Assembly: GCF_008000815.1 (NCBI RefSeq)
Contig: NZ_CP042806.1
Location: forward strand, 4,650,001-4,714,000
Reading direction: 5' to 3'
DNA: 64,000 bases
DNA from: Terriglobus albidus
GTDB lineage: Bacteria > Acidobacteriota > Terriglobia > Terriglobales > Acidobacteriaceae
How positions within the stretch are numbered: position 1 is the first letter of the stretch; the number at the start of each line of letters is the position of its first letter. The position numbers and the translations under genes were made by a program. Below are positions 1 through 64,000 of the stretch, in pieces. The notes beneath the pieces are model-generated. The model had not been told where the DNA came from, searched no databases, and worked only from the letters and a program-made list of their open reading frames with translations.

Positions 1-711
1 GAACTGGGCGTAGCTGGACGAGGACTCCATCACCTTCAACGCAGTCTCCTGGGCAATGGCATAAAGCGGCCCCTGCCCCAGGAAGGCAAAGTCTTCAACC
101 GGAGCCTTGGCGAAGGCCTCCACCTGCGGCCCATAGACCTCCAGAAGGCGCTCGAGGTGATCAGGTAGCGCACGGAGAGCAAAGAGAAAGGCTTCGTCCC
201 CTGCCAGGACCGCGGCCAGATATTGAAGGCCGAGCACCATGGAGGTGAACGATGCGGTCATCACCGTGCTCTCTTCCACGACCGGAAACTTCAGCACGCG
301 CGGTGTCATCTGCTCCAGCTCGCGACCGTCGCAGGTTACAGCAAGAAAATCGACAGCTTTGCTCTGTAACAGAGCAGCAACCTGCAATACTTCAGAGGTA
401 TGTCCCGAGCGTGAGATCAGAATGGGGAAATAACGGGAGGCATCCTGCGGCAACGTCAGCGCTGGAAAGAGCAGAATCTCAGAAGCCGGCACCGCCCGAG
501 CCGGGACACCGAGCAGCGAGGTCACACTCGCGGCCGCCGCCTGGGCGAGATAGAAACTGGTTCCGCAGCCGACAAAGACCCATTCCTTCTTCTCAGGCTC
601 GCACCCTTGCACCAACGCACGCAGATCAGCAGCGGCCAGGGCCTGCAGGCAGTCGCGCCACACTTTTGGCTGGCCATAGATTTCAGTAAGTGTTTGAATC
701 TTGAACGGCAT
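1..711 (-). CDS. SIS-domain sugar isomerase/deaminase, AgaS- or GlmS-like (3' end outside window)
   Basis: The first 237 codons are open from ATG 709-711 to the window edge, so the C-terminus is missing. An AGGAG lies about 8 nt before the ATG. Two sugar-isomerase (SIS) signatures are visible: a phosphosugar-binding stretch FVGCGTSFYLAQ near residue 45 and ISRSGHTSEVLQV near residue 110, plus an ETALKVMESSSSYAQ helix at the cut end. Such proteins isomerise or deaminate keto/amino sugar phosphates in the cytoplasm (known for the family). It is divergent from an MFS sugar porter and near a DeoR regulator and a sugar kinase, so a role in catabolism of an amino sugar or hexose is inferred. Substrate unknown. 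No glutaminase domain precedes it, so it is not a full GlmS. Confidence 0.85.
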   Translation of the reverse strand, partial: MPFKIQTLTEIYGQPKVWRDCLQALAAADLRALVQGCEPEKKEWVFVGCGTSFYLAQAAAASVTSLLGVPARAVPASEILLFPALTLPQDASRYFPILISRSGHTSEVLQVAALLQSKAVDFLAVTCDGRELEQMTPRVLKFPVVEESTVMTASFTSMVLGLQYLAAVLAGDEAFLFALRALPDHLERLLEVYGPQVEAFAKAPVEDFAFLGQGPLYAIAQETALKVMESSSSYAQF

Positions 712-901
712 GCAAAGGAACTCCTTCAGAACAACGGGCCAGTGCCTAAGATACGGCGAGGCTGGCCAGACACTCCAACGATGCTAGCATCAAAAGAAAC
801 ATTAAGTAATAAAACGAAACACGCGACTTGCCACCCGGAGATTCAGGAAGGCAGCGCAGCCAGACAACATTCTTTGTTCAATTACGTCAGCCGGAGAGTC
901 T
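712..901. promoter_or_regulatory. Divergent intergenic region between SIS and MFS genes
   Basis: This 190-bp gap must hold both promoters. It is AT-rich around 790-820. GAAACACGC at 816-824 resembles the GGGAACACGC repeat that overlaps the promoter of the DeoR gene (8863-8872), which could mean shared control; this rests on a single short match. A GGAGAG ribosome-binding site precedes ATG 902. Confidence 0.35.
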
Positions 902-2599
902 ATGGGTCGTTCTAATTCCACGACAGCTTTTTACACCTATCTTTTGTTGTCCGTTGCCGGCCTTGGCGGGCTTTTGTACGGCATTGATGTTGGCATCATC
1001 TCGGGCGCGTTGCTGTACCTGGAAAAGACAGTAGATCTCACCGTTAGCCAAACTTCCATCCTGGTAGCTGCCGTCCTTGGCGGAAGCACGTTGTCCTCGC
1101 TGATCGCCGGCTTCATGGCCGACTGGTTCGGCCGTAAAAAGATGATCATCGTCAGCGGCGTGCTCTTTGTTCTGAGCATCGTGCTCATCGTTTTGTCGCA
1201 GGGGTTCTGGCCGCTGCTCTTCGGCCGCATTCTGCAGGGCCTCAGTGGCGGCATTATCGGCGTCGTCATTCCGCTGCACCTGGCTGAGAGCCTTCCTCCC
1301 TCCACGCGCGGACGTGGTTCAGCCATCTTTCAATTCCTGCTGACTCTCGGGATCGTCGTCGCGGCCGGCATCGGCGTGTATTACAGTCGTGGCGCTGAGC
1401 AACTTATCGCCGCCGCCAATGGCAACTCCTCCATCATTCGCGCGGCACAGGACCATGCCTGGCGCGGCATGTTCCTGTCCGTCATTTATCCCGGGACCCT
1501 CTACCTGCTGAGCACTTTCTTTGTCAGCGAGTCGCCGCGGTGGCTGCACCGCCGCGGCCGCCGCGAAGAGGCACGAACCGCGCTGGAAAAGATCGTCTCT
1601 CCCGCAGAAGCGGAGCGCGAACTGCTCGAGATGGACTCGGTGGTAGCGCCGCAGTCCGGGTCGTCGTCCAAACCCGCCTTCGCGGGGTCTCTGCTCCAGC
1701 GCAGGTACATCGTTCCCTTCGTTCTTGCCTGCGTCATCCTTGGCTGCAATCAGGGAACCGGCATCAACTCCGTGCTTGGATATCTCTCCGTCATCCTGAA
1801 GCAGGCAGGGATGACAGCCACCGAAGCTACGCGTGGCGATTTCGCTGTAAAGCTGCTTAACTGTCTGACGACCGTGATCGCCGTAGCGCTGGTAGACCGG
1901 AAGGGCCGCAAATTCCTCCTGATGCTCGGAACCGGTTGCATCGTACTGGCACTCGGAATTGGCGGATCGCTGTTCCGGATTTCTGAGGCGAAGCGTATTG
2001 AAGTCGCCGATCAGGTGCGCACGCTCGTGCAGGGCAACCATCTCAGCGTCACCCCTGAGTTCGTCCGCGATCAAGGCGGAGACAGCAGTCTGACGGTGCT
2101 CTACAACTACGGCGACGGCGAGAAGATCGCCACCCTGAGCGCAAACGACAAGGAAGCGCTGCAGGTCGCACCCGAAAAAGCTAAGCCCAACGCACCGCTG
2201 AAGATCACCCGCGCCTTCGTCGCTCCCCTGCCCTCGCGCCAGACTGCGTGGCTGATCGCTCTTAGTCTGGCCTTCTTTATCGCCGGCTATGCCGTCGGTC
2301 CAGGAGTCGTCGTTTGGCTGGCTCTCTCCGAATTGATGCCGACCCGCATTCGCTCTGTTGGGATGGGCATTGCGCTGCTCATCAATCAGGGCGTTTCCAC
2401 TACGATCGCCGGCGTCTTCCTGCCGGTCGTCTCTTCACACGGCTACGCGGCCATGTTCTACTTCTGGGCCGCCTGCAGCCTGGTCTACTTCCTGACTGCC
2501 ACGTTCTTCCTGCCGGAAACCAAAGGAAGAACCCTCGAAGAGATAGAGGCCATCTTCGCCAGAGAGAAGCATTCCGAGATGCCTGAGACAGCCAGATAA
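902..2599 (+). CDS. MFS sugar porter (sugar:H+ symporter family) with an extra periplasmic insert
   Basis: A 565-residue major facilitator of the sugar porter family, expected to import a sugar with protons across the inner membrane. Visible signatures: GGLLYGIDVGIISGALLYL (first helix), ADWFGRKK (loop 2-3), GRILQGLSGG, RGRGS, SESPRWLHRRGR (central loop), GCNQGTGINSVLGYL (helix 7), VDRKGRK (loop 8-9) and a C-terminal PETKGRTLEEIE. Residues about 360-447 form a hydrophilic insert between helices 9 and 10, which makes the protein roughly 80-100 residues longer than usual porters. Divergent from the SIS gene; a strong terminator follows. Substrate not predictable. Confidence 0.92.
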   Translation: MGRSNSTTAFYTYLLLSVAGLGGLLYGIDVGIISGALLYLEKTVDLTVSQTSILVAAVLGGSTLSSLIAGFMADWFGRKKMIIVSGVLFVLSIVLIVLSQGFWPLLFGRILQGLSGGIIGVVIPLHLAESLPPSTRGRGSAIFQFLLTLGIVVAAGIGVYYSRGAEQLIAAANGNSSIIRAAQDHAWRGMFLSVIYPGTLYLLSTFFVSESPRWLHRRGRREEARTALEKIVSPAEAERELLEMDSVVAPQSGSSSKPAFAGSLLQRRYIVPFVLACVILGCNQGTGINSVLGYLSVILKQAGMTATEATRGDFAVKLLNCLTTVIAVALVDRKGRKFLLMLGTGCIVLALGIGGSLFRISEAKRIEVADQVRTLVQGNHLSVTPEFVRDQGGDSSLTVLYNYGDGEKIATLSANDKEALQVAPEKAKPNAPLKITRAFVAPLPSRQTAWLIALSLAFFIAGYAVGPGVVVWLALSELMPTRIRSVGMGIALLINQGVSTTIAGVFLPVVSSHGYAAMFYFWAACSLVYFLTATFFLPETKGRTLEEIEAIFAREKHSEMPETAR

Positions 2600-2622
2600 C
2601 CCACAGCAGCGTCTCAGAACAC

Positions 2623-2651
2623 AGAAGGGCCGGCAAGATGCCGGCCCTTCT
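2623..2651 (+). terminator. Intrinsic terminator after the MFS gene
   Basis: A perfect 12-bp stem (AGAAGGGCCGGC / GCCGGCCCTTCT) with loop AAGAT starts 24 nt after the stop codon. Only a short T-run follows. Confidence 0.8.
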
Positions 2652-3132
2652 TGATTGGCAAACAGTTGTGACCCGCATCACAGATCGAAGTACCAGAACT
2701 CGATACAGTACCGCTATCGATGGTCGAAAAGGGATTGCGGGTGCAACACCTCAGCGACCCCGAAATAGACCGAGTGAACCGCCGGCCGGGGTAACCCGGA
2801 GGACGCCCAGACCCGAAAAAATCGACCGCGTCCTCGAGATGCTGTCGAGGCCTGGGACTATGAGAATAGTGCTCACCCAAGGGCTGCGATGGCAGTGATC
2901 CACCTTGACTGACTCGGTGAACACAAGCCAACCAAACGGATGACTGCCTTCCGTCGCAGCCCTTTTCTCTTGTGGCTTTGTCTCACACATTGCAGCCGAT
3001 CAAACCTGCTATGCACCTCACAAGCAATCCTGCTTTGGCAGCGCTATGCTATCTTCTCGAAGCCGCTGTGCAATCTCGAGGCACAGCCCTGTGCCATCTC
3101 GATCACAGGCTAGCTGGAAGGGGTCGAGCCGC
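2652..3132 (+). other. Long intergenic region between the MFS and RMD1-family genes
   Basis: About 480 bp without a convincing protein gene; the open frames here lack ribosome-binding sites and family resemblance. It contains a long-range hairpin (2881-2962, listed separately) and presumably the promoter of the gene starting at 3133. Nothing else recognised. Confidence 0.5.
2881..2972 (+). ncRNA. Candidate structured small RNA or long-stem terminator
   Basis: GGGCTGCGA (2881-2889) pairs with TCGCAGCCC (2954-2962). After a small asymmetric bulge, GGCAGT (2891-2896) pairs with ACTGCC (2943-2948), and ATCC/GGAT can extend the stem. The loop of about 40 nt contains CACC...GGTG, which could form an internal hairpin. 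TTTTCTCTT follows the 3' arm, as in an intrinsic terminator. No match to 6S, SRP or RNase P RNA was recognised. Transcription is inferred only. Confidence 0.35.
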
Positions 3133-4251
3133 ATGTCTGAAATCAGCACGCAAAACGCGCCAGAGCTGGATCCATCACTGACGGGCACGCTGCTGCTGGT
3201 GGTTCAGTTCGACGTCTGCGAAGAGATTCAGATCGACCAGTTAGCCCAGGCTCTTGGCATTCCTACGGTTTCTCAGTCCGGCACGCGGCCATCTGCACCC
3301 GTCTATGGGAGATATGAAAGGCCGCCTCTGGTTGAACCGTTCGAAGACGTGCTGTTCCCGGGCGAAGGAAAGCTTAGCGGTGAGGTCAAATACTACGATT
3401 ACGGCGTCCTCAGTGTCCTGATACACCTGCCGTTCCGTGGTGACTGGTCCTCACTCATCAGGCAGACTGCCCACTGGATGTGGGAAGTAGACCTCGCGGC
3501 CCATGCCGAGCGCATTGTGCATGAGAAGGTCGCACGAGCGACAACCTGCATGATCAAGCCATACAAGCGTTACCTGAGTGAAGAGTATGTCATCTTCCAC
3601 ACCCGGAACGTCTCCGGAGTCTGGAACGCGGCGCAGATGCTCTCCCAGCATGGTCCTCGGATCGCCCAGGTCGTACGCGGTGATAGTGGTGAGCTCTCCG
3701 AGGGCGAGGTCACAGAGGTGTTACGGTCGCAGATCTCCTACTACACCACCGACCTGGCGGTGGTTGGCTGGAACGCTGCATTCCTGTACGACACGACAGC
3801 AGGAGCGAAGGACGCGGTTCAACTGTTGGAGTATGCCAATTCCCAGTTACTGGAGCTTCGCTACTACGATGAGTTGCTCACGCAGGAACTGGCAGGGGTT
3901 TACAAGCAGCTCGAGAAAAAGACCGGAACCTTCGCTCGATGGAGACTGGCTGGTTCCGCCACCCGGCTGCAGACAACGCTGCTGGAAGTCTCTGAGCTGA
4001 CCGAACGGGTCGATAACGCCATCAAGTTCCTAAGCGATATGTTTGCCGCACGTCTGTATCGACTGGCTGCTACGAGGGTCGGTGTATCGGATTACCGGAA
4101 TATCGTCACGGCGAAGGTCCATGTCGCCGAAGATCTCTACCGATACATGGTCGATCAATTCAATCAGAGCCGCGCCTTCCTGCTCGAACTGACCGTTGTC
4201 ATCATCCTGGTTGTGGAGCTGATCTTCCTCTTCCGCGGAAAAGGCTTCTAA
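3133..4251 (+). CDS. RMD1/YagE (DUF155) family membrane-anchored protein
   Basis: 372 residues from ATG 3133, chosen because GAAGGGG lies 9 nt upstream; an in-frame start at 3046 would add a Ser/Arg-rich tail with no ribosome-binding site. Family features: an N-terminal alpha/beta segment (LLLVVQFDVCEEIQID), a long helical middle with the conserved YRLAATRVGVSDYR region, and a single hydrophobic C-terminal helix FLLELTVVIILVVELIFLF ending in RGKGF. This is the DUF155 layout seen in yeast Rmd1/Rmd8 and human RMND1, whose bacterial function is not established. A C-tail anchor with most of the protein in the cytoplasm is inferred. Single-gene unit ending at a bidirectional hairpin. Confidence 0.8.
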   Translation: MSEISTQNAPELDPSLTGTLLLVVQFDVCEEIQIDQLAQALGIPTVSQSGTRPSAPVYGRYERPPLVEPFEDVLFPGEGKLSGEVKYYDYGVLSVLIHLPFRGDWSSLIRQTAHWMWEVDLAAHAERIVHEKVARATTCMIKPYKRYLSEEYVIFHTRNVSGVWNAAQMLSQHGPRIAQVVRGDSGELSEGEVTEVLRSQISYYTTDLAVVGWNAAFLYDTTAGAKDAVQLLEYANSQLLELRYYDELLTQELAGVYKQLEKKTGTFARWRLAGSATRLQTTLLEVSELTERVDNAIKFLSDMFAARLYRLAATRVGVSDYRNIVTAKVHVAEDLYRYMVDQFNQSRAFLLELTVVIILVVELIFLFRGKGF

Positions 4252-4273
4252 CTCCTGTTATTTCTTGCTGGAA

Positions 4274-4295
4274 GGCGCGTGCTCTCGCACGCGCC
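4274..4295. terminator. Bidirectional terminator hairpin between convergent genes
   Basis: A perfect 9-bp stem (GGCGCGTGC / GCACGCGCC) with loop TCTC lies between the stops at 4251 and 4312. Confidence 0.75.
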
Positions 4296-4311
4296 TATCC
4301 TTTCAACCGCG

Positions 4312-5154
4312 TTAGTGCGTAGCGAGTTTATGTTGGCGCAGCCAGTCGGCCAGCTCCGCCGGACGATTTGTCTGGATACCCGCTGCCCCCAGATCGAGAG
4401 CTTTCTGCCAGACCTCAGGCGTATCCGCATCGCCCAAGCGGTCCACGAAGATGCTGGCGTGTGCGGCCTTTGCGCAGTCGATCACAGGGTCCTTGAAGTC
4501 ATTGGCGTCGAAGGCAATGACCTGCGGTTGCAGACCGCGGACAAGGAATTTGCAGATATCCGATGTAATAGCCTCCGGCATGACCTTCAGCGAGGGGCGG
4601 ATCTTGCGCACGTCATACAGAAAAAACGGATTGCCATAGATCACGACGTGATCCTGCATGTCGTGTTTCACGATCGTATCCACCAGTTGCTGCGGATCGG
4701 CGTACTTTGTATCGACGTAGATGTTGATCTTTCCATGGGCAAGATCAAGGGCCTCCTCGAACGTTGGAACCTTGGTTCCCGCAAACGCAGGTGAGAACTT
4801 CGAGCCCGCATCCAGTGCGCGGATCTCGTCGAAGGTATGCTTGTGCACCTCTCCTGTTCCATTCGTCGTACGGTCAAGCGTGCTGTCGTGCATGAGTACC
4901 AGCTTGCCGTCCGAGGTGGTACGGACATCCAGCTCAAAGTAGTCCGCACCCACATCGATGGCAGCCTGAAACGCAGCCAGGGTATTTTCGGGATGATGCA
5001 GGTGTTCCCCGCGATGAGCGATCACCCGGATCTTGCCGTCACTCTCCAGTGGCTGCCATGCCGTTTGAGCCGCAGCCATTCCACTAAGGGAGATACAGCA
5101 AAGAAGAAGTTTTCCCAATGATGTATGCATCGTTCTTACACAATCCTTTTTCAT
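4312..5154 (-). CDS. Exported glycerophosphodiester phosphodiesterase (GDPD family)
   Basis: 280 residues with a signal peptide (hydrophobic LLLCCISLSGMAAA, cleavage near AQ-TA). The GDPD TIM-barrel signatures are clear: VIAHRGEHLHHPENTLAAF, ADYFELDVRTTSDGKLVLMHD, and the Glu/Asp/His metal and catalytic residues within them. Such enzymes split glycerophosphodiesters into glycerol-3-phosphate and an alcohol. A periplasmic location follows from the signal peptide. ATG 5130 is an alternative start that keeps the signal peptide; neither start has a strong ribosome-binding site. It lies 19 nt downstream of a TonB receptor gene on the same strand, so the two are probably co-transcribed. Confidence 0.87.
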   Translation of the reverse strand: MKKDCVRTMHTSLGKLLLCCISLSGMAAAQTAWQPLESDGKIRVIAHRGEHLHHPENTLAAFQAAIDVGADYFELDVRTTSDGKLVLMHDSTLDRTTNGTGEVHKHTFDEIRALDAGSKFSPAFAGTKVPTFEEALDLAHGKINIYVDTKYADPQQLVDTIVKHDMQDHVVIYGNPFFLYDVRKIRPSLKVMPEAITSDICKFLVRGLQPQVIAFDANDFKDPVIDCAKAAHASIFVDRLGDADTPEVWQKALDLGAAGIQTNRPAELADWLRQHKLATH

Positions 5155-5173
5155 AACTGATGATTTGTCTTCT

Positions 5174-8100
5174 TCAAAAGCGCAGGCGGCCGACGATCAG
5201 CAGCGAACGCGGATCCTGTGCTCCCGTTACCTGACCGAAGTTCGCGTTGCTGATGTTAGTGCCAAGTCCAGAGAACTGCGGATGATTGAAGGCGTTATGC
5301 GCGTCTACACGAAGTGCGAACACGACACGTTCTCGTAGAGGTATCTCCCGCATCACGCTCAGGTCCCATACATTCTGGCCCGGACCATAGAGCGCCGCAC
5401 GCGGCGAGTTACCCAGCGTATTCGGCGGAGTGAGGGCAAAGGCGGAGGTATTGAACCACTTCTGAACGGTGCGCGAACCTCGCGAGATGTTCGGATCGCC
5501 AACCTTGGTGACATACTGGGCGCCGGAGAAGATGCCCAACTGGTTTGCCTGCGTAATGAAGTACGGATAGCCCTTCTGGAACTGAGCCACCGTGCTTACC
5601 TTCCAATGACCGATCACCTGTGAAAGTACCGGGACATTCTGCAGGTACTTGCCTCCCGCGCCAAACGGAGGTGCATAGACCGTCGACAGCGAGAAGCGCT
5701 GAGGGATATTGTTCATTGCCGTTCCCCACTGCGCCCGCAGATTGTAATAGTTCTGTACTCCCACGGCATTCGCACGCGAAGGTCCATCCACGTCGTCCAG
5801 CGAACGCGCCCAGGTGTAGGCAGCGCGCACAGAGACACCGTTGCTCCAGCGATGGCTCAGCGTCGCATACATGGCGGCATAGGAGGTAGCGCCTCCGTTT
5901 TTCAGCGCTGTTACCGTCAGGAACTGCGGGTAAGGACGCAGACTTTGCGCCGTGCTCAATCCGAAGCAGCAGTTTGCGGACGGCTGAATCTGATTGATGG
6001 GCACGCTGATCGGCAGATGCACGCCGTGATTGCCGGCGTAGTCGACCTCTGCGATCCAGTCATGACCCAGGTCATGCTCGACGCCGAACTGCCACTCCTG
6101 CAGATAGGGCAGCACAGCGGTCTGAGGTAGTTGTGTCGGACTGAACGAAGGCTTGGTCAGGCTGGTTGGAATCAACGGGTTTCCATTCGCATCAGCGTTC
6201 GGGCTATAGGGAGGAACACCCTGGCTCAATTGGAAGGGTGCGGTCACGCCCGGATTGGAGCTCTGGAAGCTGACTGCGACCGTCGAAGCCGAGGTAAGCC
6301 CTGCCGTGCCAAAACCAATGCTGGGCAGTTGATAGATACCGTATCCGCCACGAACCACGGTCTTGCGGAAGAGCCGGTAGTTGAAGCCTGCGCGCGGCAG
6401 AATGCCCGTATAAATATTCGGGATCAGGCTATGAGGAGCACCGTTATATCCCGCAAACTGGATACCGCCAAGCTTGTTGGTGGTGGGATCGGTGATGTTT
6501 GGATTGAACGTGTACATGTTGTTGTGCTTCTCAGAGAACGGACCGTCAAACTCATAGCGAAGGCCGAGGTTGATGGTCAGCTTCTCTGAGAGCCGGTAGT
6601 CGTCCTGGATATAGCCGGTGAAGTAGTTGAGATTCTCGTGGAAGATCGTGTTGGTTGTGCTGATGCTTGCGCTTGCAGGCAGACCGAGTTCGAGATCGGT
6701 AATCCCCAGACCGGACTGGCCATTCGCCGTGCTAAAGGTTCCCGTGAACCCATAGCTGCCGGACAGGACTCCGGGTGTGTAGTAGCTATAGGCGTAACGC
6801 ATGACCTCGCCGCCGATCGAGAGGGTGTGACGGCCAAGCTGCAGCGCCACAGCATCGTTCACAATGATGTGACCGTCCCTCGTCTTGGCGTAAGAACCCG
6901 CGCCAAAGCTGGCGAACTGCGTCGTGGAGATGCTGGGAAACTGCGTCAGCGGCACACCCTTCAGACCAATCTCAGCGGGGGCCGGCTGAGGCCGGCTGAA
7001 GTTCTCTTCCGAGACGTAGCCGATACGAGCCTCGTTCGAGATACGCGGAGAGAAGATGTGGCTCCAGGACATCTCATAGTGATCGTCAACCCAACCGTTT
7101 ACTGCTGAAGTATTCGCCGCATTTGGAATGAACTGGACCGGCTGGTTGGTCGGGCCGTCACGCGAGAACTTTGCCCAGATGTGGTCATAGTCCGAGGCGT
7201 TGAAGTCGACACGATCGGCGTTGTAGAGATAGCTGCTGTGCGCCACCGGATTGACGCAGTAGTTGTTGGTCACGGCACCGACGGTATAGCTGCAGTTTGG
7301 CTGGGGAAAGAAGGAGAGGATGCTCATACCCACGGGATCAAGCCGATTGGTGGGAATGATATTGCCCTTGAACGCGGTCCTGCTGATCTTGCCGTTCGTA
7401 ACCACTGTCGTGTTCGGATCGTAGACAGTAGGTGTAGCGCCGCCCAGTGCGGAAGGTCCGGAGAAATCACCACTACGCTCTTCCACGGTGGGCACATTGG
7501 TGTTCAACGTGCTGGCTGAGTTATTCAACGTATTTTCCCAGTCCGTAAAGAAGTAGAGGCGATGCTTGCGTCCGTCAAAGATCCGCGGAATCCATACCGG
7601 TCCGCCCAGCGAGCCGCCAAAGTAGTTGAACGATTGCGCCGGAATCACCGCGTTTGGAGCCGTAAAGTAGCCGCGCGCATTCAGCGCCTGCGAGCTATAG
7701 GACTCAAAGGCCGAACCATGGAACTTGTCCGTTCCGGACTTCGTGGTCGTAAGAATAGCGCCGCCGCCCGTCTGACCGTATTGCGCTGAGAACGGCGACG
7801 TCAGTACCTGCAACTCTTCTGTTGAGTCGGGCGTAGGAATCAGACCATAGGTGCCATCGACGCCCATGTTGCTGGGCAGGCCATCGATGATGATGGGATT
7901 CGAGACCGGCCTGCCACCACCCAGCGAAAGGTTATTCACATTGGAGTAGTCCTGGCTGGTACTGGAGGCGCCCGCGAAGGTCTTGGTAATCAGAAACTCA
8001 TTCGCGCCCTTGCTTCCAGTCGTCTCCGGCAGATCGACCAGTTCCTGCCCGCTGAGCTCGCCGCCGATCTGCGCGTTCACGGTATTCAGCGTGTTGGAAT

Positions 8101-8647
8101 CGCCGGTGACCGTGACAACTTCAGAGGTGGCACCGGGCTTGAGCACCGTGTCGACGACAAGTTCCTGGTTCAACACCAGGTTTTGAGCGTTCGTCACGTA
8201 CTGGGCAAAGCCGCTCCTCTCAAAGCGGACCGTATAGCTGCCCGGCTTCAAGAAGGAGACACGATAGGCTCCGGACTTGTTCGTTACCGTCTTGTAGTCC
8301 GTTGCCGTGCTGTTCTCATGCACAGTGACGGCGACGTCGGGAATCACGGCTCCATCCGCATCCTTAACAAGGCCGCTGATCGAGGCATAGAAGGTCTGCG
8401 CGAAGACAGGCCCACTCGACAACAGCGTGCAACACAGCACGACTGCGGCGAAGAGCAGCCCTGATCTCCTGCCGTCTCCTCTGGAGCGGCGCAGGCTGGC
8501 GAGAGTATTTTTCCTGTAAGTGTGAAGTAGGGCTTCCGCGTCTATGGGCGTTTTCCGCAATGAAAACGCCGCTGCACGCCCCTTCCGGGATACCCAGCAA
8601 CAGGGAAAATGCTCTAGTACATGGGAGAAAGAGATGGTGCGGTTCAT
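5174..8647 (-). CDS. Oar-like TonB-dependent outer-membrane receptor with a repeat-derived N-terminal leader
   Basis: 1157 residues. In order: an unusual leader (about 1-60), a hydrophobic signal core GLLFAAVVLCCTLLSSGPVFAQ, a carboxypeptidase-regulatory-like domain (about 88-175, SISGLVKDADGAVIPDVAV), a plug domain (about 190-320, with PIIIDGLPSN and AQYGQTGGGAI), then a large beta barrel ending in a terminal Phe (IVGRLRF). This is the acidobacterial Oar/CarboxypepD_reg receptor type, used for uptake of large substrates, often glycans; the ligand is not known. Start ATG 8647 has GGAGA 5 nt upstream. Residues about 11-47 are translated from a 116-bp dispersed repeat, and no alternative ATG lies between that repeat and the signal core. 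Upstream of, and probably co-transcribed with, the GDPD gene. Confidence 0.9.
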   Translation of the reverse strand: MNRTISFSHVLEHFPCCWVSRKGRAAAFSLRKTPIDAEALLHTYRKNTLASLRRSRGDGRRSGLLFAAVVLCCTLLSSGPVFAQTFYASISGLVKDADGAVIPDVAVTVHENSTATDYKTVTNKSGAYRVSFLKPGSYTVRFERSGFAQYVTNAQNLVLNQELVVDTVLKPGATSEVVTVTGDSNTLNTVNAQIGGELSGQELVDLPETTGSKGANEFLITKTFAGASSTSQDYSNVNNLSLGGGRPVSNPIIIDGLPSNMGVDGTYGLIPTPDSTEELQVLTSPFSAQYGQTGGGAILTTTKSGTDKFHGSAFESYSSQALNARGYFTAPNAVIPAQSFNYFGGSLGGPVWIPRIFDGRKHRLYFFTDWENTLNNSASTLNTNVPTVEERSGDFSGPSALGGATPTVYDPNTTVVTNGKISRTAFKGNIIPTNRLDPVGMSILSFFPQPNCSYTVGAVTNNYCVNPVAHSSYLYNADRVDFNASDYDHIWAKFSRDGPTNQPVQFIPNAANTSAVNGWVDDHYEMSWSHIFSPRISNEARIGYVSEENFSRPQPAPAEIGLKGVPLTQFPSISTTQFASFGAGSYAKTRDGHIIVNDAVALQLGRHTLSIGGEVMRYAYSYYTPGVLSGSYGFTGTFSTANGQSGLGITDLELGLPASASISTTNTIFHENLNYFTGYIQDDYRLSEKLTINLGLRYEFDGPFSEKHNNMYTFNPNITDPTTNKLGGIQFAGYNGAPHSLIPNIYTGILPRAGFNYRLFRKTVVRGGYGIYQLPSIGFGTAGLTSASTVAVSFQSSNPGVTAPFQLSQGVPPYSPNADANGNPLIPTSLTKPSFSPTQLPQTAVLPYLQEWQFGVEHDLGHDWIAEVDYAGNHGVHLPISVPINQIQPSANCCFGLSTAQSLRPYPQFLTVTALKNGGATSYAAMYATLSHRWSNGVSVRAAYTWARSLDDVDGPSRANAVGVQNYYNLRAQWGTAMNNIPQRFSLSTVYAPPFGAGGKYLQNVPVLSQVIGHWKVSTVAQFQKGYPYFITQANQLGIFSGAQYVTKVGDPNISRGSRTVQKWFNTSAFALTPPNTLGNSPRAALYGPGQNVWDLSVMREIPLRERVVFALRVDAHNAFNHPQFSGLGTNISNANFGQVTGAQDPRSLLIVGRLRF
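8501..8616 (-). repeat. 116-bp palindromic dispersed element, copy A (inside the TonB receptor 5' end)
   Basis: Read on the minus strand it begins TAGAGCATTTTCCCTGT, carries the inner hairpin GGCGTTTTC/GAAAACGCC, and ends ACAGGAAAAATACTCT. It is collinear with the copies at 11176 and 47568 and of the same length. Here the whole element is translated as part of the receptor leader. Confidence 0.85.
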
Positions 8648-8910
8648 AAAGTCTCCAGAAACTTTCGGTGTTCGTCATCGCAGGCGAAACGTGGAGAAGG
8701 CCCGCTGCTCTCGAAGAGGCGGGAAGATTCAGGCTCGATGGGTGAACAGTAACGGACGGATGTTAATAGGTGACAAAACAATCCCGAATTATGTGAATTA
8801 TTTTCATTACCCGGAAACACTTTCACCGCGGGAACACCTGTTCTCTTTGCATTGCATCTTCAGGGAACACGCTATAATCGTGCGGACGCCCATAGGATTG
8901 CCAGACCGGA
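8648..8910. promoter_or_regulatory. Divergent promoter region, TonB receptor / DeoR regulator, with repeated AACAC sites
   Basis: A TATAAT at 8873-8878 is the likely -10 box of the DeoR gene; TTGCAT occurs twice upstream (8847-8852 and 8852-8857) at 20- and 15-bp spacing, so the -35 assignment is uncertain. GGAAACAC (8813), GGAACAC (8831) and GGAACAC (8864) are direct repeats. The middle one is also part of an inverted repeat GAACA-CC-TGTTC (8832-8843), and the last lies between -35 and -10. This is a plausible operator for the adjacent DeoR protein (inference). Confidence 0.5.
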
Positions 8911-9675
8911 ATGAGTGAAACTGCTGAACATTCAAGACTTGATTCGATCGTGCAGTTGTTAAAAATGAACACATCGGCATCCATTGCCGAGATCGCCGAG
9001 AGCGTTCACGTCTCGCAGATGACCGTACGCCGCGATCTGCAAAAGCTGGTCGAAGCCGGACAGGTCATCCGCATTCCGGGCGGAGCCCGCATCGAGCACT
9101 GGCGCGGAGCCGAGCGCAGCTTCTTCGAGCGCCTGGAGAAGATGTCGCACGCCAAACGCAGCATCGGTGCGGCAGCCGCGGCCCTGGTGAACGACGGAGA
9201 GTCCGTGGTGCTGGATTCCGGCACCACCACGCTCCATGTCGCGCGAGAGTTACGCGCCCGCCGAAATGTTGTGGTGTTCACCTTTTCCCTGGCGGCGCTG
9301 GAAGAACTCACCTCCGCCGAAGGCATCCGGGTTGAGCTCACCGGCGGTGTTTACCGTTCCAGCAGCCATGACCTTATCGGGCACTCAGTCGCCAAGAGCC
9401 TGACCTCGATCTTTGCCGACACGGTGATCTTCGGCGCCGCGGCGGTCTCGTTCAGCCGGGGCGTCATGGTCCACGATCCCGATGCGCAGCATGAGCTGCT
9501 GCAGGCCGGCAAGCGCAAAGTCCTGGTGGTCGACAGCAGCAAAATTGGAACGGAGGCTACCTATCGCCTCTGCGGTATCGAGGACTGCGATCTGATTCTT
9601 ACAGACAAGGGCATCTCGCCGGAGGACCTGGCTCGCCTGGGACAGATGACGAAGGTTCAGGTCGCAACGCACTAA
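8911..9675 (+). CDS. DeoR/GlpR-family transcriptional regulator
   Basis: 254 residues. The N-terminal winged helix-turn-helix (about 10-65) has the DeoR signature SQMTVRRDLQKLVEAGQVIRIPGG. The remainder is the DeoRC sugar-phosphate sensor domain, with VVLDSGTTTLHVARELRAR and, near the end, a KVLVVDSSKIG segment. Such proteins usually repress sugar-catabolic genes until a phosphorylated sugar binds. It is 42 nt upstream of a GHMP sugar kinase, divergent from a TonB receptor, and within 9 kb of an SIS isomerase and a sugar porter, so it probably controls a local sugar regulon. The inducing sugar is unknown. Confidence 0.9.
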   Translation: MSETAEHSRLDSIVQLLKMNTSASIAEIAESVHVSQMTVRRDLQKLVEAGQVIRIPGGARIEHWRGAERSFFERLEKMSHAKRSIGAAAAALVNDGESVVLDSGTTTLHVARELRARRNVVVFTFSLAALEELTSAEGIRVELTGGVYRSSSHDLIGHSVAKSLTSIFADTVIFGAAAVSFSRGVMVHDPDAQHELLQAGKRKVLVVDSSKIGTEATYRLCGIEDCDLILTDKGISPEDLARLGQMTKVQVATH

Positions 9676-9717
9676 TATTAACGTTCCTTGTACAGCGGTT
9701 CGGTAGCCTGAGGCAGA

Positions 9718-11178
9718 ATGCCATCGCTACGGACCAGCGAACTGGAATCACACGGCGTTGAGGAACATGTCGCGGCGGCGCTTGCGAAAACGCACGACTT
9801 TTTCACGCCCGATATCCCAGTGTTGCTTGCGCGCGCCCCTGGACGGCTGGATGTGATGGGCGGCAACGTCGACTATACCGGCGGCGCGGTCCTGCAGGGT
9901 CTGCTGCAGGAGGCAGTATGGGCAGCCTGCCAGTTTCGCTCTGACGAGACCGTGCGGGTGCTCAATCCCGGCGCTGCTCGTTATGGCTGGAAGACACGTT
10001 TCGAGCTCAACCTGAGCGAGTTATCCGATGCAAGTGCCATACAGGCAATGTGCAACGCAGAGGAAGGCAGCTTCTGGGGACGCTATGTCCTGGGAGCCGT
10101 TTACTTTCTCAAGAGTCACTTCGAAGGCACTGGAGCACTGGATACACCAGGCGGCCTCAACCTTTTCCTCCACTCCGACCTTCCGCCTAACAAGGGAGTC
10201 AGTTCCTCGGCTGCGCTGACCATCGCCGCACTCAAAGCCATCTCTGCCGCCTGGGGCATTCCACTCAGCGCCGTGGCCCTGGCAACCGCGGGGCAATGGG
10301 TTGAGAACGTTGTCGCCGGAGCCGCGTGCGGCATCATGGATCAGGCCGCGATTGTGCTGGGCAGAGACAGCCATCTCCTTCCCATACTCTGCCAACCATG
10401 TCTTCCCTCCCCTGCCATCGCTCTGTCCGACGGTCTTCGGATATGGGGCATCGACTCGATGGCCCCGCGCTCCACCACCGGCACTGCCTATGAAACTGCG
10501 CGTGCAGCGGCGTTCATGGGATACCGCATGATCTGCGAGAAGGAAGGACTTGCAGTCAGCCCCGATGCAAGCTCAGACATTCCACGCTGGGTTGATACAC
10601 GCTGGAATGGTTATCTTTCCAATGTGCCTCACCCAGTGTTCCGCACGTACCACGAGCATTGGCTTCCCAAGTCTCTCTCGGGCCATGAGTTCCTTGAGCG
10701 TTACGAAGAACACATCGACCCCTTCACGGCGATTGAGCCTACGCGCGAGTATCCAGTGCGTGCAGCAGTCCGCTACGCCGTCGAAGAGAATTTCCGGGTG
10801 CGGATGGCAAGTTCGTTGCTCGAAGCCACCGCATGGGATGTATCGGAGAGCTCTCTGCAGTTGATCGGCAAGGTCCTCTGCCAGTCACACCATGCCTATT
10901 CCGAGTGCGGGCTCGGATCGAAGGAGTGCGATGACCTGGTAGACCGGGCGTTGAAGGCAGGCTTTCCAGGGGCAAAGATGACCGGTGGGGGCGCCGGAGG
11001 CGTCGTCGCCATTCTTGGCCGCACGGAGGACCGTAGAAAATTCCTCAGACTCGCGGAAGAATACGCTCGCGACCGCGGCGCAACTCCGCACATCTTTGAA
11101 GGCAGTTCCGATGGGACCGATGCCTTCGGTCTACGTACGCTGCAGTTCAAAACCGGCAAGGGATGGGTGTGTTGCTAG
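9718..11178 (+). CDS. GHMP sugar kinase, galactokinase / L-arabinokinase-like
   Basis: 486 residues. Motif 1, APGRLDVMGGNVDYTGGAVL (about 40-60), is the GHMP sugar-recognition segment and reads closer to plant L-arabinokinase than to classical galactokinase. Motif 2 (ATP loop) is PPNKGVSSSAALTIAA, and motif 3 is GAKMTGGGAGGVVAILG near the C-terminus. The enzyme should phosphorylate C1 of a free sugar in the cytoplasm. Galactose, L-arabinose and N-acetylgalactosamine are all possible; an AgaS-like isomerase and a DeoR regulator nearby make an amino sugar worth testing. The stop codon TAG (11176-11178) is the first triplet of repeat copy B, so the last residues GWVCC abut that element. GAGGCAG precedes the start. 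Confidence 0.85.
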   Translation: MPSLRTSELESHGVEEHVAAALAKTHDFFTPDIPVLLARAPGRLDVMGGNVDYTGGAVLQGLLQEAVWAACQFRSDETVRVLNPGAARYGWKTRFELNLSELSDASAIQAMCNAEEGSFWGRYVLGAVYFLKSHFEGTGALDTPGGLNLFLHSDLPPNKGVSSSAALTIAALKAISAAWGIPLSAVALATAGQWVENVVAGAACGIMDQAAIVLGRDSHLLPILCQPCLPSPAIALSDGLRIWGIDSMAPRSTTGTAYETARAAAFMGYRMICEKEGLAVSPDASSDIPRWVDTRWNGYLSNVPHPVFRTYHEHWLPKSLSGHEFLERYEEHIDPFTAIEPTREYPVRAAVRYAVEENFRVRMASSLLEATAWDVSESSLQLIGKVLCQSHHAYSECGLGSKECDDLVDRALKAGFPGAKMTGGGAGGVVAILGRTEDRRKFLRLAEEYARDRGATPHIFEGSSDGTDAFGLRTLQFKTGKGWVCC

Positions 11179-12215
11179 AGCATTTCTCCTGTTGCTGGGT
11201 ATCCCGAAAGGGGAGTGCAGCGGCGTTTTCATTGCGGAAAACGCCCAAAGATATGGAATCCCCACACTACACCTACAGGAGAAATGCTCCAGCACGCGCT
11301 TTCGGCCGAGGCCAATTTCTCGGCGCCATTCTGATGCTGCTGACCGCAAATCTTTTGTGGGCCGGCCAGGGAGTTGCTGTAAAGCTACTCTCGGGCAGTC
11401 TTGGACCATTGGCGATCGCTCTTTTCCCGCTCTACTGCATCACTCTTCTCGGACTAGGAACGCTTGCCATCCATCGCAACCTCGCGGAACGATTTCGCGC
11501 TGCGTGGAGATACCGCCGCGACTTCTTTCTTGCCGGTATCTGCGGACAGCTTATGGCTCAGGTCGGCATGACACTCGGCGTCAGTTGGTCCACCGCCTCT
11601 AATGGCGCGATCCTAAGCCTTTTGATTCCCATCTTTGGCGCCATCATTGCTGTCTGGCTGCTGCGTGAACGGCTTTCCCTGCTTCGTGTAAGCGCTCTGC
11701 TGATGGGATTTGCCGGAGTCATCCTGCTGTCACCGATTCATCGGGCCACCAGCCCCGGCACCCGCATCCACGAGATCGCCGGCAACTGGCTTATCGCCAT
11801 CGGGTGCTTCGGCTCTGCGTTTTACAACGTGTATTCCAAGCGTCTTCTCGAATACTTCAACGGACTTGAGACCCTCTTCTTCAGTTACCTGTCCACGACG
11901 GTCTTCAGCCTTCCCGTACTCTTTCTGCTGGAGCCGAACTGCGTGCGTAACCTGTCTCACCTGACCATGACACAGTGGAGCGCATTCGGCTATCTCGCCA
12001 TCTTCCTCTACGGCGTTTCGATGGTGCTCTTCCTCCGCGCTCTCGAATCGGTGGACACCATCCTCGCATCGGCCTCGCTCTATCTGATGCCGATCTTTGG
12101 TGTAGCCCTGGCCTTCGGCATCTTGAGAGAACGCATCGCTCCGCACGCCCTGCTCGGCTCAGGAATCGTGCTCTTTGCGACTCTCATCCTCTTCCGCTAC
12201 GACTACGCAATCTAG
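11169..12215 (+). CDS. EamA/DMT-family membrane transporter with a repeat-derived N-terminal leader
   Basis: About 348 residues, ten predicted helices in two EamA halves (first half from GAILMLLTANLLWAGQGVAVKLL; second from EIAGNWLIAIGCFGSAFYNVYSKRLLEYF). Family members export or import small metabolites and sugars; substrate unknown. Start GTG 11169 is preferred because AAGGG (11158-11162) lies 6 nt before it; ATG 11163 is in the same frame but touches that site, and ATG 11253 inside the repeat has no ribosome-binding site. With either upstream start, about 40 residues come from repeat copy B. The start overlaps the end of the kinase gene, suggesting coupled translation in one operon. Confidence 0.83.
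   Translation: MLLEHFSCCWVSRKGSAAAFSLRKTPKDMESPHYTYRRNAPARAFGRGQFLGAILMLLTANLLWAGQGVAVKLLSGSLGPLAIALFPLYCITLLGLGTLAIHRNLAERFRAAWRYRRDFFLAGICGQLMAQVGMTLGVSWSTASNGAILSLLIPIFGAIIAVWLLRERLSLLRVSALLMGFAGVILLSPIHRATSPGTRIHEIAGNWLIAIGCFGSAFYNVYSKRLLEYFNGLETLFFSYLSTTVFSLPVLFLLEPNCVRNLSHLTMTQWSAFGYLAIFLYGVSMVLFLRALESVDTILASASLYLMPIFGVALAFGILRERIAPHALLGSGIVLFATLILFRYDYAI
11176..11291 (+). repeat. 116-bp palindromic dispersed element, copy B
   Basis: The terminal arms GAGCATTTCTCCTGT (11178-11192) and ACAGGAGAAATGCTC (11275-11289) are perfectly complementary over 15 bp. The inner hairpin is GGCGTTTTC (11222-11230) / GAAAACGCC (11237-11245). Its first three bases stop the kinase gene; the rest is open in the frame of the following EamA transporter. 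Confidence 0.9.
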
Positions 12216-12236
12216 GACCTTCTGATTTAGCTCAAT

Positions 12237-12251
12237 TGTTAATAATTAACA
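12237..12251. promoter_or_regulatory. Perfect 15-bp palindrome upstream of the GNAT gene
   Basis: TGTTAATAATTAACA is a perfect inverted repeat about a central A, 43 nt before the GNAT start codon. It has the size and symmetry of a dimeric repressor site. The cognate protein is not identifiable here. Confidence 0.45.
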
Positions 12252-12294
12252 TCCTTCCACCCAAGAGGCGGACAGACGACTATGCTCTTATTTT

Positions 12295-12819
12295 GTGAAG
12301 GCTAACCGGCCATACCCCGAAATCGAAAGCCTCCCTTCTCCCCGGAAGGAAGGCGTGGAGAGTGTTAATTATTTTCGGAGGGAGAAGGGCCGTTTTGTCA
12401 TCTCCACCGATCCCAGCTCACTGGATTCGGAGGCCGTCTACGGATTTCTCTCCGAAGCCAAATGGTGGGGGGCTGATCTCACACCGGAATCACTGCATCG
12501 CGCTCTGCGTCATTCGATCTGCTTTTCACTCCTGGAAGAAGATCGTCAGATCGGTATTGCGCGCATCATCACGGATTATGTGACCTACGCCTATCTCTGC
12601 GACGTATTTATCATCGAAGAGCGCCGCCGGCAGGGCCTTGGAACCTGGCTGATCCGTTCTGTCCTTGAGCATCCGGATCTGAAATCGCTGAAGCGGGTCT
12701 CGCTCATCACCCACGATGCCCAGAGCTTCTATCTCGGCCTCGACTTCCACTTCGCGGCTCATCCCGACTGGTATATGGAACGGTATCTGGACAAGGTCTA
12801 TCAGCCGTTCAATCTCTGA
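12295..12819 (+). CDS. GNAT-family N-acetyltransferase
   Basis: 174 residues from GTG 12295. The acetyl-CoA-binding core is visible as YLCDVFIIEERRRQGLGTWLIRSVLEH (Q/RxxGxG/A pattern, about 100-125), followed by LKRVSLITHDAQSFYLGLDFH typical of the last GNAT motif. Substrate unknown. There is no ribosome-binding site before the GTG, and a TATGCT sits about 11-16 nt upstream, so a leaderless transcript is possible; an internal GTG at 12355 is an alternative. Its stop lies 3 nt from the stop of the convergent permease gene. Confidence 0.82.
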   Translation: MKANRPYPEIESLPSPRKEGVESVNYFRREKGRFVISTDPSSLDSEAVYGFLSEAKWWGADLTPESLHRALRHSICFSLLEEDRQIGIARIITDYVTYAYLCDVFIIEERRRQGLGTWLIRSVLEHPDLKSLKRVSLITHDAQSFYLGLDFHFAAHPDWYMERYLDKVYQPFNL

Positions 12820-12822
12820 AAT

Positions 12823-14157
12823 TCAGGCCTCGATCGTGATACCCGGCCGTCTCTGAATGACCCAGAGCAGGATGCCTGCCAGAGCCCATGCCGTGCCGGC
12901 AGTCAGTGCGAGACGTCCGAGGTTTCCCCAGAGAAACATGCAGGTGACGAGTCCACCCAACGACAGCAGCATGGGAAACCATTGATGCAACCGGCCGTGA
13001 CGCCAGCCATAAAGGATGGAGGAAAGATTCACTCCGGCGAAGGCAAGCAGCGCTCCGTAGTTCAGAAGTTCGGTACCAAGCTGATAGCTGAAGCAGAGCG
13101 CTCCGACGAAGCAGATCGCGCCAATGAGCAGCACGTTATTTCTTGGAATGCGGTTGCGAGAGTCGACTGCGGCGAAGAATCGGCGCGGCAGCGCTCCATC
13201 CTGTCCCATCGCGTAGAGAAGCCGCGCGGCGCCAAGCTGTGAGGCCATACCGGACCCCATATTGGCGAGGAGCAAAGCTCCATTCACGATGAGGAAGAGC
13301 ACCGGTCCACCGGCCCGGCCGGAGACGTAAACATACGCCGTATCGATATCAGGAAACGCCTGACCGTGTGGCCAGATGATCTGCGCGGCGTAGACCTCGA
13401 TGGCAGCGAGGATCCCGGTGATGAAACAGGTAAAGACAATGGCTCGAGGAATACTGCGGGCCGGGTCCTTGGCTTCGTCCGTCAGAGTTGAGATGCCGTC
13501 AAAACCGATATATGTCAGCACCGCAATCGATGTACCGCGCAACAGACCGTCCATACGGAAGGTTCCAGGATCGTAGAAAGGCTGAAGGAATGCACTCATC
13601 CCCATGTGCGTTTGCATGGCGATCCAACGAACAGCAGCAGCCAGGACAAGCACAATCACCGCACCCAGCAACGCTGCGACCAGTGCATTGATGCGAGCGG
13701 AGGTCTCCACGCCATTGCAGTTGAGCGCGGTGAAGAGGATGGCAAAGAAGACAACAAAGACGACGTAAGGAACGCCGTGAATGAAGTTCATCGCCGCGCG
13801 GCTGCACCAGATGACACAGATCAGCGGATTCAGGATGTAGTCCATCACCAGGCACCAGCCGGTCAGATAACCAAGGCTGGGATGGATCTCCTTACCGACA
13901 TACAGAAATGCCGAACCGCCGTGCGGATGAACGCGGGCCATGCGGCCATAGCTGATCGAGGTGAACAGCATGGCGACCATGGCGAGCAGTACAGCAGTAA
14001 CCACATGGCCACGCGCCTGCTGGTAGATGATGCCGAAGGACGGCATCGGAGCTGTCGGCTGAATAAGAACAATGCCGTAAAGCACCAGGTCGCGGAAACG
14101 CAGGGCGCGTTTGAGTCCGGGTGCAGGGGCCTGGTTGGCAAGGAGCGTGTCTGCCAT
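12823..14157 (-). CDS. APC-superfamily amino acid/polyamine permease
   Basis: 444 residues, about 12 hydrophobic helices. The N-terminus (LRFRDLVLYGIVLIQPTAPMPSFG) matches the helix 1 substrate/ion-binding region of APC permeases; a conserved FDGISTLTDEAKDPARSIPRA lies near residue 225 and GAARLLYAMGQDGALPRRFF near residue 305. Expected to import an amino acid or polyamine; specificity unknown. Monocistronic between the convergent GNAT gene and the sulfatase operon. Confidence 0.9.
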   Translation of the reverse strand: MADTLLANQAPAPGLKRALRFRDLVLYGIVLIQPTAPMPSFGIIYQQARGHVVTAVLLAMVAMLFTSISYGRMARVHPHGGSAFLYVGKEIHPSLGYLTGWCLVMDYILNPLICVIWCSRAAMNFIHGVPYVVFVVFFAILFTALNCNGVETSARINALVAALLGAVIVLVLAAAVRWIAMQTHMGMSAFLQPFYDPGTFRMDGLLRGTSIAVLTYIGFDGISTLTDEAKDPARSIPRAIVFTCFITGILAAIEVYAAQIIWPHGQAFPDIDTAYVYVSGRAGGPVLFLIVNGALLLANMGSGMASQLGAARLLYAMGQDGALPRRFFAAVDSRNRIPRNNVLLIGAICFVGALCFSYQLGTELLNYGALLAFAGVNLSSILYGWRHGRLHQWFPMLLSLGGLVTCMFLWGNLGRLALTAGTAWALAGILLWVIQRRPGITIEA

Positions 14158-14246
14158 GTGCTCTCAGTATCCAGCATCCGCAGTGACAGGTTCGATAGGG
14201 CGAATGGCCTACCCAGAACTCTCTGGATCGGCCATCGCTATAGTCT

Positions 14247-15695
14247 TTACGGATAGAGCGTTGCCGGCTTGATCTCCGGTGAGCCTTCCCCGGCGTACTC
14301 AAGCAGCTTTTGCAGCCCCGTTCTGAGCTCCTTCGCCTTCTCTACATACTCCTTGCGGCCCGCAAGATTAGTGAGCTCGTGAGGGTCATTGCGCTGGTCA
14401 TAGAGCTGCCACTCAAGGTAGGTTGGGCTTTCAGACTTCTTCGCTCCGGAGATATCGGCAACGCAGTAGGTCCACTCCGGCGTGCGGATCGCGCGGGCGG
14501 TCATGGACTCGCTGATCTGGACCAGTTCCTTATTCGGCCAGGCCTCGCGTGCCGCCGTGTCGTTCAACAGCGGCAAGAAGCTGCGTCCCTTCCAGGTAGA
14601 GGGCACCGGCACGCCCACAGCCTCAAGCAGCGTGGGAGCGATGTTGATGATGCCAGTGAGCTCAGGAATCTGTTGCGCGCCGTTGAACCCCGGGCCGTCA
14701 ATAATGAGCGGAATGCGGATCGAGCTGTTGTGTGTGGAGCGCTTGTACTCCTGATTGCGGGTCATGAAGTGGCAACCGTGGTCGCTCATAAAGACGAAGA
14801 TGGTGTCGTCCGCCTGGTTCGTCTCCTGCAGTACCTTGCGCAGGCGGCCGACCGAAGCATCAATGCTCTCGCAGGCGCCGTAATAGTCGGGCAGTTGCTG
14901 GTGCCAGTCTCCCGGAAAAGCGCGAAGATCCGGCGGAACGTGAGCATTGATAAACCGCTCTGCCGACCCCTTGGGGCCGACCATGCGGTTCTCATCGTTC
15001 TGCTGGTGAGGCTCTAGCTGCGAGACGAAAAGGAAGAATGGTTTGTCATGCTTCTGGCGAAGGAAGCGCTCGGCACGATCTGTCAGGAAGTCGACGCGGT
15101 ACTGGTTCTCGAACTTAATCTCCTTCCCGTCGCCGTCGAAGAGTGAGCCGTAGTACGGATGCGAAGTGTGTTCGAGAGCATTGGCGCCCTCCCACAGGTC
15201 GAGGAAGCCGCCACGATACTCCGGCGGAACGTAGCCGGGACCGCCGCCCTGTGCCGCGGCTGCAGGCGAGAGATGCCACTTCCCGATCAGGTTGGAGGTA
15301 TAGCCTGCCTTACGAAGCTCGCCTGCGAGGGTGGGCAGCTCCGACTTCAGGCCGGGGCCGTTGTGCCAGACGCCAGTCTCTGTAGCGTAGCGGCTGGTCA
15401 TCAGCACAGATCGGGCCGGAGCGCAGACAGGCTGATTGGTCACAGCATGGGTGAAGTTTTTGCCGCGGCGCGCCATGGCGTCGAGATTCGGTGTGCGGGT
15501 AGAGCTGTTGGCTCCATTGACGCCAACGAAGTCCCAGCGAAACTGGTCAGAGAGATAGATGATGATGTTCGGTTTCGCCTTCGGAGCCGAACTCGTAGTG
15601 CGCTGCCCCTGTGCTTCCGCGGCAGACGCAGCCGAACCGAGGACCGCCCCACCGGCGGCAGCAGAGGTGTTACGGAGGAATTGGCGACGATTCAT
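14247..15695 (-). CDS. Tat-exported sulfatase (type I, formylglycine-dependent)
   Basis: 482 residues from ATG 15695, preceded by AAGGAG; a frame-open extension to 15788 would overlap the receptor gene. The N-terminus MNRRQFLRNTSAAAGG is a twin-arginine signal. The activation motif is C91-A-P-A-R (CxPxR type), where Cys must be oxidised to formylglycine, with the second part MTSRYATETGVW following. Metal-site stretches include IIIYLSDQFRWD and MSDHGCHFM. Such enzymes remove sulfate esters from carbohydrates or small molecules. The gene starts 16 nt after the stop of a TonB receptor gene, so uptake and desulfation of a sulfated substrate is a reasonable inference. No maturase is in this window. 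Confidence 0.9.
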   Translation of the reverse strand: MNRRQFLRNTSAAAGGAVLGSAASAAEAQGQRTTSSAPKAKPNIIIYLSDQFRWDFVGVNGANSSTRTPNLDAMARRGKNFTHAVTNQPVCAPARSVLMTSRYATETGVWHNGPGLKSELPTLAGELRKAGYTSNLIGKWHLSPAAAAQGGGPGYVPPEYRGGFLDLWEGANALEHTSHPYYGSLFDGDGKEIKFENQYRVDFLTDRAERFLRQKHDKPFFLFVSQLEPHQQNDENRMVGPKGSAERFINAHVPPDLRAFPGDWHQQLPDYYGACESIDASVGRLRKVLQETNQADDTIFVFMSDHGCHFMTRNQEYKRSTHNSSIRIPLIIDGPGFNGAQQIPELTGIINIAPTLLEAVGVPVPSTWKGRSFLPLLNDTAAREAWPNKELVQISESMTARAIRTPEWTYCVADISGAKKSESPTYLEWQLYDQRNDPHELTNLAGRKEYVEKAKELRTGLQKLLEYAGEGSPEIKPATLYP

Positions 15696-15711
15696 GCGAC
15701 TTTCTTTCTCC

Positions 15712-18700
15712 TTAGAAGTAGAACTTGAGGCTCGCCTGCAGCTCACGCGGATCGTTCGGATTGTCGCGCGTGGCGCTGATCTGCGCAAAGGTGCTGGGCG
15801 AGGTAAAGTTCAGCGATCCGGGTTGGGCAAAGTTGGGAGTATTGGTGAGGTTGAAGCTCTCCGCACGGAACTCAAAATAACGGACGTCTGACAGACTAAA
15901 CCTGCGGAAGACAGAGAAGTCCAATCGGCGGAACGGCGGGCCGGAGACCTGGGCAGGAGCTCCGCCGAGGCTACCCACAGCCGGGTTCGCAAATGCCGCC
16001 GGGTTGAGGAACTGCTTCACGTTGTGCGAGCCCGCGTAAGGATCCTGCCCCGGAACCTTCAGAGCAAAGCAGCCGAGACCGGCGGCCGTCGTCGTGGTGC
16101 AGGCTACGGACAACGGCTGCCCATCTTGAGCGGTAAAGATCCAGTTGGCGGACCATCCGCCTGCGAGTGCCCGTGCAACCCCTGTGGTGGCGTAGCGCTT
16201 GCCTTTGCCGAAGGGCAGCTCATAGGTTCCGCTGGTGTGAAAGATGCGGCGGACATCGATATCACAGGCGGCGTAGTCTGCTCCAATGCCGTAGCCGGAG
16301 ACATATGGTGCGCGATAGCCGCCGACACCGTTGTCCAGCAGATCACGCGCCGTTCCCAGGCACTTGGAGTAGGTGAAGTTGGCCAGAAGGCTGAAGCCGC
16401 GGCTCAGGCGATGCTCGACGCCGGCCTGCAATGAGTTGTAGTTCTGCGACGCATTGCGAGCGTTATAGTTGCCGCCCACAGCGAAGTCCTTGAAGAAGGA
16501 GTTCGACTTGGTGTTCGCAGTCGGCGCAAGGATCGTGCTGACAGTATTGGTGGAGAAGCTCGACTGAATGTGCTTCGCGTTGCTACCTACGTAGCCAAGA
16601 AAGACGATAGTCCGCGGCGTGAGCTGGTATTGGAGCTGCAGGTTGAATGCCTGGCTATAGGTGGTCTTGGGGTTGCGCGGCTCACCGAAGAGCGAGATGG
16701 AACCGAGCGTTGCCGAAGCAGGATTAAGCGGGACATTCTGCAGGCCCTGCGAGAGTGGACCTACGGAGTTGTCGGCCGTAACCGGTGTCACCGAGCTGCC
16801 GGCCGTATAGCTGGTAGTGACCTGGAAGGGGAAGTTTACCCAGGGGCTGATGCTGAGACCGTGGTTCTCATAGCCCTGGAAGAAGAGTCCATAGCCGCCG
16901 CGAATCACCAACCGCTCGAGGGCCTGGTAGGAGAAGCCCACGCGTGGGGCAAAGTTTTTGTTTGATGCATACCCCATGACCTTGTCAGGAATGGGTGTGA
17001 AGGCAATGCCATCTGTTGCCAGCAGGTTCTGGAAAGCAGACGGGACATTTGCGACCTGCGATTGCGGGATATAGAAGCGAGAGACGCCATCGCTGGTATC
17101 GCCAGTCTGTGCCGGAACGAAGTTCGCGAAGCGTCCGCCCGTCTCCGTCGGTATACCAAGGAACTCCCAGCGCAGACCGAAGTTGAGAGTGAGCTTATCG
17201 GTAGTCTTCCAACTGTCCTGCACATAGGCACCGACATACTGGCGTACCAGATTGAAGATCGGCGAGAAGCTGGAGGCCGAAACAGTATTCGATCCGCCAA
17301 GACTGCGCAGCGTTCCCGGTGTGGACGTCAGCGGAGCCAGAAGGAATTGCGCACGGTCAGTCGAGCCATCCGTATTGGCGACGACCGAGGTATAGCTGCC
17401 GTTGTTAGCGAAGCTGCCGCGCGAAGTGCTGGGTGTCAGTGTGGGAAAGGCAATGTGCTGGTACTCGACGCCAGTGCGAATCTGGTGCCGAGCCTTATCG
17501 AGCGTGAGGTTTTCGGTAAACTGTGCGATCTTGCTGGATTTGTCGCTGGGCAGTGTGCCAGGCGCACCCAGTGATGAGAGTTGGCCGAAGGTAAACTGCG
17601 GCAGACCTCCATTGCCCTGCACCTGCGGGATACCGGGAATACCGTACTGTGCGGGGATATCGAGCGTATCAGCACCAAGCTGCAACCGGACATCACGTAC
17701 GCGGCTGTAGCCGACACGGGCTTCGTTCACGATATGCGGGCTGAAGATATGCGTCTCGCTCAGCGCGATGTTCTGTGACTGGGTGTTGCCATTGCTGGGA
17801 CGTGAGGCCGAGCCATCGGCTACTCCGGGAAATGGACTAGGGATCGTCTGCTGTGTCTTGACGATGCTGTATCGCACAAAGGTCGTGTCTGCAGAACTGA
17901 AGGCCTCATCGAAACGAATATCTCCGCTGTCGGTCGTCGTGCGATTGATGGGGCTGGTGACGTAATTGTTCTGCAGGCCTGTGCTCGTCGGCTGTGGATA
18001 GAGATTGAGCAGCGCAATGGCGTTGTCCGCAAGACGGCTACGTGGGATCTGATTCAAACGGGCTTTGTTTGCTGCTGTCGTGAAGTTGGTCACGCCAACA
18101 AGGGATCCGCTATAGAAGGGATCACGCACATAGCCGCTGGGCGTGCCGGTAAGACCTGTAACCGGATCAACACCGCTTGCCGGAAGCTGACGTGTCGTCG
18201 AGGGATCGAAGACGGTGCCTACCGGAAAGCTGCGGTTCAACGCATCGCTACGCGAACCCGACTGCAGCGCAATGAGGTCCTGCAGATTGGTGTAGCTGCT
18301 ATTGTGCTCCGCCAGTGTGGGAACCGTCTGCGTGTAGGTTCTGCCCTGGGCGATGCGGCTTCCCTGGTAGTCAAGGAAGAAGAAGGTGCGGTTATGGCCA
18401 TCGTAGAGATGCGGAATTACGACCGGCCCACCGAGCGTTCCACCGAACTGGTTCTGACGGAATGCCGGCTTATCCTGGGTCGGCAGTACGAAATAGTCCT
18501 TCGCATCGAGCGCACTGTTACGCAGATACTCCCACACATTGCCGTGCAACGTATTTGCGCCGGACTTGGTACTGACGTTCAGCACCGCTCCGGCTGAGTG
18601 ACCAAACTCCGCCGAGTACGTGCTGGTCTGCACCGTAAACTCGCGAATGGCATCCGGCGGCGGAAGCACCACATACTGCGCCTGGTTGACCAAGTCGGCA

Positions 18701-19335
18701 ATGGCGGCGTTGTCGTCCATGCCATCGAGCAGATAGTTGTTCTGGGTACGGCGGGCTCCATTGGCAGTGAATGAGCCACTGGCCTGCAGGTTGCGGCTGT
18801 CATTCTGTGCAAAGGTCACGCCCGGCGAAAGCTGCGCCAGAAAAGTCGCATTGCGGCCATTGAGAGGCAGCGCGTTGATGCTGTGCTCACTGACTAGTTG
18901 CTGCACGCTGGAAGAACGCGTATCGAGCAACGGATTCTCCGTTATGACCTCGACAACCTCAGAGGTCGAGCCGGCTTCAAGGCACGGACGAACCTCAAGT
19001 CTGGACTGAATCGTGACCTCGAGGTGTTCCGTGACGCTCTGTTTGAAGCCCTGCTGCGAGACGGTGAGAGTATAGATTCCCAGCTTCACGGGGCTGAAGT
19101 TGAAGTAACCGTCCTGTCCTGAGTGAAGATGCAGGACTATGCCGGTCTTCTCTTCTCGCAGAATGAGGTCGGCATCAGGAATTACGGCTCCCGTCGAATC
19201 GCTGACCACACCGCTGATGGAGCCGGTATCAACCTGGGCATACAGCTCATTCGGCAGCAGGGAAAGCCAGGTCAATGACGACAAGAGAGCCGCGTACAGA
19301 CGATATCCGCGCAAAGCGGGTGTGCGGGGGGACAT
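15712..19335 (-). CDS. Oar-like TonB-dependent outer-membrane receptor
   Basis: 1207 residues from ATG 19335, chosen because AGGAG lies 11 nt upstream; the frame stays open to 19368. Layout: signal peptide (RLYAALLSSLTWLSLLPNELYA-Q), carboxypeptidase-regulatory domain (about 35-115, GSISGVVSDSTGAVIPDADL), plug (about 125-255, LPLNGRNATFLAQLSPG, NNYLLDGMDDN, SAEFGHSAGAVLNV), then a large beta barrel ending ASLKFYF with terminal Phe. Same receptor type as the one at 5174 but clearly diverged and without the repeat-derived leader. First gene of a receptor-sulfatase pair, so the ligand may be a sulfated glycan (inference). Confidence 0.92.
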   Translation of the reverse strand: MSPRTPALRGYRLYAALLSSLTWLSLLPNELYAQVDTGSISGVVSDSTGAVIPDADLILREEKTGIVLHLHSGQDGYFNFSPVKLGIYTLTVSQQGFKQSVTEHLEVTIQSRLEVRPCLEAGSTSEVVEVITENPLLDTRSSSVQQLVSEHSINALPLNGRNATFLAQLSPGVTFAQNDSRNLQASGSFTANGARRTQNNYLLDGMDDNAAIADLVNQAQYVVLPPPDAIREFTVQTSTYSAEFGHSAGAVLNVSTKSGANTLHGNVWEYLRNSALDAKDYFVLPTQDKPAFRQNQFGGTLGGPVVIPHLYDGHNRTFFFLDYQGSRIAQGRTYTQTVPTLAEHNSSYTNLQDLIALQSGSRSDALNRSFPVGTVFDPSTTRQLPASGVDPVTGLTGTPSGYVRDPFYSGSLVGVTNFTTAANKARLNQIPRSRLADNAIALLNLYPQPTSTGLQNNYVTSPINRTTTDSGDIRFDEAFSSADTTFVRYSIVKTQQTIPSPFPGVADGSASRPSNGNTQSQNIALSETHIFSPHIVNEARVGYSRVRDVRLQLGADTLDIPAQYGIPGIPQVQGNGGLPQFTFGQLSSLGAPGTLPSDKSSKIAQFTENLTLDKARHQIRTGVEYQHIAFPTLTPSTSRGSFANNGSYTSVVANTDGSTDRAQFLLAPLTSTPGTLRSLGGSNTVSASSFSPIFNLVRQYVGAYVQDSWKTTDKLTLNFGLRWEFLGIPTETGGRFANFVPAQTGDTSDGVSRFYIPQSQVANVPSAFQNLLATDGIAFTPIPDKVMGYASNKNFAPRVGFSYQALERLVIRGGYGLFFQGYENHGLSISPWVNFPFQVTTSYTAGSSVTPVTADNSVGPLSQGLQNVPLNPASATLGSISLFGEPRNPKTTYSQAFNLQLQYQLTPRTIVFLGYVGSNAKHIQSSFSTNTVSTILAPTANTKSNSFFKDFAVGGNYNARNASQNYNSLQAGVEHRLSRGFSLLANFTYSKCLGTARDLLDNGVGGYRAPYVSGYGIGADYAACDIDVRRIFHTSGTYELPFGKGKRYATTGVARALAGGWSANWIFTAQDGQPLSVACTTTTAAGLGCFALKVPGQDPYAGSHNVKQFLNPAAFANPAVGSLGGAPAQVSGPPFRRLDFSVFRRFSLSDVRYFEFRAESFNLTNTPNFAQPGSLNFTSPSTFAQISATRDNPNDPRELQASLKFYF

Positions 19336-19697
19336 AGACACAGGTGCTCCTATGGCATGAGCAGGCACGTGCCGAGACTGGAGCTCTTACACGCGTCTCA
19401 TTGTGTTGATTTCAGTTGTAAGGAAGAAGCGTAACCGCGAGAGGGACACGAAACGTGTTTCCTGCAAGGCGAGTGCAGCAGCGATCAACGACAACAACAA
19501 AGGCAACAATCCTGCCGGAACAGACGAGCCAGTTCTACGGGTGAAAGTCGCATGCGCTGATGATAACGAGAACAGATGAATGCGTCCAGTAAGCGACATT
19601 GTCTGCCTGCGCAATCTTTTGACAGGCCGGAAGTGGTTCTAGTATCTAGGTAACGCGTTTGACTTCCTTTAATCTCCACGTTGAAAAGAGAGCCTAG
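19336..19697. promoter_or_regulatory. Divergent intergenic region with a sigma-70-like promoter for the MBL hydrolase
   Basis: TTGACA (19619-19624) followed after 18 bp by TATCTA (19643-19648) is a good promoter facing right, giving a leader of about 40 nt. The receptor promoter must face left in the 19369-19600 part, but no clear boxes stand out. A 75-codon open frame at 19387-19614 was judged not to be a gene. Confidence 0.5.
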
Positions 19698-20855
19698 ATG
19701 ACCCTGTTCTCCAACCTCCGCTTCCGTATGCAACATACTCTTGCCCGCACGGCCGGCGTGCTGTTGGCCGGCGCCATAGCGACCGGAGCGGCACTGCATG
19801 CGCAGAAGGCTGCGCCGATGCGCATCTACTTCATCGACGTAGAAGGCGGACAGTCGACGCTGTTCGTCATGCCGGACCACACCTCACTGCTGGTAGATAC
19901 CGGCTTCCCCAGCAATGGCGGGCGCGACTCGCAACGCATCGTAGATACAGCGAAAAAAGCAGGGGTCTCTCGCATCGACTATGTGTTGCTCACGCACTAT
20001 CACCTGGATCATCTGGGCGGCGTGCCGGAGCTGGTCGCGAAGATCCCGGTCGGTACCTTCATTGACCACGGTGACAATCGCGAGACGGTCGTTCCTGGCA
20101 CCGTGCGGAACTATGAGAACTACCAGGCGATGTTGCAGTCCGGAAAGTACAAGCACATCATCGTCAAGCCAGGCGACAAGCTGCCGATTCCAGGTGTAGA
20201 CCTGACCTTCTTAAGCGCGGCCGGCGAGGTTTTGGATAAACCTCTTCCAGGAGCAGGACAGGCGAATGCGACCTGCTCCGCTCCGGACAACATGCCGGAA
20301 GGGATCAATACGCCCGATCAGGCGGAGAACGCACAGTCGGCTGGCTTCGAGATGAACTTCGGCAAGCTGCGTATCCTCGATCTCGGCGACTTGACCTGGG
20401 ACAAGGAGCGTCTGCTGATGTGCCCTGCCAACAAGATCGGCCACATCAACCTGCTGATCGTTTCGCACCACGGCTCAAAGCCCAGCTCGAGCCCGGCATT
20501 GATTGATGGCATCACTCCTCAGGTAGCAATCATGGATAACGGCGAGCGCAAGGGTGGATATGTGCCAGTGCTGGATACGATCCGCACAACCCTCAGCAAA
20601 CCTGATCTCTGGCAATTGCACTATGCGCTGGAGGGTGGAGATCAGCACAACACCGGTAAAGCGATGATCGCGAATCCGCTGTCGCCTGAGGGTGAGGCGG
20701 CCGCCAAAGAACTCGCAGAGGGCAAGCCGTTACCTCCACCGGCACCGCACGCCAACGATGCGGGCAATAGCATCACTGTTGAGGCCTATGCAACTGGGCG
20801 CTTTACCGTGACCAATGGACGCAATGGCTTCGCGAAAACCTATCAGGCAAAGTAG
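19698..20855 (+). CDS. Exported metallo-beta-lactamase-fold hydrolase (ComEC-C-terminal-like)
   Basis: 385 residues with a signal peptide (TAGVLLAGAIATGAALHA-Q). The MBL-fold metal motif is T-H100-Y-H102-L-D104-H105-L; ligands farther on include LLIVSHHGSKPSSSPALI and the start IYFIDVEGGQSTLFVMPD resembles the hydrolase domain of ComEC and related secreted proteins. The substrate is not known; proteins of this type act on phosphodiesters or are uncharacterised. A sigma-70-like promoter lies about 50 nt upstream and a strong terminator follows, so it is a single-gene unit. Confidence 0.85.
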   Translation: MTLFSNLRFRMQHTLARTAGVLLAGAIATGAALHAQKAAPMRIYFIDVEGGQSTLFVMPDHTSLLVDTGFPSNGGRDSQRIVDTAKKAGVSRIDYVLLTHYHLDHLGGVPELVAKIPVGTFIDHGDNRETVVPGTVRNYENYQAMLQSGKYKHIIVKPGDKLPIPGVDLTFLSAAGEVLDKPLPGAGQANATCSAPDNMPEGINTPDQAENAQSAGFEMNFGKLRILDLGDLTWDKERLLMCPANKIGHINLLIVSHHGSKPSSSPALIDGITPQVAIMDNGERKGGYVPVLDTIRTTLSKPDLWQLHYALEGGDQHNTGKAMIANPLSPEGEAAAKELAEGKPLPPPAPHANDAGNSITVEAYATGRFTVTNGRNGFAKTYQAK

Positions 20856-20868
20856 GTAAACTCCGAAC

Positions 20869-20898
20869 AAAAGCCGCGCATTTGCATGCGCGGCTTTT
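20869..20898. terminator. Bidirectional intrinsic terminator
   Basis: A perfect 12-bp stem AAAAGCCGCGCA / TGCGCGGCTTTT with a 6-nt loop, with T-runs in both directions, between convergent stops at 20855 and 20913. Confidence 0.9.
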
Positions 20899-20912
20899 TG
20901 CTGTCTTCAGGT

Positions 20913-21788
20913 CTACGCCTGTTGAAATGCCTTCAAGACCTCTTCCTTTGCGGTCTTTAACTCGGCTACGGGATCGCCCTGCGCGTAGAACTCCATCGCG
21001 ATGTAGCGGTTGTAGCCCAGGGCTGCAAGGCGGCGATAGATGTTGTTGTAGTTCATCTCGCCGGTGCCGGGGCGATGGCGGCCGGGAACGTCGGCCACGT
21101 GGATCAGGCCGATCTGGTCGAAGTTGTTTTCCAGCTTTTCGATCAGGTTTCCGGCGCCGCGCTGCTCATGGTAGAAGTCGTACAACACTTTGATTGATGG
21201 GCTGCCGACCGCGCGTGTGATCGTAAATGCCTCGGTGACGGAGTTGACTGCCGCGCGCTTATTTTCGAGCAGGTCGATGGGCTCCAGCAGCAGCTCCATC
21301 TTTTCCTTCTCCATGATCTCGGCGGCGACCTTCAGGTTCTCCGTAATATTGGCGATCTGTTGCTCAGGCGACTGACCGGGGATACGGGGGCCGGAGGCGT
21401 AGCCCAACTGCGGGCAGCCGAGCTCACGCGCCACAGGAATTGCCTTGGCGAGTTGCTCCCGGATGATATCTCGCGATGCGAGATCGGCGAGCGGCACCTG
21501 GCCGGGGAACATCAGGTCGATGGTGATGCCGAGCGATTTGGCCAGTGCGGCGACGCGGCGGCGCTCTTCAGGCGACCAGGCCATCCACTCCGTCACCAGT
21601 TCCGCGCCGGTATAACCAGCTTTCGCAACGGTTTCCAGCCGTTGATCGATGGTCATGGGCTTGGGAAAAGCCCAGATCATGTACGAAAACTTCGGCAGAG
21701 CAGCGGGAGGAGCGGCAAACAAGCCGCGCGAGGCCAGGGACAGTGCGGTACCGGCCATTGCGAGATGACAAAAGTGTCGGCGATTCAT
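20913..21788 (-). CDS. Exported sugar-phosphate isomerase/epimerase-type TIM barrel, hydroxypyruvate-isomerase-like
   Basis: 291 residues from ATG 21788; the frame remains open to 21935 but that extension overlaps the divergent cytochrome gene. The N-terminus MNRRHFCHLAMAGTALSLAS is a Tat-type signal. The AP_endonuc_2 TIM barrel shows AGYTGAELVTEW, MELLLEPIDLLENKRAA, and the metal-binding VADVPGRHRPGTGEMNYNNIYRRL, which is the hydroxypyruvate isomerase/3-keto-sugar-processing signature. An exported version in front of a PQQ dehydrogenase and near a DUF1080 protein suggests periplasmic processing of oxidised sugars (inference); the exact reaction is not predictable. Confidence 0.85.
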   Translation of the reverse strand: MNRRHFCHLAMAGTALSLASRGLFAAPPAALPKFSYMIWAFPKPMTIDQRLETVAKAGYTGAELVTEWMAWSPEERRRVAALAKSLGITIDLMFPGQVPLADLASRDIIREQLAKAIPVARELGCPQLGYASGPRIPGQSPEQQIANITENLKVAAEIMEKEKMELLLEPIDLLENKRAAVNSVTEAFTITRAVGSPSIKVLYDFYHEQRGAGNLIEKLENNFDQIGLIHVADVPGRHRPGTGEMNYNNIYRRLAALGYNRYIAMEFYAQGDPVAELKTAKEEVLKAFQQA

Positions 21789-21840
21789 AGTCCGAATCTC
21801 AATTTCTGTTCGTCGTGCGAACAAAGTATAAATAGGAACG

Positions 21841-22623
21841 ATGAGATTTCGCCTCTTCGCTCGTTCCGAAATGCTGTTTGCCCTGGGCCTCAGCATAGCA
21901 ACTCCGGCCCTGGCGCAGTTTCCACGGTCGATCACAGACCCAGCCGCAGTCGAACGCGGTAAGGCTATCTACGGGCAGCAATGCGGACGCTGCCATGGTG
22001 ACGATGTGCGAGGGACGCAGACAGCGCCCGATCTGCTGCGCTCACTGAAGGTACTGCACGACCGCCGCGAGAACCTGAAAGGCAAGGAGCTTGCCCCTTA
22101 CTTGAAGGACGCTCCTCACAAGATCGAGCTCGACGCCAAACAGGCTGCCGACCTCTCGAACTTTCTCTCGTTCTCGATCAACAAGATCCTGCGCAGCGGC
22201 TACGACGCCGAGCCCAAGAACCTGCTGAGCGGTGATGCCAAGGCAGGCGAGGCGTACTTCAACGGAGCGGGCGGATGCGACAAGTGCCACTCGCCCAGCG
22301 GCGACCTTGCCGGCATCTCCAAGCGCCTGAGCGTCGCTTCCCTGCAGCAGCGCTTCCTCTTCCCCAATACAGGTTTCGGATCCAAGCGCAAAACACAGGT
22401 TGAAGTAACGACGGGCGGGAAAACGATTACCGGCGACCTGGTGCATATCGATGACTTCACCGTCTCCCTGAAGGACAAGGATGGCCGTGTGCAGTCGTTC
22501 AATCGCACCGCCGCCCTCAAGGTAAAGACGACCGATCCCTATGCAGGCCACGTGGAGCTGCTGAACCGCTACACCGATGCCGATATCCACAACCTGACCG
22601 CATACCTGGTGACGATTCCATGA
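21841..22623 (+). CDS. Di-heme cytochrome c, partner of the PQQ dehydrogenase
   Basis: 260 residues with a signal peptide (MLFALGLSIATPALAQ). Two c-type heme motifs: C48GRCH52 and C146DKCH150, the second in a domain ending with the TAYLVTIP helix. The segment KTQVEVTTGGKTITGDLVHIDDFTVSL between the last heme and the C-terminus is characteristic of cytochromes next to acidobacterial quinoproteins. Periplasmic electron acceptor for the next gene, whose start overlaps its stop by 4 nt (ATGA). Only about 50 bp separates it from the divergent isomerase gene. Confidence 0.9.
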   Translation: MRFRLFARSEMLFALGLSIATPALAQFPRSITDPAAVERGKAIYGQQCGRCHGDDVRGTQTAPDLLRSLKVLHDRRENLKGKELAPYLKDAPHKIELDAKQAADLSNFLSFSINKILRSGYDAEPKNLLSGDAKAGEAYFNGAGGCDKCHSPSGDLAGISKRLSVASLQQRFLFPNTGFGSKRKTQVEVTTGGKTITGDLVHIDDFTVSLKDKDGRVQSFNRTAALKVKTTDPYAGHVELLNRYTDADIHNLTAYLVTIP

Positions 22624-24197
22624 AGCATCTGTTTTCTCTGGCCGCCCTGGCCGTATTCTCTCTCCCCCTGTCCGCGCAGACGGCTGCCGTCAAAAAGCCC
22701 ATGCCGTCGCAGGCATCGCAGGCTGACTGGCCGACATACAACGGCGACTACAGCGGACGCCGCTTCAGCAAGCTGAGCAAGCTGAATACCACCAACGTTG
22801 GCAAGCTGCAGCTTGCCTGGACCTATCGCATCACCACCACCACCGGCGGCGGACAGCGCATCTCAGCCACACCACTAATGGTCGACGGCGTGATGTATTT
22901 CACCGTACCCAGCCATGCCTGGGCAGTGGATGCACGCACCGGCCAGAAGCTGTGGCAGTTCGACTGGGCCAGCAAGGGTGGCGAGACCATCGGCAACCGC
23001 GGCGCTGCCATCAAGGGCGATACGCTCTACTTCGAGACCGAAGACTGCAACCTGGTGGCGATCGATATCCACACGGGTAAAGAGAAGTGGCACTCCTCCA
23101 TCGGCAATCCTGACCAGTTCTACTTCGGCAGTGTCGCTCCGGTGATCGTCAAGAATCACGTGATGGTCGGCATCAGCGGCGATGACTTCGATATTCCTGG
23201 CTACGTAGAAGCGCATAACGCGGACACCGGAGCGCTGGAGTGGCGCTGGTACACGCATCCGGAACCCGGAACCCCTGAAGCCAAGACCTGGCCGAACGAT
23301 GAGGCCATGACACACAGTGGCGGCATGACCTGGGTTGCCGGCACCTATGACCCGGATCTGAACCTCTACTACTTCGGTACCGGCAACGCCCAGCCCGTCA
23401 TCAACGGCGCAGCGCGGCCTGGTGACAATCTCTTCACCTCGACCATCTGCGCCCTGAACCCGGATACCGGCAAGCTGGTGTGGTATTTCCAGCCGAATCC
23501 GCATGACACCCACGATTGGGATGCCGTGCAGACACCGGTTCTAATCGACGGCACCGTCGAAGGCAAGCCGCGCAAGCTTCTCGCTCAGGCCAGCCGTAAC
23601 GGATGGTACTTCCTCCTGGATCGCACGAATGGCAAGGCGATCACTACCACTCCCTTCGCCAAGCAGAACTGGGCTAAGGGAGTAAATGATAAGGGCCAGC
23701 CGATTCCCGACCTCGCAGTGACCGCGAAACAAAATGGCACCCTGACCGCTCCAAATCAGGCCGGCGCCGCCAACTGGTATCCGCCGAGCTTCAGCCCGCT
23801 GACCGGCCTCTTCTACGTCCCTGCGTATGACGCCTACAGCGTCTACTACATCTACGACAACAATAAGAAGCCCGAGGGCTGGGCCGGCAACGATCGCGGC
23901 GGCTGGTCATCCGCGTCCCTGCGCGCTATGGACTACCGTACCGGCAAGGTCCGGTGGAACCACGAGTGGCCCACCTCCGGCGCCCGCTCCGGCATTCTGA
24001 CGACAGCCGGCAACCTGCTATTCACCGGAGATCCATCCGCGAACCTCATTGGCTTCAATTCCACCACCGGCGAGATCCTGTGGCATGCAGGGTTGAACGC
24101 ACCTGTCTCCAACGGACCAACAACGTTTGAGCTCGACGGCTTGCAGTACATCACCGCGGCCGCAGGCGATACGTTGTATGCCTGGGTACTGCGGTAG
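22620..24197 (+). CDS. PQQ-dependent dehydrogenase (quinoprotein, 8-bladed propeller)
   Basis: 525 residues with a signal peptide (LFSLAALAVFSLPLSA-Q). Features of the quinoprotein alcohol dehydrogenase family: DWPTYNGDYSGRRFSKL at the start, repeated propeller-blade motifs ending in W-docking stretches (AVDARTGQKLWQF, AIDIHTGKEKWHS, ALNPDTGKLVWYFQ), HDTHDWDAVQTPVLID, and FNSTTGEILWHAGL. Shorter than the roughly 570-600 residues of methanol dehydrogenases and without a fused heme domain; the preceding gene encodes the cytochrome. Oxidises an alcohol or sugar in the periplasm and passes electrons via cytochrome c. PQQ biosynthesis genes are not in this window. Confidence 0.9.
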   Translation: MKHLFSLAALAVFSLPLSAQTAAVKKPMPSQASQADWPTYNGDYSGRRFSKLSKLNTTNVGKLQLAWTYRITTTTGGGQRISATPLMVDGVMYFTVPSHAWAVDARTGQKLWQFDWASKGGETIGNRGAAIKGDTLYFETEDCNLVAIDIHTGKEKWHSSIGNPDQFYFGSVAPVIVKNHVMVGISGDDFDIPGYVEAHNADTGALEWRWYTHPEPGTPEAKTWPNDEAMTHSGGMTWVAGTYDPDLNLYYFGTGNAQPVINGAARPGDNLFTSTICALNPDTGKLVWYFQPNPHDTHDWDAVQTPVLIDGTVEGKPRKLLAQASRNGWYFLLDRTNGKAITTTPFAKQNWAKGVNDKGQPIPDLAVTAKQNGTLTAPNQAGAANWYPPSFSPLTGLFYVPAYDAYSVYYIYDNNKKPEGWAGNDRGGWSSASLRAMDYRTGKVRWNHEWPTSGARSGILTTAGNLLFTGDPSANLIGFNSTTGEILWHAGLNAPVSNGPTTFELDGLQYITAAAGDTLYAWVLR

Positions 24198-24208
24198 CAA
24201 CGATAGGT

Positions 24209-24249
24209 AAACAACAAACGGAGCGCCTTTGGCGCTCCGTTTGTTGTTT
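24209..24249 (+). terminator. Strong intrinsic terminator after the PQQ dehydrogenase
   Basis: A perfect 19-bp stem with a TTT loop: arms 24209-24227 and 24231-24249, core ACGGAGCGCC / GGCGCTCCGT. Confidence 0.93.
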
Positions 24250-24339
24250 AAGACCTTGTGTATTCCAGCGCGGGCTCTTCTCAAGCTTCGTCACAGCCCT
24301 GTACAGTAAATTCGCTTCCAAAACCCTACAGAGGTCGTG

Positions 24340-25140
24340 ATGAAACGCGCGCTCGCCGTCACCTGTCTCGCTGTCTCCACCGCGCTTCTTTCGCAGCAAT
24401 CGCAGACGGCGGCTACGCGTGGGCCGGTACGCGTCCTTCCGGTCGATGTGGACCCCAACGACCACGAAGGATTTACGCAGATCTTTGATGGCGTCAGCCT
24501 GAAAGGCTGGGATGTTAATCCCGCCGTTTGGACGGTGAAAGATGGCGCATTGGTTGGCGAGTACACCTCGCAGGAAGGCACGCGCAATCCACAAACCTTC
24601 GCCATCTATCGCGGAGCTGAGCCTTCTGACTTTGAGCTCAAACTGGAAGTAAAGCTTGAAGGAGAGCAGGCAGACAGCGGCATCCAGTATCACAGCTACC
24701 CTCCTCCGCTAGTCAAGCCACGCCCGGGCGCGCCTGTATTTCCCCAAGACCCGAAGTGGAATCTCGCCGGCTTGCAGTTTGACCTGAGCCTACAGCGCGA
24801 CGGAAACAATATTGGCATTCTGGCCGAAGGCGGTGGACGCGGAATCATCGGAGAACGCGGCCAGATCGTTCACACTCAGACCGGCAAGACACCGCAACTT
24901 CTGGGAGAGCTCGCCTCAACCAAAGATCTAGCCAGCTTCTTCAAGCCGCACGACTGGAACACCGTTCACCTGATCGTGCGCGGACATACCGTTATCCAGC
25001 GAATCAACGGGCTCACTGTCGCCATCCTGATCGATGACGATACGACGAAATGGAAACCCAGCGGGGTAATTGGACTCCAGTGCGCAGGACCGGGCTCAGT
25101 GAAGATTTCGTTTCGAAATGTCTGGCTGAAAACAAGCTAG
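24340..25140 (+). CDS. Exported DUF1080 protein (3-keto-disaccharide hydrolase-like)
   Basis: 266 residues from ATG 24340, with GAGG 5 nt upstream; a GTG directly before is in frame. Signal peptide ALAVTCLAVSTALLSQQ. The DUF1080 jelly-roll is recognised from GFTQIFDGVSLKGWDV, WTVKDGALVGEYT, DFELKLEVKLE, DSGIQYHSY, and a C-terminal GLQCAGPGSVKISFRNVWLK. Some members hydrolyse 3-keto-glycosides produced by sugar oxidation (known for the family). It is downstream of a cytochrome-PQQ dehydrogenase operon and an exported TIM-barrel isomerase, so the group may be a periplasmic 3-keto-sugar route (inference). Confidence 0.87.
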   Translation: MKRALAVTCLAVSTALLSQQSQTAATRGPVRVLPVDVDPNDHEGFTQIFDGVSLKGWDVNPAVWTVKDGALVGEYTSQEGTRNPQTFAIYRGAEPSDFELKLEVKLEGEQADSGIQYHSYPPPLVKPRPGAPVFPQDPKWNLAGLQFDLSLQRDGNNIGILAEGGGRGIIGERGQIVHTQTGKTPQLLGELASTKDLASFFKPHDWNTVHLIVRGHTVIQRINGLTVAILIDDDTTKWKPSGVIGLQCAGPGSVKISFRNVWLKTS

Positions 25141-25155
25141 GTGGAGACCCACCAG

Positions 25156-25611
25156 CTAGACAATTGCCTGTTTTGTGAGCCCCGCAAAGCCAGGAAGTTT
25201 TCCTTCACCTGATGCTGGAGAGATCATCGCCACATTCGGCGTCAAACTCAGGATCATCCCCTGCTGTGTGTGCCGCACTGCGATCCGGATCTGGCAAAGA
25301 AAGAAACCGAAGCAGGAGGTTTGCCGAATCTCTATGAGTTCCGCCATATTTCTCGATGCAGGTACCGCGGCCAGAGCACTTCGCAACGCCTGACGGAACG
25401 CGACATCGCGGCTGCCTCTGACACTCCACTTCCCAACCTGATTCGTAAGCCGGAAGAGATGCCAGCCGCTTCGGTTCACCTGCTGTTCGATAGCTTCCGG
25501 ACTCCTCGCAAGCTGGAGCCATTTGGCATTCCATGAGACCGCATCGCGCATAGTCTCTGATGGGACCTTGGTCCCCTGTCTTAGAAAAAGCTGCCCTTCG
25601 ATAACTTGCAT
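25156..25611 (-). CDS. Hypothetical protein
   Basis: 151 residues from ATG 25611, which has a strong GGAGG 8 nt upstream; this decides the start, although the frame continues to 25656. No family recognised. The protein has no signal peptide or clear membrane helix; it is mixed alpha/beta, with a basic Trp/Arg/Gln-rich first half and a Cys-Phe-Gly-Phe-Phe-Leu-Cys patch near residue 110. Convergent with the DUF1080 gene, 15 bp apart, and upstream of the diguanylate cyclase on the other side of a 160-bp gap. Function unknown. Confidence 0.6.
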   Translation of the reverse strand: MQVIEGQLFLRQGTKVPSETMRDAVSWNAKWLQLARSPEAIEQQVNRSGWHLFRLTNQVGKWSVRGSRDVAFRQALRSALAAVPASRNMAELIEIRQTSCFGFFLCQIRIAVRHTQQGMILSLTPNVAMISPASGEGKLPGFAGLTKQAIV

Positions 25612-25812
25612 ACGCGACCCTCCGTACGGGATATATGCCAAGCCACTTCGCATCATGGAGCGGTCCCGTGAGAGCTCAGGATCGAACTCGTCAGCCTGAC
25701 AGGACCTTTAGCAAAGGAAGCTTAGATCGGTATATCGGCGGAACTGGAAACATCTGGACTGCAATTTAGTTGCGGGCGATATATTTTCGCCAGGCAAGGA
25801 TTGCTCGATCTC

Positions 25813-27360
25813 TCAACCGATGAAGGTGTCCATGCCGGTGGCCTGATCGAGCACCGATGGAAGGGGAGAGAGATCGCTGCGAAGAGCTTCGAGACTGGTT
25901 CCCAGGATGACCTGATTCCGTCCAGAGCGTTTCGCTCGATGAAGACTCGCGTCGGCAATTTCAATCAACGTATTCCCTGACATCTCGGGAGTCCAGGGAG
26001 TAACACCGATGCTCACCGTCATGCCCTGCAGCATGCCTGACTGCTGCGAAATAGTACGACAGATATTCTCTGCCAGTGCGAGCGCCTCTTTCGCCGTAGT
26101 ATCCGGAAGCAGAATGGCGAACTCTTCCCCTCCGAGGCGGCTGACGTGATCGAATGGACTGACAAGTGTCGGCAGAACTCTGCCGAGTTCGGCCAGCATC
26201 GCATCTCCTGCAAGATGGCCCTTGATGTCATTGATCACGTTGAAGTGATCGACATCGATCATCATCATCGACAGCGGACGTTTGCTGCGTGAAGCGCTGG
26301 AGACACACTGATCGAGCCAGCGATGGAAGCCCCGGCGATTCGGGAGACCGGTAAGCAGATCGGTTACGGTCATGCGGCGAAGCTCTGCCGACGTCGCAGC
26401 CAACTCATCTTTGACGGTCTCCAATTCGGCTTCCCGGCACTTCTCGCGTGTCACATCGATCGCGATACCGGCGATAAACCGCCGGCCGTTTGCATCGATA
26501 AAGGGAAACTTGTAGGACTTCCAGTAGAGATGGCTGCCGTTGGGGCCAGGGGTCTGTTCTTCGACTTCTACCACCCCAGTCTGTGCGAGCACCGCCAGAT
26601 CCGTAGCACGGTACTCATCTGCCAGCTCCGAAGGCCATATCTCGTGATCGGATTTCCCGATCCAATCGTGCTGGGAGATGCGGAACGTTTCAGCCACCTT
26701 GCGGTTATAGAAGCGCATGCGGCCATCGTAGTCCTTGATATATGCGGCAACCGGGCTGTGTTCCATGAAGGCGCAGAAGCGCTCGTTGCTGGAGAGCAGA
26801 TCTTTTGCGAGGGAATCTGCTGTCCGGGCTAGTTCGTCGACCTGCACGGTCCGTTGTCGCAAGGCAATCTGCACCTCGACCTGTCGAGCGAGCATCTTGA
26901 GGATCTCGATCTGCTCCTCTGTAAACGACCGCACAACGAGATCAACGACACACAGTGTCCCCAGCGGATATCCGTTCACATCGCGAACCGGGACACCCGC
27001 ATATGACTTAAAGCCTGATTCACCATGGATGGAAGGAATGCTGGCAAAGCGTTCGTCGGCCGCGAGATCAGAGACAACCAAAGGGGTGCGTTGCAGCAGC
27101 GTGTAGTGACAGATCGAATCCCTACGAGGAGTTGATGTGCAGGTCACACCCTCCGCCGACTTCAGCCACACGCGAACATCGTCGATGAATGACACGGACG
27201 CAATGGGCACCTGCAGCAGCTTCGCAGCAAGCCGCCGTATGTCATCAAAGGCATCTTCCGGCTCCGAATCCAACAATCCGGTCGCGTGTAGCGCACGAAG
27301 ACGAGCTACTTCAAAGAGCTGCTGCGTCAGTGCTGCCTGAGAACCACGAATCGCCGGCAT
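25813..27360 (-). CDS. Diguanylate cyclase with GAF and PAS sensor domains
   Basis: 515 residues. GAF domain about 20-170 (IASVSFIDDVRVWLKSAEG, FKSYAGVPVRDVNGYPLGTL), PAS about 195-310 (NERFCAFMEHSPVAAYIKDYDG, YWKSYKFPFIDANGRRFIAG), GGDEF about 335-495 with active-site GGEEF in SRLGGEEFAILLP. Makes cyclic di-GMP from GTP in the cytoplasm. The product-inhibition I-site position five residues before GGEEF reads SPFD, lacking the Arg of RxxD, so feedback inhibition is probably lost. No membrane helix. Its GAF-PAS module is closely related to that of the histidine kinase at 42023-43978. Confidence 0.93.
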   Translation of the reverse strand: MPAIRGSQAALTQQLFEVARLRALHATGLLDSEPEDAFDDIRRLAAKLLQVPIASVSFIDDVRVWLKSAEGVTCTSTPRRDSICHYTLLQRTPLVVSDLAADERFASIPSIHGESGFKSYAGVPVRDVNGYPLGTLCVVDLVVRSFTEEQIEILKMLARQVEVQIALRQRTVQVDELARTADSLAKDLLSSNERFCAFMEHSPVAAYIKDYDGRMRFYNRKVAETFRISQHDWIGKSDHEIWPSELADEYRATDLAVLAQTGVVEVEEQTPGPNGSHLYWKSYKFPFIDANGRRFIAGIAIDVTREKCREAELETVKDELAATSAELRRMTVTDLLTGLPNRRGFHRWLDQCVSSASRSKRPLSMMMIDVDHFNVINDIKGHLAGDAMLAELGRVLPTLVSPFDHVSRLGGEEFAILLPDTTAKEALALAENICRTISQQSGMLQGMTVSIGVTPWTPEMSGNTLIEIADASLHRAKRSGRNQVILGTSLEALRSDLSPLPSVLDQATGMDTFIG

Positions 27361-27425
27361 AGTAGGAACCTTGAACTATATGTCGGCAGAAGTTTTTGCG
27401 ACTTTAGTAACCCAGATAAAAGTAA

Positions 27426-27464
27426 AAGCCCGGCAAGCTGACTGGACTTCAGCTCGCCGGGCTT
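27426..27464 (-). terminator. Terminator of the sigma/anti-sigma operon
   Basis: AAGCCCGGC (27426-27434) pairs with GCCGGGCTT (27456-27464), with an inner AGCTGA/TCAGCT extension. On the minus strand it is followed by TTTTACTTTTA, downstream of the gene ending at 27482. Confidence 0.8.
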
Positions 27465-27481
27465 CTCACGAATATTGACGA

Positions 27482-28243
27482 CTATTGCCTCGGCTGCTCC
27501 AGGCGATAGCCTGATGGGACCTGGAATAGCGAGGTCGCTTGTTCGCCAAGCTGAATGTTGTGCAACTGATACCGTGTCTCACCGAACCTCGGATCATTCG
27601 TGGACGATTGCACGATGGTATCGATGCCCGCAGCGGTCCAGGTCTCGGTGACGATGGCGATGGGCCGTTCGTTGCCTACCTGCCCGACAGGAATCGTGAT
27701 GGTCTGCTGACGTCCGTTGCAGAGAACCCCTTCGATTGTTTTGGAGCCGAGATCCTGCTGCGTGATGCTGCGCGCCTCATCGAGCGGAGGAAGCTTGCGT
27801 AACGGCGGATTGCTCTCGGCCTCACGCTCATCGAGGAACTTGCGAGACCGTGGTAGCTGCAATGCTTCTTTCTGACCTGGGTCCAAAACGTAAGCCGTAT
27901 TGCTTACCGGGTCATCGATAAAGACCTTCACTTCATGAGGGCCTGGGTTAGCAGGGTCAATGTTGCCAAACGTCTGCTCTCGCCGCGTTCTGCCGAGGCT
28001 GTCACGATAGAACCTGCTGACCGTATGGCGCACGATGCGGTTGCCATCGGGCAATGTCTGAACCGTTTCGGTAGTGGAATCAGCTACGTACGGTTTACCT
28101 TTGATCAGCTTGCTGTCAATGGAAAGCACTTCAACAGCGCGATCCTGTTCATGCCGCTCAGGTTGCTGAGCCATATTGATGGATGGCAGGAGCGAGATGG
28201 TTAGCGAGGTAAGAACGGTATACACGGTGCGGTGGTATTTCAT
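27482..28243 (-). CDS. Exported protein of unknown function, last gene of the ECF sigma operon
   Basis: 253 residues with an N-terminal signal peptide (VLTSLTISLLPSINMA-Q). No named family recognised. The body is beta-rich: a segment with DGNRIVRHTVSRFYRDSLGRTRREQ (a pattern common in acidobacterial exported proteins encoded by sigma/anti-sigma operons), a KVFIDDPVSNTAYVLDP strand, and a C-terminal region FGETRYQLHNIQLGEQATSLFQVPSGYRL resembling LolA/outer-membrane-sensor-like folds. Follows the anti-sigma-like gene by 28 nt and ends at a terminator. It may be the target or sensor of the sigma factor (inference). Confidence 0.78.
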   Translation of the reverse strand: MKYHRTVYTVLTSLTISLLPSINMAQQPERHEQDRAVEVLSIDSKLIKGKPYVADSTTETVQTLPDGNRIVRHTVSRFYRDSLGRTRREQTFGNIDPANPGPHEVKVFIDDPVSNTAYVLDPGQKEALQLPRSRKFLDEREAESNPPLRKLPPLDEARSITQQDLGSKTIEGVLCNGRQQTITIPVGQVGNERPIAIVTETWTAAGIDTIVQSSTNDPRFGETRYQLHNIQLGEQATSLFQVPSGYRLEQPRQ

Positions 28244-28271
28244 AGGAAGCAGTCCTTTCTAAGCTGGAAGA

Positions 28272-28856
28272 TCAACGAACAAGCCGAACAGCGCGCGACA
28301 GGCCGTCCTGGCCCACAACAAACTCCGCCAGAACCATCTCTGAAGCGACGGCCGGAGAAACATCGAAGCCATACTGCCGAAGTTCGTCTCGGCGAATCTG
28401 CATGCGGACGAGAGTTGCCATCGATGGCGGAGGCAGCCCCTCACTCGATGGCAGCGTGATGAAGGGATTCATCGTGCCGTTGAATTCCGGTGCAGTTGTC
28501 GCTCTCTTCCCCGTTCTCGTATGTACAACCGGAGACTTCCCCGCGGAAGCAGCTGGCGTTAGACGCTCTTGAGGAGTAGTAGCAACAAGCGACATATCTG
28601 GCACGCTCGCGACAGTTAGTGGCGGCACCGGCAACGCGGAAGTCGCGTGATATCGATAGAACACGCCAACCGCAGCGCATGCTGCCAGTGCGGCACCCAA
28701 AGCTGCCACTCGAAACCATGAACGTTGCGGAGATCTACTAGAGACAACGCCTGCCTCCACCAGCGCTACCAGACCCTGTTTCACTGAATCGGGAGCGGCA
28801 ATCTCCCGGTGCTCCTGACGTAAAGATGAGAGAGCTTCCTGCAATGAACGATTCAT
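28272..28856 (-). CDS. Putative membrane anti-sigma factor
   Basis: 194 residues from ATG 28856, overlapping the stop of the ECF sigma gene by 4 nt, which fixes the start. A short cytoplasmic N-domain (about 1-45), one membrane helix (about 47-66, WFRVAALGAALAACAAVGVFY) and a periplasmic domain ending AEFVVGQDGLSRAVRLVR, similar to a TonB C-terminal-like or secretin-like strand. No HxxxCxxC zinc motif is visible, so assignment as anti-sigma rests on position and topology. Middle gene of a three-gene operon. Confidence 0.7.
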   Translation of the reverse strand: MNRSLQEALSSLRQEHREIAAPDSVKQGLVALVEAGVVSSRSPQRSWFRVAALGAALAACAAVGVFYRYHATSALPVPPLTVASVPDMSLVATTPQERLTPAASAGKSPVVHTRTGKRATTAPEFNGTMNPFITLPSSEGLPPPSMATLVRMQIRRDELRQYGFDVSPAVASEMVLAEFVVGQDGLSRAVRLVR

Positions 28857-29452
28857 GGACGTATTCCTTTTTCCGCGCATGCCGGAACTGCGGACAACAA
28901 TGTGGCGAGCCTGGCTTTAGCGCGATGTAATCGCGAACGAACGGTGCCTACCGGTACGGCGAGGATGAGCGAGGCCTGCGGATAGGTCATCTCTTCCAAC
29001 TCGCAGAGAATGACAACCTCCTTCAGCAGTAACGGCAGTTCCTCAATTCCCTTACGGACCATCTCGACAGCCTCTTTGCGGCTGAGCCATTGATCCGGAG
29101 CATCCGAAGACGGCGCTTCAATAGGCTCCTCCACGTCGTCCAGCTCGACAAAACGCTCACCCCGCTCCAGGCGCTTCCATAACTGCCTGCGGGCAACACC
29201 GCAAAGCCAGGTAGAGAATGCGCTCCGTTCTGCCTCGAAGTGATGAGGGTGGCGAAGAAACGCAAGAAAAGCCTCCTGCGTAATCTCTTCGGCCATAGAC
29301 GCATCACTGCACATGCGAAGAGTGAACCGGTAGACGATGGCCCCATGTCGCTGATACAGCTCCGCGATCGCATCTCCGTTGCCGAGACAGGCAGCTCGAA
29401 CCAGTGCAGCATCGGATTCACGATCACGAGAAACTCTGTATCGCTTGAACAT
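28853..29452 (-). CDS. RNA polymerase ECF sigma factor
   Basis: 199 residues. Region 2 (about 20-90) contains GDAIAELYQRHGAIVYRFTLRM and the -10-binding ITQEAFLAFLRHP with FSTWLCGVARR; region 4 (about 130-185) contains LPLLLKEVVILCELEEMTYPQASLILAVPVGTVRSRLHRAKARL. An acidic linker lies between. Directs RNA polymerase to a stress or envelope regulon, normally held by the product of the next gene. Start MFKRY at 29452 lacks a strong ribosome-binding site. Confidence 0.93.
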   Translation of the reverse strand: MFKRYRVSRDRESDAALVRAACLGNGDAIAELYQRHGAIVYRFTLRMCSDASMAEEITQEAFLAFLRHPHHFEAERSAFSTWLCGVARRQLWKRLERGERFVELDDVEEPIEAPSSDAPDQWLSRKEAVEMVRKGIEELPLLLKEVVILCELEEMTYPQASLILAVPVGTVRSRLHRAKARLATLLSAVPACAEKGIRP

Positions 29453-29640
29453 GGCTATTCATGATTACCGCGAGCAGGCAAAAGAGTTCCCTCAGCACCA
29501 GAAAAATCGGATTCAGGCGAAAAAGTAGTGCGCTGCGCGGCCGCTTTGTTTGTCATTTCGTAGCGACCAACGGGAGCGGAGAAATCTGGTCTCACTTCGC
29601 GAGATATCCACCTAATTCCGTGGTTGGTTGTCGATATGCC

Positions 29641-30612
29641 TTATTGAGATCCCGACGGCCCCGTATCCTCCGCAGCCTGCAATGCCTGTTGCGCCAAACG
29701 GCGAAAGACCTCACGCAACGCCGTGGGACTACGGACGACGATCCGGCGTTCCAGGCTGAGCAGCATCGCAGCAACCATCTCCAGACGGTCACGGCCGCAG
29801 CGCAGGCGGGTCCCGCCGTCCTGCTCCTCCGTCGCAATCCGCCATGGAGAAAACGCCCGCTCCGCCTCCTCGATTGGCATATCGATCCAGACATCGATCT
29901 GGTAGTCCGACTGCACAAATGGCATGTGCTCCCGCATATGCTGCTTCGCATCGAAGCGCGCCGGAGGATTGAAGCTGGTGGAGGACACCTCCAGCTCCGC
30001 AACCCGATCCAGCCGGAAGGTACGCAGGGCTTTGCGCGACAGGCAATGGCCGATCAAGTACCATCGGCCGTCGGTATGGAGCACCGCATAGGGCTGGATC
30101 TTCCGGCGCGACGCGGCCCCGTCGTGAGATCGATACGAGAAGCGAATCTCACGATGGGTTCGAATAGCAGAGGCGGCACGGATCAGGGAGTCCACAGATG
30201 TAGAAACCACCCACGGCCCCGGTTCGATAGCCACCACATCTTCCACCGTCCGGACACTGTCTCGCAGCGAGTGCGGCATGACACGCTCAAGCTTGGCAAG
30301 CGCACCCTCAGTTGCCGGTGCAAACGCCGACAAACCCATCTGGCTGAGCGAACGCAACCCCAGGGAGAGAGCAAAGGCCTCCTCATTGGTCAGCAGGAGC
30401 GGCGGCAAACGATAGCCCGGCCGAAGACGGTAAGCCCCACCCACTCCACGGGAAGACTCGATCGGAATGCTCAGGTCCTTCAACCGGACGATATAACGCT
30501 GCACGGTACGCAGGTCGACCTCCAGACGCTCGGCAAGCTCTGCCCCGGTGACATGGTCGCGCGCCTGCAGAATCTCCAGAACCGTCAGGACGCGCATGAT
30601 GGGGTCGTACAT
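29641..30612 (-). CDS. WYL-domain transcriptional regulator (YafY type)
   Basis: 323 residues: an N-terminal helix-turn-helix (about 5-60, GAELAERLEVDLRTVQRYIVRLKDL, then a wing GVGGAYRLRPGYRLPPL), a WYL ligand-sensing domain (about 135-210, with GRWYLIGHCLSRKALRTFRLDRV) and a C-terminal WCX segment. Such regulators respond to nucleic-acid or small-molecule ligands. Divergent from a DinB-family gene 95 bp away, the usual arrangement in which the regulator controls the DinB protein (inference). A long antisense frame over this gene is a shadow. Confidence 0.9.
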   Translation of the reverse strand: MYDPIMRVLTVLEILQARDHVTGAELAERLEVDLRTVQRYIVRLKDLSIPIESSRGVGGAYRLRPGYRLPPLLLTNEEAFALSLGLRSLSQMGLSAFAPATEGALAKLERVMPHSLRDSVRTVEDVVAIEPGPWVVSTSVDSLIRAASAIRTHREIRFSYRSHDGAASRRKIQPYAVLHTDGRWYLIGHCLSRKALRTFRLDRVAELEVSSTSFNPPARFDAKQHMREHMPFVQSDYQIDVWIDMPIEEAERAFSPWRIATEEQDGGTRLRCGRDRLEMVAAMLLSLERRIVVRSPTALREVFRRLAQQALQAAEDTGPSGSQ

Positions 30613-30707
30613 ACGATTTTCAGTCTGGCATTAATTTACGACAGAGGTTGTCGGGAATTCGGTCTAATCTTCTCCTGGACCTAAACAGGCCACCTGGAGG
30701 AATCGAC

Positions 30708-31193
30708 ATGGCAACCGAGACAGCAACCGTGAACGTAGTGACGGCAGACGCCCTGCTGAAGAGCTGGCAAGGACATCGGCGGCTCACGCGTCGCGTGATT
30801 GACGCATTTCCGGAAGAGAAGCTCTTTCAGTTTTCAGTGGGCGGTATGAGGCCCTTTTCCGAGATGGCGTGGGAGTTCATCCGTATGGCCGTTCCGATCG
30901 TGGATGGAGTCGCCACCGGAAAATGGGAGGAATTCAACAAGGGAGAGAAGCCCACAACCAAGAGCGAGATTCTGCGCCTGTGGGATGAGCAGACCGCTGC
31001 CCTGGACAAAAAGTTCCCCGAGATTCCTCCGCATCGCTTCTACGAAGTCGACAAGGCATTCGGCCAATGGGAGATGCCTGGGATCATCACCATCCAGTAC
31101 GCCATCGACAACGAGATCCATCATCGCGGCCAGGGGTATGTCTATCTGCGTGCCCTCGGCATCGAGCCGCCGCCGTTCTGGGAGCGGGACTAA
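30708..31193 (+). CDS. DinB-family putative metal-dependent enzyme
   Basis: 161 residues from ATG 30708, with CTGGAGG 7 nt upstream. The DinB four-helix bundle is recognisable: WQGHRRLTRRVIDAFPEEKLFQF at the start, PFSEMAWEFIRM in the middle and IDNEIHHRGQGYVYLRALGIEPPPFWE at the end, giving three probable metal-binding His. Members include damage-inducible proteins and bacillithiol/mycothiol-type transferases; specific role unknown. The 3' end of a second, decayed copy is found at 32397-32460. Followed by a terminator. Confidence 0.88.
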   Translation: MATETATVNVVTADALLKSWQGHRRLTRRVIDAFPEEKLFQFSVGGMRPFSEMAWEFIRMAVPIVDGVATGKWEEFNKGEKPTTKSEILRLWDEQTAALDKKFPEIPPHRFYEVDKAFGQWEMPGIITIQYAIDNEIHHRGQGYVYLRALGIEPPPFWERD

Positions 31194-31212
31194 TCTAGAG
31201 CTTCTCTTATCC

Positions 31213-31270
31213 GAAGGGCTGCCGAAGAATCGCGTTTGTCTGCGACCGGCAGCCTTCTCTCCATTTTTTT
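31213..31270 (+). terminator. Intrinsic terminator after the DinB gene
   Basis: GAAGGGCTGCCG (31213-31224) pairs with CGGCAGCCTTC (31247-31257) with one bulged base, followed by a run of seven T at 31264-31270. Confidence 0.75.
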
Positions 31271-31351
31271 AAAGATCTCCTCCGACCGAGCCGGCGTCAA
31301 AGTGGCATGCGGCTGTGATACCTGCCGCCAAATAGGATGGAGATTTCACGC

Positions 31352-32323
31352 ATGCACGTCATGGTCGCTGAGGGGTTCGAGGGTTACGGCTCGTTAAAAC
31401 TCACTGAGAGGGACAAGCCTGTCCCCGGTGAAAACGAAGTGCTGGTGCGCATGGCTGCGGCCGGTGTCACTCCTTTGGATTACACAATCCTGAGCGGTCA
31501 TTATCCGAAAGCCAAAGCACCGCTTGTGCTGGGTAATGAAGGCTCCGGAGTGGTTGCATCCACTGGTGATGCTGCATTCCCAGAGGGGACACCGGTGATG
31601 TTCTTTGGACCGTACGGAGTGCTTCGCGATGGCACATACAGTGAGTGGGCGACGGTACATCGCGATCACCTGCGCCGCGTGCCAGAAGGCGTTGATCTGG
31701 TTGCTGCCGCCGGTTTGCCGGTTGCGTATCTGACGGCGCAACTTGCCCTGGAGAAGGCAGGATTTGCTCCCGGGAAAAACGTGTTGGCGCCTGGAATTGG
31801 GGGCTCAGTAGGAAACGCCGTCACGCAATTGGCACGAGCCCGTGGAGCCTCTCATGCGATTTCTACCAGCTCTTCCTCTTCAAAAGCCCGTGAGGCTGGC
31901 GAACTTGGCTTTTCAGAAGTGATCGACCTGTCGCGGGAAACGCTCCGGGATGGAGTCAGACGCATTACTGACGGAAAAGGTGTGGACGTCATTATCGATG
32001 GCGTTGGCGGCACCGTTCTGAGTGAAGCTCTGGGAACCCTTGCCCTATCGGGAACAGCAGTCACCCTTGGTTACTCAGGTGGCCAGAAGAGCACCATCGA
32101 CGTCACAGACTTGATCTGGAAGAGAGCTTCCCTGCTCAGTCTCTCATTGATGTCGTATTCCCCCGAAGCCTGGCAGCAGGCCTGGGACACGATGGAACCG
32201 CTATTTGCCGCGGGCAAGCTGGTTCCGATGGTCAAGCGGACCTTCCCCTTGCAGGAGGCGGCCGAAGCTCTACGCTTCCTGATCGAAGATCGCCCCTTCG
32301 GCCGCGTCCTTTTGGAAGCATAG
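31352..32323 (+). CDS. Zinc-independent MDR oxidoreductase (quinone oxidoreductase / enoyl reductase type)
   Basis: 323 residues from ATG 31352, preceded by GGAG at 9 nt; an in-frame ATG at 31337 is less well placed. GroES-like domain about 20-125 (PVPGENEVLVRMAAAGVTPLDYTILSG), Rossmann NADPH domain with GIGGSVGNAVTQLARARGASHAI (about 145-170) and VDVIIDGVGGTVLSEALG. No structural-zinc Cys cluster, as in the QOR subgroup. Reduces quinones or other activated carbonyls with NADPH; substrate unknown. It follows the DinB gene after a terminator. Confidence 0.9.
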   Translation: MHVMVAEGFEGYGSLKLTERDKPVPGENEVLVRMAAAGVTPLDYTILSGHYPKAKAPLVLGNEGSGVVASTGDAAFPEGTPVMFFGPYGVLRDGTYSEWATVHRDHLRRVPEGVDLVAAAGLPVAYLTAQLALEKAGFAPGKNVLAPGIGGSVGNAVTQLARARGASHAISTSSSSSKAREAGELGFSEVIDLSRETLRDGVRRITDGKGVDVIIDGVGGTVLSEALGTLALSGTAVTLGYSGGQKSTIDVTDLIWKRASLLSLSLMSYSPEAWQQAWDTMEPLFAAGKLVPMVKRTFPLQEAAEALRFLIEDRPFGRVLLEA

Positions 32324-32347
32324 ACACGCTAGCGATCCTGAAGACCT

Positions 32348-32396
32348 CTAGAAGGTCTTGAGGAACTCGATCAACGCACGCTTGTCATCATCGGAT
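32348..32396 (-). pseudogene. Remnant of the 3' end of a cytochrome gene, duplicate of 34176-34224
   Basis: On the minus strand this reads SDDDKRALIEFLKTF then TAG, the same C-terminus and stop as the large cytochrome gene ending at 34176. The DNA differs at only a few positions over about 49 bp. It ends abruptly at the junction with a second gene remnant. Confidence 0.75.
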
Positions 32397-32460
32397 GGCC
32401 AGGGATATATCTATCTGCATGCGGTTGGCATCGAGACGGCGCCGTTCTGAGCGCGAATAG
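32397..32460 (+). pseudogene. Remnant of the 3' end of a DinB gene, duplicate of part of 31130-31193
   Basis: Reads GQGYIYLHAVGIETAPF then TGA, against GQGYVYLRALGIEPPPFWERD in the intact gene; the Trp codon TGG has become TGA, and the DNA continues to a TAG aligned with the old stop. There is no start or upstream body. Confidence 0.75.
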
Positions 32461-32555
32461 ACTTTACCAGAGGGCTCCGGAGGTTGTGCTACCGTAGGGA
32501 GCGCGTTCCTAACGCCTCTCTTCATATCTTCGGATGTTCCGTTACGAAATCGATA

Positions 32556-32587
32556 CAAGGTGGCGTGCCGTAATCCACGCCACCTTG
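32556..32587 (-). terminator. Hairpin after the small protein gene at 32595
   Basis: A perfect 12-bp stem CAAGGTGGCGTG / CACGCCACCTTG with an 8-nt loop, 7 nt beyond the stop codon. No strong T-run. Confidence 0.65.
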
Positions 32588-32594
32588 TTCATCT

Positions 32595-33044
32595 TCAGCC
32601 GAGGTTCGTCACACCGTAGTCGTTGGTCTGGTTGTCCTGGCTGAGCCAATGTCCATTAAAGGAACTCATCGCCTGGATGCCATCAGAATAGGTGACAATC
32701 AGCGTCACGTTGAAATCCCATGTGTCATTTCCGTTTGTATCGATGTGCACTTCCAAAGTGCAGTTGCCGTTCAGTTGCGAACGGAGGCGCTGAGCGGTGA
32801 TGAAGAGATTGACATATGACGTACTGTCGTTGTCCCAGTGACCAGTGACATTGTCAACATTAGCAAATACGGTGCCTGAGGGGTCCTTCAGCGTGACGCG
32901 GACACGCGTATCGCCATCTTTGTCATCGCTCGTCGTGTCAAAGCGCGCAACAACACCGACGACATATGCATTCGGCGGGAGCGCCTCAACGCCTGAGGTG
33001 GTCAGGTGAAGTACAGGGGGTTTGGACTCTTTCAGTGCTGGCAT
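32595..33044 (-). CDS. Hypothetical small beta-sandwich-like protein
   Basis: 149 residues from ATG 33044, which has AAGGAG 8 nt upstream. No signal peptide and no membrane helix. Composition is acidic and rich in Asp, Asn, Thr and Val, with alternating hydrophobic strands (YVVGVVARFDTTSDDKDGD, TLEVHIDTNGNDTWDFNVTL), suggesting a beta-sandwich, perhaps with Ca-binding Asp loops. No family recognised. It is divergent from a papain-like protease gene, 203 bp apart, so it might be that protease's partner, inhibitor or substrate (inference). Confidence 0.75.
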   Translation of the reverse strand: MPALKESKPPVLHLTTSGVEALPPNAYVVGVVARFDTTSDDKDGDTRVRVTLKDPSGTVFANVDNVTGHWDNDSTSYVNLFITAQRLRSQLNGNCTLEVHIDTNGNDTWDFNVTLIVTYSDGIQAMSSFNGHWLSQDNQTNDYGVTNLG

Positions 33045-33247
33045 TCGATCTTCTCCTTGTATTGCAGCCTCCCGGTAGGACATTGGCTTCTCCACTTATC
33101 CATGCCATCTGGAGATCTGCTTCTCATACAAGCGCGCTTCCAGCCCCAACTAGGCCATGTCCCAGCCTTAATTTTTTGTGTCCCACATGAGTGTCGCTTC
33201 TCGCCTTTACAGGCAGCGCTCCTTCGCGCACAAGAAAGGAACCCTGC

Positions 33248-34057
33248 ATGCCCAGGACAATTCAACGATTCGGCTGGAAACCAGATCTACCGGACCACCG
33301 CGATCAATTCTTCTCGGCGTCACGCGACGTCATGCAATCACTCCCACCGAAGTTCGATCTGACCGTTGAGGATCCATGTATCAACTTTCCGATCTACGAC
33401 CAGAAGCAGGTGGGTTCCTGCACGGCCAACGCATTGGCAGCTGCCGTGCAGTTCGACCGTAGAAAAGCCGGGCAAAACCCGGACTTTGTTCCTTCAAGAC
33501 TGTTTCTCTATTACAACGAGCGGACCATCGAACACTCTGTCGCAAACGATAGTGGCGCTTCTCTGCGCGATGGAATGAAAACTTTGCAGAAAACAGGTAT
33601 CTGCCCGGAAGCCGACTGGCCCTATGACGGAACGCCGGCGGAATATGATGGCGGTCCATTTCCCGTAGGAGCTAAAGCTGCTACTCGGCCGACGCAGAAG
33701 GCATATGATGACGCGGCAAACTATACCATCACCAGCTATCAGGCTTTGCAACAGAGTTTGAGTCAGTTGCAGGCAGCTTTGGTCTCGGGGTTCCCCTTCG
33801 CTTTCGGATTTTCGGTTTATGAAAGCTGGACCAGGAATGACGCAACTGTCATTCCCATGCCCTCTGATGCTGAATCGCAAATGGGCGGTCACGCTGTTCT
33901 GGCGGTTGGTTATGACAATCAGACAGCACTCTTCAAGTTCCGTAACTCGTGGGGAGACCTGGTAGGCGAGGACGGCTATTTCTACATTCCATACGCGTAT
34001 GTCCTCGATCGCAAGAGAGCCGGCGATTTCTGGGTTATCAACGGAATGAAAGACTAA
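33248..34057 (+). CDS. Papain-like (C1 family) cysteine protease without propeptide
   Basis: 269 residues from ATG 33248, with AAAGGAA upstream. Catalytic residues are clear: oxyanion Gln52/Gln54, Cys58 in KQVGSCTANALAAA, His215 in QMGGHAVLAVGYDN and Asn233 in KFRNSWGDLVGEDGYFYIPY. No signal peptide and only about 45 residues before the active-site region, so there is no classical inhibitory prodomain. Cytoplasmic or non-classically exported. Divergent from a small protein of unknown function. Substrate unknown. Confidence 0.9.
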   Translation: MPRTIQRFGWKPDLPDHRDQFFSASRDVMQSLPPKFDLTVEDPCINFPIYDQKQVGSCTANALAAAVQFDRRKAGQNPDFVPSRLFLYYNERTIEHSVANDSGASLRDGMKTLQKTGICPEADWPYDGTPAEYDGGPFPVGAKAATRPTQKAYDDAANYTITSYQALQQSLSQLQAALVSGFPFAFGFSVYESWTRNDATVIPMPSDAESQMGGHAVLAVGYDNQTALFKFRNSWGDLVGEDGYFYIPYAYVLDRKRAGDFWVINGMKD

Positions 34058-34121
34058 ATTGCCACGCAAACCAGAGATAGCGCCATCCAATGTTCGCGGC
34101 GCATATGTTGGTCATGCACCC

Positions 34122-34168
34122 CGTAGCCACCTCTCCGATAGGGTGTATCTACCGGAGAGATGGCTACG
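34122..34168. terminator. Long hairpin between convergent protease and cytochrome genes
   Basis: CGTAGCCA (34122-34129) pairs with TGGCTACG (34161-34168), extended by CTCTCCG/CGGAGAG. Lies between the stops at 34057 and 34176. Confidence 0.7.
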
Positions 34169-34175
34169 ATCGTCT

Positions 34176-36710
34176 CTAGAAGGTCTTGAGGAACTCGATC
34201 AGCGCGCGCTTGTCATCATCGGATAGCCCTGGCTCGCCCTCGCCCGTCAACATATCCGTGCCGAAGTAGTGGCCCTTGTTCACAACAAAGTCAGGGCACT
34301 TGTTGAGCCTGATCAGATCCGGCTCAACGTTGGCGAAGATGTGATTGATCTCTGCATCGCTGGCGCCGTCGCCGATCTTCTTCAGGTCTGACTTGATCTT
34401 GAGTACCAACCGGATCGCCTGGAGATTGTGTTCAAAACGACCCCAGCTGCTGCTGCTGTCACTCATCAGGTTCAGGTTTGCGAGCAGGCTGACAGGCGTC
34501 CCCGCAGGGATGGGACCTAGCTGAATGCCGTCCTTACCAAAGAGCCATGGCGCCAGCGCATGCGCGACCTCTGGATGGCTGGAGAACGGTTCCGGCAGAT
34601 AACCCGCGCCTGCTGTCAGATACGAGCGCTGCGTCGTGCGGTCGACAGTCCCTGCAAGCTTGTCTGGAAGGACGCTGTCCTTCTCCCTTGTCTCAGGCCA
34701 TAGGAGCTGATGAATCGCATCGTTGAACTCCTTCATGCGCTCATCGACTCCTGGATCGGGGCTTGGCCCAATGCGATAGTAGTTTGAGTTGTTCCCGACC
34801 GTGTTGTTCAGCAGGAATGGCGCCGTTGACCAGACGCTGATCAAGCTTGGGACGCGCGTGTACCCTCGGCCACCCGCCGGCATCTGATAACTCGATGTTT
34901 TGCCGGTGTAGGGATCCTGCACATCGATCGAACCAACTGAAGGCAGATCCTTGTAACTCTGCGACGTGAAGTTGTCCCAGATATTGCCACCAAGACCGTT
35001 TGTTGCCAGGGGACTGCACGCGTTGGTCTTCAGCAAAGTGACCGGTATCCGGGCGTCCGTCGAAAGGAAGTTGTTGTCCAGGAAGTCATCCCGCAGCACA
35101 ATATCCCGCATTGCCTTCTTGAACTCCGGCGTCTTCGTCCACGCCCAGTATTTATTCCAGCAATCGAGGTAGTTCTTCCCTGCGCATCCCTGCAGGCTCA
35201 CGGCGTTCGGAGTCTCCGGCAGCTTGCTGGAGTGGCACCGCGCGCAGCGTTCCGCAAAGACCTCCTTACCGCGTGTCAGCACCGCCTTATCTTTAGTCAG
35301 GTAGACTGCGCCGCCAGGAGCATCCGCAAGATGGTGCGCATCGGAGCTCTTCAACATAAATAACGCCAGATAGGGCGTCTGCTGCTCATTGGCCACCCAG
35401 TAGCTTGAGTTCTTCCGGGCCACCGCGATCTCGATCGGAGTAACTTTTTTGCCGCCGATCAATGCATTGAAGTGCTGCAGCCACTCCTCGCTGAACATGC
35501 CGATGTTCAGGTACACGCGATTCAACGCGCCCAGAGCTCCTACGGAGTCCGCGCCGTCTTTCAACACGTGCGGCGTATAGACGATGTCCGGAGCCTGGAA
35601 GAACTTCGTCAGCTCATTGCCGGGCGGAAGAACGTCGTTGAACTGTTTGTTGTTCAGTCCGCCGCCGGCCAGCGTCTCTTTCCCCCAGCGGCTACCCTGC
35701 TCGAGGCGCGCCTTCAGGCCATAGACCGCATTCATCGTCCGCGGATTGTTGATGTTGTCCGTGGAAACCAGTGAGGTATCCAGCGAACCAGGCCGCGATG
35801 TATGGAAGAGTTGATAGACAAAACTCGTGTGGTCGCCATCCCAGCGGAAGATACGATCGATCCAGAAGTACTGCGCACCAACCAGCGAGCTGAGGTTCTC
35901 CCACTTCGGATTGTTCGTGTCAGCAGGCGGCTTCAGCGGATTAGGGCCTACGTGGCAGAACCCGCACGACATGCCAACGCGATATGGCCGGACCAACTTT
36001 GGATCGTTGTAGTAGCTCGGGTCGGTGTAATAGCGGTTGGCATCCCAATGCCGCTTTGCCTCTTCGTCGAAAGCGGGATTCGGAAACAAACGTAGACCGA
36101 CAATGCCGGTCGGGTACCCATAGTACGACCCCACCTCAACGGTCTTTCCGCGCGCTCCGATCTGCACGCCTGGATACTTTTTCTCATCGGCATAGGGATC
36201 CGCCGGGCAGTTTGGATCTCTCACATCCAGCCACAAGCCAAATCTGTTCGGATCCGGTCCCGTGGCCTTCTGGAAACACGGCTCGTTGATCAGACCGAAA
36301 TACGCCCAACGGTTATCGCGAGTTCCTTTCAACGCAGGATGGTCTGAGATGGTCTTCAGGAAGTCGAGCGCACCGAAGCTCTTGACCGAGATCACGTCCC
36401 AGAAGCGATCGTTTCCGCCGCTCCATACGATCCAGTTGTTGCGGCCCTTGATCTCTTCGGCGCTGAGCTTGATGCCTCCATCCATGTCATGGAAGTAGTC
36501 ATCGTCCGCGGCCTTGAAACTCTCCGGTGCTCTTCCTGCCTGAGCGGCTTCGTCTTTTAATTTTCCTGTTTTGGAACGCGTAAAGGCAAAGAAGGCGGAG
36601 ACAACAACCACCAGCGCAATCGCCACGAGAGCGACGAGGGACAAAAGAATCGTGCGCCAGATGCTTCTGCGCGGTTCCATATCTTCCATATCGCGATCAA
36701 AATCGCTCAT
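34176..36710 (-). CDS. Large membrane-anchored c-type cytochrome (di-heme, cytochrome c peroxidase-like)
   Basis: 844 residues. A single N-terminal helix (about 18-42, ILLSLVALVAIALVVVVSAFFAF) after a short acidic/basic cytoplasmic tail anchors a periplasmic domain. Two heme motifs: CGFCH with HVGPNPLKPP behind it, and CARCH in FAERCARCHSSKLPE. Both are typical of di-heme peroxidase-like proteins; the region GLGGNIWDNFTSQSYKDLP and the C-terminal LSDDDKRALIEFLKTF fit a cytochrome-c tail. The start overlaps the end of the GMC gene by 4 nt, so electrons from that flavoenzyme probably pass here (inference). Its extreme 3' end has a degenerate duplicate at 32348-32396. Confidence 0.85.
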   Translation of the reverse strand: MSDFDRDMEDMEPRRSIWRTILLSLVALVAIALVVVVSAFFAFTRSKTGKLKDEAAQAGRAPESFKAADDDYFHDMDGGIKLSAEEIKGRNNWIVWSGGNDRFWDVISVKSFGALDFLKTISDHPALKGTRDNRWAYFGLINEPCFQKATGPDPNRFGLWLDVRDPNCPADPYADEKKYPGVQIGARGKTVEVGSYYGYPTGIVGLRLFPNPAFDEEAKRHWDANRYYTDPSYYNDPKLVRPYRVGMSCGFCHVGPNPLKPPADTNNPKWENLSSLVGAQYFWIDRIFRWDGDHTSFVYQLFHTSRPGSLDTSLVSTDNINNPRTMNAVYGLKARLEQGSRWGKETLAGGGLNNKQFNDVLPPGNELTKFFQAPDIVYTPHVLKDGADSVGALGALNRVYLNIGMFSEEWLQHFNALIGGKKVTPIEIAVARKNSSYWVANEQQTPYLALFMLKSSDAHHLADAPGGAVYLTKDKAVLTRGKEVFAERCARCHSSKLPETPNAVSLQGCAGKNYLDCWNKYWAWTKTPEFKKAMRDIVLRDDFLDNNFLSTDARIPVTLLKTNACSPLATNGLGGNIWDNFTSQSYKDLPSVGSIDVQDPYTGKTSSYQMPAGGRGYTRVPSLISVWSTAPFLLNNTVGNNSNYYRIGPSPDPGVDERMKEFNDAIHQLLWPETREKDSVLPDKLAGTVDRTTQRSYLTAGAGYLPEPFSSHPEVAHALAPWLFGKDGIQLGPIPAGTPVSLLANLNLMSDSSSSWGRFEHNLQAIRLVLKIKSDLKKIGDGASDAEINHIFANVEPDLIRLNKCPDFVVNKGHYFGTDMLTGEGEPGLSDDDKRALIEFLKTF

Positions 36711-38584
36711 CTCGAAACTCCTCCTGAGGGCTGGCTTGCCTTTGCATCTTCCAGAATGACGTCGCTTGCTTTCTCGGCAATCATGTACACCGCGCTCACG
36801 ATGAAATATCCGGGAATACGGGAAAATACGGAAGCGTCTACAACGCGCAGACCTTGTGTGCCATGGACGCGGAAGCGGTTATCAAGAACGGCCATAGGAT
36901 CGCTTGCCGGGCCAATCTTGTTGGTGCATGAAGCATGATGTCCCCACGCTTCATGCTGTACGAACTCCGCAATCTGCTGCTCTGAGTTGACGGCTGCACC
37001 GGGCCACTCCTCTGTCATACCGACAAGTTTCCGGATCTCCTCGTTAATCTCCCGCACAAACTGCACACCCTTCACGACGGCTTGCAGATCTTCCTGCTTT
37101 GTATCGTTTCCTTCACCGAAGTAGCGGAAGTTGATCTCTGGAACATCACGCGGATCCGCGCTGCGCAGCTTCACATAGCCGGCGGTATTCCTGGTATGCG
37201 CTTTCAACACGGCCCAGGTGAAGCGATTCTGGTATTGCCTGAGTGCATTTGAGTAGCCCGGGACATATCCTTCGAAGGACGACGGCAGGCCAAAGATAAA
37301 CAGGTCAGGATCGGGCTTGTCTGGCGTGGAGCGCTTCGTGATCGCGATCGCCGCGCCATTCGACGTATAAACCCCTGTGCCCTTGCTCCAGGCTTGAAAA
37401 GCCTCGTCCCCTTGTTCGCCATCGACCGGCGCCTTGAACGAGGCTCCATGCAGCAGGGCGAACGGCTTCTCCATCTGGGAGACAATTCCAACTTCGTAGC
37501 GGTCCTGGAGGTTTTGTCCCACCCCGGGCAGATGCTTCACGACACCGATACTCAAGTCGCGAAGCTCATTCTCATTCCCAATGCCCGAAAGCATCAGCAG
37601 TTGTGGACTGTTGAATGCACCGCCCGAAAGAATGACTTCATGCCGCGCACGAACAATCCTCGTCTCAGGCTGATCGCCCTGTGCGGTCTCCCGCGATGCC
37701 CGATATAAGCCCTTTCCGGCGAGATATTCCACACCAACAGCGCGCGTTCCTTCAAATACGACACGCGAAGCCAGGGCGTTCAACTGGATCTGTAAGCGAC
37801 CCTGGCTACGGCCGGCTGCATCGAGCAGACGTTCCCGCGTACTATTGCGGCAACCGGACCTCGTCGCCAGCGGCGTCAGTATTACACCTTCACGACTTGT
37901 ACTTGTGACCGCACGCCAGTCATTTGGATCAAAGAGAGTCTCCAGCGCAAGCCCAACATTGTCGATATGGTTGGCAAGGCCTTTTACCGCCGCCAGCGTT
38001 ACCAGCTTCAGCAGCTCTTCATCCTTGAAGACCATCTTCGGATTTGCGACCTGCGTGTGCAGCCAACCGCTGAAACCGTGGCGGGAAGGGTTCGATCCTT
38101 TGCCCAGCAATATCCCCAGGATCGCCTCCTTCAAGCGCCGAAAGGAAGAGACGTAGTCGCAATGCTCGATCCGTTCGAAATACCGCCTCATGTTCTCAGG
38201 CGCCCATGAACTGTCACCGGTCAGTGCCTGCAGGTACTCCCAGTCACTGTTCTGCGGGTAGACGGTGATCATTGCATTATGAGCGGTACAGCCGCCGAGC
38301 GTTCCAGCGCGCGGATAAAAGATGCCGTTCTGTTCGGCAACAAACTTCGTATCCTTCTGCTGCATCGCCTGGTCGCCATAGTGACGCACAAAGAAATCCC
38401 AGCTCATTGCCGGGTCTTCACTCGCGAAGGGATGAAAACAAGGGATTCGGTAGTTATATCCGCTGTTGTCGCCGCCGGCTTCAAGAACCAGCACCGAATA
38501 ACCAGCTAATGCTAGGTTGGCCGCGACGGGACCGCCGCCCGCACCGGAGCCTACCACTACAAAGTCAAAGATGTCATCTGCCAC
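36707..38584 (-). CDS. GMC-family FAD oxidoreductase
   Basis: 625 residues. FAD-binding FDFVVVGSGAGGGPVAANLALAGYSVLVLEAGG at the start, GMC signature around GGCTAHNAMITVYP (about 95-110) and LSGGAFNSPQLLMLSGIG, C-terminal catalytic region WGHHASCTNKIG followed by GLRVVDASVFSRIPGYFIVSAVYMIAEK. Oxidises alcohol or sugar hydroxyls. No signal peptide is visible although its co-encoded cytochrome must be periplasmic; a cytosolic enzyme or piggy-back export are both possible. First gene of a two-gene operon. Confidence 0.9.
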   Translation of the reverse strand: MADDIFDFVVVGSGAGGGPVAANLALAGYSVLVLEAGGDNSGYNYRIPCFHPFASEDPAMSWDFFVRHYGDQAMQQKDTKFVAEQNGIFYPRAGTLGGCTAHNAMITVYPQNSDWEYLQALTGDSSWAPENMRRYFERIEHCDYVSSFRRLKEAILGILLGKGSNPSRHGFSGWLHTQVANPKMVFKDEELLKLVTLAAVKGLANHIDNVGLALETLFDPNDWRAVTSTSREGVILTPLATRSGCRNSTRERLLDAAGRSQGRLQIQLNALASRVVFEGTRAVGVEYLAGKGLYRASRETAQGDQPETRIVRARHEVILSGGAFNSPQLLMLSGIGNENELRDLSIGVVKHLPGVGQNLQDRYEVGIVSQMEKPFALLHGASFKAPVDGEQGDEAFQAWSKGTGVYTSNGAAIAITKRSTPDKPDPDLFIFGLPSSFEGYVPGYSNALRQYQNRFTWAVLKAHTRNTAGYVKLRSADPRDVPEINFRYFGEGNDTKQEDLQAVVKGVQFVREINEEIRKLVGMTEEWPGAAVNSEQQIAEFVQHEAWGHHASCTNKIGPASDPMAVLDNRFRVHGTQGLRVVDASVFSRIPGYFIVSAVYMIAEKASDVILEDAKASQPSGGVSR

Positions 38585-38737
38585 TGCAGCCTCGACGCAA
38601 ACGGGGGAGTCAACTCGGAAGCCTGGGTGCTACGGGGAGAAGAGAAAAAATAAGACGAATGAAACAGACGTATTATAGTCACCTAACAAAAACAGGGAAC
38701 GCTTCTATCTGTCAAGTGGAATTTCATCATCTCGACC

Positions 38738-40024
38738 ATGACGACCAAACGTGCTCTCAGACTTCACTTCGCGATCGGTGTGCTCTCGACGTTGGCCCTG
38801 TTGACAGGCTGCGTGCCCAACCGGATCTATCGTCCCGGCCCGGCAGCAATCGAGACCTCTCCCACAATCGATGGAATCCCTGGAGGATCGCACTTCAAGC
38901 TTGCAGCCATCGAATTCGACGACATGGGTGAGGCATGGGAAAAGTGCGCCTCGATGGCCGAGGTCGATAGCTGCCAGTTGTCCCGCACCGTTGACCTTAT
39001 CCGAACGGAGAAACAACGCGCCGGCGACGTTGTGGTTGTTGTCTTTATCCACGGGTGGAAGAACAACGCCTCGAAACAGAATGAGGAGAAGAAGAACCTG
39101 CACGATTTCAAAGTCGTGATGGAGAGACTCTCGCACGCGGAAGCCATGAGTGTCCAAGGCGTCCATCACTCGCCCGCCTACGTCGGCGTGTATATGGCGT
39201 GGCGAGGCCAGGTCGTAGCCGGGGATCTCTTCGCAACCTTCTGGAATCGACGGGACGCGGCACTACGGGTGGGCAGCACCGACTTTGCCGAATCGCTTTA
39301 CCGCATTATGGGTGCAACCAAAGAAAACAGCCCGAACTCCCGCATCGTAATCGTAGGACACTCCTTCGGAGCGCGCGTGCTTGAAACCGCACTCACCAAT
39401 ACGTTCGTGAGCCTGTTGATCCCTCGTCCGGGAAGTGACGATCAGAGCGGACAGCTCTCCCCCGCCGATCTCGTGGTGTACGTCAATCCTGCGACTGATA
39501 GCTTTCGCACGAAACAGATGATTGAGCTAATGCAGCGGACGGGCTTCGATGTGGCAAGAGGGCAGACCGCCGGCAAGAGCCCATTGTTTCTTTCGGTCAC
39601 ATCCGTCGGAGACACAGCTACGGGTGTGGCATTTCCATTGGGACAAGGCTTGTCTGCGACAAGCAAGAGCTTCCGCTCCCACTACGAGGGCACACCACAG
39701 GCGCCGCCACAGAAAACGTTCTTTACGCATACCCCAGGCCACATTCCTTACCTGTTCAGCCATGAGGTGCACAACGCGTCAGGGCCTTGTATCAGCGAAC
39801 AGGATATGGTCCGCTTTCACGCGTCGGGAACATGCTTCGAGCTGGCTCCGAGGTCGTCTCGATGGAACAACACCGCTTTCTGGGTAACGACAGTTCCCAA
39901 ACAAGTCATTCGAGACCATACCGACATCTTCAACGATGGATTCGCAACCATGATTATTGAATTGATGAAGCACTATCAGGTGCTTAACAGTCCCCAGGCA
40001 ACGACGATGTTGCATCGCCAATAG
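38738..40024 (+). CDS. Lipoprotein alpha/beta hydrolase (DUF900-like)
   Basis: 428 residues. N-terminal lipoprotein signal with lipobox LLTG-C (Cys near residue 27). The hydrolase fold shows VVVVVFIHGWKNNASKQNE (oxyanion region, about 105-120) and the nucleophile elbow IVIVGHSFGARVLETAL (about 205-220), with LVVYVNPATDSF after it and a probable catalytic His near the C-terminal FSHEVHN. Probably an outer- or inner-membrane-attached esterase/lipase of unknown substrate. Divergent from the GMC operon and convergent with the histidine kinase operon. Confidence 0.85.
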   Translation: MTTKRALRLHFAIGVLSTLALLTGCVPNRIYRPGPAAIETSPTIDGIPGGSHFKLAAIEFDDMGEAWEKCASMAEVDSCQLSRTVDLIRTEKQRAGDVVVVVFIHGWKNNASKQNEEKKNLHDFKVVMERLSHAEAMSVQGVHHSPAYVGVYMAWRGQVVAGDLFATFWNRRDAALRVGSTDFAESLYRIMGATKENSPNSRIVIVGHSFGARVLETALTNTFVSLLIPRPGSDDQSGQLSPADLVVYVNPATDSFRTKQMIELMQRTGFDVARGQTAGKSPLFLSVTSVGDTATGVAFPLGQGLSATSKSFRSHYEGTPQAPPQKTFFTHTPGHIPYLFSHEVHNASGPCISEQDMVRFHASGTCFELAPRSSRWNNTAFWVTTVPKQVIRDHTDIFNDGFATMIIELMKHYQVLNSPQATTMLHRQ

Positions 40025-40040
40025 CTAAGGTCATGCCATC

Positions 40041-42026
40041 CTAGTGCACCGTCGAGAAGAGGTCATTGATCTTTTGCAGCAGATCATTCCTCTTGAACGG
40101 CTTGCTCAGGAATTCCAGTTGCCCCTTGTGAAAGCCCTCACGGGCTTCCTTGTCGTTGGTATAGCCGGAAAGGAAGAGCGTCTTCAGCGCGGGACGTTTC
40201 TTTTTGAGCTTCTCCGCAAGCTCTCGGCCTCCCAGGTTCGGCATCACGACATCGGTAAGCAGCAGATCGATCTCTCCATCGTGGGCGGCCGCCACCCTAA
40301 GCCCATCGATTCCATCGCATGCTTCCAGCACCGTATATCCCTCGCGTTTCAATACGGCTGCGGTGTAGGCACGAATAGCCGGCTCATCCTCGACAATGAG
40401 GACAGTTCTTCTCGTTACCGGCCCGTCTTCGATAGCTGGACTCTCCACCGGTAAAGGGAATGCGTTCTCTCCGGAAGACTTGAGCGCGGGAAAAAGCACG
40501 TCGAAGCGAGTTCCCTTACCTACCTTGCTGGATACGGAGATATAACCCTGAGCCTGCTTCACAATGCCATAGACCATGGCAAGGCCGAGACCGGTGCCCT
40601 TGCCACTCGATTTGGTAGTAAAGAAGGGTTCGAAGATATTGCGTTGAACTTCCTCGCTGAAACCTATTCCGGTGTCGGAGACGATAAGTTGCGCGTAGGT
40701 GCCGGGCTTGAGTCCAGGAGATAGTCGTGCGGCAGCTTCCGATATGCGTGTCAGCCTGGATTCGAGACGAAGTATTCCACCCAAAGGCATCGCATCCCGT
40801 GCGTTGGTGGCAAGATTCATCACCACCTGCTCAACCTGTGTGGGGTCCGCGAAGATCTCACTCACCTTCTCTGACAACACAAGATCGATGCGGATGTCTT
40901 CTCCAATAATCCGGCGCAGAAGATTGTGTGTCTGGGAGAGCACATCATTCAGACGAATGCGTTCAGCGCGGATAAGCTGGCCTTTTCCGAAAGCCAGGAG
41001 CTGCTGCGTCAGTTTCGCCGCGCGGTCGCCTGCATCCAGAATTGCGCCAACCAGCTCACGCTGCGTTGCATCCAGCGGATGCTCTGTGAGCAGAAGCTGC
41101 GAATAACCGTTGATGATCGTCAGAAGATTATTGAAATCATGAGCGATGCCGCCGGCCAGCCGGCCCAGGCTTTCAAGCCTTTGGGAGCGATTGAGCTGAT
41201 CGGTCGCGATGCGAAGCGCATTTTCTGAAAGACGGCGTTGCCTGGCATCACGAAAAGCGAGGACGGCTCCTACGATATGGCCGTCGTCGTCCCTGATGGG
41301 AGCCGACGAGTCATCAATCGGGATAAGCTGCCGGTTCCGCGTCATGAGAGACGTCTCCCCCTTGAGATAACGCGTCTCGCCCTCACGCAGAGCCCGCTGC
41401 AGCGGATTCTCCAGCACAGTATTGGCGACGTCATCAATAAACGTCAGGACCTGTTCGACAGGGACACCCGATGCTTCGGCGAGCGTCCATCCGGTAAGCT
41501 CTTCCGCGATTGGATTAAGAAACGTGACCATCCCGTTTACATCGGTCGCAACGACTCCGTCGCCAATGGAGGCGAGAGTTGCCGCATATCGGCGCTCACC
41601 GTCGCGAAGTCGTTGTTCCAGCCGAGACCGTTGTGTCGCAACCTCGATCGCAATCAGCAGCTCCCGCTCATCGAGAGGTTTCAGCAGGTATCCAAAGGGA
41701 GAGGTCTGTTTGGCCCTGCTCACCGTAGCGGCATCGGAGTGCGCAGTCAGATAGATGATGGGAACCTCTCCATCCTTGTTGATCGCGCTTGCTGCTTCAA
41801 TGCCGCTCATGTCGCCCTTGAGATGGATGTCCATCAGCACGAGGTGGGGTTTCTCAATCCTGGCAAGTTCAATCGCATCCCTACCCGTGTCTGCGACGCC
41901 GACAACGCGATGCCCCAGCCTGCTAAGCCGGGCCCGCAGCTCCATGGCGATGAGGGCTTCATCCTCGACGACAAGAACATTGAGAGGAAGGCCTGCGGTA
42001 TCCGTGCATGAGATGTGTTCTCTCAT
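40041..42026 (-). CDS. Hybrid histidine kinase: REC-PAS-HisKA-HATPase-REC
   Basis: 661 residues from ATG 42026, overlapping the preceding gene's stop by 4 nt. N-terminal receiver (about 15-130, LVVEDEALIAMELRARL, phospho-Asp in LVLMDIHLKGDMSG, then a Lys in FGYLLKPLDE), PAS (about 140-260, GDGVVATDVNGMVTFLNP), HisKA with GGIAHDFNNLLTIINGYSQ (His about residue 305), HATPase (IGFSEEVQRNIFEPFFTTK, GTGLGLAMVYGIV) and a C-terminal receiver (VLIVEDEPAIRAY, LLLTDVVMPNLGG). Starts and ends with receivers, so it likely receives phosphate from the kinase encoded just upstream and relays it. No DNA-binding output domain. Confidence 0.92.
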   Translation of the reverse strand: MREHISCTDTAGLPLNVLVVEDEALIAMELRARLSRLGHRVVGVADTGRDAIELARIEKPHLVLMDIHLKGDMSGIEAASAINKDGEVPIIYLTAHSDAATVSRAKQTSPFGYLLKPLDERELLIAIEVATQRSRLEQRLRDGERRYAATLASIGDGVVATDVNGMVTFLNPIAEELTGWTLAEASGVPVEQVLTFIDDVANTVLENPLQRALREGETRYLKGETSLMTRNRQLIPIDDSSAPIRDDDGHIVGAVLAFRDARQRRLSENALRIATDQLNRSQRLESLGRLAGGIAHDFNNLLTIINGYSQLLLTEHPLDATQRELVGAILDAGDRAAKLTQQLLAFGKGQLIRAERIRLNDVLSQTHNLLRRIIGEDIRIDLVLSEKVSEIFADPTQVEQVVMNLATNARDAMPLGGILRLESRLTRISEAAARLSPGLKPGTYAQLIVSDTGIGFSEEVQRNIFEPFFTTKSSGKGTGLGLAMVYGIVKQAQGYISVSSKVGKGTRFDVLFPALKSSGENAFPLPVESPAIEDGPVTRRTVLIVEDEPAIRAYTAAVLKREGYTVLEACDGIDGLRVAAAHDGEIDLLLTDVVMPNLGGRELAEKLKKKRPALKTLFLSGYTNDKEAREGFHKGQLEFLSKPFKRNDLLQKINDLFSTVH

Positions 42027-43978
42027 CGGAGCGGCACCACGATTTCTGCACAAGTGCCGGAGTGGAGAGGGTTCATCTGAAATTCGCCATTCACCTGTTT
42101 CACGAGCGACCGGACCAGATTCAACCCCGTGTTTTCGGTTAAGTAGGGAGCGCCGTCCGGGGACAACGCCTGGAATGCTCCAACTCCATCGTCGACAACA
42201 GAAACGCGCATGAAGTTTTCCGGCTTGACCGTCACCGAAACGGTAACTGTGCCACGCGTTCTTCCCTTGAAGGCGTGTTTGAACGCGTTGGTCAGCAGTT
42301 CATTCATAATCAGACCGACCGGGACGGCGCGATCGATCGATATCTCTACCGGTTCCACATGCGTGATCAGTTGAATATGAGCGCCGGCGCTGTGATTGAT
42401 ATGGACGTTTTCCGCCAGCTCTCTGGTATAGGTACCGAACTCAACCGCGTTGAGGTCGCTGGAACGATAGAGGGACTCATGGACAAGAGCCATGGATCTC
42501 ACGCGGCTGCGGCTCTGCTCCAGTGCCTGCCGGGCTGCCGGGTCACTTGCATCAAGAGACTGAAGATAAAGCAGGCTGGAGATGGCCGCCAGGTTGTTCT
42601 TCACCCGATGATGAATCTCGCGCAGAAGCACTTCTTTCTCGTTCAGCGAACGCGCGAGGTGATATTCCTGCTCTCGGTGTGGGGTGATGTTCATGGCAAC
42701 GCCGGCGAGATAAATTTCTCCATTTGAACCGGCGAGAGGAAACTTATGGGTCCTCCAATATTCCAGACCTTCCCCCAGACCAGGCGTCGTCTCTTCCACT
42801 TCGACGGGAGTGCCGGTCGCAAGCACGCGCAAATCTACCTCGCGATAAGAATCCGCTGCTTTTCGAGGCCATAACTCATGGTCAGTCTTCCCAATCCACT
42901 CGCTCCGTGAAATGCCAAAGAGCTCGGCAAATGCCCGGTTGTAATACTGCATGCGCCCCTCCGCGTCCTTGATGAACGCCAGAAAGGGACTGCTGTCCAT
43001 AAACGCATCGAAGCGACGCCTGCTGGTCTCTGCGGCGCTGGCGAAAGCGCTTGCTTCGTTGCGAAGCTCATCCATGTGCCGCGCGGTTCTGACCTTATCG
43101 GGGATCTCCACCGAGATGCCCGCCACCATGCGGTCATCTGCCGATCCCTCAAGAGGCACCTTGATCGCGCGCCAGTACATTGGGGCGCCCGATGCATCCA
43201 AGGTCTCCACGTATTGATCGAGCATGCTGCCGGAACGCAGGATCTGTTCATCTTCCCGAGCAATCGTGCGAGCCACCGCGTCCGGCCACAGATCTACACT
43301 GCTGCGGCCAAGCCACTCTGTCTGCGAGATACCGAAGCGCTCCGCGAGTTTCTTGTTATAGAAAAGAATCTGCCCCTGGTGGTCTTTAAGATGTGCTTCA
43401 ATCGGCAGCGCATCAAGAAAACAGCGAAAGATACGATCTCTCCGCTGAATCTCACCCATGGCCTGGTCCAGAGCCGCTTCATCCATCAATTGCCGGAGCT
43501 GCAGGGCAAGTTGCCGGCCGAGCGCACGCAAAGAACGGATCTGGACAGCTCCAAGTTCGCGAGGGCGGGTATCCAGAAGACACAAGGCGCCGAGGATTTC
43601 CCCATTGGGTGCCTTAAACGGAATCCCCGTATAGAAACGGACTCCGTTTCCAACCTGCCGCGCATTCTCGCGAGAATGTGGGTCCAGCTCTGTGTCGTTG
43701 ACGACGAGCAGGTCGCCTTGTTCCAGAACGTGTGTCCAGATCGGCTGATAACGAACCAGCTCACTGGTCTCGATCCCAATCTTCGATCTGCAGATGACAC
43801 CATCTTCTTCGACAAGCGTGATTGCGCCCATCGGGGCTTCACATATCTCGCCGGCGAGGGCCAACACTTCCTCAAATTCCCTCGATATCTCAAATAGCAG
43901 GAGAGACCGCACAGCCTTAAGGCGCGCGGACTCGTCTGCGTGCAACTCGTCTGGCCGCACGTCACGTCCTGGAAGCAT
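42023..43978 (-). CDS. Sensor histidine kinase: GAF-PAS-PAS-HisKA_2-HATPase
   Basis: 651 residues, no membrane helix. GAF about 30-165 (APMGAITLVEEDGVICRSKIG, FYTGIPFKAPNGEILGALCLLD), PAS 1 about 180-300 (IEAHLKDHQGQILFYNKKLAERFG), PAS 2 about 310-435 (YYNRAFAELFGISRSEWIGKTDHELWP), HisKA_2 phosphoacceptor LREIHHRVKNNLAAISSLLYLQS near residue 450, and an HATPase with MNELLTNAFKHAFKG and VVDDGVGAF. Cytoplasmic sensor of the HWE/HisKA_2 type. Overlaps the next gene, so the two form a phosphorelay operon. Confidence 0.92.
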   Translation of the reverse strand: MLPGRDVRPDELHADESARLKAVRSLLLFEISREFEEVLALAGEICEAPMGAITLVEEDGVICRSKIGIETSELVRYQPIWTHVLEQGDLLVVNDTELDPHSRENARQVGNGVRFYTGIPFKAPNGEILGALCLLDTRPRELGAVQIRSLRALGRQLALQLRQLMDEAALDQAMGEIQRRDRIFRCFLDALPIEAHLKDHQGQILFYNKKLAERFGISQTEWLGRSSVDLWPDAVARTIAREDEQILRSGSMLDQYVETLDASGAPMYWRAIKVPLEGSADDRMVAGISVEIPDKVRTARHMDELRNEASAFASAAETSRRRFDAFMDSSPFLAFIKDAEGRMQYYNRAFAELFGISRSEWIGKTDHELWPRKAADSYREVDLRVLATGTPVEVEETTPGLGEGLEYWRTHKFPLAGSNGEIYLAGVAMNITPHREQEYHLARSLNEKEVLLREIHHRVKNNLAAISSLLYLQSLDASDPAARQALEQSRSRVRSMALVHESLYRSSDLNAVEFGTYTRELAENVHINHSAGAHIQLITHVEPVEISIDRAVPVGLIMNELLTNAFKHAFKGRTRGTVTVSVTVKPENFMRVSVVDDGVGAFQALSPDGAPYLTENTGLNLVRSLVKQVNGEFQMNPLHSGTCAEIVVPLR

Positions 43979-44100
43979 TGTTGTTAACCACCCACTACTC
44001 GGTACTACGTTCGGAGATCTTGATTCTGATCGTATCCGGGGCAGGGATACTCCCCAAATGGCCCTGAGGTCACCCGACCGTGGTTACTTCCCGAAATGGG

Positions 44101-44135
44101 AAGCCCGGCGGCCAGTGATCTGGCCTGCCGGGCTT
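44101..44135. terminator. Hairpin downstream of the PI-PLC-like gene
   Basis: AAGCCCGGC-GGCCAG pairs with CTGGCC-T-GCCGGGCTT around a TGAT loop, lying between the end of the PI-PLC-like gene (44187) and the kinase operon. Confidence 0.8.
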
Positions 44136-44186
44136 TTGAGAGGTTTGGATTGTTATGCAGTGTACAGATGTGAAACAGATTTAGTT

Positions 44187-45329
44187 TTAGCGACGCGCCG
44201 GAAGAACACCGTCGAGCGCCTTGCTGTCACAAGAAGCTGTGGCATCGATCGGGTTGCATCGTGCGACCAGTCCACCGGGGAAGCCGACGAAGAATCCCGT
44301 CCAGCTTGCCGGCTCTGACGGCGGATAGTCTGTGCTGACCAACTGCGCCCCGCTGGCAAGAACCTCTTCACGCCGCTTGGTGTCGTTGGTGCGTGCCGCC
44401 GTCGTGCCATCGTCAGTGCGTGCGCGAACGAGATATCCCTGCTTTACCAAAGCATCGATCTCTTCTTTCGATCCGCTGTTCATCTCGGTGAAGGCAGCAT
44501 CGTCACGTCCTGGAACGGCGTTAGTAAACATCACCCTGCCCTTCAGCGAAGGATGTCCTGCAACATAGGTCTCTTCTTTGGGGCGCTGATCGATCAGGAA
44601 AACCACCTTGCCACGAGCCTTATCAAGCGTCGGCCAGTTCCCCGCTTTCACTGCTTCAGGCAGAGTCGCGTACTTGCCACGCACCATATCTGGCGTGATC
44701 ATCTCGTCCTCGGAGAAGACGCTGCGGATTTCGGCATCGACGGCATCAAATGTCTCCGAAGTAAACGGCAGGGGCACCTCGGCATTGGGCAGGTTACGCA
44801 CCGCGCCTTCCTTGGTCTCAATCAGAAGAAAGACCGGCAGCGCCTTGGGATGCGCTTTGGACCATCCCTTAACCTGCTGCAAGCACTTCACAAAGGTGTG
44901 GCACTGGCTGCGCTCATCGAGGTCCTGAACGTGCATGACCTTGAAGCCCGGCTTGTCCATCTCGTGATCCGGATCGAAGTCCGGGTCAGCCGGCAGGCCC
45001 GCAGCTTTGACCCATTCCACGACCTTGGGATGCGCAAACTTGCCCCCCTTCGGGTCGGCAAAGATATCGATCTCCAACTGGCGTACACCGCCGTCGAGCT
45101 GATCGGTCAGAGGCGCATGGCGATAGTCCAGGCTGCGGAAGGCATCGGGATTCCGCTGCTCCAGCCACTTCGCTTCACCAGGGGCAAAGCCCTTGTGATA
45201 GCTGTTATGCGAACCGATCACCTGGATCTGGTTCATGTGAATCTGTTTGTCCTGGTTGACGAGGGAGTGCTGCGCTAAGGCAGCCGGTACAGCCGTAACG
45301 GCGAGCAGAGTTACGAAAAAAGACCGCAT
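44187..45329 (-). CDS. Exported Ca2+-dependent PI-PLC-like phosphodiesterase
   Basis: 380 residues with a signal peptide (FFVTLLAVTAVPAALA-Q). The PLC-like TIM barrel signature is IQVIGSHNSYHKGF (catalytic His), LTDQLDGGVRQLEIDIFADP, and KVMHVQDLDERSQCHTF containing a second catalytic His. These match the PI-PLC C1-like family with metal-binding Glu/Asp. Cleaves a phosphodiester, probably periplasmic or secreted; phosphatidylinositol itself need not be the substrate in a bacterium. Monocistronic. Confidence 0.87.
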   Translation of the reverse strand: MRSFFVTLLAVTAVPAALAQHSLVNQDKQIHMNQIQVIGSHNSYHKGFAPGEAKWLEQRNPDAFRSLDYRHAPLTDQLDGGVRQLEIDIFADPKGGKFAHPKVVEWVKAAGLPADPDFDPDHEMDKPGFKVMHVQDLDERSQCHTFVKCLQQVKGWSKAHPKALPVFLLIETKEGAVRNLPNAEVPLPFTSETFDAVDAEIRSVFSEDEMITPDMVRGKYATLPEAVKAGNWPTLDKARGKVVFLIDQRPKEETYVAGHPSLKGRVMFTNAVPGRDDAAFTEMNSGSKEEIDALVKQGYLVRARTDDGTTAARTNDTKRREEVLASGAQLVSTDYPPSEPASWTGFFVGFPGGLVARCNPIDATASCDSKALDGVLPARR

Positions 45330-45521
45330 GAATACCTTGTAAAGCGACGATGTTGCCGCAGGATGAATCGCCTCATCTGCAGCAGCAAAGAAGTATATGC
45401 AAAAGAGGTTTGCGCTTCCAAGAACGTGCCGGAGCCGTCAAACCGCCCGGCGAAAAGATCGCCGGGAGCCCGGGACATGGAGCACCCGGTCATTTAGAAT
45501 CTGTATATAGCGTCTCCACGT

Positions 45522-45606
45522 GCGAAAGTGGCGAAATTGGCAGACGCACCAGACTTAGGATCTGGCGGGGCAACCCGTGGGGGTTCAAGTCCCCCCTTTC
45601 GCACCA
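45522..45606 (+). tRNA. tRNA-Leu, anticodon TAG (reads CUA)
   Basis: The 7-bp acceptor stem GCGAAAG (45522-45528) pairs with CTTTCGC (45596-45602), with discriminator A and encoded CCA (45603-45606). Anticodon stem CCAGA/TCTGG encloses CTTAGGA, anticodon TAG at 45556-45558. The long variable arm CGGGGCAACCCGTG is typical of leucine tRNA, and GGTTCAAGTCC is the T-loop. Confidence 0.97.
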
Positions 45607-45632
45607 ACTTTTCTTCACTCCTGAAAGGCATC

Positions 45633-45944
45633 ATGAGCCAGCAGAACAAACCCGCGGAAAACAGCACCACGCTTCACCTGGAAAAGACCGAAGACTATCG
45701 TGACAGCTACGCCAACAGCGTGCAGGTGCGGATGTCGGTGTGGGACTTCCAGCTGATTTTCGGCACGATGCATCCGCAGGCAGCTGATGAGGTGACGGTG
45801 CGTAATTTCCAGGGCGTGTACCTTAGCCCGCAGCAGGCAAAAGCCCTGTTGGGCGTGCTGGGCGAGAATGTGCAGCAGTATGAGCGAGCCTTTGGACAGA
45901 TCGCTCTGGAGCCGAACTTCAATCCTCCGGGACCAGTCCACTAA
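45633..45944 (+). CDS. DUF3467 family protein
   Basis: 103 residues from ATG 45633, with GAAAGG upstream. DUF3467 features: YANSVQVRMSVWDFQLIFG near residue 28 and the C-terminal VYLSPQQAKALLGVLGENVQQYERAFGQI. Small cytoplasmic beta/alpha protein of unknown function, widespread in Acidobacteriota and other phyla. It follows tRNA-Leu by 26 nt and abuts the glycosyltransferase start with no gap. Confidence 0.87.
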   Translation: MSQQNKPAENSTTLHLEKTEDYRDSYANSVQVRMSVWDFQLIFGTMHPQAADEVTVRNFQGVYLSPQQAKALLGVLGENVQQYERAFGQIALEPNFNPPGPVH

Positions 45945-47531
45945 GTGCTGCCAAATCGCAACGCGGAGCTGCCGCTCTGGGTGATCTATCCGCTGCTCTT
46001 CGCGGGTATTTACCTGTCGCACGTCACGCTATTGCGCCTGCCTTATTTCTGGGACGAAGCCGGATACTACGTTCCGGCCGCGCTGGATTTCTTCCGCACC
46101 GGGACGCTGATTCCCTTCACCACGGTCACCAATGCGCATCCTCCCCTGCCGTCGATTCTGATGGCAAGCTGGTGGCACATTGCCCGCTTCGTTCCCTCGG
46201 CAACGCGCACGCTGGTGGTCATGGTCAGCGCTGCTGCGCTGCTGGGCGTCTTCCGCATGGCGCGCTTGCTGGCGGGCACCGCGGTTGCGGCCACAACCGT
46301 CCTTCTGACTGCCGCTTTCTCCATCTGGTTCGCGCAGAGCACCTTGGCGCACGCCGATATCTTCGCCGCGGCCCTTACCCTGTGGGGTCTCTCGTTCTAC
46401 TTCGAAAGCCTCGTCCGGACGAGCCCCACCCGGAATGCCATCTGGGCGGCTACGCTCTTTGCACTGGCAGCTCTTGCGAAAGAGACAGCCATTGTCACAC
46501 CTGTGGCTCTGGCAGGTTGGGAACTGGTGACCGGCGCTCGCGCTCGCAAGGTGCGGTGGACCTGGGTATCGGTACTGGCGTTTCCCCTGCTGCCCCTCAT
46601 CGCCTGGTACCTCTATCACCTGCACAAGACCGGATACATGTTCGGCAACCCGGAGTTTGTGCGCTACAACGCCACCGCAACGCTCGACGCCAAGCGAGTC
46701 GCGCTCTCGTTCTATCACCGCATCCTGCACCTGGTGGTGCATATGAACATGTGGGTAGCTACGGTGCTGACAACCGGAGCCCTGTTGCTGACACCATATG
46801 CCCCGGAACGCACCCAGCGCATCGCCAAGCCGGCCATGACGGCAATTGCCGTCGTCCTTCTTGCTAACCTGCTTGAGTTCTCTGTCCTTGGCGGAGCGCT
46901 ACTGACCCGCTACCTCCTGCCCTGCTTTCCGCTGCTGCTGCTTCTGTATGTCAGCCTCTGGCGGCATCACTTCCGGCAGTGGTGGCTGCTGGCAGCTATT
47001 AGCTTCGGGGGATTTGTTGCAGCCATTACCGTCAATCCTCCCTACGCCTTTGCTCCCGAGGACAACCTGACCTACCGCGACTTCGTGATGCTGCATCAGC
47101 AGGCCATCAACATCATTACGCAGCGTTATCCCCAGGCAACGGTCCTTACGGCATGGCCTGCATGGACAGAGCTGATGCATCCAGACCTGGGCTATGTGAA
47201 GCACCCCCTCAAGGTCGCACCCATCCAGAACTTCTCAGTCGAAGAGGTACAGGCCGCAGCCCGGCATCCTGAGAAATACGACACGGCGTTGATCTTCAGC
47301 ACCAAGTACGAGCCCGCAGCAGGCAGGCTTAACCTCGGCCGGCCGCTGGAAGGCGAGGCCACCCGGTACTTCGACTTCCATCGTGATCTGCTCCCCGCCG
47401 AGGCCGCCGCCGTGCTGCATGGTGAGGTCGTGTGGCAGGCACAGCGGAACGGTGAGTGGGCTGCGGTGATCCGTTTTCCGAGAGCAGTGGACGCTGCCAT
47501 CGCGGCTCCAGAGAAGTCCAAACACCTATAA
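45945..47531 (+). CDS. Membrane glycosyltransferase, family 39 (PMT/ArnT-like)
   Basis: 528 residues from GTG 45945, directly after the DUF3467 stop. About 10-12 hydrophobic helices. The first luminal loop carries the acidic motif YFWDEAGYYVPAALDFFRTG (D/E pair of GT-C enzymes), with ITFTTVTNAHPPLPSILMASWW-type continuation, and a C-terminal soluble part after residue 380. Transfers a lipid-linked sugar to lipid A, protein or polysaccharide on the periplasmic side; acceptor unknown. Upstream of a TPR gene in the same operon. Confidence 0.87.
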   Translation: MLPNRNAELPLWVIYPLLFAGIYLSHVTLLRLPYFWDEAGYYVPAALDFFRTGTLIPFTTVTNAHPPLPSILMASWWHIARFVPSATRTLVVMVSAAALLGVFRMARLLAGTAVAATTVLLTAAFSIWFAQSTLAHADIFAAALTLWGLSFYFESLVRTSPTRNAIWAATLFALAALAKETAIVTPVALAGWELVTGARARKVRWTWVSVLAFPLLPLIAWYLYHLHKTGYMFGNPEFVRYNATATLDAKRVALSFYHRILHLVVHMNMWVATVLTTGALLLTPYAPERTQRIAKPAMTAIAVVLLANLLEFSVLGGALLTRYLLPCFPLLLLLYVSLWRHHFRQWWLLAAISFGGFVAAITVNPPYAFAPEDNLTYRDFVMLHQQAINIITQRYPQATVLTAWPAWTELMHPDLGYVKHPLKVAPIQNFSVEEVQAAARHPEKYDTALIFSTKYEPAAGRLNLGRPLEGEATRYFDFHRDLLPAEAAAVLHGEVVWQAQRNGEWAAVIRFPRAVDAAIAAPEKSKHL

Positions 47532-47542
47532 TCAGGCCGGTG

Positions 47543-49216
47543 ATGATGTTTTCGAAACGCCGCATTCTAGAGCATTTTTCCTGTTGCTGGGTATCCCGGA
47601 AACCGCATGCAGCGGCGTTTTCATTGAGGAAAACGCCCATAAATTCAAAAGCCCTGCACTACACCTACAGGAAAATTGCTCTATCGGGTCTTCTCTCGGT
47701 TGCAGGCGCCGTGGCGGCCTATGCCGCACCCGCCTCCCATGGGCACGTTGTGCTGGTGTTACCGTTCGACAACCGCTCAGGGCAGACGGGCCTGAACTGG
47801 ATCGGCGATTCCTTTCCGGAGATGCTGAACCAGCGTCTCTCTTCTTCCGGTTTTCTGACCATCAGCCGCGACGATCGGATGTATGCCCTCGATCATCTCG
47901 GTTATCCCCTGGATCTGAAACCCAGCCGCGCCACCGCATTGCGGATTGCACAGACGCTGGATGCCGATCTCATCGTCATTGGCAGCTTTACCATGCAGGG
48001 TGACCATCTGGCCGCGCAGGCGCAGGTGCTGGACGTCAACAAGCTCTCGATGTCCAAACCTATCGAGGAGTCGGTAGACAAAAACCGGTTCTTCGATCTC
48101 GAGAACGCGGTCGCCTGGAAGATTGTGAAAGAAGTGGACCCTTCCTTTCCCGTGGCGGAGCAGACCTTTCTGGCGCAGAGCGCCTATGACAAGCTGGAAG
48201 CCTTTGAGAGCTATGTCCGCGGCGTCTCGGCACAGACGCCCTCAGAGCGCCTTAGGCGTCTGAAGACCGCCGTCTCGCTCTCGCCTGACTATGCCGCCGC
48301 AATTTTGGCGCTGGGAAAGGCGCAATACGCGCAGGGACAGTTTGAAGAGGCTGCGGCTACGCTGACCAAGCTGCCACAGAACAATCGCCTGGCGCTGGAA
48401 GCGAACTTCTACCTCGGCCTGGCCAACTTCAACTCCGGCCAGTATGCAGCGGCAGAGACTGCGTTCGGTTTTGTCGCCAGCCGTCTGCCTCTTCCTGAAG
48501 TCGTCAACAACCAGGGAGTCGCGGCCAGCCGCCAGGGGAAAGACGCCGGAGCGCTGTTTCAGCGCGCCTCCATGGCTGATCCCAAAGATGCCGATTACCA
48601 CTACAATACCGCGACTGCGCTTTTTCAGCGCCGCGACTTTCCCGGAGCGAAGGCCGAGTTGCAGAAGACCCTCAGCCTGAAACCGGCTGACGCTGAAGCT
48701 CCCTTGCTGCTGCAGAAGGTCGATAATCCATCCGTCGATTTCGAGGCCCTGCCACGTGTCCGCCGGACCTACTCGGAGTCCGGATTCCGTCAGGCCGCCT
48801 TCGAACTTGAACAGATGCGGGCCATGCAGACAGCGACCCTGCCGCCAGCCAAACAGTCAGAAGCGCTTGTCCAGCAGGGACAGGACTACCTGCAGCAGGG
48901 TCTGGTGCTTGAGGCTGAGCGTGAGTTTCAGTCGGCGCTGCAGATGGACTCGACCTCAGCCGCCGCACACATCGGCCTGGCGCAGGTACGCGAACGCAGC
49001 GGTACTACCGCGGAAGCCCGGAGCGAGGCCGAAGCCTCTCTCAAACTGAAACCCAACGCCGCAGCCTACCTGGTTCTGGCCCGAATCGAACTGGGCGCCG
49101 GAGAGCTTCCCCAGGCGGCGAACGACGTGAGCAATGCCATGCGCATTGAGCCAAGTAACGCGGCAGCCATCGCTCTGAAACAGACCATCATCAGCCGGGG
49201 ACAGCCGGTGCAGTAA
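47543..49216 (+). CDS. TPR protein with TolB-like N-terminal domain and a repeat-derived N-terminal leader
   Basis: 557 residues from ATG 47543 (or 47546). Residues about 10-47 (ILEHFSCCWVSRK...) are translated from repeat copy C; its last residues YRK form the positive n-region directly before a signal-peptide-like core IALSGLLSVAGAVAAYAA. Next comes a TolB/FlgO-like domain (about 65-170, VVLVLPFDNRSGQTGLNWIGDSFPEML). The rest is TPR repeats (LGKAQYAQGQFEEAAATL, LGLANFNSGQYAAAETAF, TALFQRRDFPGAKAELQK, GQDYLQQGLVLEAEREFQ). Probably exported; role unknown. In one run with the glycosyltransferase and the NfeD-like gene. Confidence 0.82.
   Translation: MMFSKRRILEHFSCCWVSRKPHAAAFSLRKTPINSKALHYTYRKIALSGLLSVAGAVAAYAAPASHGHVVLVLPFDNRSGQTGLNWIGDSFPEMLNQRLSSSGFLTISRDDRMYALDHLGYPLDLKPSRATALRIAQTLDADLIVIGSFTMQGDHLAAQAQVLDVNKLSMSKPIEESVDKNRFFDLENAVAWKIVKEVDPSFPVAEQTFLAQSAYDKLEAFESYVRGVSAQTPSERLRRLKTAVSLSPDYAAAILALGKAQYAQGQFEEAAATLTKLPQNNRLALEANFYLGLANFNSGQYAAAETAFGFVASRLPLPEVVNNQGVAASRQGKDAGALFQRASMADPKDADYHYNTATALFQRRDFPGAKAELQKTLSLKPADAEAPLLLQKVDNPSVDFEALPRVRRTYSESGFRQAAFELEQMRAMQTATLPPAKQSEALVQQGQDYLQQGLVLEAEREFQSALQMDSTSAAAHIGLAQVRERSGTTAEARSEAEASLKLKPNAAAYLVLARIELGAGELPQAANDVSNAMRIEPSNAAAIALKQTIISRGQPVQ
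47568..47683 (+). repeat. 116-bp palindromic dispersed element, copy C
   Basis: The arms TAGAGCATTTTTCCTGT (47568-47584) and ACAGGAAAATTGCTCTA (47667-47683) are complementary but for one position. The inner hairpin GGCGTTTTC ... GAAAACGCC is retained. The element is wholly inside the coding frame of the TPR protein. Confidence 0.88.
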
Positions 49217-49647
49217 TGTCGATCGTGCTTGCTTCTCATCCGACGATCCTCTTCGCTACGATCTTCGCCGGCGTGCTGCTGATCTATGCGGAGGCCAATC
49301 GGCCGGGTAGCATCGTTCCCGGCTGCTTCGGTCTTCTGCTGGTGCTGGCTCCTCTACCTGCCCTGCTCACTCCTCCCGTACGTCTCGCTTCGGCCGGGCT
49401 TCTCTCAACAGGCTTCGCCTTATGTGTCCTGCAGGCGTGGTTTCCCGTCCGCTGGCTGGCTACAACCGCAGGGGTAGCGGGCATGGCAGCCGGGATTGCA
49501 CGGTTCTATGTCGGATCAGCGGACGGATCAGCCCAGCCGAACCCGGTCGCTGGAGTTCTGCTCAGCGGGATTCTGGGCGTCACCACCAGCTATCTGGCCA
49601 CAGTTGCACTACGAGCGCGCCGCGCCAAGCGCCTCACGGTACACTAG
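49216..49647 (+). CDS. NfeD-like small integral membrane protein
   Basis: 143 residues; ATG shares one base with the TPR stop. Four hydrophobic helices. The stretch VLLIYAEANRPGSIVPGCFGLLLVL matches the helix-PG-PG signature of NfeD membrane domains, but neither the C-terminal OB-fold nor the Ser-protease domain is present. Likely the membrane part only. Function unknown; it may assist the neighbouring exported TPR protein. Confidence 0.72.
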   Translation: MSIVLASHPTILFATIFAGVLLIYAEANRPGSIVPGCFGLLLVLAPLPALLTPPVRLASAGLLSTGFALCVLQAWFPVRWLATTAGVAGMAAGIARFYVGSADGSAQPNPVAGVLLSGILGVTTSYLATVALRARRAKRLTVH

Positions 49648-49681
49648 AAATATCGTTTTCGGTAAGGAGTCACCGCTGTTC

Positions 49682-50338
49682 ATGTCGAAGTTGTGCCGCG
49701 CGTTTCTGATCGCAGGTTTAGGTCTCGCCTCCGTCGTCTCCACCTCCGCACACGCGCAGACGTCCACCACCAAGCGGCTGGCGAAGCACCTTGACCGCAT
49801 GGACTTCGCCCTTCAGGGCGCGTACGTCAGCCACTCCAGTGTCAATGGCACAAACTATCTGAACCAGAAGGTCGATCAGAGCGCGAGCACCACCTTCGGC
49901 GCCCTGGTACAGCTTCGCTACACGAAGAGCCCTCTGGTGGGCTTTGAGTTTAACTGGAACTACAGCCGCTCGACCCAGACCTACGTACGCTCCAACAACC
50001 CCACCCTGACAGTTCAGACAACACCGAACGAGTTCACTCTCGGCTATGTCTATCATGGGCCGGAGATTGCCGGGATCAAGACATTCGCTTCGGCCGGAGC
50101 CGGCGCGACCGAGTTCAAGCCGACCCGTTTTGGCGGTGTCGGTCTACAGCCGCAGGCGCGCGCCACCTACTACTATGCATTCGGCGGCGAGATGCCGGTA
50201 TTTACCCCGAACATCGGCGTCCGTGTTCAGTTCCGCCAGGCCTTCCATAAGGCGCCTGACTTCGGACAGAACTACCTGACGCTCCAGAAGCAGAACTCGA
50301 CCATCGAGCCCGCCTTCGGGTTCTACGTACACTTCTAG
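49682..50338 (+). CDS. Outer-membrane beta-barrel protein (opacity/OmpW-like)
   Basis: 218 residues from ATG 49682; AAGGAG is 12 nt upstream. Signal peptide FLIAGLGLASVVSTSAHA-Q, then amphipathic strands (FALQGAYVSHSSVN, GALVQLRYTKSPLVGFEFNWNYSR, EFTLGYVYHGPE) and a terminal aromatic end FGFYVHF, as in 8-stranded barrels. Specific function unknown. Between the NfeD-like and SPOR genes. Confidence 0.82.
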   Translation: MSKLCRAFLIAGLGLASVVSTSAHAQTSTTKRLAKHLDRMDFALQGAYVSHSSVNGTNYLNQKVDQSASTTFGALVQLRYTKSPLVGFEFNWNYSRSTQTYVRSNNPTLTVQTTPNEFTLGYVYHGPEIAGIKTFASAGAGATEFKPTRFGGVGLQPQARATYYYAFGGEMPVFTPNIGVRVQFRQAFHKAPDFGQNYLTLQKQNSTIEPAFGFYVHF

Positions 50339-50396
50339 GTAACTTTAGGGGGATATCCACCGCGCCATAGTTGGCCTATCATCGCGGTTGTAGGCT

Positions 50397-51173
50397 ATGG
50401 CTGACGCCGTGGCCCGGTGGATACCATCTCCTGTTATGAGCACCGTGGTCGACGACCTGGATCTGCAACCCGCGCGGAAAGATCGCGAAATTCATCTCAG
50501 CACCGGCTCGGTGCTGGGCATTTTCTTTGCTGCCGCTTTAATCTGTGCCCTGTTCTTCGGCTTCGGCTATACCGCCGGCCGTCGCTCCGCGATTGCCACG
50601 CCCGCCGAACAGAGTGAAACCGGCAGCAACTTCAGTAATTTCAAGCCGGCGCCCGGAGCGGTTGCGATTCAGCCGGTCCCCGGTTATCTCTCGGCAAAGC
50701 AAGCGGCAGACGCCAACGCGAATACCGGCACACAGCAGTATTACGGCGCTGCCGGCAATACCACTGCGCAGACACAGCCTGCCGTTACCGTCGCGAATGC
50801 TGATACCACGCAGAAGCCATCTCAGCCTGTAAAGACGTCGGCTCCCACACCGGAGACCGTACCAGCGCCCGCACCCGCACCGCGTGTGGCTGCCACCGTC
50901 GCTCAACCCCAGGTACCGGCAGTACAGCCAGTGTCACTGCCGACGACGCAGTCTCAGGGACCGGCCATCGTGCAAGTTGCCGCAGTCTCGCACCAGGAAG
51001 ATGCGGAGGTGCTGCTGAGTGCATTGAAGCGGCGCGGCTACGCGGTCTTTACGACCTCGGCTCCGACAGATCACCTGATCCACGTGCAGCTCGGGCCGTT
51101 TTCCAACCGCAAGGACGCAGAAGCAATGCGTCAGCGTCTGCTCTCAGACGGCTATAACGCCATCGTCAAATAG
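50397..51173 (+). CDS. SPOR-domain membrane protein
   Basis: 258 residues from ATG 50397 (ATG 50436 is possible). One membrane helix (about 44-65, LGIFFAAALICALFFGFGYTAG), a Pro/Ala/Thr-rich periplasmic linker of about 110 residues, and a C-terminal SPOR domain (about 185-258, AIVQVAAVSHQEDAEVLLSALKRRGY, HVQLGPFSNRKDAEAMRQRL). SPOR domains bind septal, stem-poor peptidoglycan. The TAG stop (51171-51173) is the first triplet of repeat copy D. Confidence 0.85.
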   Translation: MADAVARWIPSPVMSTVVDDLDLQPARKDREIHLSTGSVLGIFFAAALICALFFGFGYTAGRRSAIATPAEQSETGSNFSNFKPAPGAVAIQPVPGYLSAKQAADANANTGTQQYYGAAGNTTAQTQPAVTVANADTTQKPSQPVKTSAPTPETVPAPAPAPRVAATVAQPQVPAVQPVSLPTTQSQGPAIVQVAAVSHQEDAEVLLSALKRRGYAVFTTSAPTDHLIHVQLGPFSNRKDAEAMRQRLLSDGYNAIVK

Positions 51174-51277
51174 AGCATTTTCCCTGTTGCCAGGTATATT
51201 CCGGAAAAGGAGTGCAACGGCGTTTTCATTGCGGAAAACGCCCATAGATGCGGAAGCCCTACAGGGAAAGTGCTCCA
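51171..51277 (+). repeat. Palindromic dispersed element, copy D (107 bp, shortened)
   Basis: TAGAGCATTTTCCCTGT at the left and ACAGGGAAAGTGCTCCA at the right form the terminal arms; GGCGTTTTC/GAAAACGCC is intact. It has a 2-nt insertion and an 11-nt-scale loss near the right arm. Provides the stop of the SPOR gene and, on the other strand, the last codons and stop (51259-51261) of mpl. Confidence 0.85.
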
Positions 51278-52698
51278 GCAGCCGCGTCGATGGCCGCGGG
51301 CAGCTTCTCGTAGATACCACCGAAGCCACCGTTAGACAGAATGGCGACGACGTCGCCCGGCTGCATCTCCTTCACAATCTTCGCGACGATCGCATCCACA
51401 TCCGGCAGCAGCTCCGCGGGCTTACCAGCAGACTTCAAACCAGCGACGACACTCTCCGGGTGCAGCCGTTCTTCCACTGGAATGCTCTCGCTCTTGAAGA
51501 CAGAGGCCAGGATTACGGAGTCGGCCAGCGCCAGCGAGTCGACCAGCTCCTTCTCAAAGACATTGCGGCGTAGCGTATTCGAGCGTGGCTCCAGTACAGC
51601 GATCAGACGCCGCGATGGATACTTTGCGCGTAATGCACGTAGCGTCTCGCGGATAGCAGTCGGGTGATGGGCGAAGTCATCAATGATGGTGACGCCACGG
51701 GTCTCGGCAATCACCTCCAGGCGGCGCTTCACGGAGCGGAAGCTGGCGAGGGCCTCGACAATGCTGGCGGCATCGATGCCCTGCGTCGCAGCCAGGGCCG
51801 CGGCTGCAGTTGCATTGAGGGCATTGTGTTCGCCCGCCATCGGCAGATAGAGCTCGGCAAAGGGCTCGCCACCGCGAAGCAGCGACCAGCGTGAACCTTC
51901 GTCCTCATGACGCAGGTTGGTCACCCGCCAGTGGGAGCTTTCTGCCAGTCCGTAGCGCTCTACGCGGCAGAAGGCGCGGGCGACGCATTCGGTGACATTC
52001 GCACTGCCGTCAAACGCGACAACGACTCCATTGCGTGGCACCAGGTTCACAAACCGTTTGAACGCAGTCTTCACGCTGGCAAGATCTGCATAGATATCGG
52101 CGTGGTCGAACTCGACGTGCGTCAGAATCGCCGCCTGCGGGAAGTAGTGCAGGAACTTTGGTCCTTTATCGAAGAAAGCGGTGTCATACTCGTCGCCTTC
52201 GAGGATAAAGGGCTTGGTGCCGCGTACGCGAAAGCTGGTGCCGAAGTTCTCGGCAACACCGCCGATCAGAAAGCTGGGCGAAAGCTCCGGCCTGCGGCGC
52301 GAGGCTACCTCGAAGATCCAGGCGAGCATGCTGGTGGTTGTGGTCTTGCCATGGGTCCCGGCGACGACGAGCGAGTCGCGGCCGCGCAGAAACTCATCAT
52401 GGATCAGCGCTGCCATCGAGATAAATGGCAGACGATGCTCCATTACATACTCCAACTCGACATTGCCGCGCGAGATCGCATTGCCGACAACCACAAGATC
52501 AGGATTGGGCTGCAGGTTCTTCTCGGCATAGGGCTCGGAGATCGGAATACCAAGCGATACCAGAAGATCCGACATCGGTGGATATGCTGCTGCGTCTGAG
52601 CCCGTGACCTTGTGTCCCTGTGCCTGCAGCATGCCGGCCAGCGAGGCCATCGCCGTGCCGCAGATACCGATGAGATGGATGTGTTTGAGTCCCTGCAT
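51259..52698 (-). CDS. mpl: UDP-N-acetylmuramate:L-alanyl-gamma-D-glutamyl-meso-DAP ligase
   Basis: 479 residues. Mur ligase domains in order: IHLIGICGTAMASLAGMLQAQGH (N-terminal Rossmann), VVAGTHGKTTTTSMLAW (ATP P-loop, near residue 115), LEGDEYDTAFFDKGPKF and ILTHVEFDHADIY (middle domain; the EYDTAFFDK signature separates Mpl from MurC), IIDDFAHHPTAIRETL (C-terminal). Reattaches recovered tripeptide to UDP-MurNAc in wall recycling. It begins directly after the ldcA stop. Its last five residues GALSL and the stop codon lie in repeat copy D. Confidence 0.95.
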   Translation of the reverse strand: MQGLKHIHLIGICGTAMASLAGMLQAQGHKVTGSDAAAYPPMSDLLVSLGIPISEPYAEKNLQPNPDLVVVGNAISRGNVELEYVMEHRLPFISMAALIHDEFLRGRDSLVVAGTHGKTTTTSMLAWIFEVASRRRPELSPSFLIGGVAENFGTSFRVRGTKPFILEGDEYDTAFFDKGPKFLHYFPQAAILTHVEFDHADIYADLASVKTAFKRFVNLVPRNGVVVAFDGSANVTECVARAFCRVERYGLAESSHWRVTNLRHEDEGSRWSLLRGGEPFAELYLPMAGEHNALNATAAAALAATQGIDAASIVEALASFRSVKRRLEVIAETRGVTIIDDFAHHPTAIRETLRALRAKYPSRRLIAVLEPRSNTLRRNVFEKELVDSLALADSVILASVFKSESIPVEERLHPESVVAGLKSAGKPAELLPDVDAIVAKIVKEMQPGDVVAILSNGGFGGIYEKLPAAIDAAAGALSL

Positions 52699-53622
52699 CT
52701 AGACGACAGCGCTTTCCAGAAAATTGAGTTGAGGCTCGCTGGAACAGTCGAGCATACACGACACGCCCAGCGGCAGGCTGATATTCGGCTCCGAGACGTG
52801 CCCCGAACGCAGCCCGATCGCCACCGGCCCAGCGAAGTCACGCAGCGAGTGCTGGATGGCGTCTTCAAGTAGTTCCATATCTTCCGGAATAACGCACTGC
52901 TTCATGTCTCCAAAGACAATGCCCTGCACTGTATCCAGCCGGCCCGCCCAGCGCAGGTGCAGCAGAATACGGTCCCACTGGTAAGGCTTGGTGCCGATAT
53001 CTTCCAGGAAGAGAATGCTGTTGCCAGTCTCCGCCGCCCAGGGCGTCCCCAGCGACTGCGCAAGGATCGAGATGCAACCTCCGCGGAGAACTCCGGTGGC
53101 TTTGCCGGGCCGCAGCATGCGCAGACCGTCCGCAGCAGTCAGGCTCCATTCCGATGCACCTTCGAAGACCGAGCACCAACTTGACCAGTCCACACCATTC
53201 TCGCGGGCAAAGTCCGCAGCCACCATCGGGGCGTAGAAGGTGTTCAGGTCGCAGTGTGTCTGGAAGTAGGTATGCAGCGAGGTGTGGTCGCTGTAGCCAA
53301 TAAAGACCTTCGGATTAGCGCGAATCAGTTCGGTGTCCAGCAACGGCAGCAGCTCCGCCGTCCCCCAGCCCCCACGCGCGGCAATGATGCCATCGATGGT
53401 CTTATCTGCAAAGGCTGCATGCAGATCGTTGACTCGCTCTTCGGCTGTGCCAGCGTAGTAGAGGGGACCTCCGCCGAAGACATGCGGATACAGCACCGGC
53501 TCATAGCCCAGCTCGCGAAGAGCAACTGCGCCCTTCTCTACCAGCCCACGCTGAGGCGTGCTCGCCGGTGAGACAACTGCCAAGCGAGCGCCCTTGCGCA
53601 GCGCCTTCGGCTTGGTGCTCAC
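52699..53622 (-). CDS. ldcA: LD-carboxypeptidase (peptidase S66)
   Basis: 307 residues. S66 signatures: LAVVSPASTPQRGLVEKG at the start, IIAARGGWGTAELLPLLD, and the nucleophile Ser111 in FIGYSDHTSLHTYF; Glu and His of the catalytic triad lie in the second half (FLEDIGTKPYQWDR; GLRSGH). Releases the terminal D-Ala from recovered murein tetrapeptides in the cytoplasm. The start overlaps the dapF-like stop by 4 nt, and mpl follows directly: a wall-recycling operon. Confidence 0.93.
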   Translation of the reverse strand: MSTKPKALRKGARLAVVSPASTPQRGLVEKGAVALRELGYEPVLYPHVFGGGPLYYAGTAEERVNDLHAAFADKTIDGIIAARGGWGTAELLPLLDTELIRANPKVFIGYSDHTSLHTYFQTHCDLNTFYAPMVAADFARENGVDWSSWCSVFEGASEWSLTAADGLRMLRPGKATGVLRGGCISILAQSLGTPWAAETGNSILFLEDIGTKPYQWDRILLHLRWAGRLDTVQGIVFGDMKQCVIPEDMELLEDAIQHSLRDFAGPVAIGLRSGHVSEPNISLPLGVSCMLDCSSEPQLNFLESAVV

Positions 53623-54419
53623 AGGCTGACCTTTCCAACGCAGATGATCTCAGCGGGGCCGGTCAAGCGCATCTCGTCTGCCGGCGTAGGCCAGATCACG
53701 CGCTGGGTTCCGCCCTCGGCCGTCGCTTCGAGGGTGGTGCTACAGTCGCGCAACGCGATCGCTGCCGTCGAGGAGGCACAAGTACCTGTACCGGAAGAGG
53801 TGGTTGGCCCTACGCCACGTTCATAGATGCGGAAGGCGATATGTCCCGGCGCCAGCACGCGGACAAACTCGACATTGGTCTGCTTCGGGAAGTCAGGATG
53901 GAAGCAGATCTTCTCACCCAGCGCCTGCCAGGCAAGCCCATGGGAGGAGAAGTCATCGGTGTCCACGAAGATGACGAAGTGCGGATTGCCGACGTTGACG
54001 TTGGCTCCCTCCACAGCACCGACGCCCTCGACCTGGACCGCCTGCGGATGCACCTGAGGCACGCCCATGCCGGTCTCGATCAGGAAGCTCGTATCTTCAC
54101 AGGAGACGGTTGTGCACGCGCGTGGGCCACCGTGCGTCCCAAGCGTTACCTGCTTCAGGCCCTCGCTATAGGCCAGCCATGCAGCCACACAGCGGGTGCC
54201 GTTACCTGAGAGCTCTGCTTCGGAACCATCGGCATTGAAGAGGCGAAGGAAGTAGCTGCCATCGTCGCGGCGTTCGAGGAACTCAACACCGTCGGCGCCG
54301 ACGCTGGTGTTGCGGGCGCACAGCTTACGGGCGATCTCTGCATGCTTGTCATGAGCCAGCGTTTCTTCTACCACGAGGAAATCATTGCCACAGGCATGTG
54401 CTTTTACAAAAGGAATCAT
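53619..54419 (-). CDS. dapF: Diaminopimelate epimerase-like protein with a Ser in place of the second catalytic Cys
   Basis: 266 residues with the DapF fold: FVKAHACGNDFLVVEE at the start, GADGVEFLER, first catalytic Cys77 in ELSGNGTRC, GNPHFVIFVDT in the middle and RIYERGVGPTTSSGTGTC near residue 200. In known DapF the last motif reads GETxxCGxG and its Cys is the second acid/base; here the aligned residue is Ser209 (codon TCC) and Glu is Pro205. The enzyme should interconvert LL- and meso-diaminopimelate, but the substitution may change or reduce activity. Context (ldcA, mpl) still suits a DAP/murein role. First gene of the operon. Confidence 0.82.
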   Translation of the reverse strand: MIPFVKAHACGNDFLVVEETLAHDKHAEIARKLCARNTSVGADGVEFLERRDDGSYFLRLFNADGSEAELSGNGTRCVAAWLAYSEGLKQVTLGTHGGPRACTTVSCEDTSFLIETGMGVPQVHPQAVQVEGVGAVEGANVNVGNPHFVIFVDTDDFSSHGLAWQALGEKICFHPDFPKQTNVEFVRVLAPGHIAFRIYERGVGPTTSSGTGTCASSTAAIALRDCSTTLEATAEGGTQRVIWPTPADEMRLTGPAEIICVGKVSL

Positions 54420-54428
54420 GTTCTTTCT

Positions 54429-56114
54429 CTACTTCTTTGCCGGTTGATAGATCTCGGACTCGTAGATGCGGGCGCAGGGCTGTCCTGTCGTACACAGCAC
54501 GGTCAGCTCTTTCAGGTTGCTGGAGTTCTTTTTGACCGCATCCGAGACCGGATCCTTGTCGATGGCGACGACATAGGCAGCATACTTCGCGGGCTCAGCC
54601 AGGGCGCGATGGAAGCTGTCGTAATCGGACTCCGAAATAAACTGCTTCAGCGGAATTCCGGTCTGCTGAATGGCTCCAACGTGGTCTGAGGTGTACATCA
54701 TCACCGGCAGTCCCTGCGGCATAGCCAGAAGCTCGCGGGCAATGGAGGTCTCAAACGGAACGCGTGTGCGCGAGTTCACAATGCCTTCCTTCAAGACAAG
54801 CGGCGTAAACCATGTCATGGCGACGCAGTTCGCGATCGCGAGCACCATCACTGCGGGCTGCAGGAAGACCGCCTGCACGGGCCGGGTACGGATGATACGG
54901 TTCTCGAACCAGGCGACTACGACAAAGGCAAAGACGACCAACGCCGGAAGCAACTCCATGCCGTAACGCGCGTTGTAGTACGAGTGCGGATAGAGCTGCG
55001 GGATGAAGATCGGCACCGATCCGAATGAGACCGAATAGATATAGAAGGGCAGCGGCATCCACAGAAGGACCGATGCACGCGCCAGGCCACGTTTCCACAG
55101 CATCCAGGTACCGGCAATTGCTGCCGCCATCAACAGGAAGCCCGTCTCCCAGGCAGCGGCATTCACCTGCGCGGTCCGCGTATAGAAGAGCAGCGCCCAG
55201 GCGGGGTTATGCCAGCCGCGATAGTGTTGCCCCGGAGGAGCTGTCTTGCGCTCAATGGCGGCGGCGGAGTACGGTCCGCGCATGAAGTCCAGCGGGTCGC
55301 CGGTATAGCGCCAGTTGTGCGCCATCCAGCCGATGGGAGCCAGTACTGTAAGGACGGTGAGAATGACGAACGCGAAACGCACCTTCTCGAAGACGCGCTT
55401 GTTCTTCACCAGCGAGATGGTCAGCATCAGCCAGACGCAGGCAGCGAGGACCCAGCCGTCGTAGCGCGTGTAGACCGAGAGTACAGACAGGATGCCGGCG
55501 ACAATGAGCCTGGCCTTGACCACGCGGATCTGCTCGTCGCGAATAGCGTCGATGCACTCCATCACAACGACGGTCGACCAGACGAAGATCGCCAGGAACA
55601 GCGGCTCCGTCATAGCAGTAGTTGCCAGGTAGAGAAGGTTCGGATTCAGCGCATAAAACAGCGTCGCGCCGAAGGCCCAATGAACCGGCAGCATGCGGCG
55701 GGCAAGACGATAGAAGCCGACATTGCCAAGGATGTAGAAGGCAAAAGACGGCCAGGTTCCACCGGTGCCTGTCTGCCACCACTGTATCTTGGAGACGAAC
55801 GGCACCAGCAACAAATGCGGCAGCGGCAGCCAGACGCTGCCGATCTGCGGCAGCCCCGGGTTCACCGAGTCGATGATGCGACGCGCAATGGCGAGATGAG
55901 CTACCGCGTCGCCGTAGAGCAGAAGGTATCCACGCGAAGCCGAGATGAGCACGGCCAGAAAGGCCAGGATCATCGACGCAAGCGCAATAGGAAACATCTC
56001 CTCACGCTTCGCCGGCTTGATAGCCATGCGCGCGGCAATGGTCCCCTCGTCGTTGGGGATAGCGTCACGATTCTCCTGACGCGGCCGTTCGTTGTCCTTA
56101 CGCCTCAAGCTCAA
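54429..56114 (-). CDS. Membrane glycosyltransferase, GT-C / family 39-like
   Basis: 561 residues if TTG 56114 is used; that start overlaps the PfkB gene by 17 nt and has AGGAG 11 nt upstream. ATG 56027 is a possible shorter start. Around 11 hydrophobic helices. GT-C features: LYGDAVAHLAIARRIIDS (acidic motif in the first luminal loop), GSVWLPLPHLLLVPF, YALNPNLLYLATTAMTEPLFLAIF. A C-terminal soluble domain ends IYESEIYQPAKK. Polyprenyl-sugar-dependent transferase; acceptor unknown. Nine nucleotides upstream of dapF on the same strand, so partly co-transcribed with it. Confidence 0.83.
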   Translation of the reverse strand: MSLRRKDNERPRQENRDAIPNDEGTIAARMAIKPAKREEMFPIALASMILAFLAVLISASRGYLLLYGDAVAHLAIARRIIDSVNPGLPQIGSVWLPLPHLLLVPFVSKIQWWQTGTGGTWPSFAFYILGNVGFYRLARRMLPVHWAFGATLFYALNPNLLYLATTAMTEPLFLAIFVWSTVVVMECIDAIRDEQIRVVKARLIVAGILSVLSVYTRYDGWVLAACVWLMLTISLVKNKRVFEKVRFAFVILTVLTVLAPIGWMAHNWRYTGDPLDFMRGPYSAAAIERKTAPPGQHYRGWHNPAWALLFYTRTAQVNAAAWETGFLLMAAAIAGTWMLWKRGLARASVLLWMPLPFYIYSVSFGSVPIFIPQLYPHSYYNARYGMELLPALVVFAFVVVAWFENRIIRTRPVQAVFLQPAVMVLAIANCVAMTWFTPLVLKEGIVNSRTRVPFETSIARELLAMPQGLPVMMYTSDHVGAIQQTGIPLKQFISESDYDSFHRALAEPAKYAAYVVAIDKDPVSDAVKKNSSNLKELTVLCTTGQPCARIYESEIYQPAKK

Positions 56115-57039
56115 GGTGAGAGATCTCCTGGAAGAGACGGAAGCGCTCCTCCACCTCGTCCTTCGTCGTGTGCTGCAAACGCTCAGTGCCGAAGCGCTCT
56201 ACGGCGAACGATCCCATCACGCCTCCATAGAACATCGCCTTGCGGAAGACCGCGGGCGTGAGCTTCGGCTGCGATGCGACGTAACCATAGAAGCCGCCGG
56301 CAAAGGAGTCACCCGCGCCGGTCGGATCCACTACCTCCTCCAGCGGCATAGCTGGAGCGCGGAACGGCAGCGTGATGTGCGTTGTATCCGCAAAGCTGCG
56401 ATCGCAGAAGAAGGCAGAGGCGCCATACTCTCCGTGCTTCACCACCAGGGCCTTTGGCCCCATCTCCATCACCTTGCGTGCGGCCCGCAGAAGGTTCGGC
56501 TCACCGGCCAGCATACGCGCCTCGCCGTCGTTGATGAGCAGGACGTCGAGCTCCTTCAGGACCTTCTCCAGGTTGGCGCGATGATCGGCGATCCAGTAGT
56601 TCATCGTGTCGCCGGCAACCATCTTCACCTTCGGCAGCTGCTTACGAACCTGTAACTGCAAGACCGGATCGATGTTCGCCAGGAAGAGATACTCGCTGTC
56701 GAGATAGCTGTCAGGAATCTTGGGAGCGAAGGTGCCGAAGACATTCAGATCGGTCGCCAGCGTCTTCGCCTCGTTCAGGTTCTCGACGTAGGAGCCGGTC
56801 CAGTGGAAGCTCTTCCCCGCGGCGTGCTCAATGCCGGCCACGTCGATGCCTTTCGAAGTGAGCACGGCTTCGTGCTCGGGAAGGAAGTCCTCGCCGACGA
56901 CACCGACCACCCGTACCGGGGTAAAGAAGCTGGCGGCCAGCGAGAAGTGCGTCGCCGCGCCACCCAGAACGTTTTCGCGCTTACCGCTGGGAGTTTCAAG
57001 GTTGTCGAAGGCGACGGAGCCTACTACCAGAATTGCCAA
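56098..57039 (-). CDS. PfkB-family carbohydrate/nucleoside kinase
   Basis: 313 residues. Start ILVVGSVAFDNLETPSGKRENVLGGAATHFSLAASFF (substrate GG motif) and ATP/catalytic motif VVDPTGAGDSFAGGFYGYVA (Asp in GAGD, about residue 250). LLINDGEARMLAGE and ALVVKHGEYGA complete the ribokinase fold. It phosphorylates a sugar or nucleoside; substrate not certain. Directly downstream of mtnP (48 bp), so it may act on a purine- or methylthioribose-derived sugar (inference). Cytoplasmic. Confidence 0.9.
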   Translation of the reverse strand: MAILVVGSVAFDNLETPSGKRENVLGGAATHFSLAASFFTPVRVVGVVGEDFLPEHEAVLTSKGIDVAGIEHAAGKSFHWTGSYVENLNEAKTLATDLNVFGTFAPKIPDSYLDSEYLFLANIDPVLQLQVRKQLPKVKMVAGDTMNYWIADHRANLEKVLKELDVLLINDGEARMLAGEPNLLRAARKVMEMGPKALVVKHGEYGASAFFCDRSFADTTHITLPFRAPAMPLEEVVDPTGAGDSFAGGFYGYVASQPKLTPAVFRKAMFYGGVMGSFAVERFGTERLQHTTKDEVEERFRLFQEISHLELEA

Positions 57040-57087
57040 TGTTCTTGTTCCTCTTTAGATCTGGGATCTTATTTACAGCAAGGGATC

Positions 57088-57960
57088 TTATTCGTACTTA
57101 TCGAGCAGCAGGGCCAGTTTGGCGCGTGTGGCCGGGGGAATAACCTTCTTGTCAGTCATGACGGCATACTTCAGAGCTGAGGCGCAGGCACAGGTACGCT
57201 CGCCGGTGGGCATAGCCGCAACCGCAGCCTTGACCACCTTGGCCGCATTCGCCGAATTGGTGTGCATGACCGCAATGATCTGATCGACGGTGACATCGTC
57301 GTGTCCTTCAAACCAGCAGTCGTAGTCAGTGACCATGGCCAGGGTGGAGTAGCAGATCTCCGCCTCGCGGGCGAGCTTCGCTTCCTGCAGGTTGGTCATG
57401 CCGATAACATCCGCTCCCCAGGAGCGATACAGATTGGACTCCGCGCGGGTGGAGAACTGCGGGCCTTCCATGCAGACGTAGGTTCCGCCACGCTTGCCCA
57501 CCACACCCACTTCCTTGCAGGCCGCCTCAAAGGCCTTCGTCACCGTCGCGCAGACGGGGTCACCGAAGGCGACGTGGCCAACGATGCCGTCGCCGAAGAA
57601 GGTAGACGTACGGGCAAACGTGCGGTCGATGAACTGGTCAGGAATCACGAAGTCCGTTGGCTTGTGCTCTTCCTTGAGCGAGCCGACCGCAGAAACGGAG
57701 AGGATGCGCTCCACACCGAGCTGCTTCATCGCATAGATATTGGCGCGGAAGTTCAGTTCGGTCGGCAGAATGCGGTGCCCTTTCCCGTGGCGGGCCAGGA
57801 AGGCGACCTTTCTGCCTTCAAGTTCACCCAGCACCAGCGGATCGCTTGGATCGCCGAAGGGCGTGGTGATCTTCTCTTCGCGGATGTTGGTGAAGCCGGG
57901 CATGGAGTACAGTCCACTGCCGCCGATAATGCCAATCTCTGCCTGCTGCAACGCGTTCAT
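57088..57960 (-). CDS. mtnP: S-methyl-5'-thioadenosine phosphorylase
   Basis: 290 residues. Family signatures: IGIIGGSGLYSMPGF, GDPSDPLVLGELEGRKVAFLARHGKGH, ILSVSAVGSLKEEHKPTDFVIPDQFIDRT, CMEGPQFSTRAESNLYRSWGADVIGMTNLQEAKLAREAEICYSTLAMVTDYDCW. Splits methylthioadenosine into adenine and methylthioribose-1-phosphate with phosphate, salvaging by-products of polyamine or SAM metabolism. Overlaps the metalloprotease gene by 4 nt and is followed by the PfkB kinase. Confidence 0.93.
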   Translation of the reverse strand: MNALQQAEIGIIGGSGLYSMPGFTNIREEKITTPFGDPSDPLVLGELEGRKVAFLARHGKGHRILPTELNFRANIYAMKQLGVERILSVSAVGSLKEEHKPTDFVIPDQFIDRTFARTSTFFGDGIVGHVAFGDPVCATVTKAFEAACKEVGVVGKRGGTYVCMEGPQFSTRAESNLYRSWGADVIGMTNLQEAKLAREAEICYSTLAMVTDYDCWFEGHDDVTVDQIIAVMHTNSANAAKVVKAAVAAMPTGERTCACASALKYAVMTDKKVIPPATRAKLALLLDKYE

Positions 57961-59495
57961 TCTCCTGTTGGGGCCAAACTCTGAGTATATCGTTCAGCAG
58001 CGTGGATTCCTGCCTTCATCGCTCCCAGACGGGCGAACCCCGTGATCAGAGGAGCCGAGAGCGGCTGCAACGCCAGCCGCGTGGGTCCCTCTCCCTGGTT
58101 GGAGGTGATCTGATCCCGCAGCTTACGGGCCATCTCCAGCGGGAACCCTTCGCTGGTAAAGACACCAGAGCCCATGGTCGAGACCAGGACATCCCCCTCG
58201 CTGGTCGAGTAGATCTCCTCGCCTTCTTTCTCGTCGTCCTTGCGGCGCTGCAGACCGGAGTACTTGCGCGCCAGTTGCGCAGTGTAGAGCTTCTGGAAGC
58301 TCTCCGCGGAGTCGGTATTCTTCCAGCGCGAGTAGTAGAGCAGGCCCAGATTGCCGGTCGTTGCCGGGACATTCTTCTTGAGCGCGGCGTAGTACACGCC
58401 TCCAGCCCAGGCCGGGGCCAGAGCGTCAGCCATCTGCGGTCCCGCGAAGAGTTCGGCGAGCATGTGGACGTCAAACTCCCCCAGCACACCGACGTCGTAC
58501 GGGGTATAGTCCTTCTCGATCAACGGATGGATATCCGCCAGATGGATGAGCGGCTGCGGAACCTTTGTCACGTAGCTCTCCGGATGCATGATCTGCGACG
58601 TGTTCACCGGTGGATCGTCGAGAACGCCGGTGAAGGCCTTCTGAACACCGGAGCGGCGCAGGATGGACTGCTCGAAGGTCAGGCCATTTGCATACGGAAA
58701 GAGCAGGCTCTGCTGCAGGATAAGCGGAGCACGCGCCAGCACCGGCGAGCTCTCCGTCCCGCTAAGCATGTCCTTCATGCGCCCCATCAGCTCCTCGGGA
58801 ACATCAGCCAGCGTGCGGCCGGTGTCCTTCATCGAGTAGTCGACAAAGACAACCATCGCCTGGCCTTCGAGAACGGCCTCGCGTGTCGTATCGACCTCAT
58901 CATTCTTGATGTGAGCGTTGTCCTGCTGCGCATTCTTTGCGATGTCCTTCAGCCCCTGGTCGCCCCACTTGGTGAGGTCGACGTGCTGGTCCTGCAACGC
59001 GTGCGTCAGTTCATGCGCCATCACCGGCTTCTGGGTCTCGGCATCCACCCAGTCCAGCAGGTTGATGGTCTTGGTCTTGTTGTCGTAGTAACCGGCAATC
59101 TGCTCGGTCAGAAGGCTGAGCAGAAAGGGCTTGAGATCGAAGTCACGGTCGAGCAGGCCGAACTTTTTCAGGACGATCTCGCTGCGCTCCATGCGCTTGG
59201 CGCCCTCATCCTCGTCGAACTTCTGTTTCAGATATTTCGTGACCGCATCGCGGGTGATGAGTACCTTCTTCACCGGGCGGCTGGAGCGCAGACCGGAGTC
59301 TTTGGCGGCAAACCCCTGAATCTCGTCCACGCTCTTAAAGAGCGCCTCAGCTTCTTTGGGGGTGATATGGACTTCCGGTTTTTTCCCGGCATCGGAGCTC
59401 CCCGGAGGAGGCCCGGGCGCCTGGGTCTGGGCAAACGCAGCCAGCGGCAGAAGTGAAAGGGTAACAGCAACAACAGCGCGATAAGGGTGGCGCAT
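57957..59495 (-). CDS. Exported zinc metalloprotease-like protein
   Basis: 512 residues from ATG 59495; the frame is open to 59516. Signal peptide VAVTLSLLPLAAFA-Q. The zinc motif MAHELTHALQDQH near residue 155 is HExxH, with a third-ligand helix TREAVLEGQAMVVF about 45 residues later, a gluzincin-like arrangement. Preceding helices LLSLLTEQIAGYYDNKTKTINLLD match the DUF-type peptidases seen in Acidobacteriota. Substrate unknown. Overlaps mtnP by 4 nt and is divergent from ygfZ. Confidence 0.82.
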   Translation of the reverse strand: MRHPYRAVVAVTLSLLPLAAFAQTQAPGPPPGSSDAGKKPEVHITPKEAEALFKSVDEIQGFAAKDSGLRSSRPVKKVLITRDAVTKYLKQKFDEDEGAKRMERSEIVLKKFGLLDRDFDLKPFLLSLLTEQIAGYYDNKTKTINLLDWVDAETQKPVMAHELTHALQDQHVDLTKWGDQGLKDIAKNAQQDNAHIKNDEVDTTREAVLEGQAMVVFVDYSMKDTGRTLADVPEELMGRMKDMLSGTESSPVLARAPLILQQSLLFPYANGLTFEQSILRRSGVQKAFTGVLDDPPVNTSQIMHPESYVTKVPQPLIHLADIHPLIEKDYTPYDVGVLGEFDVHMLAELFAGPQMADALAPAWAGGVYYAALKKNVPATTGNLGLLYYSRWKNTDSAESFQKLYTAQLARKYSGLQRRKDDEKEGEEIYSTSEGDVLVSTMGSGVFTSEGFPLEMARKLRDQITSNQGEGPTRLALQPLSAPLITGFARLGAMKAGIHAAERYTQSLAPTGE

Positions 59496-59551
59496 CAAAC
59501 GGGGGTCTCCCATCATCCAACGAAACGTATACTTAGGATAGACGCCGTTTT

Positions 59552-60532
59552 ATGAGCACACTTGCACACAACGAAGCTCCGGCGCTTTCAGTGGACCATC
59601 ATCTCGCCCTGAAAGCACTCCTGTCCACGGCGGCTATCTATCCCTTGGACGCCGAAGGATGGATCGCGGTTCGCGGCGAAGACCGTGTTCGCTGGCTGAA
59701 TGGCATGTTGACGAACAACATTCGCGATCTGAATCCCGGAGAAGGCTGCTACAACTTCCTGCTTTCTGCCCAGGGGCGTATTCAGCATGATGCCACGGCA
59801 TTTCTGCTGGAAGAGCAGATCCTGCTGGAGACCACCCGCGAGCGCGTTCCGGCGCTTATGGCGGCTTTCGACCACTTCATCATCATGGACGACGTGGAGC
59901 TGGAAGATGTCTCCGCAAAACACCAGGGGCTGGGCATTGCCGGCCCCAAAGCCGTAGAGGCCCTGGCCTCAATCGGCCTGGACGTGGCCGGAATGGCGCC
60001 TGTCTCAACCCGTGCCTTCGAATGGCGCGGCGCAACCGTCTGGGTTGTCGCTCAGTACAGCCCACTCACGCCTCGCTTTGAGCTGTGGGCGGAGAATGTC
60101 GCACAGCTGACAGAGGCTCTCAAAACTCTTCCGCAGGCCGACGACAAGACCATCGAATCCCTCCGGATTCTGGAAGGTATTCCGGCCATTGGCCGCGATC
60201 TCCGGGAAAAGGAGCTGCCGCAGGAGACCGGACAGACCCGCGCCCTGCACTTCACCAAAGGCTGCTACCTGGGGCAGGAGATCGTGGAGCGCATACGGTC
60301 ACGCGGCAACGTACATCGCACCTTTGCCGGCTTCCGTTTCAGCGGCTCTGTCCCCGCACCCGGAACAGCCATCCTGGCCGGCGGCGCATCGGTTGGCGAG
60401 CTGACCAGCGTAGACTCCGATCTGAATATCGCTCTTGGATTTATTCGCCGCGAGGCCGTGGAACGCGGTCAGGCGCTTACCTACGAAGGGGGAGCTCTGA
60501 CGTCGTCACCGCTTCCCTTCCGCATCGAATAG
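59552..60532 (+). CDS. ygfZ: tRNA-modifying / Fe-S cluster protein YgfZ (folate-binding, GcvT-like)
   Basis: 326 residues. N-terminal GcvT-like fold (GEDRVRWLNGMLTNNIRDLNPGEGCYNFLLSAQGR), then the defining motif TKGCYLGQEIVERIRSRGNVHR near residue 235 with the conserved Cys, then a C-terminal beta-barrel. Helps assemble or repair Fe-S clusters in tRNA-modifying enzymes using folate (established for E. coli YgfZ). First gene of a rightward run that reaches ribF. Confidence 0.92.
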   Translation: MSTLAHNEAPALSVDHHLALKALLSTAAIYPLDAEGWIAVRGEDRVRWLNGMLTNNIRDLNPGEGCYNFLLSAQGRIQHDATAFLLEEQILLETTRERVPALMAAFDHFIIMDDVELEDVSAKHQGLGIAGPKAVEALASIGLDVAGMAPVSTRAFEWRGATVWVVAQYSPLTPRFELWAENVAQLTEALKTLPQADDKTIESLRILEGIPAIGRDLREKELPQETGQTRALHFTKGCYLGQEIVERIRSRGNVHRTFAGFRFSGSVPAPGTAILAGGASVGELTSVDSDLNIALGFIRREAVERGQALTYEGGALTSSPLPFRIE

Positions 60533-60545
60533 AAGGCATTTATTT

Positions 60546-61181
60546 ATGGCAGATAAAGTTACCCCGTTTGTTGTCAACGATCGCCGCAAGTTCACCACAG
60601 AAGGAGAGCTGCGGCCCGAGTCCGAACGTCCTCGCGATGAAGAGCAGGTGGAAGAGGCCTCGAAGGCCACTGTCACGGCAATGCCGGAGCCTCCCCAGTC
60701 TGAGCCGGCGACGGAACCTGAGGCCGCGGAGGCCGCAGAAGCCGCCGAGCAGGAGCTGCCGAAGCTTACGGAAGAGCAGGCAGAACGCTCGAAGGCAGCC
60801 TATGAGGCGACCGCCGAGCGTCTGGATACGGCTATCCGCGCCGCAAACCCAGGCATGGAACAGCTGCCGCCCGTGAACTTCGACCGTCTGGTGCAATCCA
60901 TCTATATGACCGCGATCATGCAGCTCGGCGGCGGAACACCCGAAGGCGAGCAGGCACGGGTCGACATTCTGGGCGCGCGCCAGTCGATCGACATGCTGAA
61001 CGTGCTGCAGGAAAAGAGCAAGGGCAACCTGACCGAGGCGGAATCACGGATGCTCGAAAACGCTCTTTTCGAGGTACGTATGGCTTTCCTGGAGATCACG
61101 CAGGCTTTGGCCCGCCAGGCTCGGCAGCCTGAGTCTCCTCTACCTCCACCGCCGGGCGGAGGTCCGCGCATCGTTCGCTAG
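60546..61181 (+). CDS. DUF1844 family protein
   Basis: 211 residues. An acidic, Glu/Ala-rich N-terminal half (about 1-80) with coiled-coil character, then the DUF1844 domain (about 100-190: VNFDRLVQSIYMTAIMQLGG, GARQSIDMLNVLQEKSKGNLT, AESRMLENALFEVRMAFLEI) and a Pro-rich tail ending PPGGGPRIVR. Function unknown; the domain is typical of Acidobacteriota and Deltaproteobacteria next to housekeeping genes. 13 nt after ygfZ and 3 nt before the next gene. Confidence 0.9.
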   Translation: MADKVTPFVVNDRRKFTTEGELRPESERPRDEEQVEEASKATVTAMPEPPQSEPATEPEAAEAAEAAEQELPKLTEEQAERSKAAYEATAERLDTAIRAANPGMEQLPPVNFDRLVQSIYMTAIMQLGGGTPEGEQARVDILGARQSIDMLNVLQEKSKGNLTEAESRMLENALFEVRMAFLEITQALARQARQPESPLPPPPGGGPRIVR

Positions 61182-61184
61182 CAC

Positions 61185-62003
61185 ATGGAGGCGACGCTTA
61201 CATTTCTCGGCACAGGCACATCCATGGGCGTGCCGACGCTTGGCTGCGGCTGCGCTGTGTGCACGTCTGCGATGGATGGCACACGGCCGCACAACCGCCG
61301 CACACGAGCCTCCGTGCGCCTGGACTATAACGGTCGAACGGTGCTGATCGACACCGGCCAGGACTTTCACTTCCAGGCGATACGCGAGAAGGTCACCCAC
61401 GTCGACGCCGTGCTCTACACCCATGGCCACGCCGACCATGTTCTCGGCATGGATGACCTGCGTCCACTCTCATTTGCGAATCCCATCCCCCTCTACGCCG
61501 ACGATGAGACAGCAAGCGTCATCGAGCGCATCTTCGAGTACACCTTCCGCACACAGGATCGCTACATGACCTCTGCGCGTGTGGAGATGCATCGCATCAG
61601 CACCGAGCCCGGCACCACGGTCAAGCTCTTCGGTGCGGCCTTTCAACGTATTCCGGTGCAGCATGGCAGTCAGGTCATCACTGGCTGGCGTTTCGGAAGA
61701 GCGGCGTATCTGACCGACCTGTCTTCCCTGCCCGAGGAGAGCTTTCCGTTGCTCGAAGACCTCGACATTCTGATTGTGGATGCCCTGCGCCGCGCGCCGC
61801 ATCCCTCGCACTCGAACCTTGAAAACTCCATCGCGTTGGTGGAACGCATCAAGCCGCGGCGGGCTTTCTTTACCCACATCTCGCACGACCTGGACCACGA
61901 CGCCATCAACGCCGAACTGCCGCCACACATCCTCATGTCCCATGACGGCATGTGCCTCGATTTCGAGATTGCCGCAGCCAAAACTACGGAGGGCACGGAA
62001 TGA
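61185..62003 (+). CDS. PhnP-like metallo-beta-lactamase-fold phosphodiesterase
   Basis: 272 residues, cytoplasmic. LTFLGTGTSMGVPTLGCGCAVC begins the fold and supplies a Cys cluster (GCGCAVC, then a Cys and two His) like the Zn site of PhnP. The metal motif is YTHGHADHVLGMDDLRPL, with later ligands in VQHGSQVITGW, YLTDLSSLPEESF, and THISHDLDH near the end. Hydrolyses a cyclic phosphodiester; in PhnP the substrate is a 1,2-cyclic ribosyl phosphate (known). Its 3' end overlaps ribF by 4 nt. Confidence 0.87.
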   Translation: MEATLTFLGTGTSMGVPTLGCGCAVCTSAMDGTRPHNRRTRASVRLDYNGRTVLIDTGQDFHFQAIREKVTHVDAVLYTHGHADHVLGMDDLRPLSFANPIPLYADDETASVIERIFEYTFRTQDRYMTSARVEMHRISTEPGTTVKLFGAAFQRIPVQHGSQVITGWRFGRAAYLTDLSSLPEESFPLLEDLDILIVDALRRAPHPSHSNLENSIALVERIKPRRAFFTHISHDLDHDAINAELPPHILMSHDGMCLDFEIAAAKTTEGTE

Positions 62004-62953
62004 AGATCTTCCGCTCCATTGCCGAGGTTCCGGAGAACTTCGGACCTTCGATCATTAGCATCGGCAACTTTGACGGAGTCCATCGTGGCCATCGCTGGGT
62101 GATCTCGGAGATTATTGCGCGCGCCCGGGAATCCGGCACGAAGTCGATTGCAGTCACCTTCGATCCTCATCCCGTGCGCATCCTGCGTCCCGACTCGCCG
62201 ACGAAGATGATCTCGCCGACAGAAGAAAAGCTTCGTTTGCTCGCCGCCACAGGCTTGGATGCGACCCTCGTTCTGCCGTTTACGCAGGAGCTGGCCCAGA
62301 CCTCTGCCGAAGACTTTATCTCTAAGATCATCTGCGACTGTCTGGGTGCGACCGAAGTTCATGTTGGCAGCAACTTCCGCTTCGGTTATCAGGCACAGGC
62401 CGACGTCATGCGCCTGGCAGAGTTGGGGAACAAACTCGACTTCTCGGCAAGGATCTACGAACCGGTGCCTCTGCGTGGCGGCATTATTTCCTCAAGCCGC
62501 ATTCGCCAGCTCATCCTTGCAGGGAACCTCTCCTCCGCGCGCGTGCTTCTGGGAAGGCCTTACAGCATCTGCAGCACACCGGCCAGGGGCCGCGGATATG
62601 GCACGAAGTATGCCGTACCGACCATCAACCTGGCGCCATACAGCGAGTTGCTCCCCGCCAACGGCGTATATGTCACAACGCTGCAGATCGGCGACGATGG
62701 TCCAATCTTCGAAGGCGTAACCAACGCCGGCAACCGCCCAACCTTTGGCCCGGACAGCTATGCGGTCGAGACCCATCTCTTCAACTTCCATCCCGTGGAC
62801 ATGACGGAAGAGACACCATTGCGGCTTACCTTCCTGACGCATCTTCGGCCTGAGATGAAGTGGGATTCCCCCGAAGCCCTGAAGGCTCAGATCGGCAAAG
62901 ACATCGCCCGCGCGCAGCGCTTTTTGCGCGGCTATCGGCGATTGATTCAGTAG
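62000..62953 (+). CDS. ribF: Bifunctional riboflavin kinase / FAD synthetase
   Basis: 317 residues from ATG 62000 (ATGA overlap with the preceding gene); the frame opens earlier. FAD-synthetase domain: SIGNFDGVHRGHRWVI, VTFDPHPVRILRP, SNFRFGYQAQADV, SSSRIRQLI. Riboflavin kinase domain: RGYGTKYAVPTINLAPYSELLPANGVYVT, GVTNAGNRPTFG, VETHLFNFHPVDM. Makes FMN then FAD from riboflavin. Last gene of the ygfZ-DUF1844-PhnP-ribF operon, which fits a cofactor-supply theme. Confidence 0.94.
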   Translation: MKIFRSIAEVPENFGPSIISIGNFDGVHRGHRWVISEIIARARESGTKSIAVTFDPHPVRILRPDSPTKMISPTEEKLRLLAATGLDATLVLPFTQELAQTSAEDFISKIICDCLGATEVHVGSNFRFGYQAQADVMRLAELGNKLDFSARIYEPVPLRGGIISSSRIRQLILAGNLSSARVLLGRPYSICSTPARGRGYGTKYAVPTINLAPYSELLPANGVYVTTLQIGDDGPIFEGVTNAGNRPTFGPDSYAVETHLFNFHPVDMTEETPLRLTFLTHLRPEMKWDSPEALKAQIGKDIARAQRFLRGYRRLIQ

Positions 62954-63035
62954 TACCGGTATCCCAATTCACTCAACGTTGTCATCCTGAGTATCCGGGC
63001 TCCCCGGCGAACTTGTTCGCTGGGGGGTGGTTAGC

Positions 63036-63062
63036 AAAGGACCTGCTTTATGCAGGTCCTTT
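63036..63062 (+). terminator. Intrinsic terminator after ribF
   Basis: A perfect 11-bp stem AAAGGACCTGC / GCAGGTCCTTT with a TTTAT loop. A second weaker hairpin (GCGAACTTGTTCGC around 63007-63020) lies just before. Confidence 0.85.
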
Positions 63063-63181
63063 GTTTGTCATCCCGTAGGGATCTGCTTCTCGTCCCCAGA
63101 TTACCGTCTCACTTCAGGGGTGCATTCCACCCGTCTGTTTGGATGTATAGGCGGTGAGGGGGCGTGGGCGGAAATGCAACA
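63063..63181 (+). other. Gap between the ribF terminator and the IS110 hairpin
   Basis: Probably the junction between host DNA and the left end of the insertion sequence. No terminal inverted repeat was recognised, as expected for IS110-type elements, so the precise edge cannot be placed. Confidence 0.4.
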
Positions 63182-63257
63182 GGGTTCTCCTGGAGATTAC
63201 GCTGCTGAGACTGGCTGTATCGAGCAGCCGGCTCAGAAATCCCAAACAGGAGAACCC
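63182..63257 (+). ncRNA. Strong nested hairpin directly before the IS110 transposase (possible bridge-RNA part)
   Basis: GGGTTCTCCTG (63182-63192) pairs perfectly with CAGGAGAACCC (63247-63257). Inside, CTGAG (63205-63209) pairs with CTCAG (63232-63236), and GGCTG (63213-63217) pairs with CAGCC (63225-63229). The 3' arm contains the AGGAG ribosome-binding site of the transposase, so the fold would hide it. IS110 elements encode a bridge RNA in their non-coding ends, which makes this a candidate; the role is inferred. Confidence 0.4.
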
Positions 63258-63258
63258 C

Positions 63259-64000
63259 ATGGATGTCCTTCACTATATCGGATTAGATGTGCACAAGAGG
63301 AGCATCAGCTACTGCATCAAGACGGTAGCTGGGCAGATCGTGCAAGAAGGCAAGCTACAGGCAAGCCGGCAGGAGCTGCGACGTTGGGCAGAGGAACTCC
63401 AGAGATGGAGCGGAGCGATGGAAGCGACGCTGTTCAGTGCCTGGATCTACGATACGTTGAAGCCGTACGCGGAGCGGCTGGTGATGGGACATCCTGCGAA
63501 AATGCGAGCCGTCACTGCTGGCAAGAAGAAGAGCGATACGATCGATGCGCGAACGATCGCCGATCTGTTGCGATGCGATCTGTTACCGGAGTGCTATGTG
63601 ATGCCGCCGCAGATGCGCGATCTGAGACGGCTGCTGCGTTATCGCAGCATGGTGGTCCAGCAATCGGTGCGGATGCAGAACAAGATGGCTGGGCTGCTGA
63701 TGGAAAGCGGGACTGTCTTCCACAAGGAAAAGCTGCACGGCAAGAAATACTTCTCCGCTCTGATCGAGACACTGGAAGAAGTGCCGGAGTCAGTGAAGGA
63801 TCTGCTGCGGATGAGCCGCAGTTCGATGGAGCTGTTCCAGTCGGCACAGAAGCAGATCGCCCAGAGGCTGTTATCGGAGCCGGCCTTAGAGCAGCGGATC
63901 GAGCGTCTGATGAGCATCCCCGGAGTGGGTCCGATCACGGCGTTGACCTGGGCCTTGGAGGTTGGCGATCCGTATCGCTTCTCCTCCATCGGGGACGCGG
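63259..64000 (+). CDS. IS110-family transposase (DEDD recombinase), 3' end outside window
   Basis: 247 codons visible from ATG 63259, with AGGAG 6 nt upstream. The N-terminal RuvC-like DEDD domain begins YIGLDVHKRSISYCIK, continues with GKKKSDTIDARTIADLLR, and the C-terminal transposase_20 domain starts IERLMSIPGVGPITALTWALEVG. It catalyses excision and insertion guided by an element-encoded RNA (known for IS110 members). No frameshift in the visible part, so the copy may be functional. Confidence 0.93.
   Translation, partial: MDVLHYIGLDVHKRSISYCIKTVAGQIVQEGKLQASRQELRRWAEELQRWSGAMEATLFSAWIYDTLKPYAERLVMGHPAKMRAVTAGKKKSDTIDARTIADLLRCDLLPECYVMPPQMRDLRRLLRYRSMVVQQSVRMQNKMAGLLMESGTVFHKEKLHGKKYFSALIETLEEVPESVKDLLRMSRSSMELFQSAQKQIAQRLLSEPALEQRIERLMSIPGVGPITALTWALEVGDPYRFSSIGDA

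What the first reader, a model, noticed from the sequence alone, without database searches (positions are those of the whole stretch)
11176..11291. New-looking 116-bp palindromic repeat family with compensating arm changes
Four copies are found at 8501-8616, 11176-11291, 47568-47683 and 51171-51277, three of them 116 bp long. All start TAGAGCATT, end in the complementary sequence, and keep the inner hairpin GGCGTTTTC/GAAAACGCC. Between copies the arms change in matching pairs: CTCCTGT/ACAGGAG in copy B, TTCCTGT/ACAGGAA in C, CCCTGT/ACAGGG in D. Such co-variation suggests pairing is under selection (a small mobile element like a MITE or REPIN, or an RNA structure). No transposase-like gene is linked to it here. 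Whether the family is described elsewhere cannot be told from the sequence alone.
Basis: partly seen in the sequence, partly recalled or inferred. Interest (0 to 1): 0.78.

Follow-up and report, generated by a model that had tools for sequence, protein, structure and literature searches.

The report
Mobile palindrome that lands in stop codons
A 116-letter palindromic DNA element is repeated well over a hundred times in a soil bacterium's chromosome, often exactly at the stop signals of genes, which its own ends restore; a related species lacks it at many of the same spots, so it moves, but the enzyme that moves it was not found.

Summary
The four window copies belong to a large family: 150 of 150 scored candidates match in the window's genome, and 40 copies lie in a contiguous 624 kb. 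It is mobile. Of 17 empty sites in related genomes with a gap of exactly 2 bp, 12 are a single TA. One copy was found nested inside another at TA.

Not expected from the finding:
(1) The target is asymmetric, roughly WY-TA-KCS, and the element lies in one orientation to it.
(2) 32 of 77 copies have an end TA inside a called gene's stop codon, against 12% expected, and the end regenerates TAG. Of 40 junctions in the genome lacking the copy, 16 lie within 6 bp of a gene end.
(3) Other Acidobacteriaceae genera carry the same architecture, mostly 113-118 bp, with different but still paired letters.
(4) Paired arm changes were not seen in place (0 in 11 pairs from 9 sites) but separate closely similar copies. 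This points to rewriting at transposition.

No mobilising enzyme was found among the IS630-, DDE_Tnp_1- and Y1-type genes examined. I call it a new MITE-like superfamily with unusual target choice; enzyme and mechanism are open.

The parts
8501..8616 (-). Copy A of the element, 116 bp; its left end (at 8616) reads TAGAGCATT, its right end is decayed (GAGAGTATT on +). It lies between divergent called genes; in T. albidus the empty junction falls 63 bp inside the called start of the - strand gene
8547..8570 (-). Inner hairpin of copy A (GGCGTTTTC-ATTGCG-GAAAACGCC), at the element's centre
   Evidence: positions 47-70 of the element
11176..11291 (+). Copy B, 116 bp; starts inside the stop codon of the upstream ORF; right dinucleotide CA; T. 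albidus has an empty TA (TAA stop) here
11176..11192 (+). Left outer arm of copy B (TAGAGCATTTCTCCTGT)
11222..11245 (+). Inner hairpin of copy B
11275..11291 (+). Right outer arm of copy B (ACAGGAGAAATGCTCCA)
9718..11178 (+). ORF of 486 aa whose stop codon TAG is supplied by the left end of copy B (function not tested)
47568..47683 (+). Copy C, 116 bp, intergenic; shared with G008 and G012, absent from G015 and G017
47614..47637 (+). Inner hairpin of copy C
51171..51277 (+). Copy D, 107 bp; inserted in the TAG stop codon of the upstream ORF; filled in G015, empty (single TA) in G008 and G012
51219..51242 (+). Inner hairpin of copy D
50436..51173 (+). ORF ending in the TAG of copy D; the orthologue in the empty genome G008 ends in TAG at that junction (function not tested)

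Best explanation
A non-autonomous mobile DNA element (MITE-like), about 116 bp, with 17-bp terminal inverted repeats and a central hairpin. Shown: it is repeated at least 150 times, is present or absent at the same site in related genomes, inserts at a dinucleotide that is usually TA, can nest in another copy, and lies in one orientation to an asymmetric target (about WY-TA-KCS). Shown: copies are enriched in stop codons, where the end (TA+G) restores TAG, and the empty junctions seldom fall in gene interiors. Inferred: an enzyme supplied in trans recognises the folded form (outer stem plus central hairpin) and acts with strand polarity. Inferred: in a folded intermediate the two arms are copied from or repaired against each other, so a mutation in one arm appears in both after the next move. 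Inferred: stop-codon sites persist because the host gene still ends in the same place.
For: Copy number: 150 of 150 scored candidates, worst E 1.3e-29; 40 copies, partial ones included, in 624 kb of this genome and 64 in 615 kb of T. albidus. Empty sites: copy D is a single TA in G008 and G012; of the 17 sites with a gap of exactly 2 bp, 12 are TA. Loss: copy C is shared by G000, G008 and G012 but missing from G015, whose flanks there are closest to those of G012 (no species tree was built). Nesting at TA: L151. Target asymmetry in 77 non-tandem copies: Y before the left TA 61/68, R after the right TA only 36/62, Fisher p 4e-5; A at +2 in 1/62. In copies not at stop codons: W 27/31, Y 29/31, K 22/31, not A 30/31, S 29/31. 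Stop codons: 32/77 against 12.4% expected, p 1.4e-10. Empty junctions in the other genome: 16 of 40 within 6 bp of a called gene end, 21 non-coding, 1 at 7-30 bp from an end, 1 near a start, 1 interior by 63 bp. Further genomes: 19 of 34 copies. Structure: arms paired in 94.4% of cells with 26 both-side changes against 7.3 in shuffles (0/500); hairpin centred at 57.5-60 in 21 of 21 superfamily members. Arm rewriting.
Against: No mobilising gene was found. The orientation of 150 copies shows no clear bias along the chromosome, which a lagging-strand single-strand mechanism might show. TA at both ends is also what ordinary DDE transposases give. In 5 of the 17 exact sites the empty dinucleotide is not TA, and at several sites a non-TA dinucleotide equals the right-hand one of the filled site, so whether TA is duplicated or carried by the element is unresolved. 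The arm-rewriting step rests on 9 orthologous sites, some of them found with a pattern that required an intact left arm. In one search one of five measures (further pair types, 13 against 11.9) does not exceed the shuffles (152/500). The central-hairpin search had no shuffled control, and one of its stems (L293) is weak.
Confidence: 0.65

Rival explanations
1. Ordinary MITE moved by a TA-targeting DDE transposase (IS630/Tc1-mariner type or an IS5-group enzyme) that is now lost or lies elsewhere; matched arms are simply subfamilies.
For: 17-bp inverted ends, TA at both ends, nested TA insertion. RUP is thought to be moved this way by IS630-Spn1 (PMC2229807, passages). Among 81 G000 rows compared (79 distinct copies), no pair of distinct copies exceeds 96.6% identity, so the source may be extinct.
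Against: The one IS630-type element (2 copies) has other ends; so do the 10-copy DDE_Tnp_1 group and the inverted repeats seen in one locus of each of the other two groups. Two near-identical ends should not sense an asymmetric target. Arm type is only weakly linked to the interior: 49% same type against 37% by chance. The central hairpin keeps its place and shape while its letters change.
Confidence: 0.3
2. Moved by one of the resident Y1 (HUH) transposases, as REPINs are by RAYTs or as TIR elements are by TIRYTs.
For: Strand polarity and hairpins fit; 7 Y1 genes are in G000; a TIRYT group of Acidobacteria is described (PMC3733652 section 16).
Against: All seven Y1 genes of G000 have their own flanking inverted repeats, by eye unlike this element. 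Y1 genes occur in 17 of 19 genus genomes, 12 of which gave no R1 match, and the high-copy G012 has only one. The ends carry no GTAG tag, although GTAG occurs inside the element on the complementary strand.
Confidence: 0.1
3. A structured RNA or terminator kept in place by selection, dispersed only secondarily.
For: Arms plus hairpin change less than the rest of the element in orthologous copies (15/292 against 28/279, p 0.04; 18/646 against 52/605 in the larger, partly biased set). Many copies lie at gene ends.
Against: Many sites differ between species; no matched changes in place; copies face genes in all four arrangements; no Rfam match.
Confidence: 0.1

Closest known systems
ERIC / IRU / RU-1 of enterobacteria
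   Same: 127 bp, TA at both ends, terminal inverted repeat, target duplication, intergenic copies (PMC2229807, passages and table)
   Different: No sequence comparison with ERIC was run; 17-bp arms here against 7 bp in that table; asymmetric target and stop-codon enrichment here; other phylum
RUP of Streptococcus pneumoniae
   Same: 107 bp, TIR, TA target, about 110 copies (PMC2229807, PMC3049150, passages)
   Different: RUP shares its ends with IS630-Spn1; no such partner found here
REPIN / RAYT and TIRYT elements
   Same: Hairpins, many copies, strand polarity expected (the last recalled, not from a call)
   Different: Resident Y1 genes have other flanking repeats; no GTAG at the ends; precise TA ends
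Correia/NEMIS elements of Neisseria
   Same: 107 or 155 bp, 24-bp TIR, terminal TA (PMC2229807 table and passages)
   Different: No central conserved hairpin or stop-codon habit in the passages I saw

Membership tests
MITE (non-autonomous inverted-repeat element) | Under 300 bp, no coding capacity, terminal inverted repeats | tested here: met
   116 bp, 17-bp arms paired; one frame can be open through a copy, but 116 bp cannot encode a transposase
MITE (non-autonomous inverted-repeat element) | Filled and empty sites | tested here: met
MITE (non-autonomous inverted-repeat element) | Target site duplication | tested here: inconclusive
   TA at both ends and a single TA when empty at 12 of 17 exact sites; non-TA cases leave open whether TA is duplicated or carried
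MITE (non-autonomous inverted-repeat element) | Ends shared with an autonomous element | tested here: inconclusive
   None found among the IS630, DDE_Tnp_1 and Y1 loci examined in G000; other transposase families were not searched. The one long end pair looked at in G123 was two mini-elements
IS630/Tc1-type MITE (as RUP) | Ends match an IS630-type element | tested here: not met
   window's genome only
REPIN (RAYT-mobilised) | GTAG-tagged REP pair and a cognate RAYT flanked by it | tested here: not met
   ends TAGAGC. The GTAG and RAYT criteria are from PMC3733652
IS200/IS605-type single-strand element | Oriented insertion next to a short target, no duplication, hairpin ends (criteria recalled) | tested here: inconclusive
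   Orientation met; absence of duplication unresolved; no enzyme
Any Rfam family | Match to a covariance model | tested here: not met
   Only a tRNA in the window at gathering scores; no hit at E up to 5 for copy B

The most novel reading that the evidence does not exclude
A superfamily of folded-DNA mobile elements, seen so far almost only in Acidobacteriaceae, moved by an undescribed enzyme that reads the cruciform or single-strand fold with strand polarity. Insertion favours stop codons and heals them (TA + G gives TAG). Each move homogenises the two arms through the folded intermediate, which would explain matched arm changes without selection on RNA pairing.
Probability: 0.35. Interest if true: 0.82.

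Novelty: new variant of a known kind. Interest (0 to 1): 0.62.

Why it matters
Matched changes in inverted repeats are often read as evidence for selected RNA structure. Here the same sites compared across species suggest that such changes can instead be produced by the element's own movement. Landing in stop codons and restoring them is a simple route for a repeat to spread widely without breaking genes. The oriented target also gives a handle for finding the missing enzyme.

Tried and rejected
IS630 (PF13358): 2 matches, copies of one element 99.9% identical over 1165 bp, ends unlike the repeat. DDE_Tnp_1 (PF01609): 15 matches in three groups by open-frame length (10, 4 and 1). Copy-to-copy comparison gave ends for the 10-copy group only; in one locus each of the other two groups I listed inverted repeats and TAGAGC-type ends and found none like the element. 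Y1 (PF01797): 7 in the genome, each with its own flanking repeats. Other transposase families were not searched. A 3.2-kb pair of ends in G123 looked autonomous but was two mini-elements.

An excess of CA at the right end in the first 40 copies was dropped, because those copies were picked by similarity to copy B, which ends in CTCCA; the unbiased set shows no clear excess. Orientation along the chromosome: no clear bias. A text search for the element's letters found 72 papers; of the 10 listed none is about this family. Further searches on Acidobacteria repeats, ERIC and stop codons showed no description in their listings. That library lacks most subscription papers, and ISfinder was not available.

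'No copy inside a gene' is partly by construction, since a broken gene would be called as two pieces. I therefore classed the empty junctions in the other genome, which do not have this problem.

Automatic 'filled/empty' classes contain chance cases. I used only the five orthologous filled pairs named for unbiased rates, and read the exact 2-bp empty sites one by one (recounted). The 191-row alignment holds at least two duplicate rows and some orthologous copies; 30 of its 191 rows had unequal or rare arm types and were left out. Of 104 copies detected, 27 were dropped before the 77-copy counts (weak or missing ends, odd length, or tandem neighbours).

Full report
Observation. The four copies exist as described, with copy A inverted and partly decayed at one end. 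Exact end motifs TAGAGCATTTNNCCT occur 138 + 110 times in the 6.4-Mb genome and not at all in the reversed control. A covariance model of 49 copies (A1, R1) matched 150 of 150 scored candidates, the weakest at E 1.3e-29, out of 3501 first-look candidates. The true number is therefore probably above 150. A contiguous 624 kb holds 40 copies and 615 kb of T. albidus holds 64, partial and tandem copies included; by extrapolation that is roughly 400 and 600 per genome.

Distribution. Among 120 genomes 13 match, the window's own included. Only G000, G008, G012 and G015, all of one genus, reach the scoring limit of 30. The exact end motif is in 25 of 250 genomes of the family, 13 of 79 genera, with one control hit in all. 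A broader model (R2, 21 sequences) matches 18 of 396 genomes of the phylum, 5 of 210 genera, all in the same family. Two weak R1 matches lie in another family of the class.

Mobility. At copy D, G008 and G012 have a single TA where G000 and G015 carry the element. At copy C the element, with shared private mutations, is in G000, G008 and G012 and absent from G015, whose flanks there are 94% identical to those of G012. The simplest reading is a precise loss, but no species tree was built. In the 624/615-kb survey the automatic classes were: own 13 filled, 15 empty, 9 other, 3 not placed; T. albidus 11, 25, 18 and 10. Seventeen empty sites have a gap of exactly 2 bp: 12 TA, 3 CA, 1 GA, 1 CG. A copy of a sister subfamily (B) sits inside a family-A copy at an internal TA in L151, and neighbouring copies can share one TA (L033; L065).

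Target. In 77 copies with clear ends and no tandem neighbour (of 104 detected), the bases outside the left TA are W (52/68) and Y (61/68); outside the right TA they are G/T 45/62 at +1, A only 1/62 at +2, and G/C 53/62 at +3. Intergenic TA sites show no such preference for the base before TA. If the target were symmetric, R after the right TA would be as common as Y before the left TA; it is 36/62 against 61/68 (p 4e-5). Orientation is defined by the interior sequence alone. Copies not in stop codons show the motif at least as strongly; where the left end is a stop codon, Y is 10 of 15.

Stop codons. With an in-house ORF caller, 32 of 77 copies have an end TA that is the first two bases of a called gene's stop codon. 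Motif-weighted TA sites outside coding sequence predict 12.4% (p 1.4e-10). The ends supply TAG 32 times and TAA once. Because an insertion could also truncate a gene, I looked at the genome that lacks the copy. Of 40 empty-class junctions, 16 lie within 6 bp of a called gene end, 21 are non-coding, 1 lies 7-30 bp before an end, 1 within 60 bp of a start, and 1 (copy A) is interior, 63 bp from the called start. For 16 stop-associated copies with an empty-class orthologue, 13 have a gene end TAG (7) or TAA (6) within 40 bp of the junction, ten of them at junctions with a gap of -2 to 3 bp; the other three do not. Of 34 copies in other genomes (33 from other genera, one from the same genus; three pairs near-duplicate) 19 end a gene the same way. 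In an earlier, partly overlapping set 1 of 137 copies lay inside a called gene. Whether the enzyme prefers stop codons or such insertions merely survive is not settled.

Structure. Twenty-one superfamily members of 115-118 bp pair their arms in 94.4% of cells (shuffled mean 87.3). Eight of 17 pairs have both-side changes (3.7 in shuffles) and 26 cells change on both sides (7.3), each 0/500; the number of further pair types is not above the shuffles (13 against 11.9, 152/500). Sliding the partner destroys the signal. A central hairpin was found in all 21, centred at 57.5-60, with different stem letters that still pair; no shuffled control was run for it and the stem of L293 is weak. Two related loci are longer: L259 126 bp and L120 159 bp. 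Rfam has nothing like it.

How arms change. In 191 family-A rows the arm pairs 11/106 and 12/105 are mostly T-A or C-G, with other combinations in 11 and 22 rows. Copies whose interiors are 92.5-97.5% identical share the arm type in 143 of 291 comparisons, where chance is 37%. So both arms switch together often on the scale of paralogous divergence. In 11 orthologous pairs at 9 sites no matched change occurred; there were 9 one-sided changes, all in the right arm (copy C counted in three pairs), 9/273 in the hairpin, 52/605 in the rest of the interior and 300/3235 in the flanks. Part of that set was found by a pattern that demands an intact left arm. In five pairs free of this bias, arms plus hairpin changed at 15/292, the rest of the element at 28/279, non-coding flanks at 76/577 and coding flanks at 224/2397. 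I infer that matched changes are made when the element moves, most simply by repair or copying within a folded intermediate, and that structure may in addition be mildly constrained in place.

Mobiliser. IS630-type, DDE_Tnp_1 and Y1 genes of the genome were examined and none examined has these ends. The DDE_Tnp_1 ends were defined by copy comparison for only one of three groups, and other transposase families were not searched. Y1 genes are spread through the genus without clear relation to copy number. Among 81 G000 rows compared, the most similar distinct copies are 96.6% identical, so activity may be old and the enzyme lost.

Papers. I read section 16 and passages of PMC3733652, passages of PMC2229807 and of PMC3049150; all others were seen only as listings with the start of their abstracts. 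The IS200/IS605 mechanism is recalled knowledge, not taken from a call.

Noticed in passing
G008 contig C39: 265262-265720, 268760-269102, 464512-464856, 274735-274949, 124972-125203, 337172-337401: Head-to-tail arrays of 2-4 element copies sharing one TA, same orientation within each array; units after the first begin TA-RYC-GCATTTT instead of TAGAGCATTTT. At 464512 the junction repeats the downstream flank ATCGCA, suggesting local tandem duplication; the others are unexplained.
   Followed up: partly
L023:2944-3058, L048:18103-18254, L151:249-362, L139:2065-2180: A sister subfamily (B) with arms ending TCCTAA and an inner stem around TGCCG/CGGC; some copies carry an extra hairpin (about 152 bp).
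   Followed up: partly
G000 orthologue of G008:C39:684532: A different mini-palindrome of about 37 bp (TAGGGCGTG...CACGCCC) occupies the place that holds the 116-bp element in T. albidus; pieces of similar sequence occur inside L136.
   Followed up: no
L152:1305-1420; G008:C39:537832: Copies whose central hairpin is a longer palindrome, as if one half had replaced the other by fold-back copying.
   Followed up: no
G000:C1:4190543 / G008:C39:140080; G000:C1:4596403 / G008:C39:537832: The same site appears to carry clearly different element copies in the two species, suggesting repeated use of preferred sites.
   Followed up: no
window 5174-8647: The long - strand ORF stays open through copy A, so that its start could fall upstream of the element and add an element-encoded stretch.
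   Followed up: no
L298-L307 (G000): A 10-copy insertion sequence whose terminal repeat contains TTTGCGGAAAAACGC, reminiscent of the element's central TTGCGGAAAACGC; possibly chance.
   Followed up: no
window 32346-32400 and 34174-34228: A 55-nt direct repeat, 95% identical, 1.8 kb apart, unrelated to the palindrome.
   Followed up: no
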